Positions 1 through 64,000 of a DNA stretch of 64,000 bases are shown here, in pieces. This stretch comes from Planctomycetaceae bacterium (lineage in GTDB: Bacteria > Planctomycetota > Planctomycetia > Planctomycetales > Planctomycetaceae). The notes under the pieces are model-generated. The model did not search any database. It was not told where the DNA came from and saw nothing but the letters and a program-made list of their open reading frames with translations. Position 1 is the stretch's first letter. Every line of letters begins with the position of its first letter. The stretch is from NCBI GenBank assembly GCA_021732845.1, contig JAKFUF010000147.1, positions 1 to 64,000 of the forward strand, given 5' to 3'. Position numbers and translations under genes: made by a program.

Positions 1-1
1 G

Positions 2-529
2 CGGGCGGTGGCGGGGCTGGGGCGGATCGACATTCTGGTCAACAATGCCGGCAGCGGCACCCGGCATCCGCCCGAAGAGTTTCCCATGTCGGAATGGCGC
101 GAACTGATGGAAGTGCATCTGTTCTCGGCCTTCGACCTGGCGCAGCAGGCCGCCCCGCACATGCTGAAACGCGGACGCGGGAAAATCATCAACATCGGCT
201 CAATCATGAGCTACGAGGCGGGGTTGAACATCTCGTCGTACGCGGCAGCCAAACACGGCATCGCGGGGCTCACCAAGTCGCTGGCCGTCTCCTGGGGTGC
301 ACAGGGGATCAACGTGAACTGCATCGCCCCGGGCTACTTTGAAACAAACATCAATGTGTCGCTGCGGCATCACCCGGTGCGCGGCCCGCAGATCCTCGAC
401 CGCATCCCGTGCGGCCGCTGGGGCCAGCCGGAAGAGCTGGCTGGACTGGCGGTGTATCTGGCGTCGGATGCGTCGAACTATATGCACGGCAGTGTGGTGC
501 CGATTGATGGGGGCTGGCTGGCGCGGTAG
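2..529 (+). CDS. SDR-family NAD(P)-dependent oxidoreductase, 5' end missing
   Basis: The reading frame is already open at base 2, so the gene starts before the window. The first GTG (base 8) falls just before the NNAG motif, which normally sits near residue 90 of a short-chain dehydrogenase. The cofactor-binding TGxxxGxG half is therefore upstream. Visible landmarks are ILVNNAG, the catalytic Ser in INIGSIMS, and YAAAKHG carrying the catalytic Tyr and Lys. The C-terminus GSVVPIDGGWLAR is the usual SDR ending. Substrate cannot be told; 3-oxoacyl reductases and sugar/gluconate dehydrogenases share this pattern. The family call is firm, the specificity unknown. Confidence 0.9.
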   Translation, partial: RAVAGLGRIDILVNNAGSGTRHPPEEFPMSEWRELMEVHLFSAFDLAQQAAPHMLKRGRGKIINIGSIMSYEAGLNISSYAAAKHGIAGLTKSLAVSWGAQGINVNCIAPGYFETNINVSLRHHPVRGPQILDRIPCGRWGQPEELAGLAVYLASDASNYMHGSVVPIDGGWLAR

Positions 530-583
530 GTGCCGCAGGCAATTCGTTGCCGGAACTGCATCACTGGGAGAACCCCAAGGAAG

Positions 584-725
584 AATTTCAAATCTCAAAT
601 TTCAAATTTCACAGTGCGTTTGGCTTCGTCGCACTGTCGGCCGGAGACCCTGTTCCCTGGCGTGGCGGAAAACGCTCTCGAAAATGGCATTTTACTGTGA
701 AATTTGAAATCTGAAATTTGAAATT
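584..725. repeat. CAAATTT-type palindromic element, solo copy
   Basis: Two 32-base arms (584-615 and 694-725) are inverted copies matching at 30 of 32 positions. They end inward in CACAGT/ACTGTG and enclose about 78 bases of unrelated sequence. The same arms recur near 8.1, 28.0, 32.3, 41.1-41.4 and 45.6-45.7 kb. The copy ends 39 bases before the next gene, so its transcript hairpin would form in that gene's leader. No terminal repeat of the 32.2-kb copy type is visible here. Confidence 0.85.
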
Positions 726-764
726 CCACTGAAGCAGGAACTGCTTCTTGCGGACACCCCAAAC

Positions 765-1529
765 ATGAGTTTTGGAGCACGGGGCGACATGAAGATCACC
801 ACTGAAGATGTGCAGATTCAGGTCGATGGCAGCCCGATGCGGATGTTCGTGGCCGCGCCGGAGCCCACCGGGACGTATCCGGGGATCTTGTGCTATTCGG
901 ACATCTTCCAGCTCAGCGGGCCGATGCTGCGGGCCTGCGCCCGGCTGGCGGGCTATGGCTACGTCGTGGCTGCGCCCGAGATCTATCATCGCCGCGAGAA
1001 GCCGGGCACGGTGATCCCGTTCGACGATGCCGGCCGGACCTGTGGCTTGGACCATGCCTTGGCCACGCCCGTCGCCGACTTCGATGCCGATTGCCGGGCG
1101 GTGTTGGATTATCTCGCCAAGCACCCGCGTGTGGCTCAAGCCGCCCTGGGCGCGGCGGGATTCTGCATTGGCGGGCACCTGGCGTTTCGCGCGGCGCTGC
1201 AACCGGATGTGCGAGCCACGGCTTGCTTTTACCCCACGGGCGTGGACGTGGGAAAACTCGGGAAAGACGCCGACGCCGGCACGCTGCAACGGTTCAAGGA
1301 AATCAAGGGCGAACTGCTGCTGGTGTTTGGCACGTTTGATCCGCATGTTCCCGAGCCAAGCCGCGCGAAGATCGTGGGGGCGCTGGATTCAGCGGGCACC
1401 AAATACTCGACGCGGATGTACCCGGCCGAACACGCCTTCATGCGGGATGAAGGACCACGCTATGATCCGCTGTCGACAGACCTGGCCTTCGAGGCGATGA
1501 CATCCATGTTTCAGCGCGTCTTCGGCTGA
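765..1529 (+). CDS. dienelactone hydrolase family protein
   Basis: A 254-residue alpha/beta hydrolase of the dienelactone hydrolase family. The nucleophile elbow is GFCIGG with Cys134; the other triad members are Asp192 (FGTFDPH) and His223 (PAEHAF), which is the Cys-Asp-His triad of this family. There is no signal peptide, so it is probably cytoplasmic. An ATG at 789 gives a more conventional N-terminus (MKITTEDVQIQVDG), and the first eight residues may not be translated. It lies downstream of the SDR fragment on the same strand, separated by a palindromic repeat. The true substrate may be a lactone or ester other than dienelactone. Confidence 0.88.
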   Translation: MSFGARGDMKITTEDVQIQVDGSPMRMFVAAPEPTGTYPGILCYSDIFQLSGPMLRACARLAGYGYVVAAPEIYHRREKPGTVIPFDDAGRTCGLDHALATPVADFDADCRAVLDYLAKHPRVAQAALGAAGFCIGGHLAFRAALQPDVRATACFYPTGVDVGKLGKDADAGTLQRFKEIKGELLLVFGTFDPHVPEPSRAKIVGALDSAGTKYSTRMYPAEHAFMRDEGPRYDPLSTDLAFEAMTSMFQRVFG

Positions 1530-1647
1530 TCTCGGATCGAGCTAGAGAGGAGGGTGTAGACACTCGTGGTATGTTGCGCGGAGCCGGGACGATCAAGCAG
1601 CCAAATCTGCTGCCGCTGCACACACCCTACGGTTTGGACAAGCCGTG

Positions 1648-2106
1648 CTAATCGTCGGAGCCGGGCGCGGATTCATCTTCGGGCGGGCTGCGGCGTTTTT
1701 CCAGGGTGACCTTGTTCCCCAGATCGTTGTACTCGATGAGGGACATAAAGGCGCGCATCAGCATGATGCCGCGGCCGCAGGGACGTTCAAGGTTTTCTTC
1801 TGAAGTGGGGTCAGGAACGTCCTCAACGACGAACCCCTCACCTTGGTCCTCGATCTCCACCCGGATCATGTCCTGATCGACGTGGCAGTTGATGCGGACC
1901 GATTTTTCCGGGTCCATCTGGTTGCCATGCTTGATGGCGTTGACCAGCGCCTCTTCGAGGGCCAGCCGCATCCCGAACACATCCCGATCGGGAAACTGGC
2001 GCTGTTCCAGCAAACCGATGATCCGCTCCTGGACCTGCTGTCCGGCAGCCGTGTCGCTGGGGATCCAGACTTCAAAGTCTTCGACCATTATGGCGAGCGG
2101 TGGCAT
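1648..2106 (-). CDS. RsbW-like ATP-binding anti-sigma factor/serine kinase
   Basis: A 152-residue GHKL ATPase of the RsbW/SpoIIAB type. The N box is LALEEALVNAIKHGN, the G1 box DQGEGF and the G2 box GRGIMLM. The protein has no sensor or membrane part. In known systems such kinases bind a sigma factor or other target and phosphorylate a STAS-domain antagonist; the STAS partner is encoded 178 bases upstream on the same strand. A second Met at residue 7 (position 2088) could be the start. No sigma factor or PP2C phosphatase is nearby, so the regulated target is unknown. Confidence 0.87.
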   Translation of the reverse strand: MPPLAIMVEDFEVWIPSDTAAGQQVQERIIGLLEQRQFPDRDVFGMRLALEEALVNAIKHGNQMDPEKSVRINCHVDQDMIRVEIEDQGEGFVVEDVPDPTSEENLERPCGRGIMLMRAFMSLIEYNDLGNKVTLEKRRSPPEDESAPGSDD

Positions 2107-2284
2107 CTCGAACGGGACTCGGGCCAGTGGATTGACGGGCTCCCAAACGAGCCCGCCAAGTTGTCACACGTGTGGCGGATGGAGAGTGAGAGAGTGCATC
2201 GGTTCCAGATTCAATTGGCGGAGATTTCCGCAACTCGAAAGGTGCTGCGTGATGGCAGCTTGTGAAAGCTGCCTAAGCCACTGA

Positions 2285-2641
2285 CTAGAACCCTTCGAGG
2301 GCCTTTTCGCGGTTTTCCTTGATCTGGAACAACTTGTCCAGCCGGGTGATCTTGAACACTTCCAGAATGTCGGAGCGGATGCTGCAGAAGCGGAGCTTGC
2401 CGGAGATCCCCTTTACCTTCTTGTCCATCGTGATCAGCTTGCCGAGCGCGGCGCTGGAGAGGTACTCGACATTGGAGAAATCGAGCACGATCTTCATCCG
2501 GCGGTCTTCGTCGACCAGACTGAAAAGCTGGTTCCCGATGAGCTGGATGTTGCTTTCGTCCAGGATCTTCTTGTCCGTGAACTTGGCAACAGTCACATCG
2601 TTGACTTCGTCGACTTCAATGCGGCGGGTTCCGGCTGCCAT
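2285..2641 (-). CDS. STAS-domain anti-sigma factor antagonist (RsbV-like)
   Basis: A 118-residue single STAS domain. The frame stays open much further upstream, but similarity to the family begins at MAAGTRRIEVDEV, so that Met is taken as the start. The region FSNVEYLSSAALGKL holds the serine expected to be phosphorylated by an RsbW-type kinase. It precedes the RsbW-like gene on the same strand, which fits a partner-switch module in which unphosphorylated antagonist releases the kinase's target. Confidence 0.85.
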   Translation of the reverse strand: MAAGTRRIEVDEVNDVTVAKFTDKKILDESNIQLIGNQLFSLVDEDRRMKIVLDFSNVEYLSSAALGKLITMDKKVKGISGKLRFCSIRSDILEVFKITRLDKLFQIKENREKALEGF

Positions 2642-3165
2642 CGTTTCATCCAATCCAGAGGAACTCGACGTTGAGAGAGATCCAGACAGATATGTATTTC
2701 GAAATGAATTCCGCCCAGCATCAATTCTCGAGGAATTCAATGCGAGCAGGAAACTTGTCGGCAAAGACGCGTTTGATGAAATTCGATCATCCAGCTTTCT
2801 CAAACCACTGTCAAGCCTCATCACGCTAACGAGTTCCCCATTCCCGCTGACGACGTTCGGCTCGCGACGGTTTGGCGAACTAGGAAGCCTGCGAGGATGG
2901 GAACTGCTTCCTTTCGTAGGATTAAACCGTGGGAGCAGGTTCAACCTTCGAGGATGCGATGGCCACTGGGGGGCCACCCGGCACGGAGAGGCTGAAACCC
3001 TCGTCGGACTTTTTCCGCAGCGCGCCGGCTTCACGGAAACGGGGATTTGGCCCAACCCAAACGAGTTCTTCAGCACGCGATCGGGTCGTGCCATGCAGCA
3101 AGATCATCGCAAGTCCTTATGGCTTGCGGTTCGCGCGTGGCACACCTCAACCCACTTGATTCACG
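2642..3165. other. 524-base intergenic region, no gene seen
   Basis: This stretch lies upstream of the STAS gene and downstream of the PLP-enzyme gene, both on the minus strand. Reading frames here are the untranslated N-terminal extension of the STAS frame or shadows without family features. The sequence is somewhat richer in A and T than its surroundings and probably holds the promoter of the partner-switch pair. No convincing operator, repeat or RNA structure was recognised. Confidence 0.5.
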
Positions 3166-4320
3166 CTATTGGATCTTCCCGCGCCCCTGAATCGGCCAGA
3201 CGACCTCCAGCCGGTCATTCCGGAAACCGTAGAAATCGTCGTGCAGCACTGTGGTGAAATCGCCGTAGCCGATCACCAATTCGACCTTGTCGCCGATTTT
3301 CAAATCCTGCGACTTGGGGCCGAGCGTCAGCTCGCAATGTTCAGCGGACAGTCGCTTGATCGTGGCGTCTTCCAGTCCGACCACCACCGGCAGGGCGACA
3401 TCGGGGTTCATCGTTTTGCGTCCGGAATCGAGAACCGCCCGTTCCAGTGTGGGCCGGCTCACGACGGTGGCCAGCACGGTCAGGGCGTATTCCAGGTTGG
3501 GCACGCCGCATTTGTGACGGTAGAACGGATCCATGAAGATCCCGCCTCCCGCCTGCATTTCCGTGATTCCCGGACAGCCGACCGTGATATAGATCGATCC
3601 GGTGCCACCGGCGGAGACGATGTCGCAGCACAGGCCCGATTTGAGCAACTGGTCGCGGCAGCCGACTAGCACGCCCATCGCCTCGCGGATTTTGCCTTCC
3701 TTCTCCTTCGGATCCTCGATCGTGAGCAGGTGCCCCTCGTAGCCCATGATGCCCGCGAGTTTGAGGCCGGGCAGCTTGTCGATCGCCTGGGCCAACTGCA
3801 GAGTGTCCTGACCCGGCCGCGTGCCGACGCGGTCCAGGCCGATGTTGACTTCGACGATGACACGGACGGTCACACCCAGTTTTTGGCAGATCGCCGAGAG
3901 TGGCTCGACCTGGGCATAATGATCGCAGGCGATGACCGGGTCGGCCCAGCGGCGCAGGGCGGCCACCCGTTCCCATTTGCGCTGCCCGACAATCATGTTG
4001 GCAATCAGAATGTCGGTCACACCGCCGGCAGCCATGACTTCGGCTTCGGAGACCTTGGCGCAGGTCACGCCGATGGCACCCGCCGCGATTTCCTTGAGGG
4101 CGATGGCCGGCGTTTTGTGGCACTTTTCATGGGGCCGCCACTGCATGCCATGCGCTTTGCAGAGCTGCGCCATCTTCTCAATATTGGCCTCCATGCGGTC
4201 CAGGTCGATGCAGAGGATCGGCGTGTCCAGTTCTTTCTTCGACGTACCGATCAGCGACAGTGGCACAATGAGGGTTCCCGGCGGTGAGGAGAGTGAGGCA
4301 GGTCGTCCGAACAACATCAA
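3166..4320 (-). CDS. D-threonine aldolase / D-serine dehydratase-like PLP enzyme (DSD1 family)
   Basis: A 384-residue fold-type III (alanine racemase-like) PLP enzyme. The RPHEKCHKTP motif near residue 62 carries the lysine expected to bind PLP. A GYEGHLL segment and the C-terminal GYGDFTTVLHDDFYGF metal-binding region are typical of D-threonine aldolases and D-serine dehydratases. Family members cleave or dehydrate D-3-hydroxyamino acids. The first 25 or so residues look unconserved, and a GTG start shortly before GTSKKELDTPILC is possible. Which D-amino acid is used cannot be told. Confidence 0.87.
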   Translation of the reverse strand: MMLFGRPASLSSPPGTLIVPLSLIGTSKKELDTPILCIDLDRMEANIEKMAQLCKAHGMQWRPHEKCHKTPAIALKEIAAGAIGVTCAKVSEAEVMAAGGVTDILIANMIVGQRKWERVAALRRWADPVIACDHYAQVEPLSAICQKLGVTVRVIVEVNIGLDRVGTRPGQDTLQLAQAIDKLPGLKLAGIMGYEGHLLTIEDPKEKEGKIREAMGVLVGCRDQLLKSGLCCDIVSAGGTGSIYITVGCPGITEMQAGGGIFMDPFYRHKCGVPNLEYALTVLATVVSRPTLERAVLDSGRKTMNPDVALPVVVGLEDATIKRLSAEHCELTLGPKSQDLKIGDKVELVIGYGDFTTVLHDDFYGFRNDRLEVVWPIQGRGKIQ

Positions 4321-4412
4321 CGGTGGTTGCTGCGTCGCAAGTTAATGGATGCGTTGGTCAAGCGAAAGTGTCGTGGCGACTTGGCCGGCTGAAATTTGCT
4401 GGCCGGGAGACT

Positions 4413-4532
4413 GAGGATGCAATTGGACAGGATGCAAAAAGATTGAAAAGGATGTGACAGGATGTTGCGCTGGAAGCAAGCGGAAACGCATCCTCTGTCA
4501 TCCTTTTTCATCCTCTTTTATCCTGTTCATTC
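4413..4532. repeat. GGATG-rich imperfect palindrome
   Basis: Sequence on the left (about 4424-4476) built from AGGATG and GACAGGATG units returns inverted on the right (about 4489-4532) as CATCCTCTGTCATCC and CATCCTCTTTTATCC. Together they form imperfect arms of about 45 bases around a short loop. It fills most of the 369-base gap upstream of the DUF1080 gene. No other copy was seen in this window. Confidence 0.65.
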
Positions 4533-4689
4533 TTCTTGATGGGTTTGCATTTCCAGACAATCTCCGGTCCCCAAAATCCGTGGCGGTCAGGAAATTTCTC
4601 ATCCGCTACGCTACGATGCGACCTAACTGAAGCACTGTCGGCAGACAGCTCCCCAATCATGCGGTCCCCAAGCTACGTGGAAAGCTCCC

Positions 4690-5430
4690 ATGCGTCGTTG
4701 TGTCATGGCACTCGGTCTGGCGGTATTGTCCGGCCTCTCTTTGGCCGCAGTGTTCGTCGAAGAATACAAAAGCGGCATCGTCTGGCCGGAACCGGCCGTT
4801 GTCGATCCTGGACCGGCAGGGGGACCTCCGTCCGATGCGACGGTGCTGTTCAACGGCAAGGACTTGTCACAGTGGCAGAACGGCGACAAATGGGAGATCA
4901 AAGACGGCGTGGCGATCCCCCGTGAGACCGGGATTCAAACCAAGGAAGAGTTTGGCGACTGCCAGATCCATCTGGAATGGGCCACGCCAGCGGTGGTGAG
5001 CGGCAATGGTCAGGGCCGCGGCAACAGCGGTGTGTACCTGATGGGCCGCTATGAAGTGCAGGTTCTGGACTCTTACGAGAACCCGACCTATTTCGACGGC
5101 CAGGCCGGGTCGCTGTACAAGCAGTCTCCGCCGATGGTCAACGTCTGCCGCAAACCAGGGGAATGGCAGACGTATGACATCCTCTTCACGGCACCCCGCT
5201 TTGCCGAAGGCAAATTGGTCACGCCGGGGTATGTCACTGTGCTCCAAAACGGCGTCTGTGTTCAAAATCACTATGAATTGAAGGGCGGGACATTCTACGA
5301 CCGGCCGCCGGCGTATGAGCCACATGGCGAGAAGGGTCCGATTCACCTGCAGTTTCATGGCAATCCGGTCCAGTTCCGCAACATCTGGATTCGCGAACTT
5401 AAGCCACTGGTGGGGAAGAAACCTGAGTGA
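4690..5430 (+). CDS. secreted DUF1080 (3-keto-disaccharide hydrolase family) protein
   Basis: A 246-residue protein with an N-terminal signal peptide ([20 protein letters not shown]). The DUF1080 concanavalin-like domain is recognisable from [34 protein letters not shown], the [10 protein letters not shown] segment and [18 protein letters not shown] near the end. Members are exported glycan-active proteins, some shown to hydrolyse 3-keto-sugars, and are strongly expanded in Planctomycetes. It probably acts in the periplasm or at the cell surface on carbohydrate. Confidence 0.9.
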
Positions 5431-5582
5431 GCAAACGCCCAGCCGGAACGAAGACGGATTGACAATCCGGTGAGCGTGTCACTAATCATCATGGTTGGCA
5501 ACAGCAGCGGCGTGCATGCTTTGCGCCGTGGGTTGGGACGCGGTTGTCCGTGGACCTGTGAGTCGCGAGTTGAAGGGCCAAC

Positions 5583-6665
5583 ATGAGTTTTCGCAGTTGG
5601 TGTCTGTGGGGGATGCTGGGCCTGGCCTGTTGGGGCCTGGCCGGGTGCGGAGGCGGCAGGACGGCTGAGACCGTCGATGAGGAGGGCGAACCGTCTGAAG
5701 AGGTGGCCGAGGGCGAGGAGACTGCCGGTGCGGAATCCCCGTCGCGACCCGCGCGCCGACCCGCGAAGAAGCCCAAGGCGGTGCCGAACCTGGCAGGCAT
5801 TCCGCTGAACGCCTTCGGAGAACTTCCGGCGGGCAAGCCGGGTGCGGCGACCGTCGCCGCAGCCACGCCTGCGGCGAAACCAGCCGCGATGTCCGCCGAA
5901 ACCCCGATGGAGAAACCCGCCGAAACCGAGAAGCCCGCGGCAGCAGCCCCCGCCGGAACTTCCGACTGGGCGGCGTTGATGAGCGGCGATGAAGTGAATG
6001 AAGAGGTCAAGCAGATCAAGTTGCGGCTCACCGGATCGCTCAAGAATGTCGGTCAGTACAACACAACTTTCAAGGATGTCATCCAACCCGATGGAGCGGT
6101 CCTGGTGGCCCTGGCGTGGGCCATGACGGACGGGCATCCCGACAACGTGACCTGGAAGCCCAAGGCCAAGTTCGTCCGCGATGTGGCCGGCGAGATGGTC
6201 AAGGCCGCGAAGGCTCCGGCGCAGGCGAACTATACGCCGACCAATGAAGCCTGGGAAAAACTCCAGGCGCTGCTGTCGGGAAATGATCCGGCGGGCCTCC
6301 CGGACTCAGCGGACAAGGTCCCGCTCAGCGAAGCCGTGAACCGCGGCCCGCTGATGCGGCGGATGGAGAAGAGCTTTGAGTACATGTCCAAGAATATCAA
6401 GACCGCCGACGGCCTGAAGAAGGAGAAGGAGCAGGTGATTCACGAGGCATCTCTCCTTGGGGCGTTGACGAAGGCAGTTGCGGCCGATGGTTACACCTCG
6501 ACTGATGAGGATGAGTACAAGGGGTTTGTGAAAGAGTTGATCGACGCCAGCATGGCTGTGGTCGGGGCCGCCAAGCAGGATGATTTTTCAGCATTCAGTG
6601 AAGCCATCAACAAGGCGAAGAACTCCTGCGACAAGTGTCATGTTGATTACCGGACAGGAGGCTGA
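5583..6665 (+). CDS. cytochrome c'-like lipoprotein, copy 1
   Basis: A 360-residue protein with a lipoprotein signal (lipobox LAGC at residues 19-22), then about 110 residues of low-complexity Glu/Ala/Pro-rich linker, then a mostly helical domain. The only heme motif, CDKCH, lies 12 residues from the C-terminus, as in cytochrome c' four-helix proteins, where CxxCH is also at the end. It is the upstream member of a tandem pair; the next gene starts 3 bases after its stop. The likely role is periplasmic heme binding or electron transfer. The cytochrome c' assignment is inferred from layout rather than close sequence match. Confidence 0.78.
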   Translation: MSFRSWCLWGMLGLACWGLAGCGGGRTAETVDEEGEPSEEVAEGEETAGAESPSRPARRPAKKPKAVPNLAGIPLNAFGELPAGKPGAATVAAATPAAKPAAMSAETPMEKPAETEKPAAAAPAGTSDWAALMSGDEVNEEVKQIKLRLTGSLKNVGQYNTTFKDVIQPDGAVLVALAWAMTDGHPDNVTWKPKAKFVRDVAGEMVKAAKAPAQANYTPTNEAWEKLQALLSGNDPAGLPDSADKVPLSEAVNRGPLMRRMEKSFEYMSKNIKTADGLKKEKEQVIHEASLLGALTKAVAADGYTSTDEDEYKGFVKELIDASMAVVGAAKQDDFSAFSEAINKAKNSCDKCHVDYRTGG

Positions 6666-6668
6666 CCG

Positions 6669-7754
6669 ATGCTGAACCGCCATCCCCCGTACTGGCTGCC
6701 GATGCTTTTGGCGGCGGCCTTGACTCTCACCTGGCAATGCGGGTGCCAATCCTCGACCTCGACCGACGAAGCCGAGGAGGGTGCCGTTGAACAGCCGGCC
6801 GCCAAGCGCTCAAAGTCGACAGCCAAGTCGCGAAAAACCAGCGGCGAGGCGGCGGTTGCCAGCACCACTCCTGGGAAGTCGCTGACCCCGGACGATGTCT
6901 GGTTCCCGGACCCGATCAAGGTGGCTCTGGACAAATCGCCCCTGGGTGGGGCCTCAACGGCTGCGGCCGCTTCCGGCACGCCGGAAGCTTCGGTTAAGCC
7001 CCCCGAGATGTCTGCCGACAAGCCCAAACCCGACGCACCCACGGAGGGTGGTGCCAGCAAACCCGGTGGCTGGGATCTTGTGACGGCCGATGTGGTCACT
7101 GTCGAAGTCAAGCAGGTCAAGACGCGGATGGCGGACTCGCTGTCCAACGTCAACAAGTACAATGGGCAGTACAAGAAAAATATCCGGATGGATGCCTCGG
7201 TCCTGGCTGCGATCGCCACCATTGTGGGCACGAAAAATGATGGCGCGAGTTGGAAGGGAGACGCGAAATATGTCCGCGATCTCTCCGCCAATGTGATCAA
7301 AGAGGCCAGCGGCTTGGAGAAGAAACATTACGATGCGACCAAGACCGCCTGGGAGGATCTCGACGGTCTGCTGTCGGGAAACAAGCCCGCCAAGCTACCC
7401 GATTCTGCCCCCGAAGTGCCCTTCAGCGAGACCGTCAACCGTGGCGGGGCGATGCTGCGAATGGACAAGGCCTACGAACTGTTGAAGCAGTTCAGCACAG
7501 CGGACGCCCTCAAGAAAAATCAGGAAATGGCGCTCCACGAAGCCGCGATCCTCGCCGTCCTCACCAAAGTCGTGGCTTCCCCGGGCTATCCGGACATCGA
7601 AGAAGAAGACTACCAGAAAATCGCCACCGCGATGGAGCAGTACAGCGCGGAGGCGATGACCGCCGCCAAAGAACAAAACTTCGCCGCCTACGGCGATGCC
7701 CTCTCCCGCATGGGAAAATCCTGCACCGAATGCCACACGAACTACAAGGGATGA
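6669..7754 (+). CDS. cytochrome c'-like lipoprotein, copy 2
   Basis: A 361-residue paralogue of the preceding gene, almost certainly co-transcribed and translationally linked (3-base gap). It has a lipoprotein signal with QCGC, a Ser/Ala/Pro-rich linker, and a helical domain ending in CTECHTNYKG. Shared blocks include VKQ(I/V)K, LLSGN.PA.LPDSA..VP and the C-terminal heme motif, showing tandem duplication followed by considerable divergence. The linker is the least conserved part. A heme protein of the outer periplasm is likely; partners are unknown. Confidence 0.78.
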   Translation: MLNRHPPYWLPMLLAAALTLTWQCGCQSSTSTDEAEEGAVEQPAAKRSKSTAKSRKTSGEAAVASTTPGKSLTPDDVWFPDPIKVALDKSPLGGASTAAAASGTPEASVKPPEMSADKPKPDAPTEGGASKPGGWDLVTADVVTVEVKQVKTRMADSLSNVNKYNGQYKKNIRMDASVLAAIATIVGTKNDGASWKGDAKYVRDLSANVIKEASGLEKKHYDATKTAWEDLDGLLSGNKPAKLPDSAPEVPFSETVNRGGAMLRMDKAYELLKQFSTADALKKNQEMALHEAAILAVLTKVVASPGYPDIEEEDYQKIATAMEQYSAEAMTAAKEQNFAAYGDALSRMGKSCTECHTNYKG

Positions 7755-7775
7755 TGCGATCCGAGAGCGTTGGAA

Positions 7776-8022
7776 GGACCGGACAAAGAATAAAGCACGC
7801 TTCAAGATGCTGACCGAAGGCCGGTCTAAGGCAACGAAAAGGGGAACCACGAATTTTCACGAATAAGGCGAATGTCACGAATGGCAACGAGCAGGATTCC
7901 ATCGCCCGCGAAGCCATGCCGGTTGATGATTCGTGAAATTCGTGAAATTCGTAAGATTCGTGAAAATTCGTGGTTAATTGATGACCGTACGAGTTCCGCA
8001 CGGTCCGCTTTGTCAGCCACGT
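7776..8022 (+). mobile_element. truncated copy of the GGACCGGACAAAG element
   Basis: The left end GGACCGGACAAAGAATAA and the following 40 bases match the elements at 11068 and 32104-32662. The internal palindrome (7845-7975, arms containing AACCACGAATTTTCACGAAT) is also shared. Similarity fades near 8022, and no right terminal repeat or flanking TAA is found, so this copy appears to have lost its right end. The right boundary is approximate. Confidence 0.7.
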
Positions 8023-8075
8023 GCATGCCGATCTGCCGGAGGGTTTCGTCATTCAAATGTTGCCAAAAACTTTTT

Positions 8076-8107
8076 ACTGTGAAATTTGAAATCTGAAATT
8101 TGAAATT
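8076..8107. repeat. half copy of the CAAATTT palindrome
   Basis: Only the right arm (ACTGTGAAATTTGAAATC and onward, 32 bases) is present, identical to the right arm at 694-725. No left arm is visible in the preceding bases. It sits 37 bases before the protease start codon, next to the truncated element at 7776-8022. Confidence 0.75.
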
Positions 8108-8143
8108 TCACCGAACAATGCCCCGCTCACGGAAAACCTTCAC

Positions 8144-9076
8144 ATGCCGCGTTGCCTCCGCTCCCTCGGCTTCGCCGTCCTGATCCTTGCCTGCGGCGCG
8201 CTGCGGGCGGACATCATCGAGCTCAAGACCGGCCAGAAGATCGAGGGCGAGGTGCTCAAGGAGGCCGGCGGCGAATTGGTAATCGACCTGGGGGTGGACA
8301 TTGTCCGCATCCCGCAGAACCAGATCAAAACCCGCACCTCCGCCAAGCCTGGCGAGGCGGAGGCCAAGCCGGCCAGCGATGAGTTCTACCAGACGGCCGA
8401 TCTGCCGTTCCGCACCGTCAAAGAGCTGACCCAGAAGTTTGGCGAAGGTGTGGTGCTGGTGCAGACCCCCAGCGGCCTGGGGTCGGGCTTCATCATCAAC
8501 GACAAGGGCTATTGCGTCACGAATTATCACGTGGTGGAACAGGAGACGCGGATCGCGGTCACGATCTACCACCAGGGCGAAAGCGAATTCGTGCGGCGGC
8601 GGATCGACTCGGTGAAAATCATCGCCCTCAATCCGTTCTTCGACCTGGCACTGCTCCAAATTCCCAAGCAGGACGACCTGAAGTTTCAGCCGGTCCCGCT
8701 GGCCAAAAAGAATGACCTGCGCGAAGGCGATGAGGTCTTCGCCATCGGCAATCCGCTGGGGCTCGAACGCTCAGTTTCGCAGGGAATCATCGGAACGCGA
8801 AACCGGAACTTTAGCGGGATGGTATATATCCAGACGACGGCCGAGATCAATCCGGGGAACAGCGGCGGACCGCTGTTCAATCTGCGGGGCGAAGTGGTGG
8901 GTGTGACGAACATGAAGCTCAGGGCCGCCGAGGGGTTGGGGTTTGCCATCCCGGTGACCTACCTGAAGACCTTCATCGAAAACCGCGATGCCTTTGCCTT
9001 TGACAAGAACAACCCCAACACCGGCTTCCGCTACATCGACCCGCCCCGGCGGAAAAATTTCAGCCCCGCGAAGTGA
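8144..9076 (+). CDS. secreted S1C trypsin-like serine protease without PDZ domain
   Basis: A 310-residue exported protease with a signal peptide up to about residue 22. An N-terminal segment ([16 protein letters not shown], residues 23-64) forms a small beta domain seen in planctomycete secreted proteins. The HtrA/Deg-type catalytic domain follows: His129 in TNYHVV, Asp167 in FFDLALL and Ser240 in GNSGGPL. Unlike DegP or DegS it stops after the protease domain and has no PDZ module, so peptide sensing by PDZ is absent. It probably works in periplasmic protein quality control or processing. The next gene lies 72 bases downstream on the same strand. Confidence 0.9.
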
Positions 9077-9148
9077 CGCCGAAAATACTCCAATGGCAAT
9101 CGGCCGCAATTGGCGGATGTCATGCCTCCTGTCCCTGAAAGGTGTCTC

Positions 9149-10879
9149 GTGATTTCAGTTTTCTCCCGTCGACTGGCCGCTCCCGTCCTGGCGGCGGCGG
9201 CTTTGATCTTCGCCGCCCAGCCCGTGCTGCAGGCGGCGGAGGCGGTGCCCAACGCGCGGCGGCTGCCAAAATCGGTTCTGGCGCACGTTTCCATCCCGAA
9301 TGTGACGGATCTCAAAACCAAATTTGGCGCAAGCCAGTTTGGAGAACTCGCCGCCGACCCGAGCGTGAAGGAAGTCCGCGCCCAGGTCGAGGCCAAGATC
9401 GCGGAAATCACCGACGGGTTCCTCGATCAACTGGGGATGAAGCTGGAGACGCTGGCGACCCTGCCCCGCGGCGAATTCTCGGTCTCGGTGCTCACGACCA
9501 AGGGCCGCCCGAATGCCGTCCTGATGCTGGAATTTGGGGAAGGCAAAGAGGCGGTCGCCAAGCTGCTGGAGAAGGCCACCGAAGCGCTGGAAGGCGCTGA
9601 AATGGCCCGGACGGAAGACGAGTACGAAGGCACCGACCTGGTGCTGTTCGGCAAGAAAAAATCCGACGATGACAAAGACGCCCCGCAGCGGCAGCCCGCC
9701 GGCTTCTTCGATGCCGTCTGCTGGGCGACCAAGGACACCTCGCTGATCGTCGCCACCTCGCCGGACACCATCAAGGCGGTCCTCAGGAACTGGGACGGCG
9801 AAGAGTCAAACACACTGGCCGAAAACGAAACCTTCGCGTCCATTCTCGAACGCTGCGCCGACAAGGACGGCACGCCGGAAGTCACCTGGTTCGTGGATCC
9901 GATTGGGCTGGTTCGCATCGCCGCCGCGCGCGCTGGGGGCCAGGCAGCCATGGGCCTCGTGGGCATCCCGCTGGTCAATCTTGATCAACTGCGCGGGATG
10001 GGTGGAACGATCGAAATGGGTGGCGAAGAGTTCGACTCTGTCGGCCGCACGCTGGTGGTGATGGACCAGCCTGCCAAGGGAGCAATGCGGCTCTTCCAGT
10101 TCCCCGCGACCAACCAGGCTCCGCCGAAATGGGTCGGTCGCAATGTCATCTCGTATTACACCATCAACTGGGATGTGGAAACAGCCTACAGCGCGGTGGA
10201 ATCGCTGTATGCGACTCTTGCCGGTCTCACCGGGGCGAAGCAGAAGTTCTCCGAGCTGATCGACGAACTGGCCAAGAACCCGGAGTCGGGCAACATCCAC
10301 CTCAAGAAAGATATCGTCGACCAGCTCTCGGGCAAGATTCATGTCGTGGGTGCCAAGGCGACTGAAGCGAACCCGTCCCGCGCCCTGATCGCGCTGGAAT
10401 TGAAGGATCCTGCCGCCTTCGAAAAAGCCTTCGCCAAGATCACTGGTCATCCTGGGTTCCCCAACGATGCCCGCCGCGAGTTCCAAGGGACGGCCCTCTA
10501 CGAAATCAAGTCGGAACAGGTGACCGTCAGCTTCGCCATCGTCCGGCAGCATCTGATGTTCACCACCGACGTCACCCTGCTGGAGCAGGTCATTCGTGGC
10601 GGAGAGGAAGCTCTCGCGGAGGCCCCCGAGTTTCTCCGCGTGAGCAAGAAATTTCCCACGGAAACCTCGTCCACCAGCTTCACCCGGTACGACGAACAAC
10701 TGGCGGCCATGTGGGGCCAACTGCGCTCCAATGAACAGATCAGCGAATTTGGCGTGGACCTCACCAAGCTGCCCCCGTTCGAAACGGTGCGGAAGTACTT
10801 CACCGCCGGCGGCAGCTACATGCTGCCCGACGCCAAGGGCATGCTGTGGGTCAGCTTCACGCTGAAGCGCGGCGAGTAG
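9149..10879 (+). CDS. large secreted protein of unknown function
   Basis: A protein of about 576 residues with a clear signal peptide (SRRLAAPVLAAAALIFAAQPVLQAAEA). The GTG at 9149 is preferred because GAAAGGTG lies just upstream at good spacing; an ATG at 9122 or a TTG at 9110 would only lengthen the N-terminus. No family was recognised. The protein is acidic, alternates short strands and helices, and contains a charged KKKSDDDKDAPQ insert near residue 180. No heme, metal or protease motif was found. A perfect terminator hairpin follows. The upstream protease gene may be co-transcribed. Confidence 0.75.
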   Translation: MISVFSRRLAAPVLAAAALIFAAQPVLQAAEAVPNARRLPKSVLAHVSIPNVTDLKTKFGASQFGELAADPSVKEVRAQVEAKIAEITDGFLDQLGMKLETLATLPRGEFSVSVLTTKGRPNAVLMLEFGEGKEAVAKLLEKATEALEGAEMARTEDEYEGTDLVLFGKKKSDDDKDAPQRQPAGFFDAVCWATKDTSLIVATSPDTIKAVLRNWDGEESNTLAENETFASILERCADKDGTPEVTWFVDPIGLVRIAAARAGGQAAMGLVGIPLVNLDQLRGMGGTIEMGGEEFDSVGRTLVVMDQPAKGAMRLFQFPATNQAPPKWVGRNVISYYTINWDVETAYSAVESLYATLAGLTGAKQKFSELIDELAKNPESGNIHLKKDIVDQLSGKIHVVGAKATEANPSRALIALELKDPAAFEKAFAKITGHPGFPNDARREFQGTALYEIKSEQVTVSFAIVRQHLMFTTDVTLLEQVIRGGEEALAEAPEFLRVSKKFPTETSSTSFTRYDEQLAAMWGQLRSNEQISEFGVDLTKLPPFETVRKYFTAGGSYMLPDAKGMLWVSFTLKRGE

Positions 10880-10912
10880 ACCGCGGGACAGCCACATTCC
10901 GTCAGACCAGCG

Positions 10913-10948
10913 AACAGCACGCCGCTCAATCACGAGCGGCGTGCTGTT
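10913..10948 (+). terminator. rho-independent terminator
   Basis: A perfect 15-bp stem (AACAGCACGCCGCTC with its exact inverse) around a 6-base loop is followed by TTCGTCGT. It begins 34 bases after the stop codon of the preceding gene. The U-tract is short but stem strength and position are convincing. Confidence 0.85.
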
Positions 10949-11067
10949 TTCGTCGTATTACCTCGGCGTCAAACTCACTCACTTCACCACCGAGCGATTG
11001 GAATGGCTCCACGGAGTTCCCAGCATTCACAAATCGCAGTTCCGACATTTCTCGTGTCAGTGACTTA

Positions 11068-11391
11068 GGACCGGACAAAGAATAAAGCACGCTTCAAGAT
11101 GCTAACCGAAGGCCGGTCTTAGGGAACGAAAAGGGGGAACCACGAATTTTCACGAATAAGACGAATGTCACGAATAACAGCGCGCAGGATTCCATCACCC
11201 GCGAAGCCATGCCAGTTGATCATTCGTGATATTCGTAAGATTCGTGAAAATTCGTGGTTGATTTATGACCGTACGATTCCCGCACCGTTTTGCCAGCCCT
11301 GTCGACTTCACCACCAACTTCATTCGCTGTCCTTGATGGCGTTCGCTGCTGGATAGGGAGACAAATGTCACAGTTGTTTTTGCTCCGACCC
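11068..11391 (+). mobile_element. MITE-like element, TTA-flanked, full-length reference copy
   Basis: A non-coding 324-base element with related ends: GGACCGGACAAAGAATAA on the left, and a right end whose inverse reads GGGTCGGAGCAAAAACAA. TTA lies immediately outside both ends (11065-11067 and 11392-11394), as expected for a 3-base target duplication. Inside is a palindrome (11138-11259) with arms AACCACGAATTTTCACGAAT. The same element recurs inverted at 32104-32662 and truncated at 7776. It encodes no transposase, so it would depend on one elsewhere. Confidence 0.8.
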
Positions 11392-11412
11392 TTATCGGTC
11401 GTCCTCACGCAG

Positions 11413-11520
11413 TTTCGTGTTCTTCGTGCCTGTCGTGGTTGTTCCTTCACGGAATGGAATGACGGTCGATATCTCGTTCACTCCGTGAACTGAACCACGA
11501 AAGGCACGAAGAACACGAAA
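11413..11520. repeat. TTTCGTGTTCTTCGTG palindrome
   Basis: 28-base arms at 11413-11440 and 11493-11520 are near-perfect inverse copies (TTTCGTGTTCTTCGTGCC with its inverse, then GTGGTT/AACCAC) separated by about 50 bases. It begins 19 bases after the TTA-flanked element. It is non-coding and no second copy was seen in the window. Confidence 0.75.
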
Positions 11521-11650
11521 AAGTCGAACCTTGAGTCAGGTGCTCTCTGCGAATCAGAAAACGCCGAGTTCAGGGGCGTCGTGCCAGCGTAGTCTGCTGC
11601 ATCTCATCGTCCCGCGGCTCCAAACACCAACGCCGCACCCAAGTCAGTCC

Positions 11651-11775
11651 ATTCGCGTCAATTCGCGTTCATTCGCGGTTCCAACAATTCAACGGGCCGC
11701 CTCAACAGGCTTTCAAGTTTCACGGACCGTTGATCTGCAGGCAGGAACCGCGAATGAACGCGAATTGACGCGAAT
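11651..11775. repeat. ATTCGCGTCAATTCGCG palindrome with perfect 32-base arms
   Basis: Arms at 11651-11682 and 11744-11775 are exact inverse complements, each a series of ATTCGCG units ending in GGTTCC/GGAACC. The 61-base centre is unrelated. Together with the two elements to its left it fills most of the 1,082-base gap between a terminator and the converging ATP-grasp gene. The remainder (11776-11961) is A/T-rich and shows nothing recognisable. Confidence 0.85.
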
Positions 11776-11961
11776 AAGGATTCTTTATTCGGGTCCCGGA
11801 TCAGAACGGACGAGTGTCATGGGATTCCTGGTAACGACATTTTAATGTTCAGTTGTTAATAATAACGTTGACATCTCTATGAAATAGTATATTCCTTTCG
11901 TCGGGCAGATCAGATTTCTGATCATCAAGAGCAGTCGCGAGTCCCGTATTGGGGACAGACT

Positions 11962-14487
11962 CTATTCCCCTGACCGCGGCAGTTGCCGGGTCAGGCCGGC
12001 GTGGATCAGGTAGGTCTTGGTCAGCACGTTGGAGAGTTCGGGCAACTGGGTTCCCAGGCGGACCAGCAGCCGTTCCAAATGGCCGCGGGAACTGCCGCGG
12101 TCGAAGGAGGCCAGGGTTTCCACCTCGGCCAGCCGCAGCGAGGTCAGGGCGGACATCACGATCCGCTGCTCTGGAGTGCGGAACGGGTTGCCGCGGTCGC
12201 GCGGCAACTGTTCGACATGGTCGGCGAGGGCCACGACTTGGAAGGAGATCGCCCGTGGATTGGTCTCGTCCGTGACCAGCAGGTCAATCACGGGAGCCAC
12301 ATGCAGGTTTGAAAGATACCGCGAGCGGTAGGTCATCGAGCTGTCGGCGACTTCCAGCAGGGCTTCCAGAAGCTGCGATTCGTAGGGACTGACCACGACC
12401 AGGGAGCTGCGGAGCAGGCTGATGGTGTGCAGCGCCCGTTCGATGCGGCGGCCCATGTCCAAAAACCGCCAGCCCTGGGTCCGCGTCATGCTCTCGACGC
12501 CCAGACCGCTGAAGGCCGAAAGGTCAATCAGCAGTTCATTGATCATCGCCAGGGCATCGCTGGGCTCGACATGCGGCCGCAGCTTGGGACGCACGAAATC
12601 CTGGTCGATCTGCCGCAGGATGCGCCAACTGTCCACGGAGATGCGGTCGCGGACAATCGACGCGGTGCGGTGCAGCGAGTTCAGTGTCGACCGCAGGCTG
12701 CCGGGCTGGCCCTCGTCAAAGATCGCCGAGGGCAGCTCATATTCCAGGCTGGGCAACTGCTCGCGGATGCCCTCCACGACGAAGCCCGGTTCGATCTGTC
12801 CCTGGTCCGCCAGGCAGCGCAGCAGGGCCGGCATTTCATCGACATTGCTGTAGCCGAGTTCGCTGGTCAGCCGCGTCAAAATGGCGCGCAGCAGCCGGGC
12901 GGCCCCTTCGGCCCGCTCCACATGTCGGCCCAGCCAGAACAGGTTGTCGGCCACGCGGCTCGGCAGTTCGCTCCCAGTACGACGTATTTCCGGCGACTGA
13001 CCAGCCGGCTTCAGCAGGGTGACCGGGGTCACCGGTCCGGCCGACAGCACCCACAGGTCTTTGCTGCCCTCCGCCACCAGCTTAGTGCCATTGGTGGGGC
13101 TGTTGGAGGTCGACATCCGCGCCAGTCCGCCGCACATCGCGGTGTACGTTCCGCCGGAGGCGACCATGTAGGTCCGCACCGCCAGATGCATCGGCCGCAC
13201 GCTGCCGCCTTCGGTGCCGGTCCAAACGGGCGCGGTGGATCGGGCGCGATGTTCCTGCGCGACAAACTGCCCGGGCTGTGCCTGGATTTGTGCCGCCAAT
13301 GCCGCCAGAGCATTACTGGAGAGTTCGCCTCCATAGACCGGCGAAAAGCTCGAGCCGGGGAATGTCGGCCGGATCATCAATTCTGACAAATGGTTCAGTA
13401 CGTACTGCAGCGCATGCTCCTGCCCGCACCACCAGGTGCTGACCGAAGGAATCTTCAATTCTTCGTGCAGCAGCCGCCGGCAGAGGCTGGGGAGAAAGGC
13501 CGAAAACGCAGGTGTCTCCGCCAGTCCCGAGCCCAGCGAATTCGCCACGGCGACATTTCCCGTCCGCACCGCCTGGGCCAGGCCAGGCACGCCAAACAAC
13601 GAGTCCGACTTCAATTCAAGCGGGTCACAATCTTCGTCGTACAGCCGCCGCAGGACGACATCCACCGGCAGCAAGCCGCCCAGCGTCTTCATGTAGACGG
13701 TGTAGTCGCGAACCGTCAGATCCTCGCCTTCCACCAGCGTGTAGCCGAGATACCGGGCGAGGTACGCATCCTCGAAATACGTTTCGCTGCGGGCTCCCGG
13801 GGTCAGCAGCACGATCCGCGGATTGTCGCGGTGCTGCGGAGCCAGTTTTTGCAGCGTTTCGCGGAGGGCGATGAAGTACACCGCCAGCCGCTGCACCTGG
13901 GCGTCGCGAAAGATCTGCGGGAGCATCCGCGAGACGACGATCCGGTTCTCCAGGGCATAGCCCGCTCCGGCTGCCGCCTGCGTGCGGTCCGCCAGCACAC
14001 ACCACCGCCCATCCGCCGAGCGTCCGAGGTCCGTGGCATACAGGTGCAGATACACCCCGTGCGGCACGGAGACCTTGTGAAACCGCCGCAGAAATCCGGG
14101 GTGCCCCAGCACCAGTTCCGGCGGCAGGAGACCTTCGGTCAGCAGCACCTGCGGGCCGTACAGGTCGGCCAGAATCGCATTCAATAGCCGCGCCCGTTGA
14201 ATGAGCCCGGCGGAGAGCGTGTCCCATTCCTGCGAGGCGATCAGAACTGGAATCGGGTCCAGTTCCCAGGGGCGCTCCATCCCGCCGGCGCGGTCGTGGA
14301 CGTTGTAAGCCACGCCGTTTTCGTAAATGATTCGCCGCGCCTGTTCCCAGCGTCGGGCCAGTTCATCGCGCCCCAGCGCGCCGAGCGTTTCGGCAAACTT
14401 GTGCCAGTGCGGCCGGATCCCTTCGGGTCCCACCAATTCATCAAAGGTCTCCAGGGGCGGATGGTAGGCTGAGAAGAAACCGGCCAT
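11962..14487 (-). CDS. circularly permuted ATP-grasp / alpha-E domain fusion protein
   Basis: An 841-residue fusion. Residues 1 to about 480 match the circularly permuted type 2 ATP-grasp domain (DRAGGMERPWELDPIP, LLTPGARSETYFEDAYLARYLG, GNVAVANSLGSGL, the CGQEH segment). The rest is an alpha-helical alpha-E (DUF403) domain starting near LPSRVADNLFWLGRHVERAEG. In many bacteria these are two adjacent genes found with transglutaminase-like proteases and thought to make or modify peptides. The open frame continues 113 residues upstream, but that part includes the gap repeat and is read as non-coding. The start chosen is MAGFFSAYHPP; no good ribosome-binding site precedes it. Confidence 0.88.
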   Translation of the reverse strand: MAGFFSAYHPPLETFDELVGPEGIRPHWHKFAETLGALGRDELARRWEQARRIIYENGVAYNVHDRAGGMERPWELDPIPVLIASQEWDTLSAGLIQRARLLNAILADLYGPQVLLTEGLLPPELVLGHPGFLRRFHKVSVPHGVYLHLYATDLGRSADGRWCVLADRTQAAAGAGYALENRIVVSRMLPQIFRDAQVQRLAVYFIALRETLQKLAPQHRDNPRIVLLTPGARSETYFEDAYLARYLGYTLVEGEDLTVRDYTVYMKTLGGLLPVDVVLRRLYDEDCDPLELKSDSLFGVPGLAQAVRTGNVAVANSLGSGLAETPAFSAFLPSLCRRLLHEELKIPSVSTWWCGQEHALQYVLNHLSELMIRPTFPGSSFSPVYGGELSSNALAALAAQIQAQPGQFVAQEHRARSTAPVWTGTEGGSVRPMHLAVRTYMVASGGTYTAMCGGLARMSTSNSPTNGTKLVAEGSKDLWVLSAGPVTPVTLLKPAGQSPEIRRTGSELPSRVADNLFWLGRHVERAEGAARLLRAILTRLTSELGYSNVDEMPALLRCLADQGQIEPGFVVEGIREQLPSLEYELPSAIFDEGQPGSLRSTLNSLHRTASIVRDRISVDSWRILRQIDQDFVRPKLRPHVEPSDALAMINELLIDLSAFSGLGVESMTRTQGWRFLDMGRRIERALHTISLLRSSLVVVSPYESQLLEALLEVADSSMTYRSRYLSNLHVAPVIDLLVTDETNPRAISFQVVALADHVEQLPRDRGNPFRTPEQRIVMSALTSLRLAEVETLASFDRGSSRGHLERLLVRLGTQLPELSNVLTKTYLIHAGLTRQLPRSGE

Positions 14488-14526
14488 GGAGGAGATTTTC
14501 GATTTTCGATTGTTGATTTTCGATCG
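14488..14526. repeat. short ATTTTCGATTTTCGATT repeat at the ATP-grasp start
   Basis: Directly upstream of the ATP-grasp start codon is a run of GATTTTCGATTTTCGATT-type units. The inverse of this sequence reads AATCGAAAATCGAAAAT. The same unit occurs inside the kinase coding region at 18853-18884. It probably belongs to an interspersed short repeat family of this genome. Confidence 0.6.
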
Positions 14527-14566
14527 GTGTTCACCGATTGCGGTGATAACACGTGCGAAAATCGTC

Positions 14567-14591
14567 GGCTCCGCGAACAGATCGCGGAGCC
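14567..14591 (-). terminator. possible terminator of the superoxide dismutase gene
   Basis: A 10-bp perfect stem (GGCTCCGCGA and its inverse) with a 5-base loop lies 22 bases beyond the sod stop codon on the minus strand. It is followed by a moderately T-rich stretch (GACGATTTTCG). It is weaker than a textbook terminator. Confidence 0.5.
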
Positions 14592-14612
14592 GGGTTGGGT
14601 CAGGTGTGAAAA

Positions 14613-15221
14613 CTACTTGGCGGCGGCGAACCGCTTGGCCACTTCCGCCCAGTTGATCACGTTGTAGAACGCGGTGATGTAGTCGGGGCGGCGGTTCTGG
14701 TAGTTGAGGTAATAGGCGTGTTCCCAGACGTCGAGACCGAGAATCGGGGTGCGGCCTTCGGACAACGGGCTGTCCTGGTTGCCGGTGCTCTCGACGACCA
14801 GCTTGCCCTTGTCGACGGAGAGCCACGCCCAGCCGGAGCCGAAGCGGGTCTGGGCCGCCTTGGTGAACTGCTCCTTGAACGCGGCGAAGGTCCCGAACGC
14901 GGAGGTGATGGCCGCGGCCAGTTCGCCCGTCGGTTCGCCACCGCCACCTGGGCCGATGACGGTCCAGAACAGCGAGTGGTTTGCGTGGCCGCCGCCGTTG
15001 TTGCGGACGGCGGTGCGGATCGATTCGGGTACCGAGGCCAGGTCGCTGACCAGGGCTTCCACCGTCTTGGCGGCGAGAGCGGGATGGGCTTCGAGGGCGG
15101 TGTTGACGTTGTTGATGTACGCCTGATGATGCTTGGTGTGATGGATTTCCATCGTTTTCGCATCAATATGTGGCTCAAGCGCGTTGGTGGCGTATGGCAG
15201 TGGGGGCAATGTGTAAGCCAT
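14613..15221 (-). CDS. sodA: superoxide dismutase, Fe/Mn family
   Basis: A 202-residue Fe/Mn superoxide dismutase that converts superoxide to oxygen and peroxide. Metal ligands by family alignment are His27 (EIHHTKHH), His82 ([10 protein letters not shown]), Asp164 and His168 (DVWEHAYY). The GGHANHS motif and the Gln in GNQDSPL favour the manganese form. There is no signal peptide, so it is cytosolic. The start chosen ([10 protein letters not shown]) is preceded by AAGGAAC; the frame is open 12 residues further upstream. It is transcribed divergently from enolase, with about 200 bases between them. Confidence 0.96.
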
Positions 15222-15400
15222 GCTGTTCCTTGCTGTAAAATCGAGGCTGGCGATCAAGTTTTCTTCCGACTTCTCCCGGAGTTATAGCCGTTGCGGAATT
15301 GTGCTGCAAAGGACCGTGATGCGGAAGAGGGCGAAAGCTGTGAGCGCGCCGCCCGCGCTTTACACGCTGCCGGGCAGTCGCGAGAATGCCGGGAGTTTGA

Positions 15401-16705
<1,305 letters not shown>

Positions 16706-16910
16706 GGACCGCGGCAAGAATAACTGTCGACTTTTGACAAGCCGTACAGCCAATGAGCCGGAGGGCCTTAGCCGGCCTTAGCCCCCGGTTGGAGGATCAT
16801 TGGAAGACGCCAACGCCACGAACCGGACGCTAACGCGTGCCGGCTGATGAATCTGCACTCAATCGGCGTCCATCCCAAGCAACTTCACCATGTTATTGTT
16901 GCCGCGATCC
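16706..16910 (+). mobile_element. MITE-like element inserted at the enolase stop codon
   Basis: A 205-base non-coding element with terminal inverted repeats GGACCGCGGCAAGAATAAC and, at the right end (inverted), GGATCGCGGCAACAATAAC, matching at 17 of 19. TAA occurs directly outside both ends (16703-16705, the stop codon, and 16911-16913), consistent with a 3-base target duplication. A shorter copy lies inverted at 41143-41316. Relative to that copy this one carries about 31 extra bases, a GGCCTTAGCCGGCC-containing hairpin. Confidence 0.82.
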
Positions 16911-17016
16911 TAAAGCGCGGGAAGAATTTAGCCACGGATTGAACACGGCGCGGGCTTGCCCGAAACCCAACACCGTTGGGCGGAGGATCCTCAGCCGCAA
17001 GGGGGCGAAATTCGAC

Positions 17017-17220
17017 AGCCCAGGGCGAAGTTGGCAACGCCAACCAAGCCCTGGGTGGAATGAACACGAGAGACAGAGCCCCAGCGCCCCAACGGGCCAA
17101 CGGGGCGTCACTCGTGATGTTTCGCCAGCCGTTTGAACGCATCATGCCCCGTCGGGGCTCCCGCCATTGGCGCGGCCAGACTCAGGGCTTCGCCGACATT
17201 CGTCGGCTGCGCCCTGGGCT
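17017..17220. repeat. hairpin cluster bounded by AGCCCAGGGCG inverted ends
   Basis: AGCCCAGGGCG at 17017-17027 returns inverted as CGCCCTGGGCT at 17210-17220. Inside are smaller hairpins around CCAAGCCCTGGG, GCCCCGTCGGGGC and CGCCGACATTCGTCGGC. It lies between the enolase-linked element and the kinase promoter, and nothing in it looks coding. The remaining 158 bases up to the kinase gene are where its promoter should be. Confidence 0.6.
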
Positions 17221-17378
17221 AGCAACCTGACGGTTAGGCGTACGGAGAAAACAACTTCCAGCGCGACTTTTGTCGGTCAAGATTGGCTCTCCCTCGTAAT
17301 TCTGTGTACGATCTTGCAACACAGCTTGAGTGAACGCTGTTTTCGGCGTCCGTTGACTTGCGCATGTCATAAAACACC

Positions 17379-20300
17379 ATGTCGAATGCAGATTTGCCGA
17401 AAAACAGCCCGGAGGCTGCATCGCCCCTGACCGGAAATTCGACCATCGGGGGCCGCCCGGTGGAGCAGCCGACAGCCGATCAGTTGGCGATGACGGGGCA
17501 CCACCCGCGGACCGCCGACAGCATTCTGCCGGTCGACTACTTGCCGGGCACGGTGTTTGGCTCGTACCAGTTGCAGGAGAAATTGGGCGAAGGGGGGATG
17601 GGGGCGGTCTTCAAGGCCACGCATCTGAAGCTCAAGAAGGTGATGGCCCTCAAGATTTTGCCGGTGGAAAAGCTCCGCGGGCCCGAATCGGTGGCTCGCT
17701 TTGAACGCGAAATGGAAGCGGTGGGCCGCGTCGAGCACCCCAACATCGTGCAGGCGTACGATGCCGGTGAAGTCAACGGCATCCACTTCATCTCGATGAA
17801 CTACATTGAGGGGAGCGATCTGTCCCAACTGGTGCGGAAGAAGGGGACGCTGTCAGTCACCAGTGCCAGCAAGGCGGTCCGTTCGGCGGCGCTGGGATTG
17901 GCGGCCGCTCACAACGCAGGCTTGGTGCATCGGGACATCAAGCCCTCCAACCTGCTGGCCGACAAGCAGGGAAAAATTCACATCCTCGACCTGGGTCTGG
18001 CGCTCCTGGGCGATGCACAGTCCGCCAACCGCACCGAACTGACCGCCGCCGGCACCTGTTTCGGCACCCCCGACTACATGGCTCCCGAACAGTGGGACGA
18101 TTCCCACTCGGTCGACGCCCGCAGCGACCTGTACGCCCTCGGCTGCACGCTCCATTTTTTACTGGTGGGCCGGGCTCCGTATGAAACGGACGACTTCAAG
18201 ACCATGATCGGCAAGATGCGGGCCCATCTGGACCGTCCGATTCCCGACCTCAAGGCCGCCCGGCCCACTTTGCCGGAGGGCTTGGTGGCAATCTACACGC
18301 GACTGATGGCGAAGCGGCCCGAGGACCGGATTCAGACGGCGAATGAACTGGCCGATGCGCTCGAACCCTACACGAAGAAGTCCAAATCCACGGATGATCT
18401 GCCGGACCTCGGTGAGCGGTCTGGCGCGAGCCACCGGTCCGGTGGTTCGGCGGGCGGGAGCGGCATCTCCGCGGGTGCCGCGCGGCCCATCAAGGGCGAT
18501 TCGATCTTCAATGACGGCGAGCAGTCGTACAACCAGACGGTGAGCCTCAGCCGCTCGGACCTGCTGCCCGATCCGTTGAGTACCGCCCCGGCCACGCAGC
18601 AGATTTCGATCACGCTGACGCCAACCTCCGCGAGCCGCGCCACCACCAACCCAAGCGTCCCCCGCAAGCCCTTCCCCAAACCGTGGCTCCTCGCCGGTGC
18701 CGCCGTCTTCGTCCTGCTGATGTTGGCCGGAATCATCATCAAGATCACGCAAAAGGACGGCTCGGTCACGGAAATCCCAGTGCCCAAAGGCGCGAAGGTC
18801 GAAGTCACGACGACCAAAAAGCGCAAGATCGCGTCAAACGCGGCCAACAAAACAATTGAAAATCAAAAATCGAAAATCGAAAATGCCGTGGCCCCCTTCG
18901 ACGCGGCGACCGCCTTGAAGCACCAGGAAGCCTGGGCCGCGTATCTGAAGGTGCCGGTGGAATACACGAACAGCATCGGCATCAAGTTCCGCCTGATCCC
19001 GCCCGGGGAGTTCTTGATGGGCAGCACGCCCGAGGAGATTGACGCCGCCTTGAAGGAGGCGTGGGATGACAAGAATGCGCAGGAGTGGATCAAGGCTGAA
19101 GGTCCCCGGCACAAGGTGGTGTTGACGCAGGCGATTTATCTCAGCGTGTACGAGGTGACGCAAAAGGAATGGGGGCATGTGATGAAAACCAATCCATCAC
19201 ATTTCTCGCCCATGGGCATGGGCAAGGAGGCGGTGGCGACCCTAGAAACGGCGCAGCACCCTGTAGAGATGGTGAGCTGGCAAGAAGCGGCGGAATATTG
19301 CTCAAAACTGAGCCAGCAGGAACAGTTGAAGCCGTTTTATTTCCGGGCGGGAGAAACTGTGACCCCGCTAGACGGGACGGGCTACCGGTTGCCAACGGAA
19401 GCGGAGTGGGAATTCGCCTGCCGGGCGGGCACGACCTCCAAATACTGGATTGGCGATACAGACGACGACCTACTGCGCGCGGGGTGGTATGGAACGAATT
19501 CGGGCGGTCGGACGCACGCGGTGGGCGAGTTAAATGCGAATCCGTTTGGTCTGTTCGACGTTCACGGAAATGTTTATGAGTGGGTTCAGGACACGTACGA
19601 CCCGGCATATTACGGGCAGTTTGCGGAAAAAATTGCAGTGGACCCTGCAGGCCCCATTTCGCAGGGCACGGACTGGGTGTTGCGGGGCGGAAATTGGCAC
19701 TTCGGCGCATTGGCCTGTCGTGCGGCGATCCGCCATCGGCGCCCGGGGGACCATGACTACAACCTGGGCTTCCGCCTGGCCTTAACCGTGGACGCCGTTA
19801 AGCAGCTTCAAAAGCCGGAATCCAAGCCCGCGACGGTCGCCTCCTCCACAACCGGCTGGCACGGCTGGCCCGCCGACGCCCCACCCCCCGCCATCGCCCC
19901 GTTCGATGCCGCTCAAGCGCTCAAGCATCAGGAAGCCTGGGCCGCGTACCTGAAGGTACCGGTCGAATACACCAACAGCATCGGCATGAAGTTCCGGCTG
20001 ATCCCGCCCGGTGAATTCATGATGGGGGCAACGAAGGATGAGATCGAATACATGATCAAGGGGCTCATCAATCCAGCGGACCCATGGCAGGAAGTCGCAC
20101 GCAGCGCGGGGCCGCTTCATAAAGTGATCCTCACGCACCCTTATTATCTAGGTAGACACGAAGTCACGCAGTCACAGTTTGCGAACGTTATGGGGCGAAA
20201 TCCATCGCGGTTCGCTGCGAAAGGAGCAGATCCAGAATTGGCCGCCAAAGTCGTGGCGTTGGACACCGCGAACCACCCCGTCGAGTGGGTGACGTGGAAC

Positions 20301-21827
20301 GATTCCGCCGAATTCCTCTCCAAGTTGAGCGAAAAGGAGCAGTTGAAGCCGAATTATTTCCGCGCGGGGGAAACGATCACTGCCTTGAAGGGGACTGGCT
20401 ATCGCTTTCCCTCCGACGCGCAATGGGAGTTCGCCTGTCGGGCCGGCACTTCGTCCCGATTTTCCTTCGGCGACCGGGAAGACGAGTTGTTCAAGAGCGA
20501 ATGGGTCTCAGGGAATTCCGATGCGCGAACTCACCCGGTGGGGGAACTGCAGGACAACCCGTTTGGCCTGTTCGACATCCATGGCAACGTCGCGGAATAT
20601 GTGGGTGACGGGTGGGATGCAAATTACTTCCAGCAATTCGCAACGACGCCGGCTGTGGACCCCGCAGGTCCGGACGCAAGTCAAAGACTCTGGCGCGGCG
20701 GTGATTGGCACTATTCGGCAGCCTTTTGCATCGTGCCCAGCCGCTACAGCGGGAACGCCTCACAGGGCGGCCCCATGTTGGGTATTCGCGCGGCATTGAC
20801 AATCGAGGGCGTCCGGGAACTATTGAAGCAAACGCCAGAAACCACGGCTGGCTGGCACGGCTGGCCCGCCGATGCCGTGCCCCCCGCCATCGCGCCGTTC
20901 GATGCCGCTCAAGCGCTCAAGCATCAGGAGGCCTGGGCCGCATACCTGAAGGTTCCGGTCGAATTCACGAACAGCATCGGCATGAAGTTCCGGCTGATCC
21001 CGCCCGGCGAGTTCATGATGGGCAGCACGCCAGAAGAGATTGAAGCCGTCTTGAAGCTCGCCGCTGAGGACAAGAATTGGCAGGAGTGGATCAAGAGCGA
21101 AGGCCCACGGCACAAGGTGGTGCTGACGCAGGCGGTTTACCTGAGCGTGTCCGAGGTGACGCAAGAGGAATGGGAGGCGGTGATGAAAACCAACCCGTCG
21201 CACTTCGCGGCGACGGGGATGGGGAAGGAAGCGGTGGCAAACCTGGAGACAGGGATGCACCCTGTGGAGATGGTGAGCTGGAACGACGCGGCGGAGTATT
21301 GCTCGAAGCTGAGCCAGCAGGAACAGTTGAAGCCGTTTTATTTCCGGGGGGGGGAGACGGTGACGCCATTGGACGGGACGGGCTACCGGCTGCCGACGGA
21401 AGCGGAATGGGAATTCGCCTGCCGGGCGGGCACGGCCTCCAAATACTGGATTGGAGACACAGATGACGACCTGTTGCGTGCCGGGTGGTACGGGGCAAAT
21501 TCGGGGGCCCGCACCCATGCGGTGGGTGAGTTGAAGGCGAATCCATTTGGACTGCATGACATTCACGGGAATGTGTACGAGTGGGTGCAGGACTGGTACG
21601 ACCCCGCGTATTACGGACAGGTGGCGGGAAAAAATACGGTGGACCCTTCTGGCCCGTTTTCTCTGGGCTCGTACCGGATGGGCCGTGGCGGCGGCTGGGG
21701 CGTCGACGCGGCGTATTGCCGGCCGGCGGCCCGCCGCTCGTACGGTCCGACGTACCGCACGAACGACATTGGCTTCCGCCTGGCCTTGAGTCCGTCTGGT
21801 CAGACCACGGAGCGCCCAGACCGGTGA
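17379..21827 (+). CDS. serine/threonine protein kinase with three FGE-sulfatase domains
   Basis: A 1482-residue membrane protein. Its cytoplasmic Hanks-type kinase has the glycine loop GEGGMG at 70-75, Lys92, HRDIKPSN at 184-191, DLG at 204 in place of DFG, and GTPDYMAPEQ. A Ser/Pro-rich linker leads to one transmembrane helix (about 437-456). Three formylglycine-generating-enzyme-like domains follow, beginning near residues 505, 840 and 1172, and each opens with PFDAA(T/Q)ALKHQEAWAAYL. Domains 1 and 3 are far more alike than either is to domain 2. Each keeps one late cysteine (LACRAAIR, AFCIVPSR, AYCRPAAR) but lacks the second FGE catalytic cysteine five residues earlier, so they are probably ligand-binding rather than oxidising. 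The sensed signal is unknown. Confidence 0.92.
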   Translation: MSNADLPKNSPEAASPLTGNSTIGGRPVEQPTADQLAMTGHHPRTADSILPVDYLPGTVFGSYQLQEKLGEGGMGAVFKATHLKLKKVMALKILPVEKLRGPESVARFEREMEAVGRVEHPNIVQAYDAGEVNGIHFISMNYIEGSDLSQLVRKKGTLSVTSASKAVRSAALGLAAAHNAGLVHRDIKPSNLLADKQGKIHILDLGLALLGDAQSANRTELTAAGTCFGTPDYMAPEQWDDSHSVDARSDLYALGCTLHFLLVGRAPYETDDFKTMIGKMRAHLDRPIPDLKAARPTLPEGLVAIYTRLMAKRPEDRIQTANELADALEPYTKKSKSTDDLPDLGERSGASHRSGGSAGGSGISAGAARPIKGDSIFNDGEQSYNQTVSLSRSDLLPDPLSTAPATQQISITLTPTSASRATTNPSVPRKPFPKPWLLAGAAVFVLLMLAGIIIKITQKDGSVTEIPVPKGAKVEVTTTKKRKIASNAANKTIENQKSKIENAVAPFDAATALKHQEAWAAYLKVPVEYTNSIGIKFRLIPPGEFLMGSTPEEIDAALKEAWDDKNAQEWIKAEGPRHKVVLTQAIYLSVYEVTQKEWGHVMKTNPSHFSPMGMGKEAVATLETAQHPVEMVSWQEAAEYCSKLSQQEQLKPFYFRAGETVTPLDGTGYRLPTEAEWEFACRAGTTSKYWIGDTDDDLLRAGWYGTNSGGRTHAVGELNANPFGLFDVHGNVYEWVQDTYDPAYYGQFAEKIAVDPAGPISQGTDWVLRGGNWHFGALACRAAIRHRRPGDHDYNLGFRLALTVDAVKQLQKPESKPATVASSTTGWHGWPADAPPPAIAPFDAAQALKHQEAWAAYLKVPVEYTNSIGMKFRLIPPGEFMMGATKDEIEYMIKGLINPADPWQEVARSAGPLHKVILTHPYYLGRHEVTQSQFANVMGRNPSRFAAKGADPELAAKVVALDTANHPVEWVTWNDSAEFLSKLSEKEQLKPNYFRAGETITALKGTGYRFPSDAQWEFACRAGTSSRFSFGDREDELFKSEWVSGNSDARTHPVGELQDNPFGLFDIHGNVAEYVGDGWDANYFQQFATTPAVDPAGPDASQRLWRGGDWHYSAAFCIVPSRYSGNASQGGPMLGIRAALTIEGVRELLKQTPETTAGWHGWPADAVPPAIAPFDAAQALKHQEAWAAYLKVPVEFTNSIGMKFRLIPPGEFMMGSTPEEIEAVLKLAAEDKNWQEWIKSEGPRHKVVLTQAVYLSVSEVTQEEWEAVMKTNPSHFAATGMGKEAVANLETGMHPVEMVSWNDAAEYCSKLSQQEQLKPFYFRGGETVTPLDGTGYRLPTEAEWEFACRAGTASKYWIGDTDDDLLRAGWYGANSGARTHAVGELKANPFGLHDIHGNVYEWVQDWYDPAYYGQVAGKNTVDPSGPFSLGSYRMGRGGGWGVDAAYCRPAARRSYGPTYRTNDIGFRLALSPSGQTTERPDR
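18853..18884 (+). repeat. repeat unit inside the kinase coding sequence
   Basis: The run AATCAAAAATCGAAAATCG and its flanks, in frame, encode TIENQKSKIEN between the transmembrane helix and the first FGE domain. The same A-rich unit lies in non-coding DNA at 14488-14526. The composition is strikingly A-rich against the GC-rich kinase gene. Confidence 0.65.
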
Positions 21828-21972
21828 GCGGAGCCTGGCACGGAGGCCCGGAGGGAGGTGGCGGAGCCCCGACCGGAGGAGCCGCAGTGGCTGGCGGAGC
21901 GGTGCAGGGTTTAGTTGCAGATCGCGACAAGCGCAGCGCGGCGCTCGCGTGGAAATAGCGATCGTGATGAAC

Positions 21973-22110
21973 GCACCCCGGCAGGGGTGCCAGCACTTTT
22001 CCTCACACGCTGCTGCGATCCCTCCGGGATCGGATCTCCGCTCGGTCCACCACCGGGGGTGTCGCTTCGCTCAACCCCCGGCTAATAAGGGCTTTCATCC
22101 CTCCGGGATG
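21973..22110. repeat. array of four short hairpins
   Basis: Consecutive palindromes fill the gap after the kinase gene: GCACCCCGGCAGGGGTGC (21973-21990), GATCCCTCCGGGATC (22017-22031), CCGGGGGT paired with ACCCCCGG (22053-22081), and CATCCCTCCGGGATG (22096-22110). Bases from 22163 on (ATTATTCTTTCTCCGATCC followed by TAA at 22180) resemble the right end of the TAA-flanked elements, but no left end was found. The array may terminate kinase transcription. Confidence 0.6.
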
Positions 22111-22318
22111 ATCTCTTGGCATCGTCGCCTGCGAAAGTGATCCGTTGTAAAAAAGCGACAATTATTCTTTCTCCGATCCTAAGGCCCTCCGGCTCATGGA
22201 ATCGTTCACATTGGCTTACCATCCCTGTTACCGTTTCTGCGATCCTCCGTTCATTGGCAGTTAAGAACACCAGGGGTGTCCGGTTAAGTGTCTCAGTGAC
22301 TTCAATCGACGATACTCC

Positions 22319-23203
22319 TTGTCACAATTTCCAATTTCCAAAATTGGCCATGCCGTGCCTGCCTGGGTCTTCGTACTGCCCGTGTCCGCCTTATGGGCGC
22401 TGGCGCACTGGCCACCCTGGCTGGTGATGACCTGCATCGCGCTGTCGCTGCTGGTGATTTTGAAGGCGACCGTTCTGGCTGATTTTCAGAAAGCAGCACA
22501 TCGCAGGGTCAGCTTTTTCGAAGTCTTGACTTGGTATCTCGCCTGGCCCGGACTGAACGCCCGCGACTTCTTCTCCAAGTCACCGTTGCTCGGGACACAG
22601 GTGTCAGCGGGGGAATGGATGCAGGCCGTCGGCAAGACAGGCGTGGGCTTGGCCTTGTTGCTGCTCGTGGCTCCGCTCGTTGCGCGCCACTCTCCCCTCG
22701 CAGGCGGATGGGTGGCGATGGTCGGAATCGTGATGCTGCTGCATTTTGGCGGTTTTCACCTGCTGGCCCTGGGCTGGCGCTGTGCCGGCCGCGCGGTGCA
22801 GCCGATCATGCATGCCCCATTGCTCGCCACCTCTGTTGGCGATTTTTGGAGCAACCGGTGGAACCTGGCGTTTCGGGATTTTGCCAACGCATTCGTGTTG
22901 CGGCCGCTGGCCCGGCGGTCGAATGCCCGCTGGGCGATGTGGGGCTGTTTCGTCTTCTCGGGACTGGTCCACGAACTGGCCATCTCCGTTCCTGCCCGCG
23001 GAGGCTATGGACTGCCAACAGCTTATTTTCTGCTGCAGGCCTGGGGCGCGTCGTTCGAACGATCTGCGTTCGACAAACGCACCGGGATCCCTGGCAGGCT
23101 GTTCACCATCGCGATTGTTGGGCCACCGGCCTTCTTTCTGTTCCATCCCCCGTTCGTCTTGAACGTGATCCTGCCACTCGTGGCAATGGGAACTCCATCA
23201 TGA
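22319..23203 (+). CDS. membrane-bound acyltransferase, wax-synthase-like MBOAT
   Basis: A protein of about 294 residues with seven or eight hydrophobic segments. The segment FWSNRWNLAFRDFANAFVLRPL matches the wax-ester-synthase-like MBOAT signature (FW..RWN), and GLVHEL carries the histidine conserved in MBOAT acyltransferases. The family transfers acyl groups to alcohol-type acceptors in the membrane. The listed start is a TTG; a GTG at 22355 (VPAWVFVLPV) would drop 12 residues of unclear origin. Its TGA overlaps the ATG of the next gene, so the two are translationally coupled. Confidence 0.8.
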   Translation: MSQFPISKIGHAVPAWVFVLPVSALWALAHWPPWLVMTCIALSLLVILKATVLADFQKAAHRRVSFFEVLTWYLAWPGLNARDFFSKSPLLGTQVSAGEWMQAVGKTGVGLALLLLVAPLVARHSPLAGGWVAMVGIVMLLHFGGFHLLALGWRCAGRAVQPIMHAPLLATSVGDFWSNRWNLAFRDFANAFVLRPLARRSNARWAMWGCFVFSGLVHELAISVPARGGYGLPTAYFLLQAWGASFERSAFDKRTGIPGRLFTIAIVGPPAFFLFHPPFVLNVILPLVAMGTPS

Positions 23204-23607
23204 CTCTCGTCGCAAACCTGATTTTTGTGGGTGGCATCCTGCATCTGGGAACCCTGCTGGGAAGCGCCCAGGTGCCCCGCGAACTCCGCTTTCGCGAAGA
23301 ACTGCCGAAACTGGCCCCTTTGCTTCAGCACTGGATCCTCGTTGCCGGCGGTTACGTCGTGCTGGATCTCGTCGCCTTCGGCCTGATCTCGATCTGTTGT
23401 GCCAAGGAACTCGCCTCTGGAACGCCACTGGCCCGCGCGTTCTGTGGATTCGTTGCCCTCTTCTGGCTGATCCGGCTGCTGATCGCGATATTTCTGTTCG
23501 ACGCCCGCCCTTACCTCCGCAACTGGTTCTTGCGGCTGGGATACCATGGCCTGACCATGGTTTTCACGTACCATACGCTGGTCTACGGAGCAGCGGCACT
23601 GTTGTAG
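23200..23607 (+). CDS. small integral membrane protein coupled to the acyltransferase
   Basis: A 135-residue protein with four hydrophobic helices (LVANLIFVGGILHLG, WILVAGGYVVLDLVAFGLI, AFCGFVALFWLIRLLIAIFLF, LTMVFTYHTLVYGAAALL). Its ATG overlaps the acyltransferase stop as ATGA. No domain was recognised. The tight coupling suggests a subunit or accessory of the acyltransferase. It converges on the sialidase-like gene, 35 bases away. Confidence 0.78.
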   Translation: MTLVANLIFVGGILHLGTLLGSAQVPRELRFREELPKLAPLLQHWILVAGGYVVLDLVAFGLISICCAKELASGTPLARAFCGFVALFWLIRLLIAIFLFDARPYLRNWFLRLGYHGLTMVFTYHTLVYGAAALL

Positions 23608-23642
23608 ATGTCGTGCAACAGGCCACTCGGCACGCGCCGTGT

Positions 23643-24920
23643 TCACTTCACCTGAAAATTCGGCTTCGACCATTGAACGCGGCCGAGCCACGTGGTGCCG
23701 TCGGCTCCCTTGGGGTGCGGGCTTCCGGTAAGGATGTATTCCGAGTCGGTGACCCAGGATTCGTCCGTCGAGATCGCGGCTGCGCCGAAATTGCCGAGCA
23801 TCACCCCGCGTTCGGGCAGCAGAGTGCGTTCGGTTTTGCGGATCACCTGGAGTTTTTCCGGGTCGACCTGAGCCACGAAGATCGGGGCACGGTTTCGGGC
23901 AATGTGGTCGTTGTTCGCCCCGCGCCGGGTGTAGCAGAGAAACAATCCGTCGGCGTGCACCAGCCAATGCGCCTGCGTGTTGTAGCTCCCCAAGTCCTGG
24001 CCGTCGTCGAAGGTCCACTTCTTGACCGGCTGGTATTGCAGGCCGTCGGTGCTGGTGGTGACGTAGGCAGCGGCATCGTTGCGGAGAGTCAAATAGAACT
24101 TTCCTTGGAACCGAACCAACGATGGTTCGGCGAATCCCCGGCCTCCCGGGGTGGCCAGCTCAGTGCCGTGCTTGAGGTACTTCATGTCCTGTCCGTCAAA
24201 CGAACAATGCAACACAGTGGCGGTGTAGTCGCTGCCCGCCTGACCCTTGAAATACATGGGAATCAGCAGCGAGCCGTCGTCGTTCACCAGCCATTGCACG
24301 CAGCCCGGAGCGACGAGGAAGAACTTCCCCTCGGTCTCTGGCAGTGCCAGCATTTTCCAGGTCGTCCACTTCTGGGTTTTTGGGTCATACGTGGCATAGG
24401 CGCACTCGTGAGACCGTGGCTTGTCCAGAAGCTGCGCCCCTGCCTTGCTGTAGCGCAGCTTGGTGCCAATGGCGACCAGCTCGCCACTCTGGGGATGCCA
24501 GCCGGGAGTGACATCGGCCACGGCCAGCGTTTCGTCATTCTCTCCTTGTTGCCAGGCGAGTTCGGGAATCTCCGTCGGGCGTGTCCACGTCTGGCCGAGA
24601 TCGTTCGTGCGGAGGAAATACAGTCCCGAGTAGTGGTCGTCGGCCGAGAGGTGCTTTTGAATGGTCATCACCACGGCCGGTCGGCCGTCCTTGCCATATC
24701 CCGGCAGCGCGGCCACGCGGGGGTGGAACCAGCAGAACGCCTTGGTCAGCTCCTTGAACACCGGTTCGGCTTTGACTTCGAAGGGCAGCACAACCGGCTC
24801 AGCCGCTTGCGTCGCCCTGCCACCGACGAACAAGGGCATCAAAGCAATCGCGGACAGGATCCGCAGAATCCAAAAGCGGCGACAAGGACACTGATGACGG
24901 CACGGGTGCACAGGACTCAT
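23643..24920 (-). CDS. secreted sialidase-like BNR-repeat protein
   Basis: A 425-residue exported six-bladed propeller of the exo-alpha-sialidase type. An N-terminal hydrophobic export segment (RFWILRILSAIALMPLFVGG) leads to mature sequence after TQAAEP. An Asp-box is visible as LRTNDLGQTWTRP, and the FAEPSLVRFQGKFYLTLRND blade is typical. Planctomycete members are generally annotated as sialidases, but the catalytic Arg triad cannot be confirmed by eye, so the activity may be on other glycans. Confidence 0.82.
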   Translation of the reverse strand: MSPVHPCRHQCPCRRFWILRILSAIALMPLFVGGRATQAAEPVVLPFEVKAEPVFKELTKAFCWFHPRVAALPGYGKDGRPAVVMTIQKHLSADDHYSGLYFLRTNDLGQTWTRPTEIPELAWQQGENDETLAVADVTPGWHPQSGELVAIGTKLRYSKAGAQLLDKPRSHECAYATYDPKTQKWTTWKMLALPETEGKFFLVAPGCVQWLVNDDGSLLIPMYFKGQAGSDYTATVLHCSFDGQDMKYLKHGTELATPGGRGFAEPSLVRFQGKFYLTLRNDAAAYVTTSTDGLQYQPVKKWTFDDGQDLGSYNTQAHWLVHADGLFLCYTRRGANNDHIARNRAPIFVAQVDPEKLQVIRKTERTLLPERGVMLGNFGAAAISTDESWVTDSEYILTGSPHPKGADGTTWLGRVQWSKPNFQVK

Positions 24921-25164
24921 TGGCCCAAATCCTCTCAGGACGCCTCTGGGACACGCATCGTTGGTCAGTCGTGGGATCTCCCCGCGACACTTGAATCTTA
25001 ACGGATTCTGTCGACGCGCAAACCAGTCGACGAGAACTTGGCAAATCTTGCGACCGGAACAGGACGCATTCCAGCAGTCCTCAGTACGCTTTGGGCACCT
25101 CCCCGTGAAGGCGGCCGCTCCCTACAATTGCGGAGAGGCGAGGCGAACAGGTTTGGGGAACGGA

Positions 25165-26649
25165 ATGAGCACATTGACAGCGGCCGATGCGGACCGGAAC
25201 ACCGTGGGGTGGAATTTCGACAACACCTATGCGCGGCTGCCGGAGGTGTTTTTTGTTCCGGCCATTCCCGCCACGCTCAAGGAGCCACGGGTTTCGATTC
25301 TGAACCATCGGCTGGCGCGGGAACTCGGTCTGAATTTTGACGCACTTTCGCCGCAGGCCGCGGCGGAACTGTTCGCTGGCCAGAAGTTGTCGGAGCCGTT
25401 CCAGCCGATCGCCCAAGCGTACGCCGGGCACCAATACGGTCACTTCACGATGCTCGGTGACGGCCGGGCCATCTTGCTGGGCGAGCATCGCACACCCTCC
25501 GGCCGGTTGGTCGACATCCAATTGAAGGGGGCCGGGCGGACGCGGTTTTCTCGCGGAGGCGACGGGCGGGCGGCGCTGGGACCGATGCTGCGCGAGTACA
25601 TCATCAGCGAGGCGATGGCCGGACTGGGCATCCCCACGACGCGGAGCCTCGCCGTCGTCACCACCGGCGAACCAGTATTCCGCACATCGGCCCTGCGCGG
25701 GGCGATCCTCACCCGGGTGGCCGCGAGCCACATCCGCGTTGGCACATTCGCCTATCTGGGGGCGCGGCAGGATGAAGAGAACCTGCGGGTGCTGGCCGAC
25801 TATACGATCGAACGCCACTATCCCGAGCTGGCCGACATCTCGCAGAAGTATCTGGAGTTCTTGCGGGCGGTGATCGACCGCCAGGCGGCGCTTATTGCCC
25901 AGTGGCAGCAGGTGGGGTTCATTCATGGCGTGATGAACACCGACAACATGGCCATTTCCGGCGAGACGATCGACTATGGCCCCTGTGCGTTCATGAACGC
26001 CTATCATCCGGGCACGGTGTTCAGTTCGATTGATCAGCATGGGCGCTATGCCTATGGCAATCAGCCGGCGATCGCGCAGTGGAACCTGGCCCGCTTTGCG
26101 GAAGCCCTGCTGCCGCTGCTTGACCGCGATGAGAAACAGGCGATCGACCTGGCCACGGGTGTTCTGCATGAGTTTCCGACGATGTTCGAGGAGTATTGGC
26201 TGAACGGCATGCGGAAAAAGCTGGGGCTCGAAACGAGTGAGCCCGGCGACATGAAGATTGTTCAATCACTCCTCGACTGGATGGAACAGGCGCAGGCCGA
26301 TTTCAATGGCACGTTCCGGGATCTCTCGCTCGACGAACTGCCAGATCGCGACCTGTATCGCACGCAGAGTTTTCAAGCGTGGTATGCACAATGGCAGCAG
26401 CGCTTCGCCCACAACGCCCGATCCGCGGTCTCCGCCCGCGGCGCAATGCGAGCAGTCAATCCCGCCATCATTCCACGAAACCATCTCGTAGAGGCGGCTT
26501 TAGCCGCCGCGGAACAACATCACGACCTGTCCCCGACGCATCGTCTGCTTGAGGCACTGACAAGGCCGTTTGACGCTCAAACCGAATTGGCGCGGACTCA
26601 AACTCCGCCACCGGCAGACACCAACTATCGGACCTATTGTGGCACCTAA
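25165..26649 (+). CDS. selO: SelO/YdiU protein adenylyltransferase
   Basis: A 494-residue SelO pseudokinase-fold AMPylase, slightly longer than E. coli YdiU. Family blocks include QAYAGHQYGHFTMLGDGRA, LKGAGRTRFSRGGDGRAALG and HGVMNTDNMAISGETIDYGP. The enzyme transfers AMP from ATP to Ser/Thr/Tyr of proteins and is linked to redox stress. Eukaryotic members carry selenocysteine near the C-terminus; here the end reads NYRTYCGT with an ordinary cysteine. The frame is open further upstream, but MSTLTAADADRNTVGWNFDN preceded by TTGGGGAACGG is the start. Confidence 0.95.
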   Translation: MSTLTAADADRNTVGWNFDNTYARLPEVFFVPAIPATLKEPRVSILNHRLARELGLNFDALSPQAAAELFAGQKLSEPFQPIAQAYAGHQYGHFTMLGDGRAILLGEHRTPSGRLVDIQLKGAGRTRFSRGGDGRAALGPMLREYIISEAMAGLGIPTTRSLAVVTTGEPVFRTSALRGAILTRVAASHIRVGTFAYLGARQDEENLRVLADYTIERHYPELADISQKYLEFLRAVIDRQAALIAQWQQVGFIHGVMNTDNMAISGETIDYGPCAFMNAYHPGTVFSSIDQHGRYAYGNQPAIAQWNLARFAEALLPLLDRDEKQAIDLATGVLHEFPTMFEEYWLNGMRKKLGLETSEPGDMKIVQSLLDWMEQAQADFNGTFRDLSLDELPDRDLYRTQSFQAWYAQWQQRFAHNARSAVSARGAMRAVNPAIIPRNHLVEAALAAAEQHHDLSPTHRLLEALTRPFDAQTELARTQTPPPADTNYRTYCGT

Positions 26650-26853
26650 TCGCACAGGGATCGTGCACGGGTGGTGAGTTTTTGACCGCCACGGTCATCG
26701 GCTGTCCACGGTTCCATCAGCGCCCAGCCCCCCGAAATCATTGGCCAGCGCGGATTCGACCTTCACGGCGGACAGGAAGTGTGAGGCGTCCAACGGCCCT
26801 CGATTTGCTCTAACAAGTGTCGTGCGCACACCCAATCACATCAAGGGATCATC

Positions 26854-27963
26854 ATGATTAGTCGTCGTGAAGCGTTGCTGACCTGCGCCAGCCTGCTGGC
26901 CTGTTCCGCGTCCGTCTCGCTGCCCGTCTTCGCCGCCGAGGAGCAGGGCATCGAACCCGCGCGGATCAAGGCGGCACGGGACAAGGCGATCGCTTTTCTG
27001 CGGGTGTCACAATCCGAAAAAGGTGGCTGGACGGTTCAGGCCGGGCCCGGCGTCTCCGGCCTGGTCACCGCCGGTCTGCTGCAAAGCGGGGTTGGCCCCG
27101 ATGACCCGATGATGCAAAAGGCGCTGAAATTCCTCACCTCGTTCGTGCAACCGGATGGAGGGCTGTACGAACCCAGGAATCAGATTGGCAACTATGAAAC
27201 GAGCATCGTCATCCTGGCACTCAAAGAGGCCAATGCCGACAAGCGCTACGACGAGACGATCACAAATGCCGTGGCCTACGTCAAAAAGATCCAGTTTGAC
27301 GGCTCCGAAGGTGTCAAGAAGGAAGACGTGAAATTCGGCGGTGCCGGATATGGCCGCAGTGGCGACCGTCCCGACCTCTCCAACACGGCGTTCCTGCTGG
27401 ATGCCCTCAAGGCCGCCGGCGTCGACAAAGACGACGAGGCGATGAAGAATTCGATTGTCTTCGTGTCCCGCTGCCAGAACCTGGAAACCGAACACAACAC
27501 CACGGAGATGGCGTCGAAGTTCAATGACGGCGGATTTTACTACACGCCGATCGTCAACAAGGACATGGCGGGCAAGGGCCTGAAGTCCTACGGAAGCATG
27601 ACCTATGCCGGCCTGAAAAGCATGATTTATGCTGGGCTTTCCAAGGAAGACCCGCGCGTCAAAGCCGCTTTCGGCTGGATTCAAAAGAACTACAGCGTGG
27701 ACGAAAATCCCGGCCAGGGACAGAGCGGTCTGTACTACTATTTCCAGACATTCGGCAAGACGCTACATGTGCTCGGCGAGTCGACGCTCATTGATGCCAA
27801 CGGAGTCAAGCATGACTGGCGCAAGGATCTGGGCGAGAAGCTCATTTCCCTGCAGAAGGAAAATGGAAGCTGGGTCAACAGCAATCCGCAGTTCTTCGAA
27901 GGCGACCCCAGCCTGGCGACCGGATTTGCCCTGCTGGCCCTGAAGTACTGCGACATGCCATAG
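26854..27963 (+). CDS. exported prenyltransferase/squalene-oxidase-repeat protein
   Basis: A 369-residue protein with a twin-arginine-like signal (MISRREALLTCASLLA). The mature part consists of alpha/alpha-barrel repeats of the squalene cyclase/prenyltransferase type: FLRVSQSEKGGW, FLTSFVQPDGGLYE, YVKKIQFD, FVSRCQN, WIQKNYSVDENPG and LISLQKENGSWVN. No DxDD catalytic motif of true cyclases is apparent. Being exported, it is unlikely to be the hopanoid cyclase itself; such proteins are common and uncharacterised in planctomycetes. Confidence 0.85.
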   Translation: MISRREALLTCASLLACSASVSLPVFAAEEQGIEPARIKAARDKAIAFLRVSQSEKGGWTVQAGPGVSGLVTAGLLQSGVGPDDPMMQKALKFLTSFVQPDGGLYEPRNQIGNYETSIVILALKEANADKRYDETITNAVAYVKKIQFDGSEGVKKEDVKFGGAGYGRSGDRPDLSNTAFLLDALKAAGVDKDDEAMKNSIVFVSRCQNLETEHNTTEMASKFNDGGFYYTPIVNKDMAGKGLKSYGSMTYAGLKSMIYAGLSKEDPRVKAAFGWIQKNYSVDENPGQGQSGLYYYFQTFGKTLHVLGESTLIDANGVKHDWRKDLGEKLISLQKENGSWVNSNPQFFEGDPSLATGFALLALKYCDMP

Positions 27964-27998
27964 CAAGTCTTGCGGTGCTGACGCGCCAGGTTTGGAAG

Positions 27999-28121
27999 AT
28001 TTCAAATCTCAGATTTCAAATTTCACAGTTGCTGCTGAAGGACCGAAGTCCTTATCCATTGGCATGCGAGGATGCGATCGCGAATCGCATACTGTGAAAT
28101 TTGAGCTTTAAATCTGAGATT
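27999..28121. repeat. CAAATTT-type palindromic element, solo copy
   Basis: Left arm 27999-28029 and right arm 28091-28121 are imperfect inverse copies sharing the CACAGT/ACTGTG inner ends with the other copies. The 61-base centre contains its own GCGATCGCGAATCGC palindrome. It lies between convergent genes, where it could act as a bidirectional terminator. Confidence 0.8.
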
Positions 28122-28180
28122 ATTGTGTCAACAAACTCGGCGATGCCGGCCCGCCGGTCGAAAGGCGGCAGCCAAGCCTA

Positions 28181-28960
28181 CTACCGCGCCGTCCATCCAC
28201 CATCGACAACCAGGGCGCTTCCGGTCATGTAACTTGATGCGTCGCTGGCCAGGAAGATCGCCGGGCCTTGGATCTCTTCCATCCGGCCCCAGCGGCTCAG
28301 AGCCGTGGCTCCAATCACATTCTTCTTGGCGTCTTCGGTGTTGGCGATCGACTCATTCATTGGAGTCAGGAACGGACCGGGGCACAGGGCGTTGACGGTG
28401 ATGTTCCATGGGGCCAACTCCAGCCCCAGCGTCTTGGTCATCAGCAGCACTGCCCCTTTGCTCGCGCTGTAGGGCGAGCGCAGGGCCAGACCGACCAGCC
28501 CCAGTGTGCTGGAGACATTGATGATTCGGCCGGACTTGGCCTGCTTCATGTGGGGCACGACCGCCCGCACGCAGAGCCACACGCCGTTGGTGTTGATGTT
28601 CTGGACCTGCTGAAACTGCTCGAACGTCAGTTCTTCGATTGGCCCACGAATATTGATGCCGGCGTTGTTGATCAGCACGTCGATCTTGCCGAATTCGGAG
28701 ATGGCACGGGCGACCATCGCGTCGACTTCCTGGGGCTCGCTCACATCGGCGGCAATCCCCACCGCCTTGATTCCGTATTCCTTCGCCAGATCTTTCGCCA
28801 CCGCGGCTGCCTCGTCAGCATTGCGGCTGGTGAGCAGCAGGCTGGCACCGGCGGAGGCCAGGGCGGCGGCCATCGCCTCGCCGAGGCCTTTTGAGCCACC
28901 GGTGATAATGGCCACTTTTCCGTGAAGATTAAACTGTTTGATTCCAGGCAGGGCGGGCAT
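28181..28960 (-). CDS. SDR-family oxidoreductase (gluconate 5-dehydrogenase-like)
   Basis: A 259-residue classical short-chain dehydrogenase: ITGGSKGLG (cofactor), INNAGINIRG, catalytic Ser in INVSSTLG, YSASK with Tyr and Lys, and the C-terminal SYMTGSALVVDGGWTAR. The overall pattern resembles gluconate 5-dehydrogenases and 3-oxoacyl-ACP reductases; the substrate is unproven. The frame extends 9 residues further to a TTG, but the ATG is preferred. The C-terminus resembles that of the truncated SDR at the window start. Confidence 0.9.
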   Translation of the reverse strand: MPALPGIKQFNLHGKVAIITGGSKGLGEAMAAALASAGASLLLTSRNADEAAAVAKDLAKEYGIKAVGIAADVSEPQEVDAMVARAISEFGKIDVLINNAGINIRGPIEELTFEQFQQVQNINTNGVWLCVRAVVPHMKQAKSGRIINVSSTLGLVGLALRSPYSASKGAVLLMTKTLGLELAPWNITVNALCPGPFLTPMNESIANTEDAKKNVIGATALSRWGRMEEIQGPAIFLASDASSYMTGSALVVDGGWTAR

Positions 28961-29055
28961 GTGGGCGTCTCTGAAGGTGGGGATCAAGTCTTCGGGAGAG
29001 GCGGGCCGTTCGTGGTTTAGTTGCTGTCAATAACAGCACATGACGTTGGGCGATA

Positions 29056-30468
29056 TCAGATATCGTAATACAGCGCGAATTCGTAGGGGTGCGGCCGCTG
29101 GCGGATGGCGTCGACCTCGTTTTCGGTCTTGTACCAAATCCAAGTGTCGATCACGTCTTCATTAAAGACGTCGCCACGGAGCAGGAATTCGTGGTCCTGC
29201 CGCAATGCCTCCAGTGACACTTCCAACGAAGCGGGAGTCTTGGGGTAGTCGCCCAGTTCTTCCGGGAGCAGGTCGTACATGTCCTTGTCGAGCGGCTGGC
29301 CGGGGTCAATGCGGTTTTGAATGCCGTCGAGCGCCGCCATCAACATGGCGGCGAAGGCCAGATAACCATTGGACGAAGAGTCGGGAATGCGGAACTCAAA
29401 CCGCTTCCCTTCGCGGCTCGGGTCGTACACAGGAATCCGCACGGCGGCCGAACGGTTGCGGCTGCTGTAGGTCAGGTTGACGGGGGCATCGAACCCGGGA
29501 ATAAGCCGCTTGTAGCTGTTGGTTGTCGGGCAGCAAAAGGCCATCAAGGCGGGAGCATGCTTCAGTATCCCGCCGATGGCGTGCATCGCCATGGGGCTTA
29601 ACCCCGCGTACCCAGAGCCCGCGAAGAGCGGCTCGTTCTTTTTCCATAGCGAAAGATGAATGTGGAGCCCGGAGCCGTTGTCGTTCCACAGGGGCTTAGG
29701 CATGAAGGTGGCCGACTTGCCGTGCCGCGCCGCCACGTTCTTGACGATGTATTTGTAGAGCAGCAGATGGTCGGCCATTTTGACCAACGGCTGGTACTTC
29801 ATGTCGATTTCGCACTGCCCGGCCGAGGCACCCTCATGATGTTGCGATTCGACTTCGACGCCGCAGTCCTGCAGCGTGAGCATCATCTCCGTCCGCAGAT
29901 CCTGCAGGCTGTCGGTGGGAGGAACCGGAAAGTAGCCCTCTTTGTGGCGGATCCGGTAGCCACGGTTCCCGCTGCCCTCCGGTCGGCCACGGGTCCACTG
30001 CCCTTCGCCACTTTCAATGTGGTAATATCCCTCGTGTTCGTTCTGGTCAAAACGGACATCGTCGAACACGAAGAACTCTGCCTCAGCCCCGATGAAAGCG
30101 GTGTCGGCCAGGCCGGTCGACTTCATGTAGTTTTCGGCCTTGATCGCCACATTCCGCGGATCTTTGGCGTAGGCCTGCCGCGTCAAAGGATCAAGGATGT
30201 TGCAGGTCAACGCCAGCGTCTGCTTCATGAACGGGTCGACGATCGCCGTATTGGCCTGTGGCACAACCAGCATGTCACTCTCGTTGATCGCCTTCCAACC
30301 CCGGATCGAGGAGCCATTAAAACCCAGCCCGTCTTCGAAACTGGCTTCCGTCAGCACTTGGATCGGGATCGTGAAATGTTTTTGCGTTCCAGGGAAGTCC
30401 ATGAAACGCAGATCGACCGCCTTGATTTCGCGCTCGCGGCACAGGGCCAATACCTTGCTCGGCGTCAT
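29056..30468 (-). CDS. glnA: glutamine synthetase type I
   Basis: A 470-residue glutamine synthetase (glutamate, ammonia and ATP to glutamine). Landmarks are FNGSSIRGWK, IGAEAEFFVFD, the QHHEGASAGQCEIDM segment, NDNGSGLHIHLSLWK and RIPVYDPSREGKRFEFR. Tyr398 in KDMYDLLPEE lines up with the adenylylation tyrosine of the beta subtype, so activity may be controlled by GlnE, which is not in the window. The start is MTPSKVLALCRE; the frame is open 47 residues further upstream, but that part is not family-like. The nearest gene, LigD-PE-like, diverges. Confidence 0.96.
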   Translation of the reverse strand: MTPSKVLALCREREIKAVDLRFMDFPGTQKHFTIPIQVLTEASFEDGLGFNGSSIRGWKAINESDMLVVPQANTAIVDPFMKQTLALTCNILDPLTRQAYAKDPRNVAIKAENYMKSTGLADTAFIGAEAEFFVFDDVRFDQNEHEGYYHIESGEGQWTRGRPEGSGNRGYRIRHKEGYFPVPPTDSLQDLRTEMMLTLQDCGVEVESQHHEGASAGQCEIDMKYQPLVKMADHLLLYKYIVKNVAARHGKSATFMPKPLWNDNGSGLHIHLSLWKKNEPLFAGSGYAGLSPMAMHAIGGILKHAPALMAFCCPTTNSYKRLIPGFDAPVNLTYSSRNRSAAVRIPVYDPSREGKRFEFRIPDSSSNGYLAFAAMLMAALDGIQNRIDPGQPLDKDMYDLLPEELGDYPKTPASLEVSLEALRQDHEFLLRGDVFNEDVIDTWIWYKTENEVDAIRQRPHPYEFALYYDI

Positions 30469-30701
30469 ACGCTGCTCAAACTCGTTCAATGATGAAACCA
30501 GTCTCGCGAAACTGCGCGCGATGACCATTAGAACTCTGATTCGCTGAAACTGCGACCACGCACGGCGGAATTCGTTTGGGGCACTCACCCAAGTCGACGA
30601 GGGGCGCACCGAAATTGCGCACCTGACAGTCGGTCAGGGTGGGCAGCGAATGCCGCGCCGTTAGGCACAAAAACACCTCTGTCCACGAAAGTTCTGGAAT
30701 T

Positions 30702-31058
30702 GTGCGTCGCTTTGTGATCCTCATTCACGACCATCCGTTTTTGCACTGGGATTTGATGCTCGAAAACGAGGCATCTTTGCGTAGTTGGAGGCTGCTGACG
30801 GATCCAGAATGGCTGATGCGTGGCGACGGGATCCCCGCTGAGGCGATCCCGGATCATCGCAAAGTCTACCTAGACTACCAAGGCCCCGTCAGCGGTGACC
30901 GGGGCTCGGTGTCACAGTGGGACGCTGGCACGTTCGCATTGGCTGGCGAAACCCCGACCGCGATCGGTCTTGAACTGGACGGAAAACACATTCAGGGATT
31001 CTTCAAGTTGACGTGTAAAGACGGCCAGTGGATGCTACGACGAGACAGCCGGTCTTGA
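30702..31058 (+). CDS. stand-alone LigD 3'-phosphoesterase-like protein
   Basis: A protein of about 118 residues with the core of the DNA-ligase-D 3'-phosphoesterase domain: FVILIHDHPFLHWDLMLE (histidine cluster), SWRLLTDPEW, and HRKVYLDYQGPVSGDRGSV. In LigD this domain trims 3' ends before ligation in end joining. Here it stands alone, without ligase or polymerase domains. The start is taken at GTG 30702; another GTG at 30639 adds 21 residues without family resemblance. It is transcribed away from glnA. Confidence 0.8.
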   Translation: MRRFVILIHDHPFLHWDLMLENEASLRSWRLLTDPEWLMRGDGIPAEAIPDHRKVYLDYQGPVSGDRGSVSQWDAGTFALAGETPTAIGLELDGKHIQGFFKLTCKDGQWMLRRDSRS

Positions 31059-31185
31059 CACGATCTGTCCAACAGATACCCTTCCGCCACTCTCCCACAC
31101 ATCAAATCACCTTGAAGTATCCGATGGCGAAATTCTTCGCGCCCGGAACTCCACTCGAACTGCCGCATCCCTGCGGGAACGCGCT

Positions 31186-32103
31186 ATGTGTCGACTCTGG
31201 CTCACGCTGCGCTGTGGCTTGCTATCGCTGCTCCTGATGAGTGGATGGGGCTGCGCTTCGCCGATCGACTTTGAACGCACTCCGGTTGCCGCGATCGAAT
31301 CCTCGCTGGTGTTTCATCCTTCAAAATACCCCGAAGGAGATTGGACGCCCTCCAAACTGCCGGTCGAAAACGCCTGGTTCACCGCCCCCGACGGCACGCG
31401 CCTGCATGGCTGGTATGTGCGGCATCCGAAGCCCGCTGGCGTCGCCCTGTTTGCCCACGGCAACGCCGGGAACGTCACCTACTGGGCGGACACTCTGCGC
31501 ATTCTCCATCAACGGCATCATCTCACCGTGCTGGCCTTCGACTACCGTGGCTTCGGCCGCAGCGAAGGGATGCCGTCGGAGCCGGGTCTGCTTCAAGACG
31601 CCCGCGCTGCCCGCGCGTGGCTCGCCAAAGAAGAAGGAATCCAGGAACAAGACATCATCCTGATGGGCCAGTCGCTGGGCGGGGGCGTGGTGGTCGATCT
31701 GGCCGCCACGGATGGTGCCCGCGGCCTTGTTCTCGCCAGCACATTCACCTCGTTGCCCGACGTGGCTCAGGCCCACGTGCCGGCCGTGCCACGGCATTGG
31801 CTGAAAAACCGTTTCGACTCCCTGGCCAAGATCCGCAATTACCACGGTCCGCTGCTGCAGGTGCATGGCGACCAGGACCGCCTGGTGCCCTTTGCCCAGG
31901 GTCAAAAACTCTTTGCCGCCGCCAATGAGCCCAAACGCTTTGTCACTGTTCCCGGCGGCGACCACAACACGCCACTGCCGGAAGCCTATCGCCAGGCACT
32001 GGATGATTTCCTGACATCATTGCCGCCTTATCCAATCTCGGCGGCGGGACGAGCCACGGTCAGCCATAGCGCTGCGGACATTACGGAAGAGATTCAAGAA
32101 TAA
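31186..32103 (+). CDS. lipoprotein alpha/beta hydrolase (Bem46/ABHD13-like)
   Basis: A 305-residue alpha/beta hydrolase with a lipoprotein-type signal ending in WGC (residues 21-23). Serine nucleophile Ser163 lies in GQSLGGG, the acid is Asp231 (HGDQDRLVP), and His260 sits in GGDHNTPL. The oxyanion-side motif AHGNAGN is typical of Bem46-like serine esterases. The substrate is unknown. The TAA stop codon doubles as the left target-site copy of the MITE-like element that starts at the next base. Confidence 0.88.
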   Translation: MCRLWLTLRCGLLSLLLMSGWGCASPIDFERTPVAAIESSLVFHPSKYPEGDWTPSKLPVENAWFTAPDGTRLHGWYVRHPKPAGVALFAHGNAGNVTYWADTLRILHQRHHLTVLAFDYRGFGRSEGMPSEPGLLQDARAARAWLAKEEGIQEQDIILMGQSLGGGVVVDLAATDGARGLVLASTFTSLPDVAQAHVPAVPRHWLKNRFDSLAKIRNYHGPLLQVHGDQDRLVPFAQGQKLFAAANEPKRFVTVPGGDHNTPLPEAYRQALDDFLTSLPPYPISAAGRATVSHSAADITEEIQE

Positions 32104-32662
32104 GGGGCGCGGCAAAAATAACTGTGACACTTGTCTCCCGATCCAGCAGCGAACGCCATCAAGGACAGCGAATGAAGTTGGTGGTGAAGCCGACAGGGCT
32201 GGCAAAACGGTGCGGAAATCGTACGGTCGACGTGTCCGACAAAAGTTGATTTCAAATCTCAAATTTCAAATTTCAAATTTCAAATTTCACAGTCTGTGCG
32301 ACCGCATCGAACGATCGGCCATGCCTCCACAGCGAAATACGTAACTCTCGCCCGGAAGGCCAGATGTCGCGAAAAAGTATTTTACTGTGAAATTTGAAAT
32401 CTGAAATTTGAAATTGCGTTGAAACCAACAAGTGGACTTTTGTCGGACACGTCACGGTCATAAATTAACCACGAATTTTCACGAATAAGGCGAATATCAC
32501 GAATGATCAACTGGCATGGCTTCGCGGGTGATGGAATCCTGCGTGTTGTTATTCGTGACATTCGTCTTATTCGTGAAAATTCGTGGTCCCCACTTCTCGT
32601 TGCCTAACTAAGACCGGCCTTCGGTTAGCATCTTGAAGCGTGCTTTATTCTTTGTCCGGTCC
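32104..32662 (-). mobile_element. MITE-like element behind a stop codon, interrupted by a second element
   Basis: An inverted copy of the 11068-11391 element. The left end GGGGCGCGGCAAAAATAAC starts directly after the hydrolase stop TAA. The right end, read inverted, is GGACCGGACAAAGAATAA and is followed by TAA (32663-32665). Without the inserted 225-base element and its 6-base duplication the copy measures 328 bases, close to the 324-base reference. The internal AACCACGAATTTTC palindrome is at 32467-32587. Confidence 0.85.
32229..32453. mobile_element. CAAATTT element with perfect 18-bp terminal repeats and target duplication
   Basis: A 225-base element with perfect terminal inverted repeats GACGTGTCCGACAAAAGT (32229-32246 and inverted at 32436-32453). 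It is flanked by ACGGTC on both sides (32223-32228, 32454-32459). The empty site is represented by the intact copy at 11068-11391, where the sequence runs uninterrupted through one ACGGTC. Inside are the CAAATTT arms seen in the solo copies. This is the clearest evidence that the family transposes. Confidence 0.88.
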
Positions 32663-32711
32663 TAAGCCAGCACGCCTGGGTTCGAGTCACGGAGTGACTC
32701 GTCGACTTTGT

Positions 32712-32811
32712 AGCGGCTGTGCGCAAGCCCTCCGGTGAGTGCATTGTTGGTGACCGACTGCCGACTGTGAAGCGCGAAAATCAATCACCGGACGGCTTGC
32801 GCCGGGCCGCT
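32712..32811. repeat. AGCGGC-GCGCAAGCC palindrome, copy 1
   Basis: 27-base arms (32712-32738 and 32785-32811) match inverted at 23 of 27 positions, with the conserved core GCGCAAGCC(G/C)TCCGGTGA. A second member lies at 58736-58820. It lies 68 bases before the NHL gene start. Confidence 0.75.
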
Positions 32812-32879
32812 CTAACTTTCTCTTTGAACGCCGAGTCGGGATCATGAGGGGCGACATCCGCCTTTCCTGAGAGCCCGCC

Positions 32880-33992
32880 ATGCGCAGTTTCACGTTGCTT
32901 CTGATTGCCCTCACGCTGTCGGCCCCGTTCGTACTGGCTGACGAGGCGAACGACAAACCAGCCGCGTCCGGTGGAACCGTTTCGACCTTCGCTGGAACCG
33001 GAGTGAAGGGGTTTTCGGGCGACGGCGGTCCGGCGGACCGGGCGCAACTGAACAATGTCTATGGCATCGGTCGCGGTCCCGACGGCGCGCTCTACCTGTG
33101 CGACATGGACAACCACCGCATCCGCCGCGTTGCCCCCGACGGGACCATCACCACATATGCAGGCAGCGACCAGAAGGGGCATGCTGGTGACGGCGGACCG
33201 GCGACGCGAGCCACGCTCGACATGCCGTATGAGGTTGCGTGGGACCGGGACGGGAATTTGTATTTCGTGGAACTTGGCAACCATTGCGTGCGGAAGGTTG
33301 ACACCAAGTCGGGCGTCATCTCCACGGTTGTGGGCACCGGCAAGCCAGGGTTCAGCGGGGATGGCGGTCAGGCTGTCGCCGCCACAATGAGGCAGCCACA
33401 CAGCCTGGCGTTTGATGCCCAGGGGGACTTGTTCGTCTGCGACATCGGCAACCACCGCGTGCGGCAGATCGAGATGCAGACGGGTTTGATCCGAACGTGG
33501 TCGGGAACGGGGGAGGCCAAGACGGCTCCCGATGGCTCACCGATTTCCGGGTCGGCACTGCACGGTCCGCGGGCGATCGCCTTCTCATCCGATGGCACCG
33601 CGTGGCTCGCGCTCCGAGAAGGAAACGCCGTGCTGCAACTCGATCCGCGTGCGGGCACCCTCAAGCGCGCGGCTGGCACAGGGAAGTCAGGTTTCACCGG
33701 CAATGGCGGCCCGGCCCGCGAAGCAAAACTCTCCGGACCGAAAGGTGTGAGCCTGGATGCCGCTGGCAACGTTTACCTGGCCGACACCGAATCGCACACG
33801 ATCCGCTACATCGACATGCAGCGGGGAACGGTCGAACTTTTGGTGGGTGACGGCAAACGCGGCGATGGCCCCGACGGCAACCCGCTCGACTGCCAACTCG
33901 CCCGTCCCCACGGCGTCTTCGTCGACCGCGACGGCACTGTGTTCATCGGCGACAGCGAGAACCACCGGGTGCGTATTTGGCGAAAAAAGTAG
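32880..33992 (+). CDS. secreted NHL-repeat beta-propeller protein
   Basis: A 370-residue exported protein (signal MRSFTLLLIALTLSAPFVLA). About six NHL blades recur, with phrases such as FAGTGVKGFSGDGGPA, PDGALYLCDMDNHRIRRV, GNLYFVELGNHCVRKV and DLFVCDIGNHRVRQI. NHL propellers bind partners or ligands and have no catalytic residues here. The protein is probably periplasmic or surface-attached. It is preceded by repeats and followed by 361 bases without a gene. Confidence 0.87.
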   Translation: MRSFTLLLIALTLSAPFVLADEANDKPAASGGTVSTFAGTGVKGFSGDGGPADRAQLNNVYGIGRGPDGALYLCDMDNHRIRRVAPDGTITTYAGSDQKGHAGDGGPATRATLDMPYEVAWDRDGNLYFVELGNHCVRKVDTKSGVISTVVGTGKPGFSGDGGQAVAATMRQPHSLAFDAQGDLFVCDIGNHRVRQIEMQTGLIRTWSGTGEAKTAPDGSPISGSALHGPRAIAFSSDGTAWLALREGNAVLQLDPRAGTLKRAAGTGKSGFTGNGGPAREAKLSGPKGVSLDAAGNVYLADTESHTIRYIDMQRGTVELLVGDGKRGDGPDGNPLDCQLARPHGVFVDRDGTVFIGDSENHRVRIWRKK

Positions 33993-34353
33993 CGATGAGA
34001 GGAGGGCAGTTCGTGTCTCTCTGGCCGGATCAGACCGTCGCGGCAGGCATGTCGTCGAAGAATGGTCGGGTTTGACAACTTCGACTCGCGCATCGACTTC
34101 GCAATGGATGATCCGCCACGTCCCGCCGTGGTCGTCCGGTTTAACGGCGAATGTGGAACCCGGTACAGGCGGCAATTTCTGCCCCGTCGGCATCCGCTTC
34201 CGCAATCCAGTTGACACCCCTGTGCGGCACTTGTGGCTCGTTGACACTGCAAAATCGCAGTCCTAAGATCGGAATTCCTGCTGGAGTTGAAGCCACGGCT
34301 TCCGACCGGCAGGCTTCGAATCCCCCGCGTGATTGTTCAGGAGAAGGCGCCAA
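33993..34353. other. 361-base intergenic region upstream of acs
   Basis: No gene or known repeat was recognised. Open frames here read into the neighbouring acs frame or are antisense shadows. The last bases hold the acs ribosome-binding site (GGAGAAGG). The acs promoter should be in this interval. Confidence 0.5.
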
Positions 34354-36300
34354 ATGGCCGGCGAGAACATTACCAGTGTGCTCCACGAAACCCGTACGTT
34401 TCCGCCGCCGGCCGAGTTCAGCGCCCTCGCCCACATCAAAAGTGAAGCCGAATACCAGGCCCTGTGGCAGCGGGCCAAGGATGATCCTGCCGGTTTTTGG
34501 GGAGACATGGCGCAGAACCTCGACTGGTTCCGCAAATGGGACAAGGTTCTCGACGGCCAGATGCCCAACACCAAGTGGTTCACGGGCGGGAAGCTCAACG
34601 CCTCCTACAACTGCCTCGACCGGCACCTGTTGACATGGCGGAAAAACAAGGCCGCCATCATCTGGGAGGGCGAACCGGGCGACACCCGCACGCTGACCTA
34701 TCAGGAATTGCACCGCGAGGTCTGCAAGTTCGCGAATGTGCTCAAACGGCTGGGGGTGGTGACAGGCGACCGGGTCACGCTGTACATGCCGATGATCCCG
34801 GAGTTGGCCATTGCGATGCTGGCCTGCGCGCGGATTGGAGCCACGCATTCGATCATTTTTGGCGGGTTCAGCGCCGACGCCGTGGCCGACCGCAACAACG
34901 ATGCGCAGGCCAAAGTGGTGGTCACCGCCGACGGCGGCTGGCGGCGCGGCAAGGAAGTGCCGCTGAAGAAGGCGGTCGACGAGAGCCTCGAACGCTCGCC
35001 TTCCGTGGAACGCGTTGTTTGCGTGCGGCGAACAGGCACACCCGTGACGATGGTGCCAGACCGCGACTACTGGTGGCACGATTTGATGGCCACATCGTCC
35101 GCGGACTGCGACCCCGAAGAACTCGATGCCGAACATCCCCTGTTCATTCTCTATACTTCGGGCAGCACCGGAAAACCCAAAGGTGTGATGCATTCCACCG
35201 CGGGCTACACGCTCGGCACGATGATGACCAGCAAGTGGGTCTTCGACTTGAAGGACGAAGACACTTACTGGTGTACCGCCGACATCGGCTGGGTCACCGG
35301 CCACAGCTATATCGTGTATGGCCCGCTGGCCAATGGTGCGACGACGGTGATGTACGAAGGGGCACCGAACTGGCCGGACGAAGGCCGGTTCTGGCAGATG
35401 ATCGAAAAGTACCGCGTCAACATCTTCTACACCGCACCAACCGCCATCCGGGCGTTCATCAAGTGGGGCGACAACTGGCCCAATTCCCACGATCTCTCCA
35501 GCCTGCGGCTGTTGGGCAGCGTGGGGGAACCAATCAATCCGGAAGCGTGGATGTGGTACCACAGGGTGATTGGCGGCGAGCGCTGCCCGATCGTCGACAC
35601 GTGGTGGCAGACGGAAACGGGGGCGATCATGCTCAGCCCGCTGCCGGGCGTGCAGACGACCAAACCCGGCAGTTGCACGCGCCCGCTGCCTGGCATCGTG
35701 CCGGACATCGTCGACAAGGATGGCAACAGCCTGCCCGACAATGCCGGCGGCTTCCTCGTCATGCGGCAGCCCTGGCCCTCCATGCTGCGCACGCTCTACG
35801 GCGATCACGATCGCTTCGTGAAGACCTATTTTTCCGAGATCCCCGGCTGCTACTTTGCGGGCGACGGCGCGCGGCGGGATGAAGACGGCTGCCACTGGAT
35901 CATGGGCCGAGTCGACGATGTGCTCAATGTCTCCGGACATCGCCTGAGCACCATGGAAGTCGAAAGCGCCCTGGTCTCACACCCGGCCGTGGCTGAAGCG
36001 GCCGTGGTCGGCTTCCCGCATGAGATCAAGGGCGAGGGGATCTGCTGCTTCGTGACCCTGCGCGTCGGCGATGGTGACGACGCCCTGAAGGCCGAGCTGA
36101 CGCAACATGTGCGGAAGCACATTGGGGCGCTCGCCCAGCCCGACATGATCCGCTTCACCGCCTCCATGCCCAAAACGCGGAGCGGCAAAATCATGCGGCG
36201 GCTGCTGCGTGACATCGCCGCCGGCCGCGAACGGACCGGCGACACGTCGACGCTGGAAGACTTTACCGTGCTGGCGACGCTCCGCGCGTCAGACGAATAG
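34354..36300 (+). CDS. acs: acetyl-coenzyme A synthetase
   Basis: A 648-residue AMP-forming acetyl-CoA synthetase (acetate, ATP and CoA to acetyl-CoA). The AMP-binding loop [44 protein letters not shown] and the hinge [20 protein letters not shown] are clear. The C-terminal [13 protein letters not shown] carries the catalytic lysine that is often controlled by acetylation. The start is MAGENITSV, preceded by GGAGAAGG; the upstream extension is not coding. The Uma2-like gene follows 29 bases downstream. Confidence 0.97.
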
Positions 36301-36329
36301 CGGCTTAAAAGGCCCCCCGGGAATGCATC

Positions 36330-36902
36330 ATGACGGAAACTGACAACCTCATCAGTGCCGAGCAATTTGCCGAGCAGCGTCATGAATTCCCGGACGGCGG
36401 CCGGTGGGCGGAGCTGGAAGCGGGCAAAGTCGTGACCCTCTCGGACACCGATGTGGATCACGGGACCGCCATCCTCAACCTCAGCAAGGCGCTCGCCGGT
36501 GCCGTGCGCCCGATCGACGGCTACGCCTGCTTCGACCAGCGGTTTGTTCTCGCGCGAAATCCAGACACGGTTCGCTCGGCTTCGATGGCGTTTTTCACGG
36601 AGGGACCGGCGTTCGCCGAAATGGACAAGCCCGCCAGTGAAACGCGGCCGGCCCTCCTGGTGGAAATCGCCTCGACCAAAGACCGTCGGCTGGCCATGCG
36701 GGAGCGCGTCGAAACGTGGCTCAACTGGGGCGTCCCCCACGTCTGGGTTCTCGACACGCATGCCAAGACGGTGCATCTGTTCGCCAAGCACCAAGCCTCA
36801 CGTCAGTTGACCGGGACACAGATCCTCTCCGGAGGCGAGATTGTGCCACAGCTCTCGGTGGCGGCGAATGAACTGTTTGATGTTCCGAAGTGGTACCGTT
36901 AA
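36330..36902 (+). CDS. Uma2-family (DUF820) PD-(D/E)xK nuclease-like protein, possibly degenerate
   Basis: A 190-residue protein of the Uma2 family: ISAEQFAEQRHEFPDGGRWAEL, the Asp/Glu strand PALLVEIASTKDRR, and ETWLNWGVPHVWVLDTHAKTVHLF. Most members have PDVAF before the second strand, whose Asp is a metal ligand. Here the place reads RSASMAFF and the aspartate is missing. The fold is probably kept but nuclease activity is doubtful. The role of these abundant planctomycete and cyanobacterial proteins is unknown. Confidence 0.8.
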   Translation: MTETDNLISAEQFAEQRHEFPDGGRWAELEAGKVVTLSDTDVDHGTAILNLSKALAGAVRPIDGYACFDQRFVLARNPDTVRSASMAFFTEGPAFAEMDKPASETRPALLVEIASTKDRRLAMRERVETWLNWGVPHVWVLDTHAKTVHLFAKHQASRQLTGTQILSGGEIVPQLSVAANELFDVPKWYR

Positions 36903-36934
36903 GAACGGCCCATATTCATGAACGGAGTCCCTTG

Positions 36935-38056
36935 ATGTCCCGCCTCTCACGTCGAACTTTTCTGCAGGCCAGCGGTGTGGCTTCATTGGGGACGTTGGCC
37001 GCGCTGCCGGTTGTCGCCAGCCAGACGGCGAAGGCAGCGCCGCGTGCGGCAATCGTGCTCTGCCTGACGGGCGGTCCCAGCCAGATCGACACTTGGGATC
37101 CCAAGCCGGACGCGCCGAGGGAAGTCCGCGGCCCCTTCACGCCGATCGCCACTTCGGTCCCGGGTGTGTTCGTCAGCGAACTGTTTCCGCGGCTCGCCCA
37201 ACGAATGCACAAGGTGCAACTGGTGCGGTCGCTGCATCATGCGGATGTGACGATTCATGAAACCGGTTTGCAGCGGATGCTCACTGGCCGCCGCGAGCCT
37301 GGGCGGCCCTGGCCGCACTTCGGAGCGATGATTGCCAAACAATTTGGTCCCACTCCTGAAGCTGTCCCGGCGAATGTGATTCTTCCCGCACCGTTGGAGT
37401 CTCTCGGAACAGAGGAGTCGCGCGGGCAGGACGCGGGATTTTTGCCGGAGATGTTTGCTCCGGCATCGAGCGCGGCGGTGAGCCACCTGCTGCACCGCGC
37501 GACTCCAGCAGACGAGGCAGCCTACGGCACGCATGAGTTCGGCCGGAACTGCCATGCTGCCAGGCAGCTCATTGAGGCTGGAGTCCGCGTCTGCACCGTC
37601 AACCATTTTCAGACGGTGTTTGACGGACCAAGCTGGGACATGCACGCCAACGGAGCGGCACTTCCCACCACGCTCGCCGACTACCGGGATCTGGTCGCGT
37701 CTCAGTTCGACCAGGCATATTCGGCATTGCTGGATGATCTGGAGGCCCGTGGCCTGCTCAGCGAGACAGTGGTCGCCGTGGTGAGTGAAATGGGGCGCAC
37801 ACCATTTTTGAACGCTCGCGGCGGACGCGATCACTGGAGCGGCGTCTGGTCGAACCTGTTGGCTGGCGGCCGTGTCGAGGTGGGAATAGTTCTGGGGGCG
37901 TCGGATCGACTGGGCGGCGCGCCGGTCGATCAGCCGGTTTCTCCCGATGAATTTTTGGCAAAACTGCTCAGCGCCATGCGGATTGATCCACACAGGCCGG
38001 TGGCCGGCCCGCACGGTGCATTCGAGCCGTGGGTGCATCGGCCGGCGACGGCGTAG
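36935..38056 (+). CDS. DUF1501 protein with Tat signal, short form
   Basis: A 373-residue exported DUF1501 protein (alkaline-phosphatase/sulfatase-like fold). The twin-arginine signal is SRRTFLQASGVASLG. Family blocks are AIVLCLTGGPSQIDTWDPKPDAP, FPRLAQRMHKVQLVRSLHHADVTIHE and VVSEMGRTPFLNARGGRDHWSG. It is about 110 residues shorter than the other two DUF1501 proteins here and has no DUF1549/DUF1553 partner gene. GGAG lies before the chosen ATG. Its enzymatic function is not established. Confidence 0.9.
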   Translation: MSRLSRRTFLQASGVASLGTLAALPVVASQTAKAAPRAAIVLCLTGGPSQIDTWDPKPDAPREVRGPFTPIATSVPGVFVSELFPRLAQRMHKVQLVRSLHHADVTIHETGLQRMLTGRREPGRPWPHFGAMIAKQFGPTPEAVPANVILPAPLESLGTEESRGQDAGFLPEMFAPASSAAVSHLLHRATPADEAAYGTHEFGRNCHAARQLIEAGVRVCTVNHFQTVFDGPSWDMHANGAALPTTLADYRDLVASQFDQAYSALLDDLEARGLLSETVVAVVSEMGRTPFLNARGGRDHWSGVWSNLLAGGRVEVGIVLGASDRLGGAPVDQPVSPDEFLAKLLSAMRIDPHRPVAGPHGAFEPWVHRPATA

Positions 38057-38108
38057 TTCGTGCCGGCGGACATGCGGGCAGGAACTGGCATCGGGGATAG
38101 TTTGGCAC

Positions 38109-39350
38109 ATGGACGATCAACGCGAATTTGCGGTGGAGGTCGTCCGCAGGCTGCAGCAGGCGGGATACACCGCGCTGTGGGCCGGAGGCTGCGTCCGCGA
38201 CCTGCTGTTGGGTCTGCCTGCCGCCGATTATGACGTGGCGACCACTGCCACGCCGGAGCAGGTGCGGGATGTCTTTGGCCACCGCCGCACGCTGACTGTC
38301 GGGGCCAGCTTCGGGGTGATCATCGTCCAAGGCCCCAAGCCGGCCGGCGATGTCGAAGTCGCCACCTTTCGTACGGAGGGTCCGTATCTGGATGGCCGCC
38401 GACCGCAGTCGGTCGCGTTTGCCACTCCGGAAGAAGACGCGCAGCGGCGCGACTTCACCATCAACGGCATGTTCTACGATCCCCTGACAGAGCAGGTGCT
38501 GGACTTTGTCGGAGGGCAGCGGGACTTGGAACTGCGGCAGGTGCGCGCGATTGGCGATGCCCATGCACGCTTTACGGAAGACAAGCTGCGGATGCTGCGG
38601 GCGGTGCGGATCACCGCGCGGTTCGGGTTCGATCTGGATCGAGCCACGGGTGAGGCGGTGCGCGCGATGGCGCGGGAAATCTGCGTCGTCAGCCAGGAGC
38701 GGATCGCCCAGGAGCTGAAAAAGATACTGGTCAACCGGCACCGGGCGCGGGCCGTGCAGCTCGCGGCGGACCTGGAAGTGCTCCTGGAGATTCTTCCCGA
38801 ACTGGCCATGCCGCTGGCGACACCTGCTGTATGGACGATCCTCATCAAGTCGCTGGAGATGCTGGAGGCTCCGCGGTTCGAATTGGCGATGGCCGTCCTG
38901 CTGCGCGCGGCGGCGATCCCTGAACATGGCATCGTGGCCTGTTGCCGGCGGCTGCGGCTGTCGATCAAGGAGGAGGAACAGGTCCTGTGGCTCGTGCAGC
39001 ACCAACATGCCCTGCAGGCTGCCGCGCGGCAGCCATTGGCAAAGCTCAAGCGGCTGGTGGCTCACCACCAGATCGACGAACTGATCAGTCTTGCCCGCGT
39101 GCAGGCCCAGGCGTGCGGAGGGATCGACGCGGAGGCCGATTTCGTGGAACAGTACCTGCGAGAAACCCCACGAGACATCATCGATCCGCCGCCACTGGTC
39201 AACGGGGAGGATTTGAAGCAAATGGGGCTGCGGCCCGGCCCAGCCTTCAAAACCCTGCTGGAGTCGATCCGTGATGCGCAGCTTGAAGGGCGCGTGACCA
39301 GGCGTGAAGAGGCCCTGGATCTGCTGCGTTCACTGGCCCGGGAGACCTGA
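38109..39350 (+). CDS. CCA tRNA nucleotidyltransferase / poly(A) polymerase family
   Basis: A 413-residue class II nucleotidyltransferase. The catalytic head has GGCVRDLLLG and the metal-binding DYD in PAADYDVATTATPE, followed by the nucleotide-selecting RRDFTINGMFYDP and the EDKLRMLRAVRITARFGF neck helix. The enzyme either adds CCA to tRNA 3' ends or polyadenylates RNA; the sequence alone does not separate the two. It lies 52 bases behind a DUF1501 gene on the same strand. Confidence 0.92.
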   Translation: MDDQREFAVEVVRRLQQAGYTALWAGGCVRDLLLGLPAADYDVATTATPEQVRDVFGHRRTLTVGASFGVIIVQGPKPAGDVEVATFRTEGPYLDGRRPQSVAFATPEEDAQRRDFTINGMFYDPLTEQVLDFVGGQRDLELRQVRAIGDAHARFTEDKLRMLRAVRITARFGFDLDRATGEAVRAMAREICVVSQERIAQELKKILVNRHRARAVQLAADLEVLLEILPELAMPLATPAVWTILIKSLEMLEAPRFELAMAVLLRAAAIPEHGIVACCRRLRLSIKEEEQVLWLVQHQHALQAAARQPLAKLKRLVAHHQIDELISLARVQAQACGGIDAEADFVEQYLRETPRDIIDPPPLVNGEDLKQMGLRPGPAFKTLLESIRDAQLEGRVTRREEALDLLRSLARET

Positions 39351-39393
39351 GCGGACGAGAACCACAAACAATCCCCGGAACTTGTTCCGCCAA

Positions 39394-40080
39394 TCAGCCC
39401 GGCGGCAGGGCCGAGTTGGGCATCGCGGCACCGGTGGGCTCGGGATAGAACAGCCGGCCGATTTCGCCGCTCAGGGCGGACAAGTACATTTTCTTCCAGG
39501 TGTTGTACTCGTAGTCGTCGACCGAGACGCCGATGGTCGTGGGGAACATCGAGTGGATCGACTTGGAATAAATCGAAGACGAATTTTTCCCCTCATCCAT
39601 GTCGATGACTTCGACCGTCAGATCGGCCCGCCCGCGGTAAAGTTCGGCACTGCGTTCTTCAAACAGGCTGAACTGCCGCAGATCGACGTAGATGACATAG
39701 CCGGCGTCAAACTCGGCACCAATCTCCGCCGGCTTGCTCCAGTTGGGGTTCTTGTCCGTCCAGGCATGGACCTTGTCGGTGTCGATCACGGGGATCTTTT
39801 TTTCCCGCAGTTGGGCCGCAATATGCCGCGCCAGATTGTGGTCCACATCGGCGTTGTCCCATTTCAGCTCGGGGGGGGCAAAGCAGACGACGAGCACCGG
39901 CTTGTTTTTCTTGTCGGTGATCTCGTGCTTGGTCCGAATGTGGAAATCGGGATCAGTCTGGGGCGGACCACCGATCAGCCAGCCCATCAGCAGGACGGCG
40001 TTGCAGCCCGTGGCACTCATGGCGACGCAAACCAGGCAGACAGCCTGAATCCAGGTGAGCAGTGCGCGGCGGGTCGGCAT
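39394..40080 (-). CDS. putative lipoprotein of unknown function, paralogue A
   Basis: A 228-residue protein with a lipoprotein signal (lipobox SATGC). The start at 40080 is preferred over 40116 because GAAGGAAACTC precedes it. The mature domain includes VLVVCFAPPELKWDN, IPVIDTDKVHAWTDKNPNW and FDAGYVIYVDLRQFSL. It is related to the gene upstream, and the two form a likely operon with an 85-base gap. No known domain was recognised; a role in the cell envelope is inferred from lipidation only. Confidence 0.78.
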   Translation of the reverse strand: MPTRRALLTWIQAVCLVCVAMSATGCNAVLLMGWLIGGPPQTDPDFHIRTKHEITDKKNKPVLVVCFAPPELKWDNADVDHNLARHIAAQLREKKIPVIDTDKVHAWTDKNPNWSKPAEIGAEFDAGYVIYVDLRQFSLFEERSAELYRGRADLTVEVIDMDEGKNSSSIYSKSIHSMFPTTIGVSVDDYEYNTWKKMYLSALSGEIGRLFYPEPTGAAMPNSALPPG

Positions 40081-40165
40081 GAGTTTCCTTCGGACGGGCG
40101 TGCTGGCGAGGTTCATGGTACGTCCCTGCTTGATCTTTGTGCCACCGGGTCTGTGACAGGCGGTC

Positions 40166-40900
40166 TCAGAATTCGTCGCCGGGACGGTAGTCCCAGAATT
40201 TCCGCGTCAGCTCATCAGCCACTTGATCGATGAACTGCCGGCGGAACACCGACAAATCGCGCTGCTCCAGGGGGAGGGCCTGGTGCGACGGGAACTTGGC
40301 GTCCATGGTCCCGGTGTAAATCGTGTGCGGCGTCTGTACCCCGTTCTCCTTCGTGAACTTGACGGTGGAGATGAGCGCCGAGGCACTCCCGCGGAGCAAT
40401 TGCGGACTGTTCGGTTCGGTGAAGCTCACTTGAGTGAAGCGGATCAGAATCACGTAGTTCGCCTTGAACTCTTTGGCGAGGTCCGCCACCTGCACATCGT
40501 CGACATCCGAACCATGATCGTCGATCCAGGTGGCAACCTTCTGGGTGTCGACCACGTTGATATCCTGCAGTTTCAGCCGGCGGCTCAGGCCGGCGATCAC
40601 ATCAATGTCCAACGCCCCATACTGGCTGCGGGCGCTTTCCGGTGAGTTCGAAAGGATCACCACCCGCTTGTCCTTGCCCTTCAGCGTTTCGCCGGTTCGC
40701 TGCTTGAATTCGCAGTCTTCCAGGTCACGGCCCTTGAGCATCATCACCGTGCCGATGATGATCTGGCAGCCCGTCGACATGGGAAGCAGGGTGATGAAGA
40801 TCAGCGGGACCAGCGCGGCCCGCAGCCCGCCCAGCAGCCGGAACGGCCGCGTCGGACGGCCTTGCGGAGGTCGTGCTTCCATGGTTGTGGGGCGATCCAT
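40166..40900 (-). CDS. putative lipoprotein of unknown function, paralogue B
   Basis: A 244-residue lipoprotein-like protein (lipobox STGC) resembling paralogue A downstream: RVVILSNSPESARSQ, INVVDTQKVATWIDD and ANYVILIRFTQVSF align with the corresponding blocks there. The start is placed at 40900 because GAAGGA stands at good spacing; 40954 and 40906 are alternatives. It may be the first gene of the pair. Function unknown. Confidence 0.78.
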   Translation of the reverse strand: MDRPTTMEARPPQGRPTRPFRLLGGLRAALVPLIFITLLPMSTGCQIIIGTVMMLKGRDLEDCEFKQRTGETLKGKDKRVVILSNSPESARSQYGALDIDVIAGLSRRLKLQDINVVDTQKVATWIDDHGSDVDDVQVADLAKEFKANYVILIRFTQVSFTEPNSPQLLRGSASALISTVKFTKENGVQTPHTIYTGTMDAKFPSHQALPLEQRDLSVFRRQFIDQVADELTRKFWDYRPGDEF

Positions 40901-41055
40901 CGCCATTCCTTCGCAGCAGCGATTGACGGAAAAAACTCGAGGAGGACGGCGCACCAGGGTGCGGTCGCGGAGCGATTGAGAGCGAGGAAGTCAGTGGGAG
41001 GTGAGAGAACGGCTTCGACGTTGTGCAGCTTGAACTCGAAACCTATTTCAAATTT

Positions 41056-41400
41056 GACGTGTTCGACAAAAGCCAATTTCAAATCTCAAATCTCAAATTT
41101 CACAGTCTTTGCAGCCACACCGAACCGTCGACTGAGCTTTAAGGATCGCGGCAACAATAACATGGTGAAGTTGCTTGGGATGGACGCCGATTGAGGGCAG
41201 ATTCATCAGCCGGCTCGCGTTAGCGTCCGGTTCGTGGCGTTGGCGTCTTCCGATCATCCTCCAACTCATTGGCTGTGCGGCTCGTCAAAAATCGACAGCT
41301 ATTCTTGCTGCGGCACTAAGGGTACAAACGTAACTGTTGCCCCGCAAAGTGGATAATGCGAAGAAGCATTTTACCGTGAAATTTGAAATCTGAAATTAGA
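41056..41400. mobile_element. CAAATTT element split by a TAA-flanked element
   Basis: The left terminal repeat GACGTGTTCGACAAAAGC (41056-41073) differs from the 32.2-kb element at two positions. It is followed by CAAATTT arms, and the matching right arm (ACCGTGAAATTTGAAATC) is at 41373-41400. Between the arms lies the 174-base element 41143-41316. No right terminal repeat was found, so the right end seems decayed and the boundary is approximate. Confidence 0.75.
41143..41316 (-). mobile_element. MITE-like element with TAA flanks, short copy nested in another element
   Basis: An inverted 174-base relative of the enolase-linked element 16706-16910. Its ends read GGATCGCGGCAACAATAAC and, inverted, GTGCCGCAGCAAGAATAGC. 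TAA is immediately outside both ends (41140-41142, 41317-41319). It lacks the roughly 31-base hairpin insert present in the enolase copy. It interrupts a CAAATTT element. Confidence 0.8.
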
Positions 41401-41434
41401 TTTCAAGACTCGTGAACGGGCTCGCGTCCCAACA

Positions 41435-41893
41435 TCACCCAACTCCGCGAAACTGCAGGACCAACAAGTAAACCCAATGCAGCACTCCGGCGGCCATCAG
41501 GGCGACCATCCAAATCAACGCGGTGTCAGCCGGACGGTGGACGCCGAGAAGCCGGCCGGCGAACACACTGCCAATGCCCCAGGGAACCTGGATCGCGCAA
41601 AACGCGGCCAGCAACAGGCCGGCGGGGTTGGCACGACAGCAACCCACAAGATCGAAATGCATAAAGTGCGAAAAGGCGGTCGTCATTCCGCAACTGGGAC
41701 AGGGAATGCCGACCAGCATGCGGAAGGTGCAGGGCGGAAGACCCAGTTGCTGGTGCGTGCCATACCCCCTGGGGGACGGTTCAAGAGACCGGGCCAGGGC
41801 GAAGCCACTTACCAGAAACAGAACCCACGCAGCCAGCAGCCACCGGCCAGTGCGTTGGAGAGGGTATCCGTCCAGAAACAAATTGTGACGCAT
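41435..41893 (-). CDS. DUF2752 membrane protein
   Basis: A 152-residue protein with three hydrophobic helices and the DUF2752 signature GIPCPSCGMTTAFSHFMHFDL followed by ANPAGLLLAAFCAIQ. The cysteine pair could bind metal or act in redox chemistry. The start at MRHNLFLDGYP fits the family length; the frame extends to 42016 without family-like sequence. Function unknown, common in Planctomycetes and Bacteroidetes. Confidence 0.82.
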   Translation of the reverse strand: MRHNLFLDGYPLQRTGRWLLAAWVLFLVSGFALARSLEPSPRGYGTHQQLGLPPCTFRMLVGIPCPSCGMTTAFSHFMHFDLVGCCRANPAGLLLAAFCAIQVPWGIGSVFAGRLLGVHRPADTALIWMVALMAAGVLHWVYLLVLQFRGVG

Positions 41894-42025
41894 AGGGGGA
41901 GAGGCCGGGAGTGTTAACGGAATCGCTGAATGGCTGCAAGAGGAGTTCGGGGAGATTGAGGGAGGGCGTTCGTTGTCATACACGAGTTGTGAGGGCAATG
42001 GTTGTGTTGGATTCATTGCCGACGT

Positions 42026-42168
42026 GGCGGGAGGGCGAAGCTCCTGCTGAGCCGTGGTTTACGGTGCGAATTGGCCTCTCGCCGCCTTTCGATCACAAAG
42101 TCCTTAATTCGCTGTAGAAACCGCGTTTTTCGTTGTTCGCGGCTCGGCAGGAGCCTCGCCCTCCCGCC
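42026..42168. repeat. GGCGGGAGGGCGAAGCTCCTG palindrome
   Basis: 29-base arms (42026-42054 and 42140-42168) are near-perfect inverse copies around about 85 bases of unrelated sequence. It fills the 296-base gap between the DUF2752 gene and the Tat-exported unknown, ending 22 bases before the latter's stop. It may serve as terminator for that gene. It is the only copy in this window. Confidence 0.75.
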
Positions 42169-42189
42169 GCGTCGTCCTGTTTGGGCAGC

Positions 42190-43683
42190 TCACAGCGACG
42201 CCAGCGCCTCCCGGGCACGAGTCAACAGCGACGAATCCTGGTCGCCAGTCCCCTTCAGGTAGTAGACCGATGCCGCCAGCAGTTGCGGGCGAACCTGCGG
42301 GCTCGCGTGGCTCAAATCCTCCATCGCCGACGCCGCGAACTTGTAGTCGTGCGCGTCGGTCCCCTTGGTGAGAATCAGGTGTCGGGCGGTGTCGAAGAAC
42401 GCGGCAGGACTGCCGCCACCCTGGGCGAATTTCAGGGCCTGGGCCGACGCCTGAGCCCGATTGTCCTTCAGCCCAGCGAAAATCGCGTCGATGTCCGGTA
42501 CCATCTCCGCCGGAACAAGTTCGTCGATGTGCGGCTTGTCCGGCAGGCCGTCCCGCGAACGGGCTCCTTCACGAAACATCGTGACCCACGACGCGGCCTG
42601 CAGCAGCGACAACAGGCGTGTCGAATCCTGCCCGCTCTGCCGGAAAGCATAAAACAGCGAATTGCAGGCGGTGGTGGCATGCAGGGTGACGATGGCGGTT
42701 TTGCGCATCAACAGCTCGCTGCCGGCCAGCAGGATCGCGTCCCACAGAGAACTCGCCGCGACCCCCTTGTTGAGCAGTTCCACCACAGCCGTGGCCGCAC
42801 CCTTTGTGTCGGCTTCGCGCAGAGTCTGCAACAGCGAGGTCGTGGCGGCGGGATCTGGCTTGCCCAGCGCCCAGTCGGGACGTATCTGGCCCAGCAACGC
42901 CTGGTTCTGCTCCATCGGCGTGGCGGTCGCGCTTTTGCCGCCATTGAGCAACCCGTAAACCAGCGAACGCAGCACCGGCTCGGCATGCTCCCAGCCAATC
43001 ACCTCCAGCGTGCGGAAGGCGTGGGCGGTAAAGATCGCCTTGTGGCCGATGTTCTGCTGGTCGCGGATGCCAGAGGTCCACAGCAGTTCCATCACCTCGG
43101 CGGCCCCGGCTGACCGGCACAGTCCGGCGACCGCGACATCCGCCGCTTCGTCGTCCCAGGCGTTCATGGCCTCGATGAACCGCTGGCGCGACTGAGACGG
43201 AGACGGAACCATCGCCTCCTTCACCGGAGCCAGCGACCAATCGCCCTCGCGGACATCCTGTGCCTGCGAATTCTTAAAGTTGTCGAGAGCCCAGAACATG
43301 GGCAGCAGCCGGTCGGACTGCGACGCATCGAGCGACAACTGATGGGCGGCGCTCATGGCCAGCACGGCATGGAACTTAAATCCCACCGGCCGGGGCTTGA
43401 TGTTCCGGATCCCCGCCAGGAACACGCCGCCCAGAAGTTGCCGGTACGGCAGCCCCTTCTTGAGCCGTTCCACCGCCTCTGCCAGGCACCGCTCGCGCGG
43501 CGTGCGCTCAATCCACCGCACAACCTCTTCCATCTGTGGCGTGAACTGCACGATGTCGGGAGTCACCTGCACCTCGTCCGCACGGGCGGGCACCAGGGCC
43601 TGCAGTGCCTGCCAAGCCGTGGCTCCGGCAAGCACACTGCCTCCAACATCCTTAAAGAAATGACGGCGGTCGATGGCGGACAT
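42190..43683 (-). CDS. Tat-exported protein of unknown function
   Basis: A 497-residue protein with a twin-arginine signal (DRRHFFKDVGGSVLAGATA). The mature protein is almost wholly alpha-helical, with HEAT-like segments and conserved-looking phrases PYRQLLGGVFLAGIRNIKPRPVG, NIGHKAIFTAHAFR and LWDAILLAGSELLMRK. The start at 43683 has a GGAG upstream; 43704 is an alternative. No enzyme family was recognised. Confidence 0.8.
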   Translation of the reverse strand: MSAIDRRHFFKDVGGSVLAGATAWQALQALVPARADEVQVTPDIVQFTPQMEEVVRWIERTPRERCLAEAVERLKKGLPYRQLLGGVFLAGIRNIKPRPVGFKFHAVLAMSAAHQLSLDASQSDRLLPMFWALDNFKNSQAQDVREGDWSLAPVKEAMVPSPSQSRQRFIEAMNAWDDEAADVAVAGLCRSAGAAEVMELLWTSGIRDQQNIGHKAIFTAHAFRTLEVIGWEHAEPVLRSLVYGLLNGGKSATATPMEQNQALLGQIRPDWALGKPDPAATTSLLQTLREADTKGAATAVVELLNKGVAASSLWDAILLAGSELLMRKTAIVTLHATTACNSLFYAFRQSGQDSTRLLSLLQAASWVTMFREGARSRDGLPDKPHIDELVPAEMVPDIDAIFAGLKDNRAQASAQALKFAQGGGSPAAFFDTARHLILTKGTDAHDYKFAASAMEDLSHASPQVRPQLLAASVYYLKGTGDQDSSLLTRAREALASL

Positions 43684-44194
43684 GGGGATCTCCTCACACG
43701 ACACAAGCGGAAGACAGTGGTTCCATCATATCATCCTCTGCCGGGAACCTCCCGCTTTGGATGGCATCGGACATCGGATGGCAAGCCACAGGTCCGCGGA
43801 GCTGATACCCAACAACCTTGATTCACGCAAAGTTCACGGCAATTTGGTAACGTATGCCATCGCGGACAGGGAGGTTTCGGTGAAGCCACGGCGGGAATGC
43901 CAACCTGTGCGGAACTGCTGATTTAACGAACCGAGCCTCGACGCAACCCGAATCCACCACCGAGTCATCAAGTCTGGCTGAAGCAAATCGAGCACAGAGA
44001 AGCTCCGGTTCTACGACAGCCGCTCCGTAAAAACTCTGGGCAGTCCATACTTGTCCCCTCAATCCACAGAATTGGCCGTCAACCAGCGCCGCGGTTGGTG
44101 GCGGGCAGCGATTCGTTCCCGAACGCTCTTGATCGTGTGGCTGCCGCTGCTGCTGGCCACCTGGCTGGCATACATTTATTACCAGGAAAGCAAC
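43684..44194. other. 511-base intergenic region with no repeat recognised
   Basis: The interval lies between divergent genes and should hold both promoters. Its last part (44051-44194) is in frame with the peroxiredoxin and could encode a membrane anchor (TLLIVWLPLLLATWLAYIYY) if a TTG at 44051 is used. Nothing else was recognised. Confidence 0.5.
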
Positions 44195-44662
44195 ATGGCT
44201 CTGAAGGTGGGTGACCGAGCCCCCGATTTTTCTGCGACCACCCAGGACGGGACCACCGTTCGGTTGGCCGATTTCGTGGGCAAACGCGGCCTGGTCCTGT
44301 TCTTTTATCCCAAGGACGGGACATCCATTTGCACCGCCGAGGCCTGCGCCTTTCGCGATTCGTATGAACAGTTCGCCGACGCGGGAGCGGAGGTCATCGG
44401 CGTCAGCAGCGACAACGAAGCGCAGCACCGCTCCTTTGCCGAGGAGCATCGCTTATCGTTCCCACTGATCAGTGACACGGACGGTGCCCTCCGCAAGACG
44501 TTTGCCGTCCCCAAGACCCTGGGTTTGTTCCCCGGTCGTGTGACCTATGTCATCGACAAGGAAGGAATCATCCGGCAGGTGTACTCGGCGCAGCTCGCCT
44601 CGGATGAGCATGTCCGCCAGGCGCTCGCGGCACTCGGAGTCGAAAGGCAGCCAAAGAAGTAG
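44195..44662 (+). CDS. peroxiredoxin, Bcp/PrxQ type
   Basis: A 155-residue thiol peroxidase. The peroxidatic Cys46 and probable resolving Cys51 lie in YPKDGTSICTAEACAFRD, the five-residue spacing of atypical 2-Cys Bcp/PrxQ enzymes. It reduces peroxides using thioredoxin-type donors. The ATG at 44195 gives the standard Bcp N-terminus and has AGGAAAG upstream. The frame is open 48 residues further with a convincing transmembrane helix, so a membrane-anchored form from a TTG start is possible. Confidence 0.92.
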   Translation: MALKVGDRAPDFSATTQDGTTVRLADFVGKRGLVLFFYPKDGTSICTAEACAFRDSYEQFADAGAEVIGVSSDNEAQHRSFAEEHRLSFPLISDTDGALRKTFAVPKTLGLFPGRVTYVIDKEGIIRQVYSAQLASDEHVRQALAALGVERQPKK

Positions 44663-44806
44663 GGTTCACCCCACCCGCAAGACCCGGCACCACCACTTCC
44701 TGCCACGTCGATTTCTCCTGTTTCTGCTTGGAATCTCAGTGTTTCTTGCGGTATGGTGATGCTCTCATCAACCCAGAAGTTCTCCGGGGCTCAGCGGACT
44801 TTTGAC

Positions 44807-45475
44807 ATGCGCCTGAATCAAAAGCGTGCCTTCCTGTGTGTATTGTTCGGCTTGGTGTGTTTGACGGGGTCTGGAATCCATGCCCAGCCCGGCGCATTTC
44901 CAGGGGCCGCGCCCGGAATCCCAGCAGGGATGCCTGGCAACATGCCGGGTTTGCCAGGCGGAATCCCCGGAGCGATGCCAGGGATGCCGGGAGCGGCACC
45001 AGGAATGCCTGGTGCGATGCCCGGGATGCCTGGCGACATGCCGGGGATGCCCGGAGGCATGCCCAGCATGCCACGGATGGGAATTCCCGAGCGGATCTGG
45101 AGCTGCCAGGGATGTGGCAAAGAGGTCGGGCGTGGCTTGACCACGCCTTCGGTGGCGAACTGCCCCCACTGCGGCGTGCGGTTCAACAACACCGTCGAAG
45201 GGATGATGGCCAATTCCAACGACCGGATGGACGACCTGCTCAACCGGTCGCGGACTTCCACCCCTTCCTACTCCGGCAATTCGAGCAGCAGTGCAGTGGC
45301 GGGCAGGATTGTAGGTTTGGTGATCTTGCTGGTTGGTGCCTTGTTCGTGCTGGCCGTAGTCGTGGGCGCAGTGGTGCTGTTTGTGTATGTGATCAAAGCG
45401 GCCACGGCTCCGCCGAAAAAGTCAAAGAAGACTCGGCGTCGCCCGTCGTCCGGATGGGAGAAGGATGAGGAATAG
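44807..45475 (+). CDS. secreted Pro/Gly/Met-repeat protein with zinc ribbon and membrane helix
   Basis: About 222 residues. A signal peptide ([21 protein letters not shown]) leads to roughly 60 residues of imperfect PGMPG(A/D/G) repeats. A CxxC-x17-CxxC zinc ribbon follows ([10 protein letters not shown] and NCPHCGVRF), then a transmembrane helix ([26 protein letters not shown]) and a Lys/Arg-rich tail. An ATG at 44753 would only lengthen the N-terminus. The repeat is collagen-like in rhythm but lacks strict GXY register. Function unknown. Confidence 0.75.
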
Positions 45476-45549
45476 CCAGAAGACTGTTCGATGAGCCAGA
45501 TCGTGTTGCTCCACAAGCGGATTACGGCTGAGTCTCAAATCTCGGATCT

Positions 45550-45750
45550 GAGGTCTCCGACGAAAGTCGGGCGTCTTAGTTTCATGGAATTTCAGATTTC
45601 AAATTTCACAGTAAAATGCCTTTTGGCGACATTCGATTTGCAGGATGAGAGTTGCGTCACGCACTCTGGTATTGCAGACAGTTTGACACTGCTCTCCACA
45701 CTGTGAAATTCGAAATTTGAGATTTGAAATTCACTTTTGTTGGAGACCTC
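45550..45750. mobile_element. CAAATTT element with GAGGTCTCC ends
   Basis: A 201-base element. The left end GAGGTCTCCGACGAAAGT and the right end (inverted) GAGGTCTCCAACAAAAGT match at 16 of 18 positions. Both share the core TCCGACAAAAGT with the 32.2-kb element. CAAATTT arms lie at 45588-45612 and 45699-45730. No target duplication could be fixed because the flanks are themselves element-like. Confidence 0.75.
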
Positions 45751-45782
45751 AGATTTGAGATTCCACTTTTGTCGGACACGTC
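45751..45782. repeat. orphan right end of a CAAATTT element
   Basis: Immediately after the 201-base element is AGATTTGAGATTCC followed by ACTTTTGTCGGACACGTC (45765-45782), an exact copy of the right terminal repeat at 32436-32453. A decayed counterpart (CTCAAATCTC) lies left of 45550. This suggests an older element into which the 45550-45750 copy inserted. Confidence 0.65.
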
Positions 45783-45934
45783 AACTTTGAGATCAGAGAC
45801 CATCGTCGCTTGCCGACCGGACGCTTCAGCCGTCCTGCTTGTGGATCGCAGTTCACGAACCTAAGATCTGGAACTTGCGAACTCCGCGGTCGGAGTTGCG
45901 CGGCTCAGACGACTTGCAGAAGTGGTGCCAAGGC

Positions 45935-46441
45935 ATGCGGTTCACGCTCATCGACAAAATTACAGAAATTCAACCGGGCAAGTCGTTGACCGGTTTGAAG
46001 AATCTGTCGTTGGCCGAGGAGTATCTGGCGGATCATTTTCCCGGGTTTCCCGTCCTTCCCGGCGTCCTGATGATCGAGGCCCTCGTGCAGGCGGGCGCGT
46101 GGCTCATGCGGGAGCAGCACAATTTCGCCTACAGCGCCATCCTGCTGAAGCAGGCGCGGGGCGTGAAGTTTTCCAATTTTGTCTCACCCGGCAACACGTT
46201 GATTGTCAAAGTCGAAGTGAAATCCTGGTCGGGAAACCAATGCACGTTCCAAGGGACGGGCACCGTGAATGGCGGAAACGCCGTGACCGCCAAGATCACA
46301 TTGGAGCAGTTCAACCTGCGCGACAAGGACCCGGCACTGCAGTCGTCAGATGAATACCGGATTCGCAAGGCGCGGGAACTCTTTGGGGAAGTCTGGAAAC
46401 CACCGGCGACGGAAACGGGAGTGTTGGAAGCCACGTCTTAA
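45935..46441 (+). CDS. FabZ-like 3-hydroxyacyl-ACP dehydratase, first copy
   Basis: A 168-residue hotdog-fold dehydratase. His34 in DHFPGFPVLPG and Glu48 in MIEALVQAG are the catalytic pair of FabZ-type enzymes, which remove water from 3-hydroxyacyl-ACP. It opens a five-gene same-strand cluster with FabG, ACP, a second dehydratase and a ketosynthase. The start MRFTLIDKI is chosen on family length. The C-terminal 25 residues are longer than in FabZ. Confidence 0.9.
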   Translation: MRFTLIDKITEIQPGKSLTGLKNLSLAEEYLADHFPGFPVLPGVLMIEALVQAGAWLMREQHNFAYSAILLKQARGVKFSNFVSPGNTLIVKVEVKSWSGNQCTFQGTGTVNGGNAVTAKITLEQFNLRDKDPALQSSDEYRIRKARELFGEVWKPPATETGVLEATS

Positions 46442-46586
46442 GACTCTCTTGCCAGAACCATCAGGCCCAATTTCAAATCGGCTGGTTCTGATTCGTATTC
46501 AAAAGTCGTTCGTCAATCACCGCTTACGCTGAGACAGCGTCATTGAAACAACCTCGGGTTGGTTCGATGGTGCTTCAGGAGTCATT

Positions 46587-47339
46587 ATGAAGTTTGAAGG
46601 CAGAACCGCCCTGGTCACTGGCGGCAGCCGCGGCATCGGTCGGGGCATCGTCCAAGCACTGGCCGCCCAGGGTGCCAAGGTGGCGTTCGTCTATCAGTCG
46701 AATTCACAGGCAGCGGAAGCACTTGTGGCTGAACTCACGCAGGCGGGCCACACCGTTGTGGCCCATCAGGTGGATGTGCGCAACAAGGAAGCGGTGGATG
46801 CTGTCGTGAAGACGGTCACCGAGGCGTGGGGTAAGCTGGATGTTCTAGTGAACAATGCCGGCGTGATCCGCGATGCCCTGCTGGCGACGATGACGCCAGA
46901 GCAGTGGCGAGATGTGATCGACACAAATCTCACCAGTGTCTACAATTTCTGCCAAGCCGTCACGCGCCCCATGATGTCTGCCCGCTACGGGCGAATCATC
47001 AACATGTCCAGCGTGGCAGGTGAGTTCGGGAACAAAGGCCAGGCGAACTATGCCGCCAGCAAGGGAGGAATCAACGGATTCACCCGCTGTCTGGCGACGG
47101 AACTGGCGAGCCGTGGGATCACTGTCAACGCGGTGGCTCCTGGCTTTATCGAAACAGACATGACCGAAGCCGTGCGAAACGTGGCCGAGGCCGAAATCAA
47201 GAAGAACATCCCCGCCAAGCGGCTGGGAAAGCCGGAAGACATCGCCAATGCCGTGCTGTTTCTGGCCAGCCAAGAGTCGTCTTACATCACTGGACAAGTG
47301 TTGTCCGTCGATGGCGGACTGACCCTGGGTGGATTCTAG
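46587..47339 (+). CDS. fabG: 3-oxoacyl-ACP reductase (FabG family)
   Basis: A 250-residue SDR with VTGGSRGIGRG, VNNAGVIRD, catalytic Ser in NMSSVAG, YAASK (Tyr155, Lys159) and SYITGQVLSVDGGL. This is the standard FabG pattern, reducing 3-oxoacyl-ACP with NADPH. Its place between a dehydratase and an ACP supports fatty-acid-type chemistry. Whether it serves the housekeeping pathway or a dedicated one is unknown. Confidence 0.93.
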   Translation: MKFEGRTALVTGGSRGIGRGIVQALAAQGAKVAFVYQSNSQAAEALVAELTQAGHTVVAHQVDVRNKEAVDAVVKTVTEAWGKLDVLVNNAGVIRDALLATMTPEQWRDVIDTNLTSVYNFCQAVTRPMMSARYGRIINMSSVAGEFGNKGQANYAASKGGINGFTRCLATELASRGITVNAVAPGFIETDMTEAVRNVAEAEIKKNIPAKRLGKPEDIANAVLFLASQESSYITGQVLSVDGGLTLGGF

Positions 47340-47550
47340 TTCAGCGGAGTTTGAAGTTCGTTTCTGACGATAAGAACAACTGGAAGAATTTTGGCAGCCC
47401 TAAAATCTGCTGAATTCTTCAAGGTCAGCCGTAAAATTCGTTCAGTCGCCGTCCACCTCGCCTGGCCGGCGGTCGAAGTTCCGAGACAGCCTGGGGCGAG
47501 GCCGCCGCAGTCGGGGCGCAAGAGCCTGCGGGATTCGAGGAGTGAGTCTG

Positions 47551-47937
47551 ATGTCCAACGACGAGATTTTTGAGAAGGTTCGCAAGACGCTCATTGATGC
47601 CCTGAGCGTCGACGATGACGAGGTCACGCCGGAAGCCACGCTGATCGGCGACCTCGGTGCTGAATCGATCGACTTCCTCGACATCAGCTTCCGGCTCGAA
47701 AAAGAATTCGCCATCAAGATCCCGCGGGGCGAGCTGTTCCCGGACAACATGTCCCTGGCCGACAAGTCGCTGGTGAAGGACGGCCTGGTGACGCCCGAAG
47801 GGATCACGGAACTGCGGACCCGCCTGCCTCATGCCAATGTCGACAAGTTCGCCGCCGACCCCAAGATGGAACACATCTCGGAACTGTTCACGGTCCAGAT
47901 GATTGTCAACTTCATGGCCCACAAGCTGAACGGCTGA
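47551..47937 (+). CDS. acyl carrier protein, extended form
   Basis: A 128-residue protein whose first 80 residues form an ACP. Ser39 in LGAESIDFLD is the expected phosphopantetheine site. The C-terminal 45 residues (after SLVKDGLVTPEGITEL) have no counterpart in the usual 77-80 residue ACPs and may contact a dedicated partner. The ATG has GAGGAG upstream; a GTG nine bases earlier is possible. The next gene starts 6 bases after its stop. Confidence 0.9.
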   Translation: MSNDEIFEKVRKTLIDALSVDDDEVTPEATLIGDLGAESIDFLDISFRLEKEFAIKIPRGELFPDNMSLADKSLVKDGLVTPEGITELRTRLPHANVDKFAADPKMEHISELFTVQMIVNFMAHKLNG

Positions 47938-47943
47938 GACCTG

Positions 47944-48432
47944 ATGCGCTGGATCTGGATTGACCGCTTCGTCGAGTTTCAAAGTGGTTCGCACGCCCGC
48001 GCGATCAAGAATGTCACGCTGGCGGAAGAACACCTGCACGATCACTTCCCGGGCTTCCCAGTGATGCCCGCTTCGCTCATCACCGAGGGGTTGGCCCAGA
48101 CTGGCGGCCTGCTCCTCGGCGAGAAGAACGAATTCAAGTATGTGGTGATCCTGGCGAAGATCCCAAAGATGGAATTCCACAGTTGGGCCAGCCCGGGAGA
48201 CACCCTGACCTACTCCGCCAAACTGCTGGATTCCAGCGAGCAGGGTGGGATGGTCGAGTGCACCGCGCATGTCGGCGAGCGCCTGGTGGCTGAAGGAGAA
48301 ATCATGTTTGCCCACCTCGCGCAGGAGGAGGGGCGGACGGTGGACCAGAAGAATTTCGTGTTCACGATGCGGCTCTTGGGCGTCTTTGATGTCGGGCGTG
48401 CGGGCACGGGTGCGTCGACACCCCCAGCCTGA
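47944..48432 (+). CDS. FabZ-like 3-hydroxyacyl-ACP dehydratase, second copy
   Basis: A 162-residue hotdog protein with His34 (HDHFPGFPVMPAS) and Glu48 (LITEGLAQTG) at exactly the positions of the first copy in this cluster. The two proteins are clear paralogues but well diverged. It is probably co-translated with the ACP (6-base gap). The pair may act as a heterodimer or on different chain lengths; neither can be read from sequence. Confidence 0.9.
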   Translation: MRWIWIDRFVEFQSGSHARAIKNVTLAEEHLHDHFPGFPVMPASLITEGLAQTGGLLLGEKNEFKYVVILAKIPKMEFHSWASPGDTLTYSAKLLDSSEQGGMVECTAHVGERLVAEGEIMFAHLAQEEGRTVDQKNFVFTMRLLGVFDVGRAGTGASTPPA

Positions 48433-48595
48433 GTAAGATTGGCATCGCTACTTCGTTATGATGACACAGCCTTGAGCGACGACTTTGCCAGTGGCAATAC
48501 AGCATTCAAGGAACTGGTCATTGGTCATCCGTCATGAACGGGCAGTTTGGAATTTAAGATGCGACTGCCCGCGTGGCGTATGAGGAGGAATCAAA

Positions 48596-49882
48596 GTGCA
48601 TAGGCGACGAGTGGTCGTGACGGGAATCGGAGCCATTACTCCGGTGGGCAACACAGTCGATGCGATGTGGAAGACGCTGCGCGAGGGTGGCTCGGGCATC
48701 GGTCACATCTCCCACTTTGACGCCTCCAACTTCCCCACGCGAATCGCCGCCGAAGTGAAGGGGTTCGATCTCGCCCGCTACGTCGATCATCCGGAACGCT
48801 TCAAGTTTGCCGGCCGGAACATTCACTTCGCCATCGGTGCCGCCGTTGATGCCGTGAAAGACTCGGGGATCTTCGACACCGAACTCGATCCCGCGCAGTT
48901 TGGCGTGTATCTGGGGGCTGGTGAAGGGCAGCAGGACTTCATGCTGTTCATGAAACTGATCGCCGAAGCCCGTCGTGATGGTCAGGTGGATCTCGAGAAG
49001 TTTACAGAAGCCGGACTGAAGGAACTCAATCCGCAGGCCGAATTGGAGCAGGAGCCGAACATGCCGGCTGGGCACTTGGCGAGCCTGTTCAATGCCCAGG
49101 GGCCAAACCTCAACTGTTTGACGGCGTGCGCCGCATCGAGTCAGGCGATCGGCGAAGCCACGGAGATCATTCGCCGGGGCGATGCGGATGTGATGCTGTC
49201 GGGCGGTGCCCACAGCATGATCCATCCGTTTGGCGTAACCGGCTTCAACCTGCTGACCGCCCTTTCCACCCACAACGACGACCCCAAGGGAGCCTCACGC
49301 CCCTTTGACAAAGACCGCGACGGCTTCGTCTTGGGCGAAGGGGCTGGGATGCTGATTCTGGAAGATCTGGACCGCGCCCTGGCGCGGAACGCCAAGATTT
49401 ACGGGGAGATCGTCGGGTACGGGTCAACGGCTGATGCGTTCCGGATCACGGACACCCATCCAGAAGGCCGCGGAGCAGTGGCCTGCATCAAGATGGCCCT
49501 GCGGGATGCCGGGCTGAACACCGACAGTATCGACTACATCAATGCCCACGGCACCAGTACCTCGGTGAATGACCGCGTGGAGACTCTGGCGATTAAGCAG
49601 GCGCTGGGCAACGATGCCTTCTCCACGCCAGTTTCTAGCATCAAAAGCATGATGGGCCACCTGATTGCCGCAGCCGGCAGCGTGGAAGCCATCACCTGCC
49701 TGCTGTCGATGCGGGACGACGTGCTGCCGCCCACGATGAACTACTCCACACCCGACCCTGAATGCGACTTGGAATACGTCCCCAACGCCTCCCGTGAGGC
49801 ACCGGTTCGCGTCACTTTGTCCAACAGTTTTGGATTTGGCGGCCAGAACATTTCGCTGATTTTCTCGGAGTACAAGAAGTAA
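48596..49882 (+). CDS. 3-oxoacyl-ACP synthase II (FabF-like)
   Basis: A 428-residue ketosynthase that condenses malonyl-ACP with acyl-ACP. Catalytic Cys178 (LTACAASSQ), His318 (NAHGTSTS) and His355 (MMGHLIAAAG) are all present. The C-terminal NSFGFGGQN is typical. The start is a GTG with GGAGG eight bases upstream. It closes the cluster, 163 bases after the second dehydratase. The order resembles dedicated fatty-acid or polyene clusters more than the housekeeping fab operon, since no fabD or fabH is present. Confidence 0.93.
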   Translation: MHRRRVVVTGIGAITPVGNTVDAMWKTLREGGSGIGHISHFDASNFPTRIAAEVKGFDLARYVDHPERFKFAGRNIHFAIGAAVDAVKDSGIFDTELDPAQFGVYLGAGEGQQDFMLFMKLIAEARRDGQVDLEKFTEAGLKELNPQAELEQEPNMPAGHLASLFNAQGPNLNCLTACAASSQAIGEATEIIRRGDADVMLSGGAHSMIHPFGVTGFNLLTALSTHNDDPKGASRPFDKDRDGFVLGEGAGMLILEDLDRALARNAKIYGEIVGYGSTADAFRITDTHPEGRGAVACIKMALRDAGLNTDSIDYINAHGTSTSVNDRVETLAIKQALGNDAFSTPVSSIKSMMGHLIAAAGSVEAITCLLSMRDDVLPPTMNYSTPDPECDLEYVPNASREAPVRVTLSNSFGFGGQNISLIFSEYKK

Positions 49883-49930
49883 GCCACTGCGGTTCACCGC
49901 GCGGATGACAGCCAAACTTGACTGTCAATG

Positions 49931-49946
49931 TGGCAAGGAATTGCCA
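49931..49946. promoter_or_regulatory. TGGCAA-GGAA-TTGCCA palindrome upstream of a response regulator
   Basis: A perfect 6+4+6 palindrome lies about 85 bases before the response-regulator start. It could be a transcription-factor site. It resembles a sigma-54 promoter (GG and GC elements), but their spacing is one base short of the consensus, so an operator is the better guess. Confidence 0.35.
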
Positions 49947-50031
49947 ACGGCACGCGATGTGCTAGCTTTACAGGATCCGGTAATCCTGCTGTCAGGATGA
50001 CATATTGCGGCACCGAACCACAGAAAGAGAT

Positions 50032-50457
50032 GTGGTGATCGCCAAACCTGAGACGCGCTACGAACTGCTGATTGTTGACGACGATTCACGCTTCCGCGAG
50101 ACGCTGCGGCTCGTGTTTGAGCCCCATTTCGAACTGGTCGAAGCGGAATGCGGTGAAGAGGCGATCGAAATCGTCCAGCAGCACCCCGTCAGCCTGATCC
50201 TGCTGGACATGCACATGGCTGTTCTCACGGGGTTGGAAACGCTGCGCATTGTGCGGTCAATCTTCGCCCGCTTGCCGTGCATTCTCATTACAGCCGATGC
50301 GACCGATGAATTGCGCCGCGATGCGGCTGAGGCCCAGGCATTTTCGGTTCTGCGCAAGCCCGTGGCCCGCCGCGAATTGATTGGGACCGTAGCCACCGCT
50401 TTCGAGCAGGTTTACGCGGACGCCCAGGTGAGCGGTCGGTTGCGCGGCGTTTCTTGA
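50032..50457 (+). CDS. stand-alone response regulator receiver protein
   Basis: A 141-residue single receiver domain with the acidic pair in LLIVDDDS, phospho-acceptor Asp59 in LILLDMHMAVL, the switch Thr in ILITADAT and Lys in VLRKP. There is no output domain, so it probably acts through protein contacts. Start codons are GTG GTG, with AGAAAGAGA upstream. An FHA-domain gene follows on the same strand; no histidine kinase is nearby. Confidence 0.9.
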   Translation: MVIAKPETRYELLIVDDDSRFRETLRLVFEPHFELVEAECGEEAIEIVQQHPVSLILLDMHMAVLTGLETLRIVRSIFARLPCILITADATDELRRDAAEAQAFSVLRKPVARRELIGTVATAFEQVYADAQVSGRLRGVS

Positions 50458-50661
50458 CTCCCGTCCGTAAAGCGGGAAGAATGGACACAGAACGCGGTTC
50501 TTCGCACAATGTGCGTCACGGCGGTCTTGTTTGCGCGTGCATTGCAGTTTCATGGGTCTTGCCGGCCGGTCCACCGACCACGCATTGGCCAGCATGTGAA
50601 GTCTGCCGTTTTGTGGTCTCGATGCGGAATTGGCGGATCCTCTGCTGGCTGGGTTGTCGCT

Positions 50662-51327
50662 ATGGCCTTTGTGACGCTGCAAGTTGTAGACGGCTTTGAA
50701 AAAGGCCAGGTTTATGCGGACATGTGTACGCCCATCACAATTGGCCGTGAAGAAGACAACACGATTCAGTTGAATGATGAGCGTGTCAGCCGGTTTCACG
50801 CCAAGATTCAGGAGGATGGCGGGCGGTTCATCCTCACCGACTTGGACAGCACCAATGGCACCCGCGTGAACGGCCACCCGATCCAAATGCGGATCATGCA
50901 GATTGGCGACCAGGTCGGGTTGGGACGGTCCGTGCTGCTGTTTGGCAGCCCCGCCCAGATCGCGGAACGCGGCCGCCAGTTGACCCCCAAGTCCGCGGTC
51001 ATGGCTCCTGAAAACCAGACCATTTCCCACGCCAGCGACCTGCTGGAATCCAACGGGATTCATGGGGAAGACCGCGTCGAACCGCTGTTCCCCGACGGCC
51101 CTCCCGAACTGCCGGACGAACTCCGCCCCGTGCAGCGGGCGCAGGTCTCGGACCTGCTGGCGTATGTGCATGAGCAACTGGCGACGATCGTCGAGGCGGG
51201 CCGGGAGAATCTGACCAGCAAAACGCCAGAAATGCGAGCGGATTGGGCCACCTGGCAGCGGCTGCTCAAGTTGGAAATGGATCTGGCGTCTTACCTCCGA
51301 CGGATGTCGAATCCCGGCGACCAGTAA
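50662..51327 (+). CDS. FHA-domain protein
   Basis: A 221-residue protein. The N-terminal forkhead-associated domain (residues 1-105) has the phosphothreonine-binding residues ITIGRE, RVSRFHA and DSTNGTRVNG. The rest is a mostly charged linker and a C-terminal helical segment (VSDLLAYVHEQLATIVEAG). It probably reads Thr phosphorylation by Hanks-type kinases, of which this genome has at least the 17-kb one. The frame is open 51 residues upstream, but the FHA fold starts at MAFVTLQVVDG. Confidence 0.9.
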   Translation: MAFVTLQVVDGFEKGQVYADMCTPITIGREEDNTIQLNDERVSRFHAKIQEDGGRFILTDLDSTNGTRVNGHPIQMRIMQIGDQVGLGRSVLLFGSPAQIAERGRQLTPKSAVMAPENQTISHASDLLESNGIHGEDRVEPLFPDGPPELPDELRPVQRAQVSDLLAYVHEQLATIVEAGRENLTSKTPEMRADWATWQRLLKLEMDLASYLRRMSNPGDQ

Positions 51328-51329
51328 GC

Positions 51330-52586
51330 ATGACCGATGATGGACTCCTTGGCAGACCGTGTCTGCAGCCGGCACCAGTCCGGTGCCGAACCGCAAGTGT
51401 GACATTCCTGCTGGGGACACTTTCGTTCCTCTTCCTGTCTCCATTCTCGATCGCGGCTGGTGCCGAACCTTTACTCATCGGCTACACCGAACTGCGGACC
51501 GACCTTCCCGGTGGAAGGCACGCCAATGTCCAGACGATGCGCGCCTGCGTGATGCAGGTGGATGGCACCGGTCGAAAGACGATTGCCGAACAGCTCGTTG
51601 ACCGTCCCAATGCCTGGACGCAGTTTGCCGGCTGGTCGCCCGATGGAGCGCAGGCGGTGGTCTCCGTGGGCTGGGAAAGCCCCGAGAACGCGCGTTGGGA
51701 AGAGGAGCACAAGACGTTTCGCATGGAGCCCGGCCAGTGGCTGCTGGACTCCTGCCTGGTGAGCATCGCAGACGGCAGCGTGCTCAATGTGACTGCCGTG
51801 GAGCGAAAAAGTGATTACAACGGCGGGCTGTTTTTCCTGACTGTGGGCGAAGGCCGGGCAAGGAAGGGTGCCCTCGGGTTCACGCCGCTGATTGGAGGCA
51901 TTTCCAAGCCCTATTTGATGGACTTGGACGGTCGCAACAAGCGGGATGTCTCTGGTGACGGGATCGGCTTTTCGTATGGCTACAGTGCCTCGCCCGATGG
52001 CCGTCTCATCAGCTACCACGAGAACTATCAGGTCTATGTGGCCAACGCCGATGGCACACAAAAGCGGCACATCAAAACCGGCAACAAGTTCGATTTCGCT
52101 CCCCGCTGGTCTCCCAATGGCCAGTGGCTCCTGTTTGTGAGCGGCGAACACTACAACTGCCACCCCACCATCGTCCGGGCGGATGGTACCGGCCTGCGAA
52201 AAATCGCCGATCGGGGCGGGTATCGTGGAGTCACCGAGTTCCTCGACGTCTTCGATTTCCACGGCGGCAGCAGTGACCTGCCGGCCTGGGCGGCGGATGG
52301 CAAGTCCGTCTATTTTACCGCGAAAACTGGCGAGAATGTTGAGTTGTTTCAGGTCGCGCTGGATGGCCCGGTCCGGCAACTGACCAGGTCCGCGCCAGGG
52401 ACGCTTCATTATCATCCGACCCCTTCCCCGGATGGCCGCCGGCTGTTGATCGGCTCCAAACGTGATGGCATCCGGCAACTGGTCGTGATCAATCTGGAAG
52501 ATGGCACGGAGACGCAGCTCACCCAGTTGCAGCGCGGCCACGCCGCCATCTGGCCCCACTGGCAGCCCCGCGCGGATTCTCCCTGA
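51330..52586 (+). CDS. secreted TolB-like (PD40) beta-propeller
   Basis: A 418-residue protein with an N-terminal hydrophobic export segment (TFLLGTLSFLFLSPFSIAAGA). PD40 blades recur: FAGWSPDGAQAVVSVG, GYSASPDGRLISYHEN, APRWSPNGQWLLFVSG, PAWAADGKSVYFTAKTG and PTPSPDGRRLLIGSKRDG. The fold is that of TolB or oligogalacturonide-lyase-like propellers. The ATG comes 2 bases after the FHA stop codon, so the two are co-translated. Confidence 0.87.
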   Translation: MTDDGLLGRPCLQPAPVRCRTASVTFLLGTLSFLFLSPFSIAAGAEPLLIGYTELRTDLPGGRHANVQTMRACVMQVDGTGRKTIAEQLVDRPNAWTQFAGWSPDGAQAVVSVGWESPENARWEEEHKTFRMEPGQWLLDSCLVSIADGSVLNVTAVERKSDYNGGLFFLTVGEGRARKGALGFTPLIGGISKPYLMDLDGRNKRDVSGDGIGFSYGYSASPDGRLISYHENYQVYVANADGTQKRHIKTGNKFDFAPRWSPNGQWLLFVSGEHYNCHPTIVRADGTGLRKIADRGGYRGVTEFLDVFDFHGGSSDLPAWAADGKSVYFTAKTGENVELFQVALDGPVRQLTRSAPGTLHYHPTPSPDGRRLLIGSKRDGIRQLVVINLEDGTETQLTQLQRGHAAIWPHWQPRADSP

Positions 52587-52609
52587 CCCCGCCATCGAGT
52601 CGACAGACT

Positions 52610-52993
52610 ATGCTGCGGATGTGGTACTACCTCTGGGCAAGCCCTGCCAGCTTCATCGGCCTCAGTGTTGGGGCGCTGGGACTGGCCAGTGGCGGTCATG
52701 TCCAGTGTGTGCGCGGTTGTCTGGAATTCCACGGGGGTTTTGTGGACTGGGCGCTCCGCCGTCTGATCAACAACCCCGCGGCCATGACGCTTGGCCACAC
52801 CATCCTCGGCCGCTCCACCGGGGATCTCGAATGGGCTCGTGACCATGAACATGTTCACGTCCGCCAGTACCAGCGCTGGGGGCCGTTTTTCATTCCCGCG
52901 TATCTCTTGTGTTCCCTCGTCCTGTGGCTCCGCGGCAAAAACCCCTATTTTGACAACCCCTTCGAGGTGGAAGCGTTCGATCAGTTTCCTTGA
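52610..52993 (+). CDS. small membrane protein with HExxH motif
   Basis: A 127-residue protein with an N-terminal hydrophobic helix (ASPASFIGLSVGALGLASG), the motif WARDHEHVHVRQYQRWGP and a second hydrophobic helix (FFIPAYLLCSLVLWL). HEHVH fits HExxH, the zinc-binding signature of metallopeptidases, but the protein is very short for a protease and no third ligand is obvious. Function unknown. It lies 23 bases after the propeller gene. Confidence 0.78.
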   Translation: MLRMWYYLWASPASFIGLSVGALGLASGGHVQCVRGCLEFHGGFVDWALRRLINNPAAMTLGHTILGRSTGDLEWARDHEHVHVRQYQRWGPFFIPAYLLCSLVLWLRGKNPYFDNPFEVEAFDQFP

Positions 52994-53168
52994 ACAGGTC
53001 CAACATCACTCCCGCAACAGCCAATCGAAAATTCGGCTTCGAAAATGAAAATTGCCGCCCCCACTCCAGCCGGCCGCGGATCGCAACTGCGTAGCTCAAC
53101 CGGGGCTCTTAACTGTATAAATGACGCATCGCAGTCTTGCAGTGGTCGAGTGGGATGAAAGGTTTTCG

Positions 53169-56072
53169 ATGGCAAATCGTGGGAAGCAGGTCGTTCGCCC
53201 CTCGCGCTGGGCAAAGTTGGCTTGGGCCGCGGTGGCTGCTCCCCTGCTGCTTCTGGGCATGCAGCCCGCCACGTTGCGCGCACAGGCACCCCGCCCGGTC
53301 GATTTTGGCCGCGAGATCCAGCCCCTCCTGGCCAAACGCTGCTATTCGTGCCATGGCCCCGACAAGCAAAAAGGCGGACTGCGGCTGGACCAGCAGGAAG
53401 CAGCCTTTGCCGCACTGGATTCGGGTGACAAGGCGATTGTCGCTGGCGACATCAAGAAAAGTGTCCTCCTCGATCGCGTGTCGTCCACCGAGGAAGGTGA
53501 GAGGATGCCGCCGGAGGGGGCACCACTTTCGGCCACGCAGATCGATCTCCTCAGACGCTGGATCAGTGGCGGGGCGAAATGGCAAACGCACTGGGCGTTC
53601 AACCCGATGAAAGCCCAGACTCCGCCGACAGTGAAAGACCAGGCGTGGGTCCGCAATCCGATCGACAGCTTCATCCTCGGCAAGCTGGAGGCCAGCGGGC
53701 TTGCGCCGGCCGCTCCGGCCGACAAGGTCGCCCTGCTGCGGCGAGCCACGTTCAACCTGATCGGCCTGCCGCCGACACCGGCCGAGGTGCAGGCTTTTTT
53801 GGACGACAATTCTCCCGAGGCCTACGAAAAGGTGATCGACCGGCTGCTCGCCTCGCCGCACTACGGCGAACACTGGGCGCGGCACTGGCTGGACCTGGTC
53901 CGCTATGCCGACACGAACAGCTTCGAGCGGGATGGCGTCAAGCCGAACGCGTGGCGTTATCGCGACTATGTCATTCGGGCCTTGAACGATGACAAGCCCT
54001 ATGACCAGTTCGTGAAGGAGCAACTCGCCGGCGACGAACTGCCACAGGTGACGGCCGACTCTTTGATCGCCACCGGCTATTACCGTCTGGGGCTGTGGGA
54101 CGATGAGCCCGCTGACCGGGAGTTGGCCAAGTTCGACACCCTGGACGACATCGTTGCCACGACGGGCCAGGTCTTTCTGGGTCTCACCGTCAACTGTGCC
54201 CGGTGCCACGACCACAAGATCGACCCGATCCCCCAGCGCGACTATTACAGCCTGCTGTCGTTCTTTCACAACGTAACGCCGATGAGCTACGGCGGCCCCA
54301 ACGTGGAGCGCCCGGTCTTCGCCAATGAGGCAGCCCGCCAAGGGTTCGAAGTCCTGACGCAGCAACTGCACGAACGCCGCAACGAGGCTCAGGCCGAACT
54401 GACGCGTTTGGAGAACAGTCTGCGGGAGAAGTATGCGGCGAGGACGGCCAACCCTGGAGCCACGCGCTCAGTCGATATTGCCGACCTGGAGTACAAGTTC
54501 TACCGCAGCCACTGGGAGAAGCTGCCGGACTTCGACAATCTCAAGCCTGAAGGCACTGGAAAACTCTCCGATGGCCTGTTCGACATCCGTCCGGCGACGC
54601 GCGAGGACGATTTCGGCTTTGTGTTCACCGGTCAGCTCATCGTTCCCCGCGATGGCAGGTACACCTTCCGTCTCGACTCCGATGATGGCTCACGCCTGCT
54701 GTTGGACGGCAAGAAACTGGTGGAGCGCGATGGTGTGCATGGAACTGGCGATCCCCAAACCGCCGAAATCGAACTGAAGCAGGGTCGCCTTCCCATCCGC
54801 CTGGAGTACTTTCAGGGGATCTTTGGCAAGGGGTTGATTGTCCAATGGAGCGGCCCCGGTGTGGAGACCCGCTCGCTGGCCGCACTGCCGCAGGCGAACA
54901 AAGCCACCGCCGAGAATCTGGCCGACCTGATCCGCACTCAGGGAGCGCAACTGTTCGGGGCTGCGGCAGTCAAGGAATACAACGATCTCAAGGAGAAGCT
55001 CGAACAGCTCAGACGGGAGAAAGTGCCCGCCGACTACGCGTTGGTGATCAGCGAACATGGACCAAGAGCCCCCGAGACATTCGTCATGCAGCGTGGGAAC
55101 GCCCATGTCCCCGGAGACAAGGTCGAACCGGCGTATCCGCAGATTTTTGCTTCGCCCAAACCCAGCGAGTTTCAGCCCCGCGATCACTCGTCCGGACGCC
55201 GGATCGCGCTGGCCGAATGGATCACGTCTCCCACAAACCGGCTCACGGCACGGGTCATGGTGAACCGTCTGTGGCAGCACCATTTCGGCCGTGGGATCGT
55301 CCGCTCGACCAACAATTTTGGTCAGTTGGGCGACGCTCCCACGCATCCAGAACTTTTGGACTGGCTGGCGATGGAATTCGCCAGCAGCGGCTGGAAAATC
55401 AAGCAGTTGCACAAACTGATCATGCTCTCGAACGCGTATCAGATGTCATCTGCCGCGAATGAGGCGGCCCTGCGGCAGGATCCGCAAAATGACCTGTTCT
55501 GGCGATTCGACATGCGGCGGCTTACCGCGGAAGAACTGCGGGATGCGATCCACGCGGTCAATGGCCGGCTGCATTCCACGATGTATGGTCCGGGCTTCTA
55601 TCCCGACATTTCGGATGAAGTGAAGGCCGGCCAGTCTGTTCCCGGCAGTGGCTGGGGCAAGACCCCCTACGAAGAGCAGGCCCGTCGCAGTGTTTACATT
55701 CATGTGAAGCGCTCGCTGATCACGCCGATCCTGGCCGACTTCGATTTCGCCGACACCGACAGCAGTTGTGCCGCGCGGTTTGCCACCACGCAGCCGACGC
55801 AGGCCCTGGGCATGCTCAACGGTGCGTTTCTGAACCAGCAGGCAGCCGAACTGGCCAACCGCCTCCGCAAAGAAGCCGGCCCCGACCGCGTGGCTCAAAT
55901 CAAACTGGCCCTCCAACTCGCCGTCAACCGCGAACCGGAGGCGTCCGCTATTGAACGCGGGGTCAAGCTGATGGACACACTCAAGGCGAAACACAACCTG
56001 AGCGAGGAACAGGCGCTGAACCTGTACTGCCTGCTGGTCTATAATTTGAATGAGTTTGTGTATCTGGATTAG
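53169..56072 (+). CDS. planctomycete cytochrome (PSCyt1-DUF1549-PA14-DUF1553) protein
   Basis: A 967-residue secreted protein. After a signal peptide comes the PSCyt1 heme domain (RCYSCHGPDKQKGGLRLD), then DUF1549 (NPIDSFILGKLEASGL and on, with a second CxxCH in NCARCHDHKIDPI). A PA14 carbohydrate-binding domain lies near residues 450-570 (FTGQLIVPRDGRYTFRLDSD), followed by DUF1553 (LTARVMVNRLWQHHFGRGIV) ending in LNEFVYLD. Such proteins pair with DUF1501 partners and are suspected of glycan oxidation or degradation. The start at 53169 has AAAGG upstream. Confidence 0.93.
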   Translation: MANRGKQVVRPSRWAKLAWAAVAAPLLLLGMQPATLRAQAPRPVDFGREIQPLLAKRCYSCHGPDKQKGGLRLDQQEAAFAALDSGDKAIVAGDIKKSVLLDRVSSTEEGERMPPEGAPLSATQIDLLRRWISGGAKWQTHWAFNPMKAQTPPTVKDQAWVRNPIDSFILGKLEASGLAPAAPADKVALLRRATFNLIGLPPTPAEVQAFLDDNSPEAYEKVIDRLLASPHYGEHWARHWLDLVRYADTNSFERDGVKPNAWRYRDYVIRALNDDKPYDQFVKEQLAGDELPQVTADSLIATGYYRLGLWDDEPADRELAKFDTLDDIVATTGQVFLGLTVNCARCHDHKIDPIPQRDYYSLLSFFHNVTPMSYGGPNVERPVFANEAARQGFEVLTQQLHERRNEAQAELTRLENSLREKYAARTANPGATRSVDIADLEYKFYRSHWEKLPDFDNLKPEGTGKLSDGLFDIRPATREDDFGFVFTGQLIVPRDGRYTFRLDSDDGSRLLLDGKKLVERDGVHGTGDPQTAEIELKQGRLPIRLEYFQGIFGKGLIVQWSGPGVETRSLAALPQANKATAENLADLIRTQGAQLFGAAAVKEYNDLKEKLEQLRREKVPADYALVISEHGPRAPETFVMQRGNAHVPGDKVEPAYPQIFASPKPSEFQPRDHSSGRRIALAEWITSPTNRLTARVMVNRLWQHHFGRGIVRSTNNFGQLGDAPTHPELLDWLAMEFASSGWKIKQLHKLIMLSNAYQMSSAANEAALRQDPQNDLFWRFDMRRLTAEELRDAIHAVNGRLHSTMYGPGFYPDISDEVKAGQSVPGSGWGKTPYEEQARRSVYIHVKRSLITPILADFDFADTDSSCAARFATTQPTQALGMLNGAFLNQQAAELANRLRKEAGPDRVAQIKLALQLAVNREPEASAIERGVKLMDTLKAKHNLSEEQALNLYCLLVYNLNEFVYLD

Positions 56073-56197
56073 CGAAGGAGTTCATCATTCCGTCACTGAA
56101 ACAGCGTGTCCGAAAGTCGCTTCCGCGTTGTCTGGCGAATGTCACTGCGACAACCACCAAGCCGTTCGCCGACAATGGTGCCTTTGCGACAGCATAC

Positions 56198-56608
56198 GTG
56201 CTGTCAAAAATGGGGGAGGAATCAACTGTTGCTCGAATCCTCGGCTTCCGGTTGGCGGACTATAACCCGCAGTGTGCGGGCATGACGGAGTTTGTCAGTC
56301 CCCTATGGCTGCAATGGCCCGACACCACAGAAGTCTGTGTGCTGGACACAAAGGTGCATGGGTATCACGGAGAAATGAGGGCCTCAGCCAAATTACGTGG
56401 CAAGGGGCAGAAGAAAGTGTTCATTTGCGATCAATGCGCCGCGGATGAATTCGTGATCAAGGCGCAGTTTGATTACCACGACGCATGCGACGACCTGCTG
56501 GAGGATGAACCTGACATCGACATTGTGGACTATTTCACCGGCATTATCATTATCGGGACATGCGCCGGTTGCAGTGCAATCAACGAAGTTTTGCAAATGG
56601 ATTTGTAA
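56198..56608 (+). CDS. small cysteine-rich protein of unknown function, start uncertain
   Basis: At least 136 residues, with two CxxC pairs (ICDQCAADE and GTCAGCSAI) that could bind zinc, and an acidic stretch DDLLEDEPDIDIVDYF. GTG 56198 or ATG 56210 are the first standard starts, but neither has a ribosome-binding site. The frame is open back to 56084-56089 (ATC ATT), where GAAGGAG stands 6 bases ahead, so translation may begin at ATT 56087 and give 173 residues. It interrupts a cytochrome/DUF1501 gene pair and is less GC-rich than its neighbours. Confidence 0.6.
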   Translation: MLSKMGEESTVARILGFRLADYNPQCAGMTEFVSPLWLQWPDTTEVCVLDTKVHGYHGEMRASAKLRGKGQKKVFICDQCAADEFVIKAQFDYHDACDDLLEDEPDIDIVDYFTGIIIIGTCAGCSAINEVLQMDL

Positions 56609-56639
56609 GCCCCCGCTTTGCGCGATGGCGCTGCTTGTC

Positions 56640-57119
56640 ATGGATTGTCTGCAGGATGTGAGATCAACTGTGTCGGTAAACATCACTGCCATCCTGGCGG
56701 ATATGCTCGACGGCAATCGTGGACCTGATCCACTCAACCCCGAAACTCGGATCCGGCCAAACTACGGTGTGCGTGCGGTATTGGACGGAGAACTTCTGAC
56801 CGTTGAGTTAACATTTCAAGCGAACGCTGCTTATTGCTGCATGCAGTCGGGGTGTCATCTTGCGTTGCATGAGGGCAAACGATGGAATCGATTGCGGGAA
56901 ATTTTCGGCAAGCATGACGTGCCGGTTCCACAACGGTTTGAATTGCAGTTAACCTGTGTGATCGAGGAGGGTGCGGCCTTCTTCGATTTGGCAAAGCCGG
57001 ATCCTGCCCGACGTGGCTGGTACAGGTTTGAGCAAGCAAGTGCGTACCAGTTTCAGACCACCGTTCATGAATCCGAAACAGAATCGTTCTCCCAACCAGT
57101 GGCTAGAGAAACGGCGTGA
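56640..57119 (+). CDS. small protein of unknown function
   Basis: About 159 residues from ATG 56640. Segments GVRAVLDGELLTVELTFQANAAYCCMQ and VPVPQRFELQLTCVIEEGAAFFD suggest a beta-rich domain. Four cysteines lie near positions 3-75, with no clear metal motif. It follows the cysteine-rich small gene by 31 bases on the same strand and shares its lower GC. Size, composition and location would suit a recently acquired pair such as immunity or contact-dependent proteins, but no family was recognised. Confidence 0.6.
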   Translation: MDCLQDVRSTVSVNITAILADMLDGNRGPDPLNPETRIRPNYGVRAVLDGELLTVELTFQANAAYCCMQSGCHLALHEGKRWNRLREIFGKHDVPVPQRFELQLTCVIEEGAAFFDLAKPDPARRGWYRFEQASAYQFQTTVHESETESFSQPVARETA

Positions 57120-57236
57120 AGAACTCTTGATGGCCAACTTCAAATAGGATACGCCCTCAAAGTCGCCAGCAGTGAGATCTGAAACTTTCACGCACCGAAA
57201 CCCAACAGGTGTAGTACACCAAAAGAGTTTCCGACC

Positions 57237-58718
57237 ATGTCAGTCAATAACAGCGGAAAAAATCACGGTTCCTTCTGCCATCGCACCCGCCGCGAATTCC
57301 TCTGGGAGGCGGGCGGCGGGTTCACATCGGTCGCGCTGGCGGGGATGCTGGGGGCGGAGGGATTTCTGGCAAGGCAGGCCGTGGCTGCGGATGGAGTGAC
57401 GGCGTATGCCAATCCGCTCGCGCCGAAGAAGCCACACTTCGACCCCAAGGCCACGAGCGTCATTTTCCTGTTCATGTACGGCGGGCCGAGCCACGTCGAC
57501 ACGTTCGACTACAAGCCGAAGCTGTATGACCTTGATGGCCAGACGATTCCGGTCAAGACGAAGGGCCGTGGTGGCGAACGCAATGAAGGCCGGGTGGTCG
57601 GGCCTAAGTGGAAATTCAAGCAGTATGGCCAGTCAGGCCAGTGGGTTTCGGACCTGTTCCCGCATCTGGCCACCTGCGCCGATGACATGGCGTTCATCAA
57701 GTCGATGACGGCCGACTCGCCGATTCACGGCTCGGCGATGCTGCAGATGAACTCAGGCAAGATCCTCAGCGGCAGCCCGGCACTGGGCTCATGGGTGAAT
57801 TATGGACTGGGCAGCGAGAATGAAAACCTGCCTGGCTTCGTGGTGATGCTTGATCCCAAGGGCGGACCGATCAGCGGGGCCAAGAACTGGTCCAGTGGCT
57901 ACATGCCGGCCACCTATCAGGGGACGATTATGCGGTCCAAGGGAGCGCCGATCATTGACCTGAATCTGCCGGAAGGCACCAGCCGCGCGATGCAGCGTGA
58001 CCTGCTCGACGCGCTCAATGCCCAGAATGCCGAACACTTGGCGAGCCGGGCTGACAACTCCGATTTGGCCGCGCGGATCTCGAGTTACGAGCTCGCCTTC
58101 AAAATGCAGCAGCACGCACCGGAGGCGGTCGACCTGAGCCAGGAAACCGAAGCCACGCAAAAGGCCTACGGCTTGGACAATCCCCGCACTTTGGACTTCG
58201 GCAAGCGGTGCCTGTTGGCGCGGCGGCTCGTTGAGCGCGGCGTGCGGTTCATCCAGCTCTATTCCGGCGGCGCCCACAACGACGACAACTGGGACGCCCA
58301 TGCCGACCTGGCGACCAACCACAATTTCCACGCCGGCAACACCGACCAGTCGATCGCCGCGCTGATCAAGGATCTGAAGGCGCGGGGCCTGTTGGACAAG
58401 ACGCTGATCGTCTGGGGCGGCGAATTCGGCCGGCAGCCGACAGCCGAGTATGCCAAGGGGACCGGCCGCGACCATAATGCCTTCGGCTTCACGTACTGGC
58501 TGTCCGGCGGCGGCATCAAGGGCGGCACCAGCGTCGGCCAGACGGATGAACTGGGCGCCGCGGCGATCGAGCATCCGTTCCACGTCAAGTCGCTGCATGC
58601 GACGATCCTGACGCAGTTGGGCTTCGACCCCAACGCCTTGTCCTACTTTTATGGCGGCCTCGACCAGAAGCTGGTCGGCGTCGAACATGTCGAGCCGATC
58701 CGGCAGATCATCGCCTGA
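57237..58718 (+). CDS. DUF1501 protein with Tat signal
   Basis: A 493-residue exported protein. The twin-arginine signal is HRTRREFLWEAGGGFTSVALAG. Blocks FLFMYGGPSHVDTFDYKPKL, HGSAMLQMNSGKILSGSPALGSW, GGEFGRQPTAEYAKGTGRDHN and HPFHVKSLHATILTQLGFDP are diagnostic. DUF1501 resembles the alkaline phosphatase/sulfatase fold; activity is unproven. It is normally adjacent to a DUF1553 cytochrome gene; here that partner lies upstream beyond two small inserted genes. Confidence 0.92.
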   Translation: MSVNNSGKNHGSFCHRTRREFLWEAGGGFTSVALAGMLGAEGFLARQAVAADGVTAYANPLAPKKPHFDPKATSVIFLFMYGGPSHVDTFDYKPKLYDLDGQTIPVKTKGRGGERNEGRVVGPKWKFKQYGQSGQWVSDLFPHLATCADDMAFIKSMTADSPIHGSAMLQMNSGKILSGSPALGSWVNYGLGSENENLPGFVVMLDPKGGPISGAKNWSSGYMPATYQGTIMRSKGAPIIDLNLPEGTSRAMQRDLLDALNAQNAEHLASRADNSDLAARISSYELAFKMQQHAPEAVDLSQETEATQKAYGLDNPRTLDFGKRCLLARRLVERGVRFIQLYSGGAHNDDNWDAHADLATNHNFHAGNTDQSIAALIKDLKARGLLDKTLIVWGGEFGRQPTAEYAKGTGRDHNAFGFTYWLSGGGIKGGTSVGQTDELGAAAIEHPFHVKSLHATILTQLGFDPNALSYFYGGLDQKLVGVEHVEPIRQIIA

Positions 58719-58735
58719 GCGGCAATGCGAGTTTT

Positions 58736-58820
58736 AGCGGCACGGCGCAAGCCGTCCGGTGATGGATCTCCAGAAATCACTTGGGGAGGACCATGACCGG
58801 AGGGCTTGCACCCAGCCGCT
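58736..58820. terminator. AGCGGC-GCGCAAGCC palindrome between convergent genes
   Basis: 27-base arms (58736-58762 and 58794-58820) match inverted at about 21 of 27 positions and share the core of the element at 32712-32811. The element occupies almost the entire 104-base gap between two convergent stop codons. The resulting RNA hairpin would form on both strands, so it may end both transcripts, although no T-run follows. Confidence 0.6.
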
Positions 58821-58822
58821 TG

Positions 58823-60754
58823 CTAGTCGATGTAGACGAACTCATTCAGGTTCAACATCGCGTGGCACAGGTTGGTCCACGCGGACAGCGGATCTGTGTC
58901 ATTGGCAAGGAACAACTGGCAGGCCGTGACTTCCTCCTTTGACGGAAGCCGTCCCAGAGCCAGCAGGTACACCAGCTCGATGCGCAGCGTCTCGGTTTCG
59001 GCGCTGGCCACCACGCGTTTGGCAAACTCCGCGGCACGGGTACGGGCGAACGGCGAATTGAGCAGGTGCAGCGCCTGGGGAGCGATGGTGGTCTGATCGC
59101 GGCGGGAACAACTGAGGTTGCTGTCCGGCTTGTCAAACACCTCCAGCAACGGCAGCCGCAGGTTGCGGCGGGCGAAGAGGTAGATGCTGCGGCGGTTGTG
59201 TTCGGACTCATCCTTCGTCACCGGCCACTGATTTTTCAGCAGCGTCGAGGCAACTTCCGGCGGCAAAGGCGGCGTGACCCCGGGACCGCCCCGCTTGAGG
59301 TTCAGCGTGCCCGCAATGGCGAGCAAAGCATCGCGGATCGACTCCCCCTCCAGGCGGCGGCGCGGCATGCGCCCGAGCAGTTCATTGGTGGGGTCGGCCT
59401 TCAGCAGCTTCCCCCAGTCGTCGCCTTGAGCTGGCACCGCGGCCAGCCGGTAGGTCGAGGAGGTGAGCATCAGGCGATGCAGGGGCTTCAACTGCCAGCC
59501 CGATTCCATCAGCTCGGCCGCGAGCCAGTCAAGCAGTTCCGGGTGCGTTGCCGGTTCACCCACCAATCCAAAGTCACTCGGTGTCGGCACCAGGCCGCGG
59601 CCGAAATGATGCTGCCAGAGGCGGTTGACCATCACGCGGGCCGTCAGCGGCTGGTCGCGGGCGGTCAGCCATTTCGCCAGGGCCAGGCGGCGACCCGCAG
59701 TGCTGTCGACGCCAGTACTGTTCCCCGCATTGGCCAGCACACGCGGAAACTGTGGCTGCACTTCCGGCCCCTGCCGCCGGTGGTCGCCGCGAATCCACAG
59801 GTAACTGACCGAGATGGCCTTTTCTTTGTTTCGGACAACACGAGCCTCAACGGGCGCGCTGCCTGGTTCGTCGACTTCAACCTTGTAGTCCTTGAACAGG
59901 TCGATCGTCTCGAAGAACGACCGCAGCCGATAGAAGTCATGCTGCGAGATGGGATCGTCGCGATGATGATGGCACTGCGCACAGCCAAAGCGCATCCCGA
60001 GGAACACTTCACCCACGTTGGCCGCGATGCCGTTGAGAAAGATGTGCCGCCGTTCGTCCTGGGAGTTGATGTCCGGCATGTCGGGGCCGGCCAGCAGGTA
60101 CCCCGTGGCCACTGGTGTCGGCTGCGATCCAGCGTCGGTGGATGCCGGCAATGTCCCCGCCTCGAGTTCATCGCCAGCCAGTTGCCGCGCGACAAACTGA
60201 TCGTATGGCAGGTCGGCATTGAACGCCTCGATCACCCAGTCGCGGTAGCGCCAGGCCTGCGGACGGATGGTGTCGAATTCAAAGCCGTCCGTCTCCGCAA
60301 ACCGGACGAGGTCGAGCCAGTGCTGCGCCCAGCGCTCCCCATAGGCGGGGCTGGCGAGCAACCGGTCGACAGCCCGCGGGTACGCATCCTCACGGTCATC
60401 CTTGAGGAACTCCCGCACCTCCTCGGGCGTCGGCGGCAGACCGGTCAGGTCAAATGTCACCCTTCGCAGCAACGTTGCACGGTCGGCGAAGGCGACCGGC
60501 AACAGTTCCGCGCTGCGCAGCCGCTGCAGGATGAACTTGTCGATTGAAGTGGACGACCAGCCATCGTTCTCCAACACCGGCACCGCCGGGCGGGTGACAG
60601 GCTGAAACGGACGGAAATCCCGATCGGACTCCTCGATCGGTGGCTCAGAAATGACGGCCGGCACCTCGGGTTCGGTCGCGAAGGCCCGCGCAACCAGGCC
60701 GGCGACGAGACACCCGCTCAGCAGCAACTCACGGAATGGAAAATTCCCCATCAT
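58823..60754 (-). CDS. DUF1549-DUF1553 protein, form without PSCyt1
   Basis: A 643-residue exported protein (signal LLLSGCLVAGLVARAFA). DUF1549 starts at STSIDKFILQRLRSAEL and contains the heme-like FGCAQCHHHRDDPI. DUF1553 follows (LTARVMVNRLWQHHFGRGLV) and ends in LNEFVYID. It lacks the N-terminal PSCyt1 heme domain and the PA14 domain of the 53-kb protein. Its ATG overlaps the stop of the DUF1501 gene upstream, so the two are translationally coupled. Confidence 0.92.
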   Translation of the reverse strand: MMGNFPFRELLLSGCLVAGLVARAFATEPEVPAVISEPPIEESDRDFRPFQPVTRPAVPVLENDGWSSTSIDKFILQRLRSAELLPVAFADRATLLRRVTFDLTGLPPTPEEVREFLKDDREDAYPRAVDRLLASPAYGERWAQHWLDLVRFAETDGFEFDTIRPQAWRYRDWVIEAFNADLPYDQFVARQLAGDELEAGTLPASTDAGSQPTPVATGYLLAGPDMPDINSQDERRHIFLNGIAANVGEVFLGMRFGCAQCHHHRDDPISQHDFYRLRSFFETIDLFKDYKVEVDEPGSAPVEARVVRNKEKAISVSYLWIRGDHRRQGPEVQPQFPRVLANAGNSTGVDSTAGRRLALAKWLTARDQPLTARVMVNRLWQHHFGRGLVPTPSDFGLVGEPATHPELLDWLAAELMESGWQLKPLHRLMLTSSTYRLAAVPAQGDDWGKLLKADPTNELLGRMPRRRLEGESIRDALLAIAGTLNLKRGGPGVTPPLPPEVASTLLKNQWPVTKDESEHNRRSIYLFARRNLRLPLLEVFDKPDSNLSCSRRDQTTIAPQALHLLNSPFARTRAAEFAKRVVASAETETLRIELVYLLALGRLPSKEEVTACQLFLANDTDPLSAWTNLCHAMLNLNEFVYID

Positions 60755-62214
60755 GCCAGGATCTCGCTGACCACCTGTCCGGCCACATCGGTCAGCCGTT
60801 CGTCGCGGCCGTTGTGCAAGAACGTCAGCCGCTTGTGATTCATTCCCAGTAGATGCAGGATCGTCGCGTGCAGGTCGTGGACGTGCACCTTCCCTTCGGC
60901 GGCCCGCAGGCCGACATCATCGGTCGCCCCATGCACGAACCCCGCCTTGACCCCGCCGCCAGCCATCCAGACGGTATACCCCCACGGGTTGTGATCGCGG
61001 CCGCCGCCCTGCTCGCTCATCGGCATCCGGCCGAATTCGCCGCCCCAGATGACCAGCGTCTCGTCCAGCAGCCCCCGTTGCTTGAGATCGCGGAGCAACC
61101 CGGCCACCGGCAGATCCGTCGCACGGCAGTACTGCGTGTGGTTGCTCAGCACGTCATTGTGCGCATCCCACCCATTGGTGTCGCCCGAGAAAAGCTGCAC
61201 AAAGCGCACGCCCTGTTCGATCATCCGGCGGGCCAGCAGACAGCGGGTACCGAACTCGGCGGTGGCAGGTTCGTCCATGCCGTACATCGCCCGCGTGGCC
61301 GCCGTCTCCTGGGAGAGGTCGACCACCGCCGGAGCCGCCTGCTGCATCCGAAATGCGAGTTCATAGGCATCAATCCGGGCGGAGAGTTCGCTGTCGGCTC
61401 CGCGGGCAGACAGATGCTCCTGATTGCGTACATTCACGAAATCGAGCAGCCGCCGCTGCTGGTCGGCACTCATTCCCGCGGGGCGATCCAGGTGCAGGAT
61501 GGGTGCCGCACCCGGCCGCATGGTGGTCCCCTGATACGTCGCCGGCAAAAATCCGCTGCCCCACGCCGGTGGCCCACCCTTGATCCCCGCTCCCTGTTCC
61601 AGCATGACCACAAATGCCGGCAGGTCGCGGTTCTCGGTTCCAAGTCCATAACTGACCCAGCTTCCCAGGCTCGGCCTCCCCATCTGAATGCTGCCGGTGT
61701 TTGTCTGATACACCGCCTGAGGATGGTTCACGCTGTCGCCGTGGCACCCCCGCAGAAAACACAGATCATCCACGCACTCAGCGATGTGCGGCAGGAAGTC
61801 ACTGATCTCGATCCCCGACTGTCCGCGCCGGCGAAACGGTTTGACAGACGCCAGCAACGGGTTGGCCGCCACCTTTCGCCGGGTCATTACCGGACCAAAG
61901 CTCTCTGGCAACGGCTGGCCAGCGTATTTGACCAGCGCCGGCTTCGGGTCATACAGATCGACGTGGCTCGGCCCGCCATGCATGAACAGATAAATCACCT
62001 GCTTCGCCCGCGGCACGAAGTGCTGCCGCGCGGCATTTCCCTCCACGGTCCGCGCTTCATCCGCGGCGCTCACGGCCGCGCAGGCCACGGCACCAAACCC
62101 GCCACCGGCCTGCATCAGAAACTGACGCCGCGAGAGGGGCGTGGAGGCGAAGAAGGGATTGCGCAAGACTTTCTCCTGCGGAGATGGTTCAATCAATGAG
62201 ACATCGCGAAGCAT
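60751..62214 (-). CDS. DUF1501 protein with Tat signal, operon lead
   Basis: A 487-residue exported protein with twin-arginine signal SRRQFLMQAGGGFGAVACA after an unusual 27-residue N-region. Diagnostic blocks are VIYLFMHGGPSHVDLYDPKP, CHGDSVNHPQAVYQTNTGSIQ, GGEFGRMPMSEQGGGRDHNP and HVHDLHATILHLLGM. Its stop overlaps the following DUF1553-type gene by 4 bases. The gene order is opposite to the 53-58 kb pair, where the cytochrome gene comes first. Confidence 0.92.
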   Translation of the reverse strand: MLRDVSLIEPSPQEKVLRNPFFASTPLSRRQFLMQAGGGFGAVACAAVSAADEARTVEGNAARQHFVPRAKQVIYLFMHGGPSHVDLYDPKPALVKYAGQPLPESFGPVMTRRKVAANPLLASVKPFRRRGQSGIEISDFLPHIAECVDDLCFLRGCHGDSVNHPQAVYQTNTGSIQMGRPSLGSWVSYGLGTENRDLPAFVVMLEQGAGIKGGPPAWGSGFLPATYQGTTMRPGAAPILHLDRPAGMSADQQRRLLDFVNVRNQEHLSARGADSELSARIDAYELAFRMQQAAPAVVDLSQETAATRAMYGMDEPATAEFGTRCLLARRMIEQGVRFVQLFSGDTNGWDAHNDVLSNHTQYCRATDLPVAGLLRDLKQRGLLDETLVIWGGEFGRMPMSEQGGGRDHNPWGYTVWMAGGGVKAGFVHGATDDVGLRAAEGKVHVHDLHATILHLLGMNHKRLTFLHNGRDERLTDVAGQVVSEILA

Positions 62215-62506
62215 CGATTCCCGAGCATATCAAAACAACTGCCCAAACGCGCGTGGGGCGTCGCGGAAGACGGAGATGCGCGAAGGTGCCAGCAGATGCT
62301 TCAACGTCAAAAGCTTCCATTTGTGCCAGTCACGCCAGGATGCAACTCCCATAGCCACGCCGTGCGGTCCTCGCGCCGCGTCGTCGGTCCATCGTCATAC
62401 ATCGATCCGTACTGTCTCCGGTATCCGCGGTCCTTCCACAATCTGCAAATGCAGTTCTCAACCCCGTGGTCCCGTGGTAGCATTCACCCCATCATCAGGC
62501 CGTTTC

Positions 62507-62603
62507 GCCTAACAAGCGATTCAACCCAACGTGTGCCGTAGGCGGCATTTTTCCGTGAAGTCAATCCCGCCTGGAGCACGCGGGGTTAGCTTGGGCGTTA
62601 GGC
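62507..62603. other. attC-like (integron cassette site) hairpin
   Basis: The 97-base stretch starts with GCCTAAC (matches RYYYAAC) and ends with GTTAGGC (matches GTTRRRY), the outer boxes of integron attC sites. Inner imperfect arms follow in order: TCAACCC with GGGGTTA, CGTGTGC with GCACGCG, and AGGCGG with CCGCCT, with unpaired bases on one strand as in attC. Size is in the normal range. The rest of the 519-base gap (62215-62733) shows nothing else. No integrase gene is in the window. Confidence 0.55.
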
Positions 62604-62733
62604 GGCGGAGTTGTGGATGGAGCTGCGTGCGTGTTGCCGCTTGTATCCGGGCAGACCGCTGCGGGTCGTCGTTTGACGGACTGCCGCGTCGGCGACACGA
62701 ATCGTTTTGACCAGCACCGATGGGGAGACGGCA

Positions 62734-63849
62734 ATGAACGTGATTCGTGCGGCGGTGGCGGCCGTGATTCTGGCGGCCATGATGAACCCCGGACTCGCGG
62801 CCGACCCGCCCGAACCGCTCGTGTTCAAGGGGCACACGAAGGCTGTCACGGTGGTGGCGTGGGCCGCCGACGGGAAGACCGTGGCGACGGCCGGCAACGA
62901 CCGGACGATCCGGCTGTGGAACGCGGCCACTGGCCGGCAAACGGCGTCCCTGCCGGGGATCGCCCGCGAGGGGTACGGCGGTCCGGTCGTCGCGTTCACG
63001 GCGGACCTCAAGGTCGTGGCGATCAACTACTGGGGCGAGATCGCGATCCGCACCGTGGCCGACGACAAGGTCCTCGCCAGGATCGACCCAATCCTCGACC
63101 GTGGTCAGAGGTCCGCATTCCGGCCGGACGTGTTTGCAATGGCGTTCAGCCCCGATGGCAGGCGGCTCGTCACCGGCGGGTCAGTCGCGGCGGTCGGTGG
63201 ACCACACGGCCTGCCTGGCGGCATCGTGATTGTCTGGAACGCGGAGACGGGCAAGGTCCTCCACCAATCCGACACGCTGTCGACAGCCGCCAGCTCGGTG
63301 GCATGGAGCGCGGACGGGAAGCGGTTTGCGGCCGGAACGAATGGGGCCGGTGGGGAACTTCCGGAGGCGGGCGAGGTGCGGGTGTGGGACGCCGAGACGG
63401 GCAAGGTCCTCCACAGCTTCAAGGTGAAGCCCGAAGTGGAGCCGGGCGAGTGGGCTTCGGCCAGCGATGTGGCGTTCAGCCCGGATGGCAAGCAGGTCGC
63501 GACCCCGGTCACGGCCGGCAGTCGGGGGGCACCGGCCGGGCTCCTGATCGACGACACCGGTGCGTCAGTTCGGGTGTGGGACCTGGGAACCGGCAAGGCC
63601 ACGCAGCCGGTGAAGGGGCTCAAGGCGTCGGTGGGGCGGGTGGTGTTCAGTCCGGACGGCAGGCGGCTGGGGACGGCCGGCAGTGACAAAGTTGTGCGGG
63701 TGTGGGACGTGGAGACGGGGCAGGAACTCGCGGCGCTGCCGTGTTCTGACCGGGTCGGTTCGGTCACGTTCAGCCCGGACGGCAACTCCCTGGCGGCGGG
63801 CTGCATGGATGGATCGGTCCAGATTTGGATGGTGCCGGCGGCGAGGTGA
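62734..63849 (+). CDS. secreted WD40-repeat protein
   Basis: A 371-residue WD40 propeller with a signal peptide (MNVIRAAVAAVILAAMMNPGLA). About seven blades are visible: GHTKAVTVVAWAADGKTVATAG with IRLWNAATGR, VFAMAFSPDGRRLVTGG, VRVWDAETGKVLHSF, VGRVVFSPDGRRLGTAG and VQIWMVPA. The start has GGGGAG upstream. The gene is noticeably richer in G and C than those to its left, with almost exclusive G/C third positions. Together with the attC-like site before it this suggests separate origin. No kinase or other effector domain is attached. Confidence 0.88.
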   Translation: MNVIRAAVAAVILAAMMNPGLAADPPEPLVFKGHTKAVTVVAWAADGKTVATAGNDRTIRLWNAATGRQTASLPGIAREGYGGPVVAFTADLKVVAINYWGEIAIRTVADDKVLARIDPILDRGQRSAFRPDVFAMAFSPDGRRLVTGGSVAAVGGPHGLPGGIVIVWNAETGKVLHQSDTLSTAASSVAWSADGKRFAAGTNGAGGELPEAGEVRVWDAETGKVLHSFKVKPEVEPGEWASASDVAFSPDGKQVATPVTAGSRGAPAGLLIDDTGASVRVWDLGTGKATQPVKGLKASVGRVVFSPDGRRLGTAGSDKVVRVWDVETGQELAALPCSDRVGSVTFSPDGNSLAAGCMDGSVQIWMVPAAR

Positions 63850-64000
63850 GCAGAGGCCGAGCCAGACGCTGCTGCAGATACCGCCGCCTGACGCCCTTTT
63901 GAAATTGGCAAGTTGCCGTGGCGGCGGTGTTGCCGAACTCCGAGTCAGCCAGCTCACCGGTTGTATTGTTTGTCTCACCTGCAGTTCCCCATGGTCCACA
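63850..64000. other. right edge of window, no gene seen
   Basis: 151 bases after the WD40 gene show no coding frame with family features and no complete second attC-like site. The window ends before the next feature. Confidence 0.4.

Follow-up and report, generated by a model that had tools for sequence, protein, structure and literature searches.

The 225-bp insert at positions 32229-32453 of a 64,000-nucleotide stretch of Planctomycetaceae DNA (this whole stretch is hereafter termed the window) belongs to a new MITE family of a known kind. The insert is short and non-coding, it has terminal inverted repeats and a fixed 6-bp target duplication, and its family is present in multiple dispersed copies. 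Very probably, it is a MITE copy that was moved in trans by an IS1182-like insertion sequence with the same 18-bp ends, in a family whose copies nest in older ones.

The unit measures exactly 225 bp. Its ends, GACGTGTCCGACAAAAGT at 32229-32246 on the forward strand and the inverted copy at 32436-32453 on the reverse strand, are 100% complementary over 18 bp, with 0 mismatches. At up to 3 mismatches, GACGTGTCCGACAAAAGT has 6 matches in the window against 0.04 expected. The hexamer ACGGTC adjoins the unit on either side (32223-32228 and 32454-32459). None of the ORFs of at least 200 aa in the mechanical ORF list overlaps the unit, and its coding capacity is at most 75 codons. A preliminary description, made from the letters alone, had reported a 225-base non-coding unit with perfect inverted ends between two ACGGTC hexamers, and this anatomy was confirmed. 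The parts of the insertion are as follows:

32223-32228, forward strand: left copy of the target duplication ACGGTC (from the sequence, the flank comparison and the alignment to the empty homologue)
32229-32246, forward strand: left terminal inverted repeat GACGTGTCCGACAAAAGT (from the end search)
32249-32289, forward strand: left heptamer array, (AAATTTC)n, containing the preferred target AAATTT
32290-32387, forward strand: core between the arms, common to CAAATTT units elsewhere in the genome
32388-32415, reverse strand: right heptamer array, (GAAATTT)n, complementary to the left arm
32416-32435, strand not assigned: 20-bp linker (type I) from the right array to the right end
32436-32453, reverse strand: right terminal inverted repeat, perfect complement of the left
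32454-32459, forward strand: right copy of the target duplication ACGGTC

The insert interrupts a high-copy host repeat, of which the window also holds an uninterrupted copy:

32113-32660, forward strand: interrupted copy of the host repeat (outside 32229-32459)
11066-11400, reverse strand: uninterrupted paralogous copy, with a single GACCGT at 11267-11272

When the filled and empty copies were aligned, a single clean gap of 231 columns was obtained, comprising the insert and one ACGGTC; the copies were otherwise nearly identical. The homologue with one ACGGTC and no insert, as reported in the preliminary description, is therefore real and lies on the opposite strand. Since the host repeat is high-copy, this "empty site" is a paralogous copy and not the same locus in another strain. 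The genome has 292 candidate places of the host repeat; the best 40 of the 292, a choice that favours uninterrupted copies and that includes the window copy, were scored and showed 89-100% identity, with all 40 alignments spanning the insertion site. The host repeat is about 330 bp long and has arms of the type ACCACGAATTTTCACGAATAAG... Two more intergenic repeats, with a periodicity of about 9 bases and inverted arms (CACGAAAGGCACGAAGAACACGAA... and GCGAATGAACGCGAATTGACGCGAAT...), lie at 11400-11800 of the window; by eye, their design is like that of the host repeat and of the CAAATTT units.

The insertion had been described as "caught in the act", which is too strong. Elsewhere in this genome, the sequences most like the insert match it at 92% identity along its whole length or at 97% across 170-184 bp. 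With the nearest full-length copy at 92%, the window's copy need not have been active recently.

The window holds further CAAATTT units, with and without ends:

585-724, forward strand: CAAATTT core palindrome; no end was found when up to 5 mismatches (up to 6 on the right side) were allowed
7983-8106, forward strand: partial CAAATTT core unit without recognisable ends
27999-28122, forward strand: CAAATTT core palindrome without recognisable ends
41056-41400, forward strand: partial copy, with a left end (2 mismatches) after CAAATTT and a split core
45550-45750, forward strand: second, more diverged family member of 201 bp, with 3 mismatches per end and flanks GGATCT/AGATTT
45765-45782, reverse strand: unpaired perfect 18-bp end adjoining the 45550 copy

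An AACATG site at 41159-41164 is empty in the window, is filled at another locus of the genome (L021) and, with one change, is filled at a second (L215).

The genome (9.25 Mb in 262 contigs) contains 183 matches to the 18-bp end at up to 2 mismatches, while a control pattern gave one. We sampled the stretches around about the first hundred of these 183 places, together with about 1.3 Mb of 20-kb stretches chosen independently of the element. A pair was defined as two neighbouring inward-facing ends with up to 4 mismatches, spanning 60-330 bp, and only innermost pairs were taken. The sampled stretches held 41 innermost inverted pairs, 35 of which measure 196-225 bp. For the 17 pairs with non-array flanks, an exact 6-bp duplication was found in 8, whereas 5000 shuffles gave a mean of 0.6 and never more than 5. 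A duplication with up to one mismatch was found in 13 (shuffled mean 1.3, maximum 6); the flanks of the other 4 differed by more than one mismatch. Among pairs with array-type flanks, 8 of 24 were exact against a shuffled mean of 4.4, and since this null is nearly as high, these duplications were not counted as evidence. When 46 pairs were considered, alternative pairings included, exact repeats of length 6 were found 17 times and of length 5 once; lengths 4, 7 and 8 were never found. The duplicated hexamers vary, with TTTACT, AATCTT, TGTTTT, AAGGTT, AAACCA and CCGCTT among them. The genome search with the 18-bp end that the preliminary description had proposed thus returned many copies with different matching 6-bp flanks.

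Many contigs of the assembly end shortly inside a copy of the 18-bp end, which leads into either of two fixed interiors, A and B. The 11 contig edges of type A are all identical over 127 bp, and the 10 of type B have 97-100% identity over 109-180 bp. A copy of the host repeat is split at ACGGTC/GACCGT between an A edge (L061) and a B edge (L082), each with one half of it, and in a second A/B pair (L068 and L067) AAGTTT is common to both edges. We infer that A and B probably bound a single element that is flanked by a 6-bp duplication. End B encodes MRHMVDPREQRLFSPFVGLFSGQA, the first 24 residues of a transposase, about 106 bp inside the end. Reading frames similar to this fragment were found in 4 of 98 other genomes (E 7e-6 to 0.007), and searches of Pfam and NCBIfam with the 24-aa N-terminal fragment gave no match.

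The middle of this partner is unassembled, and no whole autonomous copy was seen in the genome, where 21 contig edges carry the MITE's 18-bp end. A search of this genome with a relative's transposase (522 aa) gave no match, and likewise none at 1e-60. Because all 21 long ends sit at contig edges, we read the missing transposase body as a probable assembly gap. The preliminary description had predicted a transposase gene with the same ends; the start of such a gene was found, but its body is unassembled. Together, the shared-end partner and the differing, matching 6-bp flanks give good support to its proposal that a mobile element inserted into a pre-existing repeat. The likeness between MITE and partner is confined to 18-22 bp of the ends, so the MITE is not a simple deletion derivative of the partner. 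A separate 79-bp element (L090; G000 contig 44, 2662-2740), with flanks AGATTT/AAATTT, retains 52 bp of partner end B at 96%, and is apparently an extreme deletion derivative of the partner transposon.

Of 248 genomes of the class, 11 have relatives of the partner transposase at E up to 1e-60. In the relative from genome G098, the full frame is 577 aa, of which 522 aa were scanned. DDE_Tnp_1_6 (PF13751) and DDE_Tnp_1 (PF01609) were above cut-off in four relatives (G098, G261, G243 and G004), and this genome's own partner copy presumably has DDE domains as well. The best NCBIfam model for all four was IS1182, at 150-184 bits (170 bits for G098), below the curated cut-off of 270. The relatives' elements, which include lengths of 1888 and 1906 bp, bear matching ends: GACGCCTCCGACAAAAGT in G098, GACGTTTCCGACAAAAGT in G094 and GACGTCTCCGACAAAAAT in G082. 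A complete relative element of 1888 bp (L235) has the 6-bp duplication ATCAAA; at another (L237), the ends are similar and a 6-bp duplication is absent. Among the 19 relative loci, L238 has a single end, the ends of L234 sit at a contig start with no left flank, and L242 and L243 are ambiguous for duplication; a complete pair of ends was not found at L236, L239, L244, L245, L247 and L252. These loci thus contributed nothing to the duplication count. Distant cousins in G004 and G206 have the ends GACGGG(C/G)CGGCAAAAAG, and their clear cases show 7-bp duplications in 6 out of 7 and a 6-bp duplication in 1 out of 7.

Ends of this type also bound short elements in other genomes. A degenerate end with up to one mismatch was matched in 10 of 14 chosen genomes. 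It was most prominent in G082 (26 matches vs 0 in the control), while G098, G141 and G048 stood out less strongly; the others had few matches, in some cases with nearly as many in the control, as in G251 (6 matches vs 4). Twenty stretches from four genomes were read for short elements, 17 of them from G082. Twelve places of 167-168 bp in G082 have such ends, with exact 6-bp duplications at 4 of the 12; the other G082 stretches comprise one 213-bp palindrome and four stretches without any pair of ends. A 100-bp element in G098 has TAAGAA at both sides, a 168-bp element in G094 has a flank with one mismatch, and a 120-bp pair in G048 shows no duplication. By eye, the interiors of the short elements in G082, G094, G048 and G098 are unrelated to the window element and have no CAAATTT arrays; therefore, this type of end seems to acquire short passengers repeatedly. 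The 213-bp palindrome (L290; G082 contig 48, 3486-3698) is nearly perfect, lies near a contig end and consists of two inverted copies of an apparent transposon left end, possibly an assembly artefact. The single exact 18-mer in another species (a Gemmataceae MAG) was set aside, since by our own estimate chance alone would produce a handful of matches in the 257 billion bases searched.

The transposon edges show an insertion preference for AAATTT. This hexamer was found at 16 of the 21 partner edges (8/11 for A and 8/10 for B); the remaining five edges include ACGGTC, at the same host-repeat site as the window insert. By eye, another good heptamer precedes 14 of the 16 AAATTT edges. A sample of 1.384 Mb contains 235 occurrences of AAATTT, of which 89 adjoin another heptamer, and under a uniform expectation, which ignores any general A+T preference, the probability of 8 out of 11 A edges at AAATTT is near 1e-28. 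Outside the arrays, the flank base profile leans weakly to C followed by AA..TT, in a set of 248 ends of which at least 38 still have array-type hexamers. From few sites, we infer a wider AANNTT target consensus. The MITE and the transposon tend to land in older copies of the MITE's own AAATTT-filled arms, a nesting that would follow from the arms being arrays of AAATTT. Repeated rounds of insertion and loss at AAATTT might have left the 7-bp array unit, which consists of this hexamer and one further base. However, the orientation is fixed, with a C-spaced left arm and a G-spaced right arm, and this speaks for a probable origin of the arrays by slippage rather than as footprints of lost insertions.

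The preliminary description had taken the solo CAAATTT palindromes to be decayed copies of the mobile family. We examined core units in a sample of 1.264 Mb, consisting of ten 120-kb pieces chosen independently of the element and the window. Ends were found on both sides of 6 of the 39 core units, on one side of 12 and on neither side of 21. The end mismatch counts are bimodal: end-less sides lie at the level of random loci, with no graded decay. Linker similarity exceeded the 95% null on only 2 of the 32 end-less sides with a placeable boundary, one of which, the left side of C8:84379, has a plainly decayed end. The units of at least 90 bp from all the stretches fetched, which are enriched for ends, numbered 88; 17 of them had no end. 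The reading of the solo palindromes as decayed copies is thus supported only in part: gradual decay is not borne out for most of them, although they have the same core and one end is clearly decayed. Most of them point to truncation, rearrangement or a separate older palindrome family and not to simple mutational decay.

This last reading can be taken further: the CAAATTT palindrome may be an older independent repeat that was captured between transposon ends, the MITE being a shell of such ends around it and the solo palindromes never having been MITEs. We regard this as a serious contender, if somewhat short of an even chance. The chance-level flanks of the 21 end-less units and the scarcity of linker traces are what it would lead us to see, and so are the array-less, unrelated interiors that the same kind of end encloses in G082, G094, G048 and G098. 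It also draws on other genomes of the family, since the window element had matches in 13 of 70, 12 of them confined mainly to the array; the weak match in G044 lies in the core. Yet the point where end meets arm hardly varies among end-bearing copies, and the same two linkers recur there, so that one or two MITE lineages are suggested. Truncation would also produce fragments, which many of the end-less units are, and one end-less side retains a clear linker. Some end-less units have the flank GGTCAGCA in common, suggesting secondary rearrangement. Several CAAATTT units (at L060, L006, L063 and G000 contig 6 at 112925) start directly after CCGTGA(C/T)GGTCAGCA, as if flank and unit had been dispersed jointly as a composite repeat. 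Of nine array-like loci in other genomes, eight were read by eye as short heptamer arrays without core or ends. These bare (TC(A/G)(A/G)AT(T/C))n arrays (L225-L229 and L231-L233, in G029, G052, G046, G030, G056, G048, G010 and G015) belong to other genera of the same family, and the array at L226 may fall inside a reading frame.

Two other explanations bear on the window's copy itself. Instead of transposing, it could have been carried along when a larger host repeat was duplicated, or have spread as repeats recombined with one another. The host repeat has many copies, and the same position in three of them was used by three insertions: the window MITE, the transposon at L061/L082 and the MITE L194, whose hexamer differs. 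Common flanks, which according to the preliminary description would speak for segmental duplication, were seen in at least a few cases: these three insertions, and L021 and L215, which have a common flank and are probably not independent. Nevertheless, exact 6-bp duplications of differing sequence in non-array flanks lie far above the shuffled null, the window itself contains an uninterrupted copy of the host repeat, and another occupant of the same hexamer is the long transposon and not a MITE. Spread by host-repeat duplication is largely refuted by the different flanks with matching hexamers, and we consider it very unlikely. Rated lower still, and hardly credible, is the idea that the units are palindromes with a host function (a terminator or a structured RNA) that merely resemble mobile elements. 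The insert folds very stably (z = -11.8, one strand as DNA), and five of the six window copies lie outside mechanical ORFs of at least 200 aa, the exception being 585-724, which overlaps a minus-strand ORF. The strong fold, however, is given by construction by the inverted arms, no Rfam family scored above its gathering score in 31900-32900, and the duplications, the perfect ends and the partner transposon account for the anatomy. A weak Rfam match to mir-4850 in the same interval falls within the host repeat and was left aside.

Herein, we describe how transposition in trans, the reading we favour, would proceed. The mobile unit would be a short, non-coding MITE whose 18-bp ends are inverted, whose palindromic core bears heptamer arms and whose insertion duplicates 6 bp of the target. 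The DDE transposase of an IS1182-like element, present in about ten near-identical copies, would move it in trans. This transposase would cut at the GACG...CGTC ends, and the cut ends would then be joined to a staggered 6-bp target resembling AANNTT, a strand chemistry that we propose as the likely one. The 24 residues and the relatives suggest the probable identity of the partner's unassembled middle. With arms made of AAATTT arrays, old copies would present dense preferred targets, in which new MITEs and transposons would nest.

The element resembles bacterial MITEs in being short and non-coding, with ends common to a longer transposon, target duplications and many copies. It differs from them in that only the 18-22 bp of the end are common with the partner, and in that the interior is a heptamer-armed palindrome carrying the enzyme's preferred hexamer. 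REPINs, which use a tyrosine (HUH-type) transposase, are also dispersed, small and palindromic. In what the available texts describe, the REPIN/RAYT system (PMC3116915, PMC2817692) is likewise mobile DNA of this small palindromic form; here, in contrast, the relatives are of DDE type, and 18-bp inverted ends and 6-bp duplications are present. REP palindromes are known as targets of insertion sequences, according to the accessible part of the source (PMC1525189), and these also land in dispersed intergenic palindromes, but in our case the target is the transposon's own presumed non-autonomous passenger. For IS1272, of the IS1182 family, the portion of the source at hand gives a length of 1,934 bp and reports that it replaces inverted-repeat targets and leaves no target duplication (PMC5678879). 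The relatives' transposases match IS1182 best, though with scores below the family's curated cut-off, their 1888 and 1906 bp are close to the length of IS1272, and landing in palindromic repeats is common to both. Unlike IS1272, the present elements have a 6-bp duplication and an intact target, with no inverted-repeat replacement. A literature search, whose coverage excluded most subscription journals, found in the texts available no publication describing this system. The kind of this new MITE family is known, while its self-targeting landing habit is unusual.

The likely partner transposon is identified by its shared ends and by relatives across the class, and 21 contig ends of the assembly coincide with copies of its ends. 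There is good evidence for a 6-bp duplication and a target preference in an IS1182-like subgroup, a duplication that the available text of the IS1272 paper (PMC5678879) does not describe. A more doubtful possibility is that the MITE evolved as a self-made landing pad, with arms that are arrays of the transposase's ideal target AAATTT. If so, each insertion would add preferred targets, and the family would mostly hit itself and not genes. Nesting would then raise the copy number at little cost to the host. In related genomes, similar ends enclose interiors that by eye are free of such arrays, and the comparison provides a test in nature of the idea that a mobile element which carries its own preferred target can thereby spare its host.
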